This document shows positions 1-36,285 of a stretch of 36,285 bases of DNA, one piece after another. Origin of the DNA: Methyloglobulus sp. (GTDB taxonomy: Bacteria; Pseudomonadota; Gammaproteobacteria; Methylococcales; Methylomonadaceae); NCBI GenBank assembly GCA_009695535.1, contig SHZQ01000004.1, positions 1 through 36,285 on the forward strand, given 5' to 3'. The notes beneath the pieces are model-generated. The model did no database searches, had not been told where the DNA came from, and was given only the letters and a program-made list of their open reading frames with translations. How positions within the stretch are numbered: position 1 is the first letter of the stretch; the number at the start of each line of letters is the position of its first letter. The translations under genes were made by a program, and so were the position numbers.

Positions 1-234
1 TTTACCTTGAAACTCTGCTGGAACTTTTGTTATTGTTGATGCTGTTGCTGTTGGCGTTGGAGTTGGATTAGTTGGTAAAGGCTGAGGTGCATTTAATTGT
101 TTAGCTATAGAGTTAACTTGATCAACAGCACTAGTTACATCTGATAGATCAAAAGCACTTACGTTACCGCTTTGTATCTGCAAGCTGATTGATAATGTGA
201 TGATTAAACTAGATTGTTTAACAATCATTTTCAT
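1..234 (-). CDS. Hypothetical secreted protein, partial (runs off left edge); MKMIVKQSSLIITLSISLQIQSGNVSAFDLSDVTSAVDQVNSIAKQLNAPQPLPTNPTPTPTATASTITKVPAEFQGK...
   Basis: Manual reverse-strand translation: ATG at 234, 78 codons open to position 1; signal-like N-terminus and P/T-rich linker; same strand and close spacing as the next two genes. Confidence 0.65.
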   Translation of the reverse strand, partial: MKMIVKQSSLIITLSISLQIQSGNVSAFDLSDVTSAVDQVNSIAKQLNAPQPLPTNPTPTPTATASTITKVPAEFQGK

Positions 235-238
235 CCCC

Positions 239-961
239 TTATAAATTCTCTTGATTGTCAGAATCTAGTGGAGATGCATTATTAACTTTAATAGAATTAG
301 CTTTCTCATTTGACTTCTTCCGATTGTAAAATAACCAACCGATAACGACAACTAACAAAACTAAAATAACCAGAGAAATAACAACTAAAAATTTATAGAG
401 CCCCTCATTTCCAGTACCAGATAAATAAGAATTTACTCCACCTGCTACTGTTCTATTAACATCAGCACCCGATTGAACTACGTCGATTTCCGTAGCCTCT
501 TTTTTTCTAGCTAAAGCGGTTTCTTCTGAAACAGTTTTAATTCTGTCATTTGCTATAGCAGCCTCTAAATCTGCTTTCGCTTTAAGGCGTTGTGTTTCTA
601 AGGCTTCTTGTTCTATTTTTAAGGCTGATTGTTGCTTGATATATGCACGCTCTTCATCTTCTTGCGTTTGAGATCTGGCTTTATCTTGCAGTCTTTCTGC
701 TTCTACTTTACTCGCTGCGACTCTAGCTCTTTCAATAGCAGCCTTATTCGCTTCAGCTCGCATCTGCATAGATTTCTCTTGTAATCTACGATCAGCGTTA
801 CGTTGTTTAATAGTTATATCTTCTAATCTTTTTTGTTCAGTTTGTTGTGCAGCTATAGATTGTGTTTGTGCATTATCAAGGGCATTCAATTGGTCAGTAA
901 GTGAAGGATCAGCGATTGCTAACCTACTAAATAATAGAAAAAAATAAATTAACTTTTTCAT
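239..961 (-). CDS. Hypothetical protein with signal peptide, long charged coiled coil and single C-terminal TM helix
   Basis: Complete ORF; MKKLIYFFLLFSRLAIA leader; A/E/K/R/Q-rich coiled coil; FLVVISLVILVLLVVVIGWLFY TM segment. Confidence 0.75.
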   Translation of the reverse strand: MKKLIYFFLLFSRLAIADPSLTDQLNALDNAQTQSIAAQQTEQKRLEDITIKQRNADRRLQEKSMQMRAEANKAAIERARVAASKVEAERLQDKARSQTQEDEERAYIKQQSALKIEQEALETQRLKAKADLEAAIANDRIKTVSEETALARKKEATEIDVVQSGADVNRTVAGGVNSYLSGTGNEGLYKFLVVISLVILVLLVVVIGWLFYNRKKSNEKANSIKVNNASPLDSDNQENL

Positions 962-962
962 A

Positions 963-1475
963 CTATTTCTCTACTGGTACCGGGCAAACTGCATTTGGTT
1001 GAATGCGTGTTTCATTAGGTCCAGTGGATATTATTAAGGCTGTTGCATTAGGTTTGAACTCACATAATTTACCAACTTGAGCAGAAGTAAATAATTTACC
1101 ATTTTCAACATAAGCTATTGATACACCTTCAACCAATACCTTATCTGCCACCAAAGACCCAGCAGCTACACCTAATCCAGCACCACCTGCGGTAGTACCA
1201 AATGTTTCACCACCACCTAAGCCGCCAAGCCCTCCACCGAGACCACCAGCTAATGCCCCTAGTACTCCACCAATAACCATTGCTTGCTTTTTCTGCTCTG
1301 CGTTATCAACCTCAATTTGAGCTGGTAAAACAGCTGTTATTTTTATTGTTCTTGCTGCCTGGGTAGTATTAACCTGTCCAGCCCTATAAACATTGCCTTT
1401 TAGGTTTTCGCCTGTTGTAGCACAACCTGTTAATGCAATTAAGGTAGATGTAACAATTATATTATTTATATTCAT
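963..1475 (-). CDS. Glycine-zipper outer-membrane lipoprotein (SlyB/PcP-like)
   Basis: Lipobox-like LTGC near the N-terminus, VYRAGQVNTTQAARTIKI motif, GGVLGALAGGLGGGLGGLGGG glycine zipper. Confidence 0.75.
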   Translation of the reverse strand: MNINNIIVTSTLIALTGCATTGENLKGNVYRAGQVNTTQAARTIKITAVLPAQIEVDNAEQKKQAMVIGGVLGALAGGLGGGLGGLGGGETFGTTAGGAGLGVAAGSLVADKVLVEGVSIAYVENGKLFTSAQVGKLCEFKPNATALIISTGPNETRIQPNAVCPVPVEK

Positions 1476-1806
1476 TTTTTTTCTCAGGAAAATTAAGTTT
1501 TTATGTTATGCCTTACTTTCAGTTTCTGTACTAGAAAAATCAACTAGCCTATTAAAATCAATAAGTAACTTACGATAATTATTGATTTTATTCAGAATGG
1601 ACTCTTTATTAATGCGTGTCAATTATAGTATTAAAATTGCGGTAATAAAGTTTTGTAACAATTATAAGATACATTCAGTACAAATTATTTTTAATAAGGA
1701 GTGATATTTTTTAGCTCATAAAGTCTTACATAATGCAGATTTCAAAAACAATTTTCATCGCCTATTCAAAGTAACTTTTTTTCACATTTAAAAATTACAA
1801 CTCATC

Positions 1807-2058
1807 ATTGACCTGTTCACCGTATTCTCCTTGGCAATCCTGGTGTTTGCGGTGGAGCAGGGCTTATTGGGCGGCTCGCCCGATATGCAGATCACGGGTA
1901 ACCAGTCTTCGGCGTTTGATTTAAATTGGTATCAAGACAGGAGTCTATCCTTGCCCCAAGCAACGGCGGTTTCCGTGCCGATGGCGTATCGGTTGCTGAT
2001 GTTGCTGTGGCCGTTCTGGCTGGCAGCGTCACTGCCCAACTGGCTGAAATGGGGCTGA
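1807..2058 (+). pseudogene. Remnant of a hypothetical membrane protein (DLFTVFSLAILVFAVEQG ... VSVPMAYRLLMLLWPFWLAASLPNWLKWG)
   Basis: Open frame without a good upstream start/RBS; hydrophobic C-terminal segment; higher GC than its AT-rich flanks. Confidence 0.35.
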
Positions 2059-2197
2059 AACTGCTATGCCGCCAACGGCCTGTGGAATAAAAAAGTGGAA
2101 AAGGGAGAAAATAAAAAGATGGCTTCAGAACAAAAATATTCAAGTAATTGAATTTATAAGTATTTGCTACGAAAACTGATGGCGCATTGTATGTAAG

Positions 2198-2251
2198 GTG
2201 ACGGAAAAAGCGTTGGATATTTTAGTGGCTGATGACAGCGAAGATGATTGA
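2198..2251 (+). pseudogene. Possible remnant of a response-regulator receiver N-terminus (VTEKALDILVADDSEDD*)
   Basis: 17 codons ending TGA; ILVADDSEDD resembles the receiver-domain acidic pocket start. Confidence 0.25.
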
Positions 2252-2384
2252 ACTGAGAATCTGTCAATCAATTTAAGGTTAGTGTACTTATGGAATGCTG
2301 ATGAACGTAGGCAACAAGAATGTCAGTACGTATGCTGTCAAAATATTTGATTAAATCAGATTAATTGTAAGCAACAAGTAGATT

Positions 2385-2419
2385 AACCCTGCCAGCGTTC
2401 TAACAGCACTGGCAGGGTT
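2385..2419 (-). terminator. Hairpin terminator downstream of the 2427..2813 gene
   Basis: Perfect 11-bp inverted repeat aaccctgccag/ctggcagggtt immediately after the stop codon; no strong U tract. Confidence 0.7.
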
Positions 2420-2426
2420 TACTGAA

Positions 2427-2813
2427 TTAAATTAATGGCTTCAAATCTGCAAAAGCTTTTTCTGCTTTTGTTAAATGTTCCTCAATACCTTGCATTGAGT
2501 TATTCTTCGCCATCGTTCTGGCTTTTTTCAATACATCGTTAGCGCGTGAGCGTTCTCTGTCAACTACGTCATTAGCATTAACTTCTTTGCTGTAATCCAT
2601 GCCTTGTTTGATGATTTTGTAAACATCATCACCTTTTGCGCCAGATGCGACAGCCGCTTGTGCTTCCTTGATTTTACCGACTACCAAGTCAATAGCATCA
2701 GCTGGTGAATACGAAACTCTGCCCTCACCAGCTTCTGCTAGAACGACTGTAGAAAAAGCACCCATAGCCATAGCAATGAGGGAAGAAAGAACGATTGTTT
2801 TTAAGGTTTTCAT
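2427..2813 (-). CDS. Small periplasmic helical protein (SmbP-like fold guess)
   Basis: Signal peptide MKTLKTIVLSSLIAMAMGAFSTVVLA from the internal ATG at 2813; all-helical charged mature part; followed by a hairpin terminator. Confidence 0.7.
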   Translation of the reverse strand: MKTLKTIVLSSLIAMAMGAFSTVVLAEAGEGRVSYSPADAIDLVVGKIKEAQAAVASGAKGDDVYKIIKQGMDYSKEVNANDVVDRERSRANDVLKKARTMAKNNSMQGIEEHLTKAEKAFADLKPLI

Positions 2814-2981
2814 ATTTGGACTAATCCCAAGTGTGTATAGCGTTGTTTTGGTCAATTATTTTGTACCGCCTGCAATTCTATCATGTTTGGTAGGCTTTTA
2901 CCCGAAAGCAACTGAAAAGATAGGGTGACCAATACTAACAAATCAATATTAATGGTAACTGAACAGGATTAAAGCGGTTGT

Positions 2982-3173
2982 TTAATCATCATCTCTTTTG
3001 ACATCAATGTGACTGTCTCCAAATTCATCCTCGGTTAATAGGAATAAAATGGGCGCACAGCAGACCGAGCAATCTTCGTAATAACTTTGCTCCCCTGATG
3101 AATCATCCACTAGGACAGCAATAGATTCACCACAATAAGGGCAATCGATAAAAGCCTCTTGTTGAAATTGCAT
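2982..3173 (-). CDS. CPXCG-motif cysteine-rich protein
   Basis: CPYCGES...CSVCCAPI; 63 aa acidic zinc-ribbon-like protein. Confidence 0.8.
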   Translation of the reverse strand: MQFQQEAFIDCPYCGESIAVLVDDSSGEQSYYEDCSVCCAPILFLLTEDEFGDSHIDVKRDDD

Positions 3174-4003
3174 TAAACGCTTCTAAGCAGCTTATCCAGC
3201 CAAGATGTTGGCAACAGACGTTTGAGGAAGGCGAAAAGATAGGTGGGGAAAGTGACGAAATAACGTATTTTTGGGCTTGTTGATTCTACGGCATGGATAA
3301 CTTTTTCTGCGACGGCTCTGGCAGGCAGAGTGAAGGGAACTGCCCCGCCCTCTGTTTGCAGGCGTTCTTCCATACGTGCGTAGGTGGCTTTATGAAAGCT
3401 GGATTCTGTAGCTATGTTATTCTTATATAAGGAAAAAGAATTTTTCCTGAAATGGGTCAAGATTGGACCAGGCTCTATAAGTGAAACCGAGATATTACTG
3501 CCATGCAATTCCAGTCTTAAAGTATCTGCCAAGCCTTCCAGGGCATATTTGCTGGCGTTATAAGCTCCTCGGTAGGTCATGGCGACCAGTCCCAGGATCG
3601 AACTATTGTAGATAATTCGTCCATGACCTTGCTTACGCATCACAGGAATCAATAGGTTGGTCAATTCCTGGGTACCGAAGACATTGGTTTCAAACTGGAA
3701 TCTTAGGACTTCACGACTTAAGTCTTCGACGGCTCCTGGCTGACCAAAAGCAGCATTGTTGAATAGTACGTCAATGTTATTGTCGGTCAGCACTAAAGCT
3801 TTTTTGACGGCCTTTGTAATGCTTTTACTGTCAGCTAAATCTAGTTGAACAGTCAGGAAACCTTCTTGTTGCAAACGGGAAACATCTTCCTCTTTTCTCG
3901 CGCTCGCGATAACTTTATGACCACGGGCTTTTAATTCGATAGCTGTGGCATAACCAATACCGGTTGAACAACCGGTAATGAGTATGGTTTTCGGCGGTAT
4001 CAT
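3173..4003 (-). CDS. SDR family short-chain oxidoreductase
   Basis: TGCSTGIGYATA Rossmann motif, NNAAFG, YNASKYALEG catalytic motif. Confidence 0.92.
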   Translation of the reverse strand: MIPPKTILITGCSTGIGYATAIELKARGHKVIASARKEEDVSRLQQEGFLTVQLDLADSKSITKAVKKALVLTDNNIDVLFNNAAFGQPGAVEDLSREVLRFQFETNVFGTQELTNLLIPVMRKQGHGRIIYNSSILGLVAMTYRGAYNASKYALEGLADTLRLELHGSNISVSLIEPGPILTHFRKNSFSLYKNNIATESSFHKATYARMEERLQTEGGAVPFTLPARAVAEKVIHAVESTSPKIRYFVTFPTYLFAFLKRLLPTSWLDKLLRSV

Positions 4004-4596
4004 TGCGGATTTACTGCCAATTTCTGTTCAGAGACATAGAATTTTTTCGCCGAGCTGCAATCCACAAGGATAGCCAACGCATCTTTCGTGCTTTTATCAC
4101 TTAATTCCACGGATTCAACTCGTCCACATTGACCTGTGGCGAGTGACTTTTCAGTCGCTTGCCGTCTAAACCGTTCAACATCTGGTAGTCTATTTTGGTA
4201 AATTTTAACTAAGGGTGTTAAATCATCAAGCTTATAGGGTGGAGTGGCAAAGGCTGAATATTTTTGGGGATTATTTTTTATCAAAAACTGGTTTTTAGCA
4301 TTTTCATCCAGAGTGCTTTGTTTTAATGGTGACTGTTTTTGGAGTGGATCTTGTTCTTCAAGTTTTTTTTGTGCCTCTTTAGCTTCCTGTTCTTGTTGCG
4401 ACAACGCTTTCTGGTTTTCTTGTTGATTAAGATCCGTGGAACCGCCTGTTTTCACATTTAGCTCAACTTTGTTTTGCCCCTCTGCACAGGGTTTTGAACG
4501 ATAGGTTTTGTTGCCACTGGCATCCGTGCATTTATAAACGCCCGCTGATAACGGCATGGAAACAAGCAATTCCAAGGTTAGCAGTGTAAATTTCAT
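4000..4596 (-). CDS. DUF4124-type secreted protein
   Basis: Signal peptide followed by VYKCTDASGNKTYRSKPC (DUF4124 motif); overlaps the next gene by ATGA. Confidence 0.8.
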   Translation of the reverse strand: MKFTLLTLELLVSMPLSAGVYKCTDASGNKTYRSKPCAEGQNKVELNVKTGGSTDLNQQENQKALSQQEQEAKEAQKKLEEQDPLQKQSPLKQSTLDENAKNQFLIKNNPQKYSAFATPPYKLDDLTPLVKIYQNRLPDVERFRRQATEKSLATGQCGRVESVELSDKSTKDALAILVDCSSAKKFYVSEQKLAVNPQ

Positions 4597-4648
4597 TATT
4601 GCCTCAATTTGTACGTAAAAGTTCGTCCGTTAGAGTATAGAAGATATA

Positions 4649-5989
4649 TTAGCCAAGGTCATCGCAGAAAGTGTTTTTTTCTTGGAAATGCGAACTTGTC
4701 CACAAGAATAATACCGCTGTAATCAACATTATAATAGTAAAAAACCAAAAATAGCTGGCACCCGCGAGCTTGCTGGTGCCATCGGCATTATGAATAAAAA
4801 AATTGACTGCGCTGGTGAATAAATTGCCAACGGCTATCGACAAAAAATAAAATGCCATCACGAATGATTTCATAGTGTTAGGTGCTTGTCGATAGGAGAA
4901 CTCAAGGCAAGTAATGGAGATCATGACTTCTGCCGAGGTGAGTATGAGGTAGGCGATAAGCTGCCAGCTAATGTTAGGGGCATTGCCTTGGTCTAATTGC
5001 ATTTGAATAATGCTGGCAGCAGCAAAGGCAATGACCGTGAGGAATAGCCCGATGGCCATTTTCCTTATGGCGGTAAGATTGAACAAGGTATTTAAAAAGG
5101 GATAGAGGATGTAAGTGAACAGCGGGGTTAGCAACATGATAAGTAATGGATTCGCGGCTTGAATTTGTGATGGCAGCAGCTCAATACCAAAAATAACGCG
5201 ATCCATTTTTTGGGCTTGCAATATCCACGATGAGCCAATTTGTTCAAAAAGCGCCCAAAAAACGGCAATAAAGACATAAACAGACGCTAATTTCGCTAAA
5301 GTTGTCATTCCATGTGGGCTAATCATTGCTTTTATAAAGCCGATACCCGCAGGCTTTATATGGACGAACTGATAACGTCCAGACCAGAAAATAACGGTTG
5401 CAATCAGCATTAATACGCCTGGAACTGCAAATGCTACCGATGCACCATAATGTTGCAGCAGCCAAGGGCTAATCAACATGGCTGCAAAAGCCCCCAAGTT
5501 GATAGAAAAATAAAACCAGCTAAATACTTTACCAATCAGATGTTGATTATGTTCTCCAAATTGGTCGCCTACGTGGGCAGAAACACAGGGTTTTATGCCG
5601 CCAGCACCCAAGGCAATTAAGCTCTGACCAAGCAGTAAGCCCATAAGTGTGCTATCAATAGCCAGGGCTAAGTGACCTAAGCAGTAGACCAAAGATAACA
5701 AAATGATGGTTCGATATTTGCCTAAAACACCGTCCGATACTAACGCGCCTAACATCGGCATAAAATAAACCGCCGACACGAATAGGTGAAAATAGCCTTG
5801 TGCTTCTTGTTCGGAGATGACCGCCAATGCGCCCGTGCTGTTTGTCATATATTGTGTCATAAACACAACCAGAATCGCCCTCATCCCGTAATAGCTAAAC
5901 CGTTCAGCCGCTTCATTCGCCACAATATAAGGGATGCCTGACGGCAGTGTGTTTTGGTGCGGTTCAGGCTGGTATTTATAGGATTTCAT
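4649..5989 (-). CDS. POT/PTR family MFS oligopeptide:H+ symporter
   Basis: NEAAERFSYYGMRAILVVFMTQYM motif, GGIKPCVSAHVGDQF, ~12 TM segments; start MKSYKYQPEPHQ preferred over the ORF-track start. Confidence 0.9.
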   Translation of the reverse strand: MKSYKYQPEPHQNTLPSGIPYIVANEAAERFSYYGMRAILVVFMTQYMTNSTGALAVISEQEAQGYFHLFVSAVYFMPMLGALVSDGVLGKYRTIILLSLVYCLGHLALAIDSTLMGLLLGQSLIALGAGGIKPCVSAHVGDQFGEHNQHLIGKVFSWFYFSINLGAFAAMLISPWLLQHYGASVAFAVPGVLMLIATVIFWSGRYQFVHIKPAGIGFIKAMISPHGMTTLAKLASVYVFIAVFWALFEQIGSSWILQAQKMDRVIFGIELLPSQIQAANPLLIMLLTPLFTYILYPFLNTLFNLTAIRKMAIGLFLTVIAFAAASIIQMQLDQGNAPNISWQLIAYLILTSAEVMISITCLEFSYRQAPNTMKSFVMAFYFLSIAVGNLFTSAVNFFIHNADGTSKLAGASYFWFFTIIMLITAVLFLWTSSHFQEKNTFCDDLG

Positions 5990-6161
5990 GGCATATTGCA
6001 GGAGATATGTTTTTTGGCATATAGAACCGAATAACAATCAGCTTGGTACTGGGTGGCGGTTGGTGGTCATTATAACGACAATTGCCATTATCGGATTTGC
6101 ATTCCTGAGCAGGGTTGCTAGGGTATTTTTAGGCTAAAGCCGACAAAATTCAAAGTTAAGA

Positions 6162-6167
6162 TATAAT
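6162..6167 (+). promoter_or_regulatory. Putative -10 element (TATAAT) for pyrE
   Basis: TATAAT 31 nt upstream of the pyrE ATG; the -35 is not convincing. Confidence 0.4.
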
Positions 6168-6197
6168 TCAATGGCAAACAACTGAACAATAACCTTA

Positions 6198-6833
6198 ATG
6201 CACAACTATCAAAAAGAATTTATTGCCTACACGCTGGACTGCGGCGTACTGAAATTCGGTGAATTTCAGCTAAAATCAGGTCGAATTAGCCCTTATTTTT
6301 TCAACACCGGTCTGTTTAACACCGGTGCAAAATTGAGCAAGTTGGGCAAGTTCTATGCCCAGGCACTCATACAATCGGATATAAAGCCCGATATTTTGTA
6401 CGGGCCAGCCTATAAAGGCATTCCTTTGGTGACTGCAACCGCCATTGCCTACGCACAAATAACAGCCAGCGACATTCCTTTTGCATTTAATCGCAAAGAA
6501 GCCAAAGATCACGGTGAAGGCGGTGATTTAGTGGGTTCCAGCTTACAAGGCAGAGTGCTAATCGTTGATGATGTTATCACTGCTGGCACCTCAGTTAGAG
6601 AATCCGTTGATATTATTTTACGTGCGGGTGCTGTTCCAGCAGGCGTTTTGATCGCGCTGGACAGGCAGGAAAAAGCGCAAAATGGACATTCTGCTATTCA
6701 GGAAGTCACGGATTGCTTTAAAATTCCGGTGTTAGCGATTATTACACTGGAAAATATTATCGACTACATTGAAACTTATGCGGGCAGCCAATTGGACGCA
6801 ATACTTCAGTACCGGAAGCAGCATGGCATTTAA
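6198..6833 (+). CDS. pyrE: Orotate phosphoribosyltransferase
   Basis: LKSGRISPYFFNTGLFNTG, VLIVDDVITAGTSVRE PRPP loop. Confidence 0.97.
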   Translation: MHNYQKEFIAYTLDCGVLKFGEFQLKSGRISPYFFNTGLFNTGAKLSKLGKFYAQALIQSDIKPDILYGPAYKGIPLVTATAIAYAQITASDIPFAFNRKEAKDHGEGGDLVGSSLQGRVLIVDDVITAGTSVRESVDIILRAGAVPAGVLIALDRQEKAQNGHSAIQEVTDCFKIPVLAIITLENIIDYIETYAGSQLDAILQYRKQHGI

Positions 6834-6978
6834 TGTTAAACAGGTATCAAAAATAAGCTTACTAAAACTTACAGTTCCACGGATGTAGCCTACAATTAGC
6901 GAGCTGTAATATAGCTGATAAGATGACTATTCTTACTTATAAAACCATGTCAGAAACCAAGGGCTTGCTATAAGTAAT

Positions 6979-8895
6979 ATGGAATTTAAAGAGCAAATGC
7001 ACGAATACTCGCTATGGCGAGCAAAGTTGATACAGGGTATAGAAATGTATCATCAGTGGCGTATACGCTACGATGTGAACGATCCCCACAGTAACAGCAC
7101 CATTCTGAATGTGCTTAGTTGTCTGCAACAAGACCGTATAACGTTGGCTTTCGTTGCAGAATTTTCGCGCGGTAAAAGTGAACTCATCAATGCTCTGTTT
7201 TTTGCTGAAATAGGTTTTGGGCTACTTCCGTCTTCGCCCGGACGTACGACCATGCCGCCAACGGAACTCTTTCACGATGTAGAAGGCGGTGACCATATCC
7301 GCTTGTTAGAAATTGAAAGTCGGCTTGAAGATATTTCTATGGCGGAGTTTAAAAATACACCCGAAAGATGGAAGCAAATCGATTTAGATTTTAACTCGCC
7401 AGCGCAAATGCAGGAAGCCTTCAAGGCATTGGTAGCCACAAAAATGGTTGACCGTGAGCTTGCTGATAAGCTGGGCTTATGGAATGAACGTGAAGCGGCC
7501 GAGCAAGGCATTATTAATCCAGAAAAAGTGGAAGTCCCGTGTTGGCGGCATGCCATCATCAGCCTCCCCCATCCGCTATTAAAAGAAGGCTTAACCATCC
7601 TCGATACCCCTGGCTTGAGTGCCCTGGGAGCAGAGCCCGAGCTGACCTTAAGTATGTTGCCCAGCGCTCAAGCCGTCGTGTTTGTCATTGCCGCAGATAC
7701 CGGTGTCACCAAGAGTGATATGGATATGTGGCGTAACCACGTATGTCATGCCCGTGGTGGTAGCAAGCGCGGTTTGGCGGTAGTAATGAACAAAATCGAT
7801 TCTATGTGGGATGATTTGTCAGGTGATACGGGTTATCAAGCATCGATCCAGTCGCAAGTTAAAACCTCCGCAACCACCTTAAAAATTGAAGAAGGGGCTA
7901 TTTTTCCCGTATCTGCTAAGCAAGCATTGCTTGCCAAAGTTAAACAAGATAAAGTCTTGCTGGAAAGAAGCAGGATTTCGTTATTAGAGACTTATCTAGC
8001 GGAGGATATCGTCAAACAACGGCGCAATATCCTGATGGAAATTGTTACCAGAGACATTGGCTTTTTGGTCAATGAGTCACTAAGTTTAACGGAATCGTCA
8101 CTGGCAAACGGAATCTCGCAGCTTGAGGAATTTAAGAAAATTGACTTTCAAAATCAGGATATGACGGGTAAGTTGATGGCGGAAACCCGTGATCGGCAAA
8201 ATCTGTACATGTCCAACATTGAAAACTTCCAGGCCAGTCGCATCGTATTTATTGTTCAGGCCAAGATGTTGATTGATTCTTTCTCTAAGGAAAGAATTGA
8301 TGCCATCATCAAAAATACCAAGCATGGTATGTCGAAAAGCCTGACGACTTACGGCATGAAACAAAGCATTCGCAAATTGTTTGATGATTTACGTGATTTG
8401 CTGCAAGATTCGGTCGATATTACCAACGAAACCCGCCGTCTGGTCAAAGCTATACACAAAAAATTCTATGATGAATATGGCTTTAAAGAGATAGAACCTC
8501 AGCTATTCTCGATTAAACAGTACCAGTTTGAGCTTGAGCAAGTGTTTGCGGAAGGCGAAACTTTCCGAGTCAGTGCCAAGACGACGATGACCGAGCAGAG
8601 TGCTGTAATCAACAGGCTTTATAGCACCTTGATTGCAAGGGCTAGGAACATACTCAGGCAGGCACATGCCGATGCAGGGGCGTGGAGCAACGATGTATTG
8701 ACACCATTAATGCACCAAATTAAAGACCACAAGAAAAAAATCGAAAATCGTTTGCAAATGCTAAAGAAGATGAACGAATCTAAAGGCACGGTAGCCGAAA
8801 ATATTGCTGCACTTGAAGCAGAGATTGAGCCGCTTAAGAGGCAAAGAAGTGAATTGATGATGATGATTAAGGGAATGCAGATTAACGATAGTTAG
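6979..8895 (+). CDS. Dynamin-like GTPase (bacterial DLP)
   Basis: FSRGKSELINALFF P-loop, RTTMPPTE switch I, LDTPGL, VVMNKID, long helical C-terminal half. Confidence 0.85.
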   Translation: MEFKEQMHEYSLWRAKLIQGIEMYHQWRIRYDVNDPHSNSTILNVLSCLQQDRITLAFVAEFSRGKSELINALFFAEIGFGLLPSSPGRTTMPPTELFHDVEGGDHIRLLEIESRLEDISMAEFKNTPERWKQIDLDFNSPAQMQEAFKALVATKMVDRELADKLGLWNEREAAEQGIINPEKVEVPCWRHAIISLPHPLLKEGLTILDTPGLSALGAEPELTLSMLPSAQAVVFVIAADTGVTKSDMDMWRNHVCHARGGSKRGLAVVMNKIDSMWDDLSGDTGYQASIQSQVKTSATTLKIEEGAIFPVSAKQALLAKVKQDKVLLERSRISLLETYLAEDIVKQRRNILMEIVTRDIGFLVNESLSLTESSLANGISQLEEFKKIDFQNQDMTGKLMAETRDRQNLYMSNIENFQASRIVFIVQAKMLIDSFSKERIDAIIKNTKHGMSKSLTTYGMKQSIRKLFDDLRDLLQDSVDITNETRRLVKAIHKKFYDEYGFKEIEPQLFSIKQYQFELEQVFAEGETFRVSAKTTMTEQSAVINRLYSTLIARARNILRQAHADAGAWSNDVLTPLMHQIKDHKKKIENRLQMLKKMNESKGTVAENIAALEAEIEPLKRQRSELMMMIKGMQINDS

Positions 8896-9041
8896 TTGTT
8901 GGTTAATCGAAAGCGCTTAATCAAGAGTGATATAAGCGCAACTGAAAGACCTCAAATATTTTTTAGAGTCAGATTTGTGTTCGGAAAGCAGGTTAAAAAC
9001 TCAGCGTTGCTTTCGCATGTTAACTTATCCACCTTGATTTA

Positions 9042-9446
9042 GTGCGTCCTGACAGATATAATCCTCAAACTAATGTATTTGGAGGTTTTGTGGCGGCTAG
9101 AGGTTCATCTACTGTCGCTAAAATCCTGGGCTATCAAGTATTGATAATCGCGGTAGTTAGCTTGGGTTTTGGTGTTGGAGGATGGCAAAAAGCCTTCTCA
9201 GCAACCATAGGCGGGTTAGCCGCGCTCATTCCAAATCTGTATTTTGCGCTCCGCGTGGCTGGATCGGCGGAGCAAGACGCGAGGAAGATTTTACGATCTT
9301 TCTACGTGGGTGAATCAGTGAAGCTGTTGTTGACAGTGGCACTGTTCATGTTGATTTTTCAAATCCCAAGCATTGAAATTGTACCGCTGATGGTAGCTTA
9401 TGTCGCTGCCTTGTCGGTTTTTTGGTTTGCGCTCTTAATGCAGTGA
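9042..9446 (+). CDS. atpI: ATP synthase subunit I (GTG start; internal starts possible)
   Basis: Small multi-TM protein immediately upstream of atpB; FSATIGGLAALIPNLYFALR. Confidence 0.85.
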   Translation: MRPDRYNPQTNVFGGFVAARGSSTVAKILGYQVLIIAVVSLGFGVGGWQKAFSATIGGLAALIPNLYFALRVAGSAEQDARKILRSFYVGESVKLLLTVALFMLIFQIPSIEIVPLMVAYVAALSVFWFALLMQ

Positions 9447-9487
9447 AAAAGAGCTGCGTTAAGTTTAATTAAGATGCAGCGAATTAA

Positions 9488-10303
<816 letters not shown>

Positions 10304-10313
10304 CTATTTATAA

Positions 10314-10634
<321 letters not shown>

Positions 10635-10669
10635 GGCTTTAAATATAACAGTCACGCGAGGAACAGTCC

Positions 10670-11140
10670 ATGAGTATCAATATTACTCTGATTGGCCAAA
10701 TGATTACCTTTGCACTCCTTGTTTGGTTTGTCATGGAGTATGTTTGGCCAGTATTATTTGCCGCTTTAGAAGAACGTAAAAAGAAAATAGCTGACGGTTT
10801 GGCGGCGGCTGAAAAAGGTCATGAAGACATGTTGGTGGCGGAACAAAAGGCCAAAGGGCTTTTAAAAACCGCTAAAGACCAATCATCTGATATTGTTAGT
10901 TTGGCACAAAGACAAGCTAACGAGATCGTTGAAGAATCCAAAAACACTGCCAAAAAAGAAGGCGACCGCTTGATTATTGCCGCAAAAGCGCAAATAGATC
11001 AAGAAGTTCAACATAGCAAGGAAATCTTGCGTAAAGAAGTTGCTGTTCTGGCCGTCGCCGCAGCAGAACAAATTTTGGTTGCGGAAATCGACAAAACCAA
11101 ACACCAAGAGATTGTGAATAAAATCTCAAAACGTTTATAA
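10670..11140 (+). CDS. atpF: F0F1 ATP synthase subunit B
   Basis: [28 protein letters not shown]-terminus plus coiled coil. Confidence 0.97.
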
Positions 11141-11149
11141 GGTCATAAT

Positions 11150-11683
11150 ATGAGTGAATTGGCGACCTTAGCGAGACCCTATGCTTCTGCGGTATTTAAG
11201 CGAGCCAAAGAAACGACATCCGCTGCAAAATGGTCGGAAAGCTTGGCTTTCCTATCGGCAGTCATTAGCAGCAAAGAAATATCGGAGCTGGTTGATAATC
11301 CGAAAGTCAAGAAAGGCAGGCTTACCGAATTGTTACTTGATGTAAGCAAAGGACAAATCGACAACGAAGGGGTTAATTTCCTGCAATTGTTAGTACAAAA
11401 TAACAGATTGGCATTATTGCCTGACATCGCCAGACTTTTTGAAGAGCAAAAAGCGGAAGATGAAGGTTATATAGCCGTCGAAGTATTAACTGCTTTCGCT
11501 TTTACCAAGGAATCACAACAAAAGTTTGTTGCAACCTTGGAAAAAACATTAAGCAAAAAAGTTCACATGAATGTGGCCTTGGATAAATCATTAATAGGCG
11601 GTGTCCTGGTACGTGCAGGCGACCAAGTTATTGATGGTTCCGTCAGAGGTCAACTCCAAAATTTGCAAAAGGCTCTACTGTAA
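11150..11683 (+). CDS. atpH: F0F1 ATP synthase subunit delta
   Basis: ARPYASAVFKRA, GGVLVRAGDQVIDGSVRGQL. Confidence 0.97.
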   Translation: MSELATLARPYASAVFKRAKETTSAAKWSESLAFLSAVISSKEISELVDNPKVKKGRLTELLLDVSKGQIDNEGVNFLQLLVQNNRLALLPDIARLFEEQKAEDEGYIAVEVLTAFAFTKESQQKFVATLEKTLSKKVHMNVALDKSLIGGVLVRAGDQVIDGSVRGQLQNLQKALL

Positions 11684-11699
11684 GAGTGAGAAATAGAAC

Positions 11700-13241
11700 A
11701 TGCAATTAAATCCATCTGAAATCAGTGATCTGATAAAAAAGAAGATCGAAAACTTTGATCTTAGCGCAGAATCCCACACCGAAGGCACTGTTGTCAGTGT
11801 AACCGATGGTATTGTGCGTATTCATGGGCTGTCCCAAGCCATGCAAGGCGAAATGCTGGAATTTCCAGGCAATGCCTTTGGTATGGCGCTCAACCTGGAA
11901 CGGGATTCCGTCGGCGCGGTCATCCTGGGTGCTTATCAGCACATTTCAGAAGGCGACACCGTCAAATGCACAGGTAAAATTCTGGAAGTTCCTATTGGAC
12001 GGGCATTGTTAGGTCGCGTTGTTGATGCTTTGGGTAATCCCATAGACGGTAAAGGCGCTATCGCCACCACTGAAACCGCACCTATCGAAAAAATTGCCCC
12101 TGGCGTAATTGCTCGGCAATCGGTAGACCAGCCAGTGCAGACAGGATTGAAATCCATTGATGCGATGATCCCAATCGGTAGGGGTCAGCGCGAATTGATT
12201 ATTGGTGATCGCCAAACTGGAAAAACTGCTATTGCTATTGATGCCATCATTAACCAAAAAGGTACAGGCATTAAATGTATCTATGTGGCTATTGGTCAAA
12301 AACGTTCATCCATTGCTAACGTGGTACGCAAGCTAGAAGAACATGGCGCGATGGATCACACCATTGTCGTCGTGGCATCTGCTTCAGAATCTGCTGCATT
12401 GCAGTTTATAGCACCTTACACAGGTTGCTCAATGGGCGAATACTTCAGGGATTGCGGTGAAGATGCACTCATCATTTACGATGATTTGACCAAACAAGCG
12501 TGGGCTTACCGTCAGGTATCGTTGCTGCTCCGTCGTCCACCAGGTCGTGAAGCCTATCCAGGTGACGTGTTTTATTTACACTCACGTCTGTTGGAGAGGG
12601 CATCTCGCATTAACGCCGCTGAAGTTGAAAAACTGACGGGCGGCAAAGTGAAAGGCAAAACCGGATCATTGACAGCATTACCCATCATCGAAACTCAAGG
12701 TGGCGACGTGTCGGCTTTCGTGCCCACTAACGTGATTTCAATTACGGACGGACAGATCTTCCTGGAAAGCAATTTGTTTAACTCAGGCATTCGTCCTGCG
12801 GTAAACGCTGGCTTATCGGTTTCTCGTGTTGGTGGTGCTGCACAAACCAAGATTATCAAAAAGCTGGGCGGTGGTACTCGTCTCGATTTGGCGCAATACA
12901 GAGAATTAGCGGCGTTCGCGCAGTTTGCTTCCGATTTAGATGAAAGCACCCGCAAGCAGATAGAACGTGGTCAACGCGTCACTGAATTGATGAAGCAAAA
13001 CCAGTATTCGCCCATGTCTGTTGCCCAAATGGCAGTATCGCTTTTTGCTGCTAACGAAGGCTTTTTGGACACAGTCGAAGTCAACAAAGTTTTGGCTTTT
13101 GAGGCGGCATTGCTGTCTTACATGAAATCTGAACATGCTGCGTTGATGGACAACATCAACAAGACCGGTGATTTTTCAGATGACATAAAGCAAGGCATGA
13201 AGACGGCTATTGAATCTTTCGTTAAAACGCACAGTTGGTAA
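11700..13241 (+). CDS. atpA: F0F1 ATP synthase subunit alpha
   Basis: [13 protein letters not shown] Walker [25 protein letters not shown]. Confidence 0.99.
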
Positions 13242-13253
13242 CAAGGGTTTCTA

Positions 13254-14117
13254 ATGGCTGTTGGTAAAGAAATACGAAGTAAGATTGCCAGTATTAAAAA
13301 TACGCAAAAGATCACGCGTGCAATGGAAATGGTTGCTGCGAGTAAAATGCGCAAAACCAAAGACCGGATGCAAGCGACGCGGCCTTACTCAAAAAAAATT
13401 GGTCAGATCATCAAGCATTTGGCACATGCCAATCCTGAGTATAAGCACGGTTTTCTTGTTGCGCGTGAAGTTAAGCGCGTGGGAATTATCGTAGTTAGCT
13501 CGGATAGAGGGTTGTGCGGTGGGCTGAATGCAAACCTATTCAGAAAAACCCTGACCTACCTAATAGAGTGGGAAAAAACAGGTATTGAAGTCGATGTTTG
13601 CACTATAGGCACAAAAGCTTCCGGTTTCTTTGGCAACTTAAAAACCCATTTGGTTGGACAAGTTGTAAAGCTGGGTGATGCACCGCATTTGAATGATATT
13701 GTCGGCATTATCAAAATCATGCTGGATGCCTATGCCGAAGGCCGTATCGACGAGTTGTATGTAGTCAACAACGAATTTGTCAATACCATGACACAACAAC
13801 CAACTGTTAACAGAATGTTGCCTGTTGTTGCCGATGAAATCGAGGAAACTTTAAGCGGATATTGGGACTATATCTATGAGCCAGATGCCAAGGAAGTTCT
13901 CGACCATTTGCTTACCAGATATATAGAATCCATTGTCTACCAAGGCTTAGTGGAAAATAATGCCTGTGAGCAGGCTGCGCGGATGGTAGCGATGAAGAGC
14001 GCATCCGACAATGCCGGAAATCTTATCAAAGAATTGCAATTGATTTATAACAAGGCGCGGCAAGCTGCGATCACGCAAGAAATTTCAGAAATCGTAGCCG
14101 GTGCGGCAGCGGTTTAG
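13254..14117 (+). CDS. atpG: F0F1 ATP synthase subunit gamma
   Basis: [39 protein letters not shown]. Confidence 0.99.
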
Positions 14118-14146
14118 AGCATTAAGCTAAGCGAATTATTATTTAA

Positions 14147-15538
<1,392 letters not shown>

Positions 15539-15561
15539 GCTGACAAAATTCAGAGAATATT

Positions 15562-15984
15562 ATGGTCATGACCGTACATGTAGACATCGTTAGTGCCGAA
15601 AAGGAAATCTTTTCTGGCTTAGCGGAAATGGTATTTGCACCTGCTGAACTGGGCGAAGTCGGTATTTCGCCTCGTCACGCGCCATTTATTACCCGCTTGA
15701 AACCCGGCGAAGTACGCGTTAAAGTCAGCGAAACAGAAAGTTACCCTTTCTACGTTTCCGGTGGAATGCTGGAAGTGCAGCCCCATTTAATCACCGTGTT
15801 GGCTGATACAGCAATACGTGCGAAAGACATAGATGAAGCCGCCGCCATCGAAGCGAAAATAAGAGCAGAAGAAGCCTTGGCCGACAAGTCCGGTAAAATA
15901 GATTACGTAACCGCCCAAGCGAAATTGGCGGAGGCTATCATGCAATTAAGGACATTGGACAGACTAAGAAAGCGCGGCGGTTAA
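15562..15984 (+). CDS. atpC: F0F1 ATP synthase subunit epsilon
   Basis: VHVDIVSAEKEIFSGLAEMVFAPAELGEVGISPRHAPFIT. Confidence 0.97.
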   Translation: MVMTVHVDIVSAEKEIFSGLAEMVFAPAELGEVGISPRHAPFITRLKPGEVRVKVSETESYPFYVSGGMLEVQPHLITVLADTAIRAKDIDEAAAIEAKIRAEEALADKSGKIDYVTAQAKLAEAIMQLRTLDRLRKRGG

Positions 15985-16016
15985 ACGTTATTTCTCACCA
16001 TGTCAAAATGAACATT

Positions 16017-16052
16017 AGCCCGTTAGTATGGAATGTACTAACGGGCTTTTTT
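16017..16052 (+). terminator. Rho-independent terminator of the atp operon
   Basis: agcccgttagta-N7-tactaacgggct followed by a T6 run. Confidence 0.95.
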
Positions 16053-16124
16053 GTTTATGAAAAGCTATTATTATGACCTCTTGCGTTCAAAAAGTTTTCA
16101 ACCATCAGCTTTTAGGTATTAGAA

Positions 16125-17495
16125 ATGAAATTAACTACAATCATTCTGGCCGCTGGCAAAGGCACACGTATGCGCTCGGAAATCCCAAAAATCCTGCACA
16201 AAATAGCTGACCGCTCACTATTGGAGCATGTTTACGATATGAGCAAACAATTGCCCGACAATAAGATCAAGATTGTTTATGGTCATGGCGGTGAATTGGT
16301 CAGGGAAAGCCTAAGTCAGCTAGAAGCCACTTGGATAGAGCAAAAACAACAGCTTGGTACAGGTCATGCGGTACAGCAAGTCGCCGACCAGATCGGCGAT
16401 GCTGATACCGTATTGATACTGTATGGCGACGTACCTTTACTAAAATTGGCTACCGTACAGGCATTATTGGCAAACGTGAGTGACAAATCGCTAGGCTTAC
16501 TCACCGTCCAGCTTACCGATCCTAAAGGTTACGGCAGGATAGTGCGGAACACATCAGGGCTTGTTCAAAAAATTGTCGAAGAAAAGGATACCAGCGATAA
16601 CGAAAAATTAATCAATGAAGTTAATACTGGCATTATGGCTATGAAAGGTAGCAAATTAAAATCATGGTTGAGTCAGATTAAAACTAACAATGCTCAAGGT
16701 GAGTATTACTTAACGGACATTATCGAAATGGCTGTGGGTCAAAATATTAGCGTCATTACTAATCAGCCAAGTACCGAAGATGAAGTTATGGGTGTTAATA
16801 ACCGGATGCAACTTAGCCATTTGGAACGGGTTTACCAAAAAGAGCAAGCCGAAAGCTTAATGGAGCAAGGAGTAACCTTACGTGATTCAGCGCGGTTTGA
16901 TTTGAGAGGCAGTCTTGAGGCATTAGGTCAAGATATAGAGATAGACATCAATGTGATATTGGAAGGCAAAAATACCATAGGAAGCAACGTCACTATCGGC
17001 GCGAACACCCGCATTAAAAATTCCGTCATCGGTGACTATGTAGAAATTCTTGATAATTGTGTGATTGAGGATGCGGTCATCGGTGCAAAAAGCCGCATCG
17101 GGCCATTCGCCAGATTGCGGCCTGAAACCGTTTTAGGTACAAACGTCCATATCGGCAACTTTGTGGAAATAAAAAAGTCAGACGTGGCAGAAAAAAGCAA
17201 AATTAACCATTTGAGTTATATCGGCGACACCAGCGTGGGCAGTAACGTCAATATCGGTGCAGGGACGATTACCTGCAACTACGATGGCGTAAATAAATTC
17301 AGGACGGTGATTGAAGATGGTGCGTTCATCGGCTCAGACACCCAACTGATTGCTCCCGTTACAATTGGCAAAAATGCCACCATAGGCGCAGGCTCAACCA
17401 TCACTAAAGACAGCCCTGAAAATCAACTGACCTTGAGTCGTGCAAAACAGGTTTCGATTTCAGGCTGGCAACGGCCTGTAAAGAAGGAAAAATGA
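16125..17495 (+). CDS. glmU: Bifunctional UDP-GlcNAc pyrophosphorylase / glucosamine-1-phosphate acetyltransferase
   Basis: ILAAGKGTRMRSEIPKILH, left-handed beta-helix hexapeptides, GDTSVGSNVNIGAGTITCNYDG. Confidence 0.98.
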   Translation: MKLTTIILAAGKGTRMRSEIPKILHKIADRSLLEHVYDMSKQLPDNKIKIVYGHGGELVRESLSQLEATWIEQKQQLGTGHAVQQVADQIGDADTVLILYGDVPLLKLATVQALLANVSDKSLGLLTVQLTDPKGYGRIVRNTSGLVQKIVEEKDTSDNEKLINEVNTGIMAMKGSKLKSWLSQIKTNNAQGEYYLTDIIEMAVGQNISVITNQPSTEDEVMGVNNRMQLSHLERVYQKEQAESLMEQGVTLRDSARFDLRGSLEALGQDIEIDINVILEGKNTIGSNVTIGANTRIKNSVIGDYVEILDNCVIEDAVIGAKSRIGPFARLRPETVLGTNVHIGNFVEIKKSDVAEKSKINHLSYIGDTSVGSNVNIGAGTITCNYDGVNKFRTVIEDGAFIGSDTQLIAPVTIGKNATIGAGSTITKDSPENQLTLSRAKQVSISGWQRPVKKEK

Positions 17496-17496
17496 T

Positions 17497-19326
17497 ATGT
17501 GTGGAATCGTCGGCGGCATTGCGCAAAGAAACGTAGTCCCTATATTACTGGAAGGACTTAAGCGACTCGAATATCGTGGTTATGATTCGGCAGGTTTAGC
17601 CGTTATCCATAACAACGAGATTTACCGGAAGCGTGAATTAGGCAAAGTCAAAGGTTTGGAGGCTTTGTTGCAAGCCGAGCCAATCTCAGGATATGTCGGC
17701 ATTGCACACACCCGCTGGGCGACGCATGGCGTACCCAGCACCCAAAATGCTCATCCCCATATCTGCCGGAACAAGGTGACGGTCGTTCATAACGGCATCA
17801 TCGAAAATCACGAACAACTAAGAAGTCAGCAACTTGAAGACGGCTATGAGTTCACCTCGCAAACCGATACCGAAGTTATCGTCCACCAAATATTTGATGC
17901 GCTTGAGACTTCAGATGGTTTTGTTGAAGCCGTCAAACTATCCTTAGCCAAACTGGAAGGTGCGTATGCCTTGGGCATTCTATGTACAAACTATCCTGAT
18001 ACCTTGATAGCTTGTAGAAAAGGTAGCCCTTTGGTGATTGGCGTTGGCATCGGCGAGCATTTCATTGCCTCGGATGTCGCGGCCTTATTGCCGGTCACAC
18101 AACGGTTTATTTTCCTGGAAGATGGCGATATTGCCGTTATTGGCATTAACGACCTGGTTATCTACGATAAGGATGACAATATCGTCACCCGCCCCATCAA
18201 AGAAAGCCAACTGACTGCCGAAGCCGCCGAAAAGGGCGAATATCGGCACTACATGCTCAAAGAAATCTACGAACAACCGTTTGCCATTTCACAAACCCTG
18301 GCAGGTCGCTTTATCAACAACCGCTTGCAGGAAAATGCCTTTGGGTTCAATGCCCCCGCTATATTCGATAGCACAAAAGCCATCTTGATCCTCGCTTGTG
18401 GTACCAGCTACCACGCCGGTTTGGTCGCCCGATATTGGCTGGAAGAGTTGGCTCGTGTCCCGTGCAGCATCGAAGTCGCTAGTGAATTCCGTTACCGAAA
18501 TCCGGTACTCGCGCCCGATACCTTGGTTGTCACCATTTCCCAATCGGGTGAAACCGCCGATACCCTGGCTTCTTTGCAGGAAGCCAAAAAACTCGGTGCC
18601 AAACACTCGCTCACCATCTGCAATGTGCCGGAAAGCTCGCTCATCAGGGAATCGGATCTGGTGATGATGACCCGTGCAGGCCCTGAAATAGGTGTCGCCT
18701 CAACCAAAGCCTTCACCACTCAACTCGTCACCCTTATGTTGCTGGTTATTGCAATGGGAAGGCGTTTCCAACTAGGTGAGGCGATGGAAAAAAAATTGAC
18801 TTCGGAACTGTTCACCTTGCCTGGAAAAATTGAAAAAGTATTGCGGCTAGACAATCAAATCAAAACCTTATCGGAGCAATTCGCGGATAAAGAACATGCC
18901 TTATTTCTCGGTAGAGGTACACATTATCCCATAGCGATGGAAGGCGCGTTAAAGCTCAAGGAAATCTCGTATATACATGCAGAAGCCTATCCCGCAGGCG
19001 AATTGAAACACGGCCCCTTGGCGCTTATTGATGCGGATATGCCCGTCATCACCGTCGCTCCCAACAACAGCTTACTGGAGAAGCTCAAGTCCAATATGCA
19101 AGAAGTTAGCGCACGAGGTGGCCGGTTGATAGTATTTATGGATGAAACCTTGTCTTCGCCCCCAGATAGCAATGTCCAAATCTTGAAAATTCCGCAAGTG
19201 GGCAACGAAATATCACCGATTGTTTACACCGTACCGTTGCAACTGTTGTCCTATCACGTTGCCGTTCTTAAAGGCACGGATGTAGATCAGCCCAGAAACC
19301 TAGCAAAATCGGTGACAGTGGAGTAG
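17497..19326 (+). CDS. glmS: Glutamine-fructose-6-phosphate aminotransferase (isomerizing)
   Basis: MCGIVGGIAQ N-terminal nucleophile Cys, two SIS domains, DQPRNLAKSVTVE C-terminus. Confidence 0.99.
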   Translation: MCGIVGGIAQRNVVPILLEGLKRLEYRGYDSAGLAVIHNNEIYRKRELGKVKGLEALLQAEPISGYVGIAHTRWATHGVPSTQNAHPHICRNKVTVVHNGIIENHEQLRSQQLEDGYEFTSQTDTEVIVHQIFDALETSDGFVEAVKLSLAKLEGAYALGILCTNYPDTLIACRKGSPLVIGVGIGEHFIASDVAALLPVTQRFIFLEDGDIAVIGINDLVIYDKDDNIVTRPIKESQLTAEAAEKGEYRHYMLKEIYEQPFAISQTLAGRFINNRLQENAFGFNAPAIFDSTKAILILACGTSYHAGLVARYWLEELARVPCSIEVASEFRYRNPVLAPDTLVVTISQSGETADTLASLQEAKKLGAKHSLTICNVPESSLIRESDLVMMTRAGPEIGVASTKAFTTQLVTLMLLVIAMGRRFQLGEAMEKKLTSELFTLPGKIEKVLRLDNQIKTLSEQFADKEHALFLGRGTHYPIAMEGALKLKEISYIHAEAYPAGELKHGPLALIDADMPVITVAPNNSLLEKLKSNMQEVSARGGRLIVFMDETLSSPPDSNVQILKIPQVGNEISPIVYTVPLQLLSYHVAVLKGTDVDQPRNLAKSVTVE

Positions 19327-19345
19327 TTTCCCTATACTTTTATCG

Positions 19346-19612
19346 ATGATGGATGTTGTATGTATTTTCAACGTCCTAATCACCACTAGGACACTTTCAC
19401 AGACAAAAATTTCTGAAGATAAAACTGATCGACATAAAATCATTTTTAGATTAAATAACGATGGATTATCTGATAAACAGATCAGTGAATATTTGAATGA
19501 TCATCAAATTAAAACTCCAAGAGACTTAGAGCATTATCCAAAGAAAAATCAAAGGACGACCAATCAACCTATGACTCCATCATTTCAAAATCTGAGCGCA
19601 ACCAATACTTAA
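19346..19612 (+). CDS. Short ORF with recombinase-like HTH segment (IIFRLNNDGLSDKQISEYLNDHQIKTPR)
   Basis: HTH-like segment; low GC; no clear full-length domain, possibly a remnant. Confidence 0.35.
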   Translation: MMDVVCIFNVLITTRTLSQTKISEDKTDRHKIIFRLNNDGLSDKQISEYLNDHQIKTPRDLEHYPKKNQRTTNQPMTPSFQNLSATNT

Positions 19613-19691
19613 CGTCCGTGAAATGTAGATTTCTTCTTTAACTTTGTTGAAGCCGTATCTGTAAAGAAACCCAGTACGTGACTCTCAGGGT

Positions 19692-21101
19692 TTACAGATT
19701 ACCGGTATCTTCTGGAGATATAGGGGCAGAGATAGCAGGGAGGTCGTCGTGTTTGGTTCTTTTGACTTCTTGAAGCAATTCGTCACGGTGTTTTTCCAGG
19801 ACTAATAGCTCAATATCGCGGCGGAGGTAGTTGTCGAGTTGTTGGGTGGCGGTGAAGCGCTTTTCGTGTTCTTGAATTTGCATTTCCAGCTCCATGTCTT
19901 TTAAACGTGTTTCGTGCAGCATTTTTTCCATTAGCAGGCGTTCGTGTACTATTTGTTCTTCATTCTGATTGATGTCGAGCAAGGCTAGTTTTGCGGTATT
20001 TTCCAGTTGTTTAAGGCGTTTTTCCTGGTCTATTTTCTCAATTCGTAAGCGTTCATGGATGCCGTTCCAAGCTTCTTGATTTTTCTCAAAGTCGGCAATT
20101 TCGGCGGCAAGCTGGAGCTCTTTGAGCTGTTGTTGATGAATAAGCCGTTCTTGCTGTAGCTGTTGTTCGATTTCAAGTTGTTTGGTTTGTATTTCTAATT
20201 GTGCTGTTGCAGCGGCCTCTTGCTCCATCCGTTTTAGATTTTGTTCGTGGTAAACCTGTTCTCTATGGACGCGCTCTTCGATGAGGAATTGCTCGTTCAA
20301 TTGCCGTTCCTGTTCTTCCAAACGACGTTTCAGGTTGAATGCGGCTTGCTCTTGTTCGATACGGTGCAAGGATTGTTCTTGATTGTACTGGTCGATCAAG
20401 CGTTGTTGGCGTTCCAGACGTTGCTGCTCAAGCATGAGTTCTTGCCGCAAGCGTTCCTTATTTTGATGCTCTTGGGTCTCAAAGTTTTTCCGCAAAATTT
20501 TCAGATAAATGTCGTCGTGGGCAAAGCGGCTGTCCAGCTTATTGGGATTTTTTATCTCAGAAAAAGTCGTGAGCATCTCACATAAGGCGCGACATTGGAC
20601 GTTTTGCAGGGTCAATGTTTCGTTGATGTGCATCTCAATACGACGCTCCACCGTAGCTAAACCTTGCTCCACCCAATCGCCATTTGCCAGTTTATGCAGC
20701 TCCTGATCGACCGCGTCTTTCACCAGCCCTTCACAGCGGGATTTGACATTTTGGTTGATGTTGGGAAGGGCTCCTAAGTTGGTTTGGGCATATTTAATAG
20801 TTGCTTGAAACCGGATGGTGAGCATCGCGTCAATGATGCAAAAATCCCCATATAGCTTGATTTGACTGTTAAATTGCCATTCATCAACGGGCAGATGATA
20901 GGTTTTGTGGTAGAAGCGCGAGATAAAATCAGGCGGTCGTTGGTAGGTTTTTTGGAAGGGTCCTAAGCTTGAAATGACGATTTGCCGACCGCCGTCAAAG
21001 CCTGGATCCCAGGTTTGGCTTAGGGCATCGCTTTCTGCGCTGATTTCCGCTAACCATTGCTCCAAAAGCGATTTTTCTGGTGCTGACTGTGCTTTATTCA
21101 T
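19692..21101 (-). CDS. SPFH-like N-terminal domain followed by a long coiled coil
   Basis: IDAMLTIRFQATIKYAQTNLGALPN...GLVKDAVDQELHKLANGDWVEQGLATVERRIEMHINETLTLQNVQCRALCEM, then ~250 aa of Q/E/R-rich coiled coil; SPFH assignment by eye. Confidence 0.6.
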   Translation of the reverse strand: MNKAQSAPEKSLLEQWLAEISAESDALSQTWDPGFDGGRQIVISSLGPFQKTYQRPPDFISRFYHKTYHLPVDEWQFNSQIKLYGDFCIIDAMLTIRFQATIKYAQTNLGALPNINQNVKSRCEGLVKDAVDQELHKLANGDWVEQGLATVERRIEMHINETLTLQNVQCRALCEMLTTFSEIKNPNKLDSRFAHDDIYLKILRKNFETQEHQNKERLRQELMLEQQRLERQQRLIDQYNQEQSLHRIEQEQAAFNLKRRLEEQERQLNEQFLIEERVHREQVYHEQNLKRMEQEAAATAQLEIQTKQLEIEQQLQQERLIHQQQLKELQLAAEIADFEKNQEAWNGIHERLRIEKIDQEKRLKQLENTAKLALLDINQNEEQIVHERLLMEKMLHETRLKDMELEMQIQEHEKRFTATQQLDNYLRRDIELLVLEKHRDELLQEVKRTKHDDLPAISAPISPEDTGNL

Positions 21102-21104
21102 GGC

Positions 21105-22367
21105 TTAACCATTGCGTGCATTATGTTCTGCAAGTGCTTGGGTGCGTTTAATTTTTTGCAGTTTATCGCCCATTTTCTCGGCGATTAAGGGATAAAGATT
21201 GGGTGCGAATTCAACGCGGCGATCATCTACCTTACGTAAAAAACCACGGCTTAACAGCAGACCGACGGCAAACATTCGCGGCCAATCGACATAATGCCGG
21301 GCGCGTTCGATGTCGGTTTTTTCGATGATGATTTCTACGGCATCATTTTCGTTAATGCGAAATTCGCTAAATTGCTTTAGGCATTCAAAGACCAGCTCTT
21401 CTTCTCGTTCAGTCAATGGGCCAGGTGCTGAGAACTCCAGGCGATAAGATAACAATACGGTAAAAAAGTCTACCATTCCTGCGATAATTAAGGGAAATAA
21501 GGTAAATTTTGGCAGATTGTTAACCGAAGGTTTGACCGTTTCGGTAAACTGGGAATAGGTCATCAGGATGGGTGCAGAAGGCAAATCGCTGTGGAATTTG
21601 GCGGCTAACTGGTTAAATTCCAGTTGTGCTTTATGCAAACCTTGAGAAACTTCTTGGTAGGCTTGCTCACTGTGATTTAGGTCGCTGTCCAGCTTATTCA
21701 GGCTAATTTGGAGTGTGGCGGTGGACTGGTCAGCCAGGGCGAATTGTTGCTCAAGTTGCGCTAATTGCGCCTTTTTGTCCTGATAAGTCGAGTTGATATG
21801 CTTCCAAACCGGCCCTTCACCCACTTGGTCGCGGTATTGGGGCGGAATTTCAGGATGAGTACCAAAATAAGCTTGAGACACTTCCTTAGACAGCTTTTCC
21901 AGCTCTTGTTTTTGCTGCGCTAAAATACTGCTTTTTACTACAACCTGTTGTTTTAAATAATCATCGATCTGATTGCCCACTTCATTGATACGTTCTATGC
22001 GGATACTGCCGTGTTCTGATATTTCATAAAATTTGAAGTAAGAAAACGCCATTGAGGCGACAAAAGCAATGCTTAACGAAACCAGCACACTGCAATAGCG
22101 CAGTCGATTGGCTTTGAGGTGAATGCCTGCGAGTTCAAATGAACAAATAACGATAATGGATTGAATGGCAACGGTAATAATCAGCGCAATCCAGGGAGTA
22201 ATGAAGTAGGACATACCATAAAACGTGGTAAATCCTGATGCTAGACTGAGCAGCAGCACAATGGGGATAGACCATATTCGCAGCAAACTGACAAATAGAG
22301 TTTGGATAATATTGATCAATCGGCCAATACCGCCACTTTTTAGCTGTGTGATGAGTCGATTTTCCAT
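21105..22367 (-). CDS. Multi-TM membrane protein with a coiled-coil soluble region
   Basis: N-terminal TM helices, central E/Q-rich coiled coil, further hydrophobic segment (FTLFPLIIAGMVDFFTVLLSY), then C-terminal cytoplasmic-like domain; ends 3 nt before the downstream start. Confidence 0.75.
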   Translation of the reverse strand: MENRLITQLKSGGIGRLINIIQTLFVSLLRIWSIPIVLLLSLASGFTTFYGMSYFITPWIALIITVAIQSIIVICSFELAGIHLKANRLRYCSVLVSLSIAFVASMAFSYFKFYEISEHGSIRIERINEVGNQIDDYLKQQVVVKSSILAQQKQELEKLSKEVSQAYFGTHPEIPPQYRDQVGEGPVWKHINSTYQDKKAQLAQLEQQFALADQSTATLQISLNKLDSDLNHSEQAYQEVSQGLHKAQLEFNQLAAKFHSDLPSAPILMTYSQFTETVKPSVNNLPKFTLFPLIIAGMVDFFTVLLSYRLEFSAPGPLTEREEELVFECLKQFSEFRINENDAVEIIIEKTDIERARHYVDWPRMFAVGLLLSRGFLRKVDDRRVEFAPNLYPLIAEKMGDKLQKIKRTQALAEHNARNG

Positions 22368-22653
22368 CGCGTGTTGTTATATTTATTATTAAGCGATCTT
22401 ATAAATCAGGTAGTTGTGCAAATCTAGTTAGAATTTACGTTTAAAAACCAGGCTCGAAGTTTAGGCGATACACCGAGCAAATGCAAACACCTTGTCGATG
22501 TTAAGCAAAGCTTTTGCAGAACAATAAGTTAACTTACCTGAATATAAAATGGGTAAAGTACATTGGATTACGCATCAAGTATTAGCTTTTTTGATGGCTT
22601 AACTGCTTTAAATCGAAGGTATTTAGGTGGTGTAAGACCGTTTTCGGGTAGGT

Positions 22654-22686
22654 TTTCCCCGTTTGCATCAACATTAAACGGGGAAA
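22654..22686. terminator. Hairpin, candidate terminator
   Basis: Perfect 11-bp stem tttccccgttt/aaacggggaaa with 11-nt loop, just past the end of the frameshifted lipoprotein gene. Confidence 0.55.
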
Positions 22687-22717
22687 GTTTTAGCTAGTTT
22701 TTGAGTAATCCCTTTGT

Positions 22718-23220
22718 CTACGGTTGCTCTTGCCTTCTATTGTGCCTGCCTTTTTGTCTAGGTTGTACGGGTTGTTGCCTATATTGTTGATTATTTTGAC
22801 CTTGCCAGCCACCTCTGTTGGGGCGATCTACTCTACGAGGCTGTGATTTTGCCAAGCTTGGTGATGACCGTGCATAGGTTGTTGATGATTACTGCCGTTT
22901 TGCCAACCGCCTCGGTTTTGATAATGGTCATCGTGATCCCTAGGGTGATCAAACGAGCCACCGCCGTGTTGCCGATATGGCTGTGGATAATTTTGGGGCT
23001 GAGGACGGTTGTAATAATTAGTGTTTTGATAGTAATTATTATTGGCAGGATGGCGGTTATAAGGTCTGCCATAGCCGGTAGGATAAGAACCAGGATAATT
23101 AGCACCAGAACTATAAGAATCATTGTCTGGATAGCTGTTGTAACTATTTGGATAATTAGCGCAAGCAGACAGCGACATCACTAAAGCCAATAATACGATT
23201 CTTTTAGTCAATGTGTTCAT
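22718..23220 (-). pseudogene. Q/N/Y/P-rich lipoprotein gene with an apparent -1 frameshift (ORF-track stop at 22828)
   Basis: MNTLTKRIVLLALVMSLSACANYPNSYNSYP lipobox start at 23220; after WQ the other frame continues KSQPRRVDRPNRGGWQGQNNQQYRQQPVQPRQKGRHNRRQEQP*, same composition, to 22718. Confidence 0.65.
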
Positions 23221-23300
23221 GGGTTGCTCCCGTGATAGAAATATTGGCGACAGAATACCAACAGGAGGCTGAGTGCTATATGAATCAAAAATGTTATTTT

Positions 23301-24863
23301 TTAGAAATACCGTCCGTTCAAAAGAAAATGCGTGGCTATGCTTGCCAGATAACCTAAACCGATTGCTGGAGTCCATTTAAAATGGCTAGTAAATGTGTAA
23401 ACACCCTTGGCTTGACCCATTAAACCGACACCAGCCGCAGAGCCCACGGCTAACATACTGCCGCCAACGCCAGTCGTTAACGTTACCAACAACCATTGTC
23501 CTTGAGAAATATCCGGTGCCATCGTCAATACTGCCAACATGATAGTGCCGTTATCGACAAACGCAGACGCAAACCCGACCATAATATTGGCTACTGACGG
23601 ATCAAGCCCAACATACAAAATTTGGGATGCCAAGCCCAGATAGCCGATAAAGCTCAAGCCGCCCACAGCGACCATCACACCGTAGAAAAATAATAAGGTA
23701 TCCCATTCCAAGTTAGCAACTTTATTAAATACATCAAAGGGTTGGTCAATTAGGGCATCCCTGGTTTGTGTGCGGTGCATGCTCTTCATGGGCGCGAAAT
23801 AGTCGATGTAGGTTTTTTTCTCATCCTGCGAATTCTTGGCAGCAGCGACTGCCAAATCGTAGTTTTGTTTAGCTAACAATGTTTGTTCCTGCTGATTATC
23901 CTCACGGGTAGCTGGGATTTTTTGTAGATAATAGCTGAAAAACTTTAGATAAGTCAGTCCTAGCATCATGCCTGCTGCGGGCGGCAGACTCAGGAAGTTC
24001 TCAAAACAGGCTGACGTAATGATGGTCAATGCAAATAAACCGATGATAACCCAGCCGCCCCGTTTCATAGGTTGTGATTCCAGCAAAGCTTCTGGACGGT
24101 TCTTGGGAACAAAGTGATGCATAATAATGGCTGGTACAACTAAGTTGACCATCGCGGGAAGAAACAGCGAGAAGAAGTCGGCAAATGGCACTACGCCTTT
24201 TTGCCAGACCAATAAGGTCGTAATATCGCCAAAAGGACTGAACGACCCCCCCGCATTGGTCGCTACGACCACGTTAACACATGCTAGCGTGACAAAACGC
24301 GGACTGTCCTTGCCCAGTGCCACAATAACTGAGCCCATCAGCAACGCGGTGGTTAGATTGTTACAGACCGAGGATATAAAAAATGCCAGGAAGCCAGTAA
24401 TCCAGAATAGTTGGCGGTAGGTGAAATTTTTGCTTAGTAGCCAAACCCGCAGCCTTTCAAACACGCTCCGGTCTTCCATGGCATTTAGGTAAGTCATTGA
24501 CACCATGATGAATAGAAACAGTTCAGCATAGCCTATCAAGTTTGTGCGAAAGGCTATCCCCGCTTGTTCGCTCATGCCGTTATTAGCATAAACGGAGGCA
24601 ATAAATACCCAGATCAAGCTGGCAGCAAACACCATAGGTTTTGATTTCCGCAGGTCGGTAACCTCCTCCATCATGGCGAGAATGTAAGCAACAGTAAACA
24701 ATACCAAAGCCAGATAACCGGCCCAGCTATGGGTCAAATCCATAGCTTGTACTAAGCTTGCACTGGCAGCTTCCGCCGCGCTTGTTAACGAGGGTAAAAG
24801 TAGGGTGATTATCGCGAGACCTGCTTTTTGGGAGAACAACATTTTTTGTAAACGGATTAACAT
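23301..24863 (-). CDS. nhaD: Sodium:proton antiporter NhaD family
   Basis: NNLTTALLMGSVIVAL, ATNAGGSFSPFGDITTLLVWQKG, GVGGSMLAVGSAAGVGLMGQAKGVYTF. Confidence 0.92.
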   Translation of the reverse strand: MLIRLQKMLFSQKAGLAIITLLLPSLTSAAEAASASLVQAMDLTHSWAGYLALVLFTVAYILAMMEEVTDLRKSKPMVFAASLIWVFIASVYANNGMSEQAGIAFRTNLIGYAELFLFIMVSMTYLNAMEDRSVFERLRVWLLSKNFTYRQLFWITGFLAFFISSVCNNLTTALLMGSVIVALGKDSPRFVTLACVNVVVATNAGGSFSPFGDITTLLVWQKGVVPFADFFSLFLPAMVNLVVPAIIMHHFVPKNRPEALLESQPMKRGGWVIIGLFALTIITSACFENFLSLPPAAGMMLGLTYLKFFSYYLQKIPATREDNQQEQTLLAKQNYDLAVAAAKNSQDEKKTYIDYFAPMKSMHRTQTRDALIDQPFDVFNKVANLEWDTLLFFYGVMVAVGGLSFIGYLGLASQILYVGLDPSVANIMVGFASAFVDNGTIMLAVLTMAPDISQGQWLLVTLTTGVGGSMLAVGSAAGVGLMGQAKGVYTFTSHFKWTPAIGLGYLASIATHFLLNGRYF

Positions 24864-24956
24864 TTAAGAGTTTTAGATAAAGGTAGATTTTGCGTTATTA
24901 AAAATAAAGTTTTTGATTATTTTTTATTTTACTGAGCTTATCTTATCAATTTGGCA

Positions 24957-25502
24957 TCATTTCCCCAACATGCAATAAAATTTCTCCCAGTCAAATGCTT
25001 CGCCGGGGTCGGTTTTGCGACCAGGGGCGATGTCGCTGTGTCCGGTAACCCGTTCGGTGGATAAGCTGAGGTAAGTGTTCAGTAGGGTCTTCACAACAGC
25101 GGCAAGTTCAAGGTATTGCGTGTCGGTATAAGGCACAGTTTCGGTGCCTTCCAGTTCTATGCCGATAGAAAAATCATTGCACCGTTCTCGTCCTTGATAG
25201 CTAGATTGCCCCGCGTGCCAGGCGCGTTTGTCAAACGCTACGTATTGTACAATCTCGCCAGTTCGTTTGATGACCAAATGCGACGAAACCGTAAGTTGAT
25301 GAATATCCTTAAAATACGGATGGTCATCAGGGTTAAGCTGATTGCAAAATAGCTGGTCGATGCAGGTATTGTCGAATTCACCAGGCGGCAGGCTGATGCA
25401 GTGGATGACCAGCAAGGAAATATCGTCCGCGCTTGGGCGGTCATCGAAGTTGGGGGATGGAATTTTCTTGGCTTGAGTTAGCCAGTGTTGGTAAATACGC
25501 AT
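24957..25502 (-). CDS. ampD: 1,6-anhydro-N-acetylmuramyl-L-alanine amidase AmpD
   Basis: LLVIHCISLPPGEF, AWHAGQSSYQGRERCNDFSIGIELEGTE, TGHSDIAPGRKTDPGEAFDW; start moved inward because the track N-terminus translates a repeat. Confidence 0.95.
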   Translation of the reverse strand: MRIYQHWLTQAKKIPSPNFDDRPSADDISLLVIHCISLPPGEFDNTCIDQLFCNQLNPDDHPYFKDIHQLTVSSHLVIKRTGEIVQYVAFDKRAWHAGQSSYQGRERCNDFSIGIELEGTETVPYTDTQYLELAAVVKTLLNTYLSLSTERVTGHSDIAPGRKTDPGEAFDWEKFYCMLGK

Positions 25503-25541
25503 TTGATGCAATTGTATGGCTTTAGTCCAATGGTGGTTAGC

Positions 25542-25687
25542 TCCTTCTCCCTTTGGGAGAGGGTTGGGGTGAGGAGGTCTAAAAAGCAAAAAACCTTGTT
25601 TATCCCCTCACCCTAGCCCTCTCGGCAACTGCTCCTGCGTTGCCCTACTACCTACATCCATGTAGGTATCCCTGTGGGAGAGGGGAT
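25542..25687. repeat. Composite palindromic intergenic repeat with nested ~46-nt double-hairpin insert
   Basis: Arm A tccttctccctttgggagagggttggggtgagg and inverted arm B atcccctcaccctagccctctc...ccctgtgggagaggggat; arm B interrupted by 25624..25669. Confidence 0.75.
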
Positions 25688-25844
25688 CAGTTTTCTTTCG
25701 GCTGAAGCATCAGGGGTCATTTTACATGCGATTGCTTACCAACCGCCCAAAAATAAAGAAAATCCGGCTTGTTTGCCAATTTCTAATGTTTCCGTTGTGT
25801 GGTAGCATTCATTCATTGCAATTAATTCTCGCACATTACGACTT

Positions 25845-26555
25845 GTGAACAATATCAATCTCAACGAACGCATTATCTTTGCGCTGGACGTACCGAACAC
25901 AGATGAAGCAAAACAATGGGTTACAAAGCTAGACGGCGACATCAAATTTTTTAAAGTTGGGCTGGAACTGTTTTTGTCAGGTTGGTGGGACATCGTCGAT
26001 TTCATCATCGACCGTGGCAATCAAGTCATGCTTGACCTGAAGTTTTTTGACATCCCAGAAACCGTGCATCTTGCCATTCAGCAGGTAAAAGATCGCGGCG
26101 TAAGCCTCACCACCATCCACGGCAATGATGCGATTATTAAAGCGGCACTTACTGACCGGGGCAATGTCAAAGTGCTGGCCGTAACGGTATTGACCAGCTT
26201 TGATGAGTCTGACATGCGGCAAATGGGGATGACGGGTTCGGTTGAGGATTTAGTGCTAATTCGCGCCAAAAAAGCCTTTGCCTTGGGTTGTGATGGCGTA
26301 GTGTGTTCCGCGTTAGAAGCCAAACCGATACGTGACGGTCTGGGTAACGAGTTTTTTATCGTAACCCCAGGCATACGTCCTGAATCCAGCGTGAAAGGTG
26401 GTGACGACCAAAAACGCATTGCCACCGCACGGAATGCGATTATTAATGGTGCAAATCACGTCGTTATTGGCAGGCCTATCCGTACAGCGGAAGACCCCGT
26501 CAGCACGATTAAAAAATTGCAAGATGAAATAGCAGAAGGGCTTGCTAGTCGTTAG
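25845..26555 (+). CDS. pyrF: Orotidine-5'-phosphate decarboxylase (GTG start)
   Basis: IIFALDVPNTDEAK, DLKFFDIPETV, TPGIRPESS, HVVIGRPI. Confidence 0.97.
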   Translation: MNNINLNERIIFALDVPNTDEAKQWVTKLDGDIKFFKVGLELFLSGWWDIVDFIIDRGNQVMLDLKFFDIPETVHLAIQQVKDRGVSLTTIHGNDAIIKAALTDRGNVKVLAVTVLTSFDESDMRQMGMTGSVEDLVLIRAKKAFALGCDGVVCSALEAKPIRDGLGNEFFIVTPGIRPESSVKGGDDQKRIATARNAIINGANHVVIGRPIRTAEDPVSTIKKLQDEIAEGLASR

Positions 26556-26662
26556 CCGCATTCTATTTGCACAGTGACGGTTAACGGGGGGCTTTAAAAA
26601 TTCCCTTTGGTTTTCTAGAAGGTCATAACAGTTTACATAATTTTACAGCGGAAGGTGCTCCC

Positions 26663-27763
26663 GTGAAAAAATCTTTACATCAAAATATAATCAGATTGGC
26701 TTTGGTAACAATATTAGTCGGTTGCGCGAGTGATCCTGCCCACGATTACAGTGCTTACCCTAATGCCAGCAACTACCCTCAGGCCGCCGCCCCGCTCAAA
26801 CCATACACGCCAGCCAAACCTATTCAGCCGTATAATCCCTACAAACCCAAAGTGCCGTCGTATGGATATAGCGCTGATTATGGCCAATCCTATGGTGATT
26901 CTTACGGAACATCAGGCAGTTACACCAATTCCCCGTCAGTCAGAAGCTTCATTCAGCGCATGGTAAATAAGCACGGCTTTTCGGAATCTTATCTGGAAGG
27001 CTTATTCGCACAAGCCAATCGGCTGGATTCAGTGATTAAACTGGAAGGCCCGTCCTCCAGCAATTCCGGTCCTGCCCGTCCTGGCAGTTGGTCGCGTTAT
27101 CGTGGCAAATTCCTCACCGAGCAGCACATCAGTAACGGCGCGGAATTCTGGCGCAATAATGCCGATGCCATCAGCAAAGCCAGCACGGCTTATGGTGTTG
27201 ATCCCGAATATATCGTCGGCATCATCGGTGTAGAGACCTATTTTGGCAAAAACATCGGCAAAACCTGCGTGTTTGATGCCTTGTCTACCCTATCTTTCCA
27301 CACTTATCGGCGGTCAAAATACTTTCAGTCGGAACTGGAAAACTTCCTGCTGATGACCCGCGAAGAAGGTTATAACCCGCGTCAACCTGTCGGTTCTTGG
27401 GCAGGTGCGATGGGGTTAGGTCAATTTATGCCCAGCAGCTTCCGTAAACTTGCTGTGGATTTCGACCACAACGGACAGCGTGACCTATGGCATCCTGAAG
27501 ATGCCATAGGCAGCGTCGCGCATTATTTTTCCAAAAGTGGCTGGAATTACAAAAGCCCCGTCACCCAACCCGCCAGTGATTCCTACGGCGCGTCCGTCAT
27601 CGAATTAAGAACCTACGAAGACATGGAATACTGGCGCGTCTACCCCAATTTCAAAGTCATCAAACGCTACAACAATAGCAACAAGTACGCGATGGCGGTG
27701 CATCAATTGGCACAGGCGATTAAGAATCGGTATATGTATTCGCAGGTTGGAGCGAATTATTAG
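26663..27763 (+). CDS. mltB: Lytic murein transglycosylase B family lipoprotein
   Basis: LVGCASDP lipobox; YGVDPEYIVGIIGVETYFGKNIG, GAMGLGQFMPSSFRKLAVDFD; P/Y/S-rich N-terminal linker. Confidence 0.93.
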   Translation: MKKSLHQNIIRLALVTILVGCASDPAHDYSAYPNASNYPQAAAPLKPYTPAKPIQPYNPYKPKVPSYGYSADYGQSYGDSYGTSGSYTNSPSVRSFIQRMVNKHGFSESYLEGLFAQANRLDSVIKLEGPSSSNSGPARPGSWSRYRGKFLTEQHISNGAEFWRNNADAISKASTAYGVDPEYIVGIIGVETYFGKNIGKTCVFDALSTLSFHTYRRSKYFQSELENFLLMTREEGYNPRQPVGSWAGAMGLGQFMPSSFRKLAVDFDHNGQRDLWHPEDAIGSVAHYFSKSGWNYKSPVTQPASDSYGASVIELRTYEDMEYWRVYPNFKVIKRYNNSNKYAMAVHQLAQAIKNRYMYSQVGANY

Positions 27764-27773
27764 TTTGTTGTAG

Positions 27774-27799
27774 GTTGGGGGCGAGGCACGAACCCCAAC
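27774..27799. repeat. Short hairpin, terminator or dispersed repeat
   Basis: gttgggg...ccccaac just downstream of mltB. Confidence 0.4.
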
Positions 27800-27827
27800 A
27801 TAAGCTTCATATTTATAAGGAAAGCCC

Positions 27828-27965
27828 GTGCCATCAAAATTCACCCCCTTAAAAGACCACGACACCCCTATCAAGGTGTTGTTTACCGGCTATCTAATTA
27901 CCGTTGGTATCGGCTACATGCTTATCATCGTAGAAAAAATTAGCACAAAATTAGACACTAAATGA
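27828..27965 (+). CDS. 45-aa single-TM small protein, GTG start, overlapping nadC
   Basis: MPSKFTPLKDHDTPIKVLFTGYLITVGIGYMLIIVEKISTKLDTK*; aaggaaag RBS upstream; stop overlaps the nadC start as ATGA; absent from the supplied ORF track. Confidence 0.6.
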   Translation: MPSKFTPLKDHDTPIKVLFTGYLITVGIGYMLIIVEKISTKLDTK

Positions 27966-28792
27966 TTACATCAAGCTTTCCTGACATCAGCACTTATCTT
28001 CAAGAAGACATCGGCACGGGCGACATTACTGCTGCTATCATCCCTGAAAGCGCCCAAGCAGAAGCTGTTGTGATGACGCGAGAGCCGATGGTGTTGTGTG
28101 GTCAGGCGTGGTTTGCTGCGGTGTTTAGGTATTTAAGTGCTGATGTTGCAATCCATTGGTTGGTGCAGGAAGGCGACATCAGCAATGCAGGTGTGAGTTT
28201 ATGTACGCTCAAAGGGCCAGCCAGAGCCTTATTGACGGGTGAGCGCACGGCGTTAAACCTGCTACAAACCTTATCAGCAACAGCAACAGTAGCAAGGCAA
28301 TATGCCGATGCCGTTGCTGGCACGGGCTGCAAGGTGTTGGATACCCGCAAAACCGTCCCAGGTTTACGTAACGCGCAAAAATATGCGGTCGCTTGTGGCG
28401 GTTGTTATAACCACCGAATTGGTTTGTATGACAGTGTGTTGATCAAGGAAAATCATATTATTGCCGCTGGTTCTATCGCCAATGCCGTGTCGTTAGCACG
28501 GCAGCAATCCTCTGTTCCGGTGGAGGTGGAGGTTGAATCGTTACTGGAATTTCAACAAGCCATCGCCGCAAAACCTGACCGGATCATGCTGGATAATTTT
28601 AGTTTGGATGATATGCGGACGGCGGCTGCCTTAAACAAAAATGCAATTGAACTGGAAGCATCCGGCAATATCACGCTAGAAAACATCTGTACTGTTGCCG
28701 AAACGGGCGTTGATTACATTTCCATCGGAGCATTAACCAAGAACATCAAGGCGATTGACTTAAGTATGCGGATTAATTTGGTGACGGCTTAA
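27962..28792 (+). CDS. nadC: Nicotinate-nucleotide pyrophosphorylase (carboxylating)
   Basis: LDTRKTVPGLRNAQKYAVACGGCYNHRIGLYDSVLIKENH. Confidence 0.98.
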   Translation: MITSSFPDISTYLQEDIGTGDITAAIIPESAQAEAVVMTREPMVLCGQAWFAAVFRYLSADVAIHWLVQEGDISNAGVSLCTLKGPARALLTGERTALNLLQTLSATATVARQYADAVAGTGCKVLDTRKTVPGLRNAQKYAVACGGCYNHRIGLYDSVLIKENHIIAAGSIANAVSLARQQSSVPVEVEVESLLEFQQAIAAKPDRIMLDNFSLDDMRTAAALNKNAIELEASGNITLENICTVAETGVDYISIGALTKNIKAIDLSMRINLVTA

Positions 28793-28806
28793 TTGGGTGA
28801 TTTAAC

Positions 28807-29292
28807 GTGATAGAAAATGCCAGCTTATTGTTCAATAAAATCACCCACGGCGTTTACGTTATCGCTGTTGCCAATGGTAAAGAGCAAAATGCGTTCACTG
28901 CTGCTTGGGTGATGCAGGTTTCCTTTGCGCCACCGATGATTGTCTTCAGCATCAATCCTGAGCATTATTCGTATACCTTGCTTAAGGCTAGTGGCGTTTG
29001 TACCGTCAATGTTCTGGGACAAGACCAACTTGCGATTGCGGGGCATTTTGGGCAATCTGGTGTCAAGGAAAAAATGACCACCTATCGCTGGCAAACTGGA
29101 TCAACGACCGCACCAGTATTAGCGGATAGCTTGGCGTATTTTGATTGCAAACTCAGCCATTTTTCCGATGCAGGCGACCATAAAATCGCCGTGTGTGAGG
29201 TGCTTGCTGCGGGGGAGCTGAATTCAGGGTGGCCTTTGCTGTATAGCCAAACGGGGAATATGGATGGTAGTAGCGAGCTTTACAGGAGTTAA
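28807..29292 (+). CDS. Flavin reductase family protein
   Basis: HGVYVIAVANGKEQNAFTAAWVMQVSFAPPMIVFSIN; FMN-binding split-barrel pattern. Confidence 0.85.
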   Translation: MIENASLLFNKITHGVYVIAVANGKEQNAFTAAWVMQVSFAPPMIVFSINPEHYSYTLLKASGVCTVNVLGQDQLAIAGHFGQSGVKEKMTTYRWQTGSTTAPVLADSLAYFDCKLSHFSDAGDHKIAVCEVLAAGELNSGWPLLYSQTGNMDGSSELYRS

Positions 29293-29303
29293 GTTTTCCA
29301 ACC

Positions 29304-29897
29304 TCAACCCATCCCATCAAACAATTGATGGTCTATTAAATCGCATAAACAATGGGTAATCAGTACGTGGACTTCGTGGGTACGGATTGCTGAACTGGAC
29401 GTAACCCGTAATTCCAAATCCCGTTCTGATAATAACGCTGAAATGCTGTCACTTCTGTCGCCAGTCAGTGCGATGATGGTGATGTCTTTGCTACGCGCCA
29501 CCGTAATGGCTTTGGCAATATTGTCGGAATGGTTGCCGTCGGTATAGGTCACTAATACATCGCCGTTTTGCCCTAACGAACGGATAGGTTTGGCGAATAC
29601 GTCCTCATAACTGTGGTCATTGGCGATGGCGGTCATCGCTGTCATGTCAGCCGTCAGTGCAATGGCAGGTAATGACGGGCGGTCGCGTTCAAACTGGTTG
29701 AGCAGGGCGGATGATAATAATTGGGCAGAAGCAGCGGAACGACCATTGCCGCAAGTTAAAATTTTCCGGTCATTCAATAACGCCGCCACCATGCGTTGTG
29801 AAGCCAATTCGATTAACTCGCACAGTTCACCTAAAGCATCCTGCTTGGTTTGGATGCTATCAGTAAATTGGTTGATGATACGGTGTTGTAGGCTCAT
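29304..29897 (-). CDS. SIS-domain phosphoheptose isomerase family (GmhA/DiaA)
   Basis: LTCGNGRSAASAQLLSSALLNQFERDRPSLPAIALTAD; located downstream of lpoA/yraN as diaA normally is. Confidence 0.9.
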   Translation of the reverse strand: MSLQHRIINQFTDSIQTKQDALGELCELIELASQRMVAALLNDRKILTCGNGRSAASAQLLSSALLNQFERDRPSLPAIALTADMTAMTAIANDHSYEDVFAKPIRSLGQNGDVLVTYTDGNHSDNIAKAITVARSKDITIIALTGDRSDSISALLSERDLELRVTSSSAIRTHEVHVLITHCLCDLIDHQLFDGMG

Positions 29898-29913
29898 GGG
29901 ATTAAAGTCAAGG

Positions 29914-30444
29914 TCAAAAAGCGTTCTTTATCCAGTTAATGTCGCCATTACCGGAGATAGCAGCCACATCAAAACGCAGTGGGTTATCGGCACGTAATGT
30001 CGATAAATAATGCTGCGTGGCGGCGATTATTTTGGCTTTGGCACTTTCTAGCAAATTGCCCGTCAAGGAATAAGAAAACGCCTGGGATTGGTAGGGTTTT
30101 ATCTTATCGTTAATGCCAAGTTGCCCAACTTCCGTGGTCGCCAGCTTGCTGATTGCCTGTTCTGCCTCACCAAAACTGAGCAGAATTTGGGCAGATAACA
30201 GATTAAATTGCGCTAATTGCGGGGGTGTTAATTCTTTTGGATGGATTAAATCAGCCTCTTGCTTGGCTGCATTGCCTTTACCGCCCTGAATTAATGTGCT
30301 GATATTTTGTAAACGGGTATTATTTTGCTCGACTGCCCAAGGTGATGCGGGTTCTTGGTACAATCCGTAGCTATCGGGCAGTTGTGCACAGCTCGATAAC
30401 AGCAGCACACAGAAAAATGGGATGATTGTGTAGTAGCGACTCAT
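29914..30444 (-). pseudogene. lpoA (N-terminal TPR part) - yraN (C-terminal part) chimeric ORF
   Basis: Lipobox LLLSSCAQLPD, TPR-like LTPPQLAQFNLLSAQILLSFGEAEQAI; C-terminus AKIIAATQHYLSTLRADNPLRFDVAAISGNGDINWIKNAF matches the YraN/UPF0102 C-terminal signature. Confidence 0.75.
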
Positions 30445-30491
30445 AGGTCTTACCTTGCTGTGAGACAAAAATAAATAAAAGCAGAGATTAA

Positions 30492-31355
30492 ATGTCAAAC
30501 CAATACGGCAAATTATACGTGGTTGCAACACCAATAGGTAATTTAGCAGACATCAGCTTCAGGGCGATAGACACTTTAAAACAAGTTGACCTGATTGCTG
30601 CCGAAGATACCCGACATGTCAAATTATTGCTAAACCATTACGGCATTAGCAATAAAGTCGTATCGTTCCATCAACATAACGAAGAAAAAGCAGCCGAAAC
30701 CCTATTGGAAAAATTGCGTGACGGACTCTCCATAGCCCTGGTTTCTGATGCCGGTACGCCGCTATTGAGTGACCCCGGTATGCCGCTGGTACGCCGGATT
30801 AAAGATGCGGGTTTAACCGTCGTGCCAATTCCGGGCGCATGCGCCTTGATTGCCGCCTTATCTGCGGCGGGTTTGCCAGTCACGCAATTCTCATTTGAAG
30901 GCTTTTTGCCGCGTACGTCTTCAGCTCGTAAAGCTTTTTTCACTGAAAGGCTAGCTACGCCGACGACTTGGGTATTCTACGAATCCTGCCATCGTATTCT
31001 GGCGGCATTACAGGATATGGCAAGTATTCTGCAAGCAGATCGCCAAATCGTCATCGCCAGGGAGTTGACCAAGCTGCACGAAACTATCGTCAAGACCACC
31101 CTGGCAAATGCGCTGGAGTTGGTCACGCAAGACGACAATATGCGGAAAGGCGAGTTTGTCGTGATTGTGGAAGGTGCAGACAAAGTTAACAAAAAAGAGG
31201 AAGAACTCAGCCCAGAGCAGGTCAATATACTCTGCATTTTAATGCGTGAATGTTCCACCAAAACCGCAGTAGATCTGGCTGTGCAAATTACCGGAGCTAG
31301 AAAAAAGCTGCTTTATCAAGCAGCATTGGATTTGGAGAAAGCAGCAGGCGCGTAG
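30492..31355 (+). CDS. rsmI: 16S rRNA (cytidine(1402)-2'-O)-methyltransferase
   Basis: LYVVATPIGNLADISFRAI, AEDTRH, SDAGTPLLSDPG, FYESCHR. Confidence 0.97.
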   Translation: MSNQYGKLYVVATPIGNLADISFRAIDTLKQVDLIAAEDTRHVKLLLNHYGISNKVVSFHQHNEEKAAETLLEKLRDGLSIALVSDAGTPLLSDPGMPLVRRIKDAGLTVVPIPGACALIAALSAAGLPVTQFSFEGFLPRTSSARKAFFTERLATPTTWVFYESCHRILAALQDMASILQADRQIVIARELTKLHETIVKTTLANALELVTQDDNMRKGEFVVIVEGADKVNKKEEELSPEQVNILCILMRECSTKTAVDLAVQITGARKKLLYQAALDLEKAAGA

Positions 31356-31451
31356 TTTTCTGGTATCAATGTTAATCACGATGAAGAAGTTAGAGGTCAT
31401 TTAGCATTGTTCTGTAATCTGTCTTTTCCAACATCCACCCCCCGCTTAAGG

Positions 31452-31457
31452 TATAAT
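31452..31457 (+). promoter_or_regulatory. -10 element of the rnpB promoter
   Basis: TATAAT ~10 nt upstream of the inferred RNase P RNA 5' end. Confidence 0.6.
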
Positions 31458-31467
31458 TCCCGCCAGA

Positions 31468-31819
31468 AAGAGTCGGCTGAGCAGTCGCTGTTTTATCGCA
31501 AGATAGAATGGAGGAAAGTCCGGGCTCCACTGGGCAGGGTGCCAGGTAACGCCTGGGAGGTGTAAACCTACGGAAAGTGCCACAGAAAATATACCGCCAT
31601 CGTCTTGTAAAAGACGAGGGTAAGGGTGAAAAGGTGCGGTAAGAGCGCACCGCGCAACTGGTAACAGGGGCGGCATGGTAAACCCCACCCGGAGCAAGAT
31701 CAAATAGAGGAATATACGCGTGGCCCGCGCGGTTCCTGGGTAGATTGCTTGAGCTGCAAGGTGACTTGCAGCCTAGATGAATGGCTGCTCTCGACAGAAC
31801 CCGGCTTATAGGCCGACTT
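31468..31819 (+). ncRNA. rnpB: RNase P RNA, class A
   Basis: gaggaaagtccgggctcc, ggtaagagcgcaccgcgc, agatgaatggctgctc, agaacccggcttat; P1 agtcggc/gccgact pairing, then T run. Confidence 0.97.
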
Positions 31820-31934
31820 TTTCTACTATTGTTTATCCGCAGTAAATAGCCCGTATGAAGTGCAATTTAATACGGGAAATCGAAGCTATGAAAGACTAGC
31901 TTCTGCAAGCTCAACCCTGAATTTTTACCGAATT

Positions 31935-32720
31935 TCAATCAAGTTGTCTCACCAAACGAAACCCTAAATCGTGCGTACGAGTTACCGACAATGCGCTAAA
32001 ACGCACAGCTGAACGCAGATTAGTGGCTTTGCCAATATAACTGCCTCCGCGATAGCTACGGTATTTTCCGGTTTCTGGTCCAGCAGGATTATTTGCTGGG
32101 CTGCTACCGTAATACCTGCCATCGTACCAATCTTGCACCCATTCCCAAACGTTACCGTGCATATCGTATAAGCCCCAGTCGTTAGGTTGTTTTTGTGCCA
32201 CTTCATGTGGGCTGCCTTTGTAACCTAAATTGCCAAACCAGGCGTAATCTGCCAGGGATTTTGGATTATCACCATAGCAATAATCATCATCGCTACCCGC
32301 TCTTGCTGCGTATTCCCACTCCGCTTCGGTCGGCAAACGGAAATACTTGCCGCCGTCTTTAGCATTCAGCTTTTCGATAAATTCTTGTGCATCATTCCAG
32401 CTTACCCTGTTAACTGGCTTGTCTTCGACTTTGTTTTTGCTCGGATTGTTACCCATAACATCTTCCCATTGTTTTTGTGTCACCTCAGTTTCGCCCATGT
32501 AAAAAGACTTTTCTATGCACACGCGATGACTAGGTGTTTCGCCCATGGTTCTATCGGTTGCCGGCTCGTCATTACCCATTTGAAAGCAGCCGGATTGAAT
32601 GAAGATAAGTTTAATGCCTGCGAAATTCTTACTGTCTACTGCGTTTGCTGAAGAAAAATAAAAAAGGCTCGCAAATAGAGTGATAAGAACGGGGCTTAGT
32701 GCTTTATGCTCAGTTTTCAT
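31935..32720 (-). CDS. Secreted formylglycine-generating-enzyme (SUMF1) family protein
   Basis: Signal peptide; FRLPTEAEWEYAARAG, GLYDMHGNVWEWVQDWYDG, YRGGSY, LGFRLVR. Confidence 0.92.
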   Translation of the reverse strand: MKTEHKALSPVLITLFASLFYFSSANAVDSKNFAGIKLIFIQSGCFQMGNDEPATDRTMGETPSHRVCIEKSFYMGETEVTQKQWEDVMGNNPSKNKVEDKPVNRVSWNDAQEFIEKLNAKDGGKYFRLPTEAEWEYAARAGSDDDYCYGDNPKSLADYAWFGNLGYKGSPHEVAQKQPNDWGLYDMHGNVWEWVQDWYDGRYYGSSPANNPAGPETGKYRSYRGGSYIGKATNLRSAVRFSALSVTRTHDLGFRLVRQLD

Positions 32721-32837
32721 AATACGTATCCTTATCGTTGAATGAATTAGGGTGATAATGGCTTTGTTGTGTTATGGCAAATAACGCAACACATCGTGTT
32801 TTTTCGATGAAGATTAATCAAATATACTCATTGATGC

Positions 32838-32934
32838 AGTCTTTTAATGTTTAAACCGTTCGTGCTGAGCTTGTCGAAGCACATAAGCCTTTCGACAGGC
32901 TCAAGGCGAACGGTAGTTAAAACATTAGAAGACA
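32838..32934. repeat. Extended palindromic REP-like element
   Basis: Core ccgttcgtgctgagcttgtcgaagcac...tttcgacaggctcaaggcgaacgg (32856..32913); flanks agtcttttaatgtt / aacattagaagac also complementary. Confidence 0.8.
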
Positions 32935-33093
32935 GAATTTATAACGTGACTATCTTTCGGCACGGCTAATTAGTCAACCCTGAAAACCGCATCATCCAAT
33001 TGAATCATATAACTATTTGTCAACATAAGGCACAACCAAGCGACCGGAAATGATAAAATAAGCCCTTGTTTCTCGGTCGATAAGGATCAAAAC

Positions 33094-33413
33094 ATGTTAA
33101 TGCCCTCAAGCACAGGCCACCAGACCAACTTCTTGGGTACCGACCTGTTGCTGCAACTCGATCCCCATGACCTGCTGCTGCGCTTGGCGTAGGTGATCCC
33201 TGGCCGGAATTGGACAGCGCCTTCGCACAGCACTACACCCAAGGCCAAGGCAGGCCGTCCAAGCCCATCCGCCTGATGGTGGGGCTGCTGGTCCTGAAAC
33301 AGTGGGACAACCTCAGTGACAAGCAGGTGGTGCTGCACTGCAAGCGCAACCCTTACTACCAGGCCTTTTGCGGGTGCACCGAAGTCAGCAACAAACTGCC
33401 GTGCGACAGCACC
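33094..33413 (+). mobile_element. IS5-family-like transposase remnant (N-terminal part only, frameshifted)
   Basis: Frame 1 LGTDLLLQLDPHDLLLRLA* (33094..33192), then frame 2 WPELDSAFAQHYTQGQGRPSKPIRLMVGLLVLKQWDNLSDKQVVLHCKRNPYYQAFCGCTEVSNKLPCDST. Confidence 0.8.
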
Positions 33414-33682
33414 ATGATATGCGCGGCATCATGCGGGAAAACTAAGATGTCCCCGCCTTGCAAACGAGCGGGAGTCTGTGAATCCGGCAGGTGCAGCCAA
33501 CATTCACCATGACAAATGATATGGAAATTGACATTGCCCGTACCCGACGCATCAAGAGCCCAGGAATCATACAACTGACCACGGTAAAAAACCTCGGCAC
33601 GGAAGCTGATGCGTCTTAGAATTTCGTTCAGAGCTTACTTAGCATCCGGTGAGAAGACTTTTTCTTTAGTAGGTGATGCCAT
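33413..33682 (-). pseudogene. Truncated AraC-family regulator N-terminal cupin domain
   Basis: MASPTKEKVFSPDAK*ALNEILRRISFRAEVFYRGQLYDSWALDASGTGNVNFHIICHGECWLHLPDSQTPARLQGGDILVFPHDAAHIM; internal TAA, cut at the IS remnant border. Confidence 0.75.
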
Positions 33683-33777
33683 CGCAAAATATCTCTGAAG
33701 TTAAATGGGTAAGTGTATGAGATTATTAGAAAGACAAAAGAATAGATTCTGGTAGTTGCTCCCTCTTAAGAAACACA

Positions 33778-34281
33778 TTACCCAGCACAACAACGCTTAA
33801 ATTTTTTGCCACTGCCGCATGAGCAAGGCGCATTCTTGCCTTGATTGGATTGTTGGATGATTTTGCCGACTTTCTTGACTACACCATCCACATAAAACCA
33901 ACGTCCATTGGTTTTAGCGAATCGACTGACTTCATGTAGTCTATAGGCTTCACCATTGTTCAAGTAGAACGCCTTGAATTCGACTATCCCTTTACTATCG
34001 CCGCTTTCACCCTTTTTAGTGTCGATGATTTCTAGCCGCTGCCAGTCGATATTTTCTTCTGCAAGCTGGGTTTTCTCCGGCTTTGGTCGGGTGCTGGCAT
34101 CCCAGGTATCTTGCACATATTGGGTCTTATCCAGCGCATAAGCTGTAAAGCGCGAGCGCATTAATTTTTCGGCAGTAGCCGGTAAATAGCCACCGGTATG
34201 AAAGGGTTTACAACATTGCTGGTAGTCAATGCCAGAACCGCAAGGACAATATGTTTCTGTGTTCAAAAGTAGTGCCTGCAA
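33778..34281 (-). CDS. YchJ/UPF0225 family SEC-C motif protein
   Basis: CPCGSGIDYQQCCKPFH N-terminal and CSCGSGKKFKRCC C-terminal SEC-C motifs, AEKLMRSRFTAY. Confidence 0.92.
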   Translation of the reverse strand: MQALLLNTETYCPCGSGIDYQQCCKPFHTGGYLPATAEKLMRSRFTAYALDKTQYVQDTWDASTRPKPEKTQLAEENIDWQRLEIIDTKKGESGDSKGIVEFKAFYLNNGEAYRLHEVSRFAKTNGRWFYVDGVVKKVGKIIQQSNQGKNAPCSCGSGKKFKRCCAG

Positions 34282-34578
34282 AATTAAACTGATAATCGTT
34301 AGGCTTATTTTACCTTGATCTGCATCTACACACTAAAAGCACTTAGCTGAAATATGTTGCCGCATAATTCTGAGCATTAAAGCCCCGATTTCTCGGTTGC
34401 CAAAAGAGCTATACAAGCCAGCCAAGTGTTACCGCTTGTTATTTTTATGCTCATTGAGCCTTTAGTGATTTTTTGGCATTAACTGCTGATGAGGTTTAAA
34501 AACCCTCGAATACTGCTTTAGTGGCTTTATAGCTGAAGTGAATTATTACTATTTCACATTACCAACAAAGGAGACACT

Positions 34579-34998
34579 ATGTCTGTTTTTACTACTAAAC
34601 ACACGCTTCTAATGGTTTGCATCAGCATTGCAGTCGTATTGTCCAGCCCTGCTTATGCGATCTTTGGCAAACTTTCGACTAGCCTAGTTGGCACAAGTAT
34701 CAGCGGTGTAACTCCCAGCGGCAAAGCACCTGCTAATCAGGTCAACTATCCAGCAATACCAGATCTTCTTATGGTTAACATCTCGAAAATGAATCTACCC
34801 AATGGAACGGTTGTGTCGGTTAGTATGAGTGATTGCCCTTGGTTTTGGCCAGTTGCTTATATGAATGTGATAGATGGATCCGCAAGTATCAGCACTAGCC
34901 TACCTTCCGTTTGCCAGACAGGGCGCGCATCGTCCATTACCATAAACGACCAAGGCGGTAATGTCTTGCTACGCGGTGGCAGCCCTTGGAAGATCTAA
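34579..34998 (+). CDS. Hypothetical secreted protein
   Basis: Good RBS aaaggag; signal peptide ending SSPAYA; 139 aa; followed by a hairpin. Confidence 0.7.
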   Translation: MSVFTTKHTLLMVCISIAVVLSSPAYAIFGKLSTSLVGTSISGVTPSGKAPANQVNYPAIPDLLMVNISKMNLPNGTVVSVSMSDCPWFWPVAYMNVIDGSASISTSLPSVCQTGRASSITINDQGGNVLLRGGSPWKI

Positions 34999-35016
34999 CA
35001 AATAATGACATTATCA

Positions 35017-35042
35017 CGTCAATAGGGTCGCCTCTATTGACG
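35017..35042 (+). terminator. Hairpin downstream of the 34579 gene
   Basis: cgtcaatag/ctattgacg 9-bp stem, 8-nt loop; no U tract. Confidence 0.45.
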
Positions 35043-35081
35043 CTTCCTGACGTAAAGAACACTGTGAGTTCGACCAAAGAA

Positions 35082-36104
35082 TCAAGCACTCAAAAACATC
35101 GCATCGCCATAACTGAAAAACCGATAAGACTGGCTAATAGCATGCTGATAAGAGTTCATCACAGACTGATAGCCAGCAAACGCTGCAACTAACATTAATA
35201 AGGTAGATTCTGACAGATGGAAATTGGTCAGCATGGCATCAACGGATTTAAATTGATAACCTGGGGTGATAAACAGATCGGTATCACCAAAGCTGAACTC
35301 AAGTTGCCCAGTTTTAGATGCTGATTCCAATGCCCTAACTGCCGTCGTGCCGATGGCGATCACCCGCCCACCCCTGGCTCTAGCTAGACTTACTGCATTC
35401 ACAACATCTGTCGATACGCTAAAGTATTCTTTGTGCATAATGTGTTGCGACAAGTCCTCTATTCTAACGGGCTGAAATGTTCCGCTACCCACATGTAAGG
35501 TCACAAAAGCCGTTGCTATGCCTTTAGCTTTGATTTTTTCCATCATCGCCATATCAAAATGCAAGCTGGCAGTCGGTGCGGCTACTGCACCTAAATGTTT
35601 AGCAAATACGCTTTGATAGCGACTAACATCGGCTTCATCATCAGCGCGGCTTATGTAAGGCGGCAAGGGGATGTGGCCGATCTGCTCTAAAATCTCCAAC
35701 AATGACTTATCACCTTTAAATTCAAGCTGAAATAAATCCTCTGCCCTACCCTGTACTTCACAACTATTACCGCTATCCAACTTAATTACCGCGCCTTCTT
35801 TTGGCGATTTGCTGGCTCTGACATGAGCTATCGCGTGATGGTCATCCAATATTCGTTCGATCAGGATTTCAACTTTACCCCCAGTGGTCTTAGCACCGAA
35901 TAAACGCGCAGGAATCACTTTAGTATCGTTAAAAACCAACAGGTCACGCTCATCAATTAAATCAATAAAATCGGTAAATTGCTTGTCGGCAAACTGTCCT
36001 GTGTGTTTATTCAAGCATAATAAACGGCTGTCATGACGTTCTGACAAAGGTGATTGGGCAATTAATTCTTCGGGCAGTTGATAGCTAAAATCAGATTTCT
36101 TCAT
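35082..36104 (-). CDS. queA: S-adenosylmethionine:tRNA ribosyltransferase-isomerase
   Basis: MKKSDFSYQLPEELIAQSPLSERHDSRLL, VGSGTFQPVRIEDL, LTNFHLSESTLLMLVAAFAG. Confidence 0.98.
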   Translation of the reverse strand: MKKSDFSYQLPEELIAQSPLSERHDSRLLCLNKHTGQFADKQFTDFIDLIDERDLLVFNDTKVIPARLFGAKTTGGKVEILIERILDDHHAIAHVRASKSPKEGAVIKLDSGNSCEVQGRAEDLFQLEFKGDKSLLEILEQIGHIPLPPYISRADDEADVSRYQSVFAKHLGAVAAPTASLHFDMAMMEKIKAKGIATAFVTLHVGSGTFQPVRIEDLSQHIMHKEYFSVSTDVVNAVSLARARGGRVIAIGTTAVRALESASKTGQLEFSFGDTDLFITPGYQFKSVDAMLTNFHLSESTLLMLVAAFAGYQSVMNSYQHAISQSYRFFSYGDAMFLSA

Positions 36105-36193
36105 GGAGGAAGATATTATCAGGATACATCTAGCAAATACACACAAAATGGACTGGCGTTTTTAAGCAAGTGTACCTATAATGTGCGTTCTTT

Positions 36194-36280
36194 GCCGGGA
36201 TGGCGGAACTGGTAGACGCGCCGGATTCAAAATCCGGTTGGGGTGACTCAGTGCCGGTTCGATTCCGGCTCTCGGTACCA
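36194..36280 (+). tRNA. tRNA-Leu (anticodon CAA)
   Basis: 87-nt class II tRNA: gccggga acceptor, ccgga-ttCAAaa-tccgg anticodon arm, ggttcgattcc T arm, encoded CCA. Confidence 0.95.
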
Positions 36281-36285
36281 AACAT

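Follow-up and report, generated by a model that had tools for sequence, protein, structure and literature searches.

How did a single open reading frame (ORF) come to begin as the lipoprotein LpoA and to end as YraN, and is either function still encoded? Such an ORF lies on contig C6 of G000, the draft genome of a Methylococcales methanotroph (1.59 Mb in 138 contigs, 87.7% complete, 0% contamination); this contig, 36,285 nucleotides long, is referred to below as the window. The LpoA protein of Escherichia coli has a TPR-like N-terminal domain (residues 28-256) and a C-terminal domain that acts as the stimulator of PBP1A (PMC4111904). For YraN, which has the motif ID-EVK, a PD-(D/E)XK nuclease fold is predicted (PMC1189080). 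We compared the locus with that of the closest relative, G003 (a sister genome with about 90% nucleotide identity; locus record CAMAVM010000014.1, stretch L033), which is itself a MAG, so that an assembly error of its own is possible, and with that of a further genus-mate, G002 (stretch L032). The genus comparison covered 7 other species besides G000, with one genome per species, and the family survey covered 237 genomes, 173 of them good.

An ORF with an LpoA-like start and a YraN-like end

An earlier note on this DNA had described the ORF as a lipoprotein with an LpoA-like start and a YraN/UPF0102-type C-terminus, and pairwise protein comparison confirmed both parts. Its ATG is at 30444 and is followed through to 176 codons and a stop; the lipoprotein signal with the lipobox reads, by inspection, MSRYYTIIPFFCVLLLSSC. 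Residues 1-140 are 63-78% identical to LpoA proteins of the genus (78% for G002 and 76% for G003), and residues 129-176 are 81% identical to the C-terminus of G003 YraN (E = 3.6e-20). The family profiles, the use of which had been proposed in the same note, matched both parts, albeit below the curated cut-offs in each case: the LppC profile (PF04348) aligned with the ORF over positions 22-125 of 563 with 20.9 bits (cut-off 28.8), and the UPF0102 profile (PF02021) aligned with the 41-aa tail with 13.5 bits (E = 0.096; cut-off 23.6). The tail scores weakly because just 21 profile positions are left in it, and its origin from YraN is settled by the pairwise matches.

In an alignment with the LpoA N-termini and YraN C-termini of Methylobacter-type genomes, the hand-over falls at SAKA-KII, where the LpoA counterpart is SAKxRI and the YraN counterpart is AKQSRIIAAT. 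The ID-EVK region of YraN, which in relatives reads GELDLIM...VIVEVRYRK, is within the deleted segment, the C-terminal LpoA domain is entirely absent from the fusion, and the retained LppC stretch amounts to about half of the N-terminal domain. Judged by the family cut-offs and by the functional domains, the predicted 176-aa protein is neither an LpoA nor a YraN. The structure model has confident helices at residues 35-127 and a single helix at residues 132-148 that runs through the join (block pLDDT 79-80), and it assigns low confidence to the YraN tail (pLDDT 49-60). The only matches to the fusion among PDB sequences were weak ones to yeast ribosomal L17 (the best reached a whole-sequence E of 0.002 through a doubled 9.6-bit match), and we dismissed them as chance helix similarity.

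Table 1. Features of the lpoA-yraN locus and other gene-internal losses in G000. Coordinates are those of the window unless a stretch (L) is named.
Feature	Location	Strand	Remarks
Remnant (45 aa) of a 298-aa haem-c-motif membrane protein	27828..27965	+	759 bp missing, in frame
SIS-domain (DiaA/GmhA-type) gene	29304..29897	-	Pfam SIS_2, E = 2.3e-20; order kept in relatives
Chimeric ORF, lpoA N-terminus and yraN C-terminus	29914..30444	-	176 aa; lipoprotein signal and lipobox LLSSC
yraN-derived part, last ~38 codons and stop	29914..30032	-	PD-(D/E)XK core absent
Deletion junction	30033..30038	-	6-nt microhomology AAGCCA (plus strand TGGCTT), common to lpoA and yraN in G003
lpoA-derived part, codons 1 to ~137	30039..30444	-	Signal peptide and approximately the first half of the N-terminal TPR-like domain
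rsmI, divergent	30492..31355	+	Pfam TP_methylase and RsmI_C; order kept in relatives
RNase P RNA (class A)	31469-31824	+	Full-length match
gnd-zwf chimera, 75 aa (contig C30)	L114:8847-9071		4530-bp loss, 4-nt ACCC, in frame
Membrane protein of 847 aa in G003, about 143 aa here (contig C30)	L114:17145-17603		In frame
GST-like N-terminus joined to sensor kinase/Hpt C-terminus (contig C72)	L106:13781-13786		4784-bp loss, out of frame

Missing segment and sequence of the junction

Both neighbours named in the earlier note, the divergent rsmI and the DiaA/GmhA-type gene, were recovered as Pfam matches, and the comparison with close relatives that it had recommended revealed separate lpoA and yraN genes in the same gene order. 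G003 carries lpoA, yraN, the SIS-domain gene and rsmI in the arrangement of the window, and a separate yraN together with a recognisable lpoA is present in 7/7 genus-mates, with the lpoA of G003 being frameshifted and that of G006 cut by a contig edge. UPF0102 proteins were found in 223 of the 237 family genomes, including 170 of the 173 good ones and all 7 genus-mates, and since yraN is near-universal in the family and present in all genus-mates, the intact gene is the ancestral state. Relative to G003, 1657 bp are missing at the join; they consist of the LpoA C-terminus and the YraN N-terminus, that is, of ordinary gene sequence rather than of a mobile element inserted in the other genomes. 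The comparison with relatives thus supports the proposal that a frame-keeping deletion took the activator domain of LpoA and the nuclease-like core of YraN. The join had been placed near 30039, which is about right, although the 6-nt ambiguity at the junction means that it cannot be assigned to one exact base.

A microhomology of at least 6 nt is expected by chance with a probability of 0.002 (0.2% of random lpoA/yraN joins). Within 150 bp of both ends, no shared words longer than 10 nt were found in G003 or G002, and at the join itself none longer than 6 nt was found in G003. In the absence of a long repeat, a k-mer assembly graph would have had nothing to collapse on at this position.

Identity to G003 falls from ~94% to ~80% exactly at the join. 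On one side, the yraN tail is 95% identical and the diaA-type gene has a dS of 0.31; on the other, the lpoA part is 80% identical, and rsmI and the FGE gene have dS values of 0.75 and 0.76. The raised divergence persists through rsmI and the FGE-sulfatase gene (window 30039-32720 compared with L033; dS ~0.75, against ~0.3 beside). Elsewhere, away from deletions, single genes of G000 and G003 have dS values anywhere between 0.18 and 0.9, and we therefore rejected the drop at the join as proof of a chimeric contig. No donor lineage nearer to the rsmI-lpoA segment was found, with G002 being no closer.

LpoA in the genus and the family

A profile search of the 87.7% complete G000 assembly yielded no second LppC or UPF0102 match, which, as far as a genome of this completeness can tell, indicates a loss of LpoA, one of the two outcomes offered in the earlier note, and not its relocation; it is possible but unlikely that the part of the genome absent from the assembly holds another lpoA or yraN. 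Among the 237 family genomes, 140 have LpoA, whole genera are without it, and G000 is the sole genome in which the best LpoA match lies below the cut-off. G000 has kept genes for PBP1A and for a PBP1B-like protein, so that the loss of LpoA would leave PBP1A without its known activator, a point against such a loss.

In G003, an 8-bp tandem duplication, CTGGGCAA (L033:5566-5590), has shifted the reading frame of lpoA, independently of the deletion in the window; the duplication site is possibly slippage-prone. Two sister genomes with two different breaks in lpoA make a loss of constraint on this gene plausible, with the reservation that the G003 break comes from a MAG and may be an error. Given the independent break in G003 and the absence of LpoA from several whole genera, lpoA is apparently dispensable in the family. 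In the LpoA-less genera, rsmI and yraN are still in one neighbourhood and adjoin each other in most of the genomes inspected. The long YraN frames of G033 and G140 were considered as natural LpoA-YraN fusions and rejected, since both frames run on into the strand complementary to rsmI, and neither genome has LpoA. Genera without LpoA include g13, g14, g22, g23, g24 and g27. The sampled genomes of the first two (G019 and G020) also lack the PBP1A-specific PCB_OB domain, and G022 lacks LpoA and YraN and has kept PCB_OB; co-loss of LpoA and PBP1A in parts of the family is possible.

Other large deletions in the same genome

A census of deletions covered 533 kb of G000 against 1.70 Mb of G003, of which 354 kb aligned, and considered clean losses of 700 bp or more that start in one gene and end in the same or another gene (Table 1). 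The haem-c-motif protein (298-301 aa) of which the window holds a remnant is intact in G003 (L033:9378-10274, minus strand) and G002 (L032:6296-7201, minus strand), and other genus members, too, have extra sequence at this site. No full-length gnd was found in the G000 assembly, and an intact gnd was also not found in two other genus members; one further zwf is retained in G000 (contig C111). The gnd and zwf losses look like real gene losses.

Including lpoA-yraN, 4/5 clean gene-internal losses are in frame. The probability of this by chance is 11/243 = 0.045 at one third each and rises to 0.10 if an ambiguous sixth case, on contig C106, is scored as frame-breaking; the excess was noticed post hoc and is only suggestive. 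In the 354 kb aligned between G000 and G003, no losses larger than 733 bp were found in the opposite direction. The large deletions of G000 cluster on few contigs. Losses of 331 and 333 bp on C30, both with 4-nt overlaps, do not enter this tally, since at least one of their ends does not clearly fall inside a gene; their interpretation as mobile elements inserted in G003 was rejected, as the two segments bear no relation to each other and each occurs just once in the G003 sequence examined. At window positions 19326-19692, ~6.7 kb of G003 are missing and ~365 unrelated bases are present instead.

Origin and fate of the fusion

Taken together, we consider it probable that one microhomology deletion gave rise to a deletion-born lpoA-yraN fusion, most likely a decaying non-functional stub. 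A single deletion of ~1.66 kb at the 6-nt direct repeat AAGCCA, by slipped-strand mispairing or another form of RecA-independent end-joining, would have deleted the terminal ~77% of lpoA along with the initial two thirds or so of yraN. The frame would have been kept at the join by chance, leaving readable an outer-membrane-lipoprotein-like stub of 176 aa with the signal, the lipobox, about half of the TPR-like domain of LpoA and the tail of YraN. As the PBP1A-stimulating domain of LpoA and the nuclease-like core of YraN are gone, the LpoA function and the YraN function are both most likely lost. It would belong to a group of several deletions in a genome that is shrinking. We infer its occurrence in the organism rather than in the assembly, the lack of function of the stub and the route of recombination.

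If the fusion were instead an assembly or library artefact, originating from a chimeric molecule or a misassembly, the organism would have lpoA and yraN intact. The draft state of the genome, in 138 contigs, and the clustering of the deletions on few contigs are compatible with such an origin, and the step in identity to G003 at the join could hint at a chimeric molecule. However, the repeat at the join, at most 6 nt, is too short for the collapse of a k-mer graph, the window is free of N, and lpoA is broken independently in the sister genome. Moreover, artefacts should ignore the reading frame, and the post hoc in-frame excess among comparable large deletions therefore counts against them. 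An artefact, including the assembly collapse that the earlier note had allowed for, accordingly appears unlikely. Homology-facilitated illegitimate recombination would have led to the same stub and differs from plain deletion in the route alone: incoming DNA of a related species, from rsmI to the 5′ end of lpoA, would have recombined through homology on the rsmI side and through the 6-nt microhomology on the yraN side, with the deletion of 1.66 kb of the recipient. The identity to G003 changes exactly at the join, and the one-sided microhomology is the footprint expected of this route. Yet the step may be a coincidence, no closer donor of the rsmI-lpoA segment came to light, and plain deletion needs one step fewer. 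Because dS elsewhere varies so widely between genes, we prefer plain deletion and regard the recombination route as rather unlikely.

The product could also be a retained, functional outer-membrane lipoprotein, either a neofunctionalised stub or a partial LpoA scaffold. The start codon and the lipobox are intact, the frame is open across the join, which is located inside one continuous predicted helix, and the lpoA part has a dN/dS of 0.14-0.19 against relatives, with no sign of decay yet and a dN to G002 equal to that of G003. These low ratios, however, mostly reflect the time before the deletion and are uninformative on the time since. Furthermore, the PBP1A-stimulating domain (PMC4111904) and the catalytic motif of YraN (PMC1189080) have been deleted, the YraN tail is modelled with low confidence, and lpoA is broken in G003 as well. 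Retention of a function is thus very unlikely. A broader scenario, in which frame-preserving, microhomology-guided deletions would generate deletion-born fusions often enough for a set of them (lpoA-yraN, gnd-zwf and others) to be expressed, with the LpoA-YraN stub being made and kept in the outer membrane, seems quite improbable. On the preferred reading, that of a plain deletion leaving a non-functional stub, the lpoA-yraN case alone changes little, as the most likely outcome is that both functions were lost. It would nevertheless represent a loss of LpoA caught in the act, in a family with whole LpoA-less genera, and offers another angle on whether the reading frame is kept in deletion-born fusions more often than expected by chance.

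Comparison with known systems

The fusion has features in common with both parent families. It shares with LpoA, the outer-membrane activator of PBP1A, the signal peptide, the lipobox, the first helices of the TPR-like domain and the place beside rsmI; unlike LpoA, it is without the PBP1A-stimulating C-terminal domain and the remainder of the N-terminal domain, and it scores below the family cut-off. With YraN, it shares the last ~40 residues and the position before a DiaA-type gene, whereas the ID-EVK core is missing and the tail, preceded by a lipoprotein signal, would be exported.

Kaul et al. (2026 preprint, PMC12803068) describe genes, termed deletion-born fusions, in which a deletion has linked the first part of one ORF to the last part of a second; the unfused state is ancestral. 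Examples are yjcO-lysU in the LTEE and acrR-glcD in M. bovis, and a beneficial function is yet to be shown (PMC12803068). As in those fusions, the lpoA-yraN ORF combines the beginning of one frame with the terminus of a second, it derives from two intact ancestral genes, catalytic parts have been lost, and the intervening DNA is no mobile element. By comparison with them, each fragment here is read in its native frame, the parent genes lie directly next to each other, and the join has a 6-nt microhomology; unlike them, lpoA-yraN is known here from the sequence of one uncultured draft genome alone. Judged by its sequence, the predicted lpoA-yraN ORF is a deletion-born fusion in this sense (PMC12803068), and it adds a well-resolved case from an uncultured free-living bacterium, in which two conserved neighbour genes would have become one new reading frame through a single microhomology deletion. 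As such, it is a fresh and clean instance of a process that was described only recently, and not a new kind of system.
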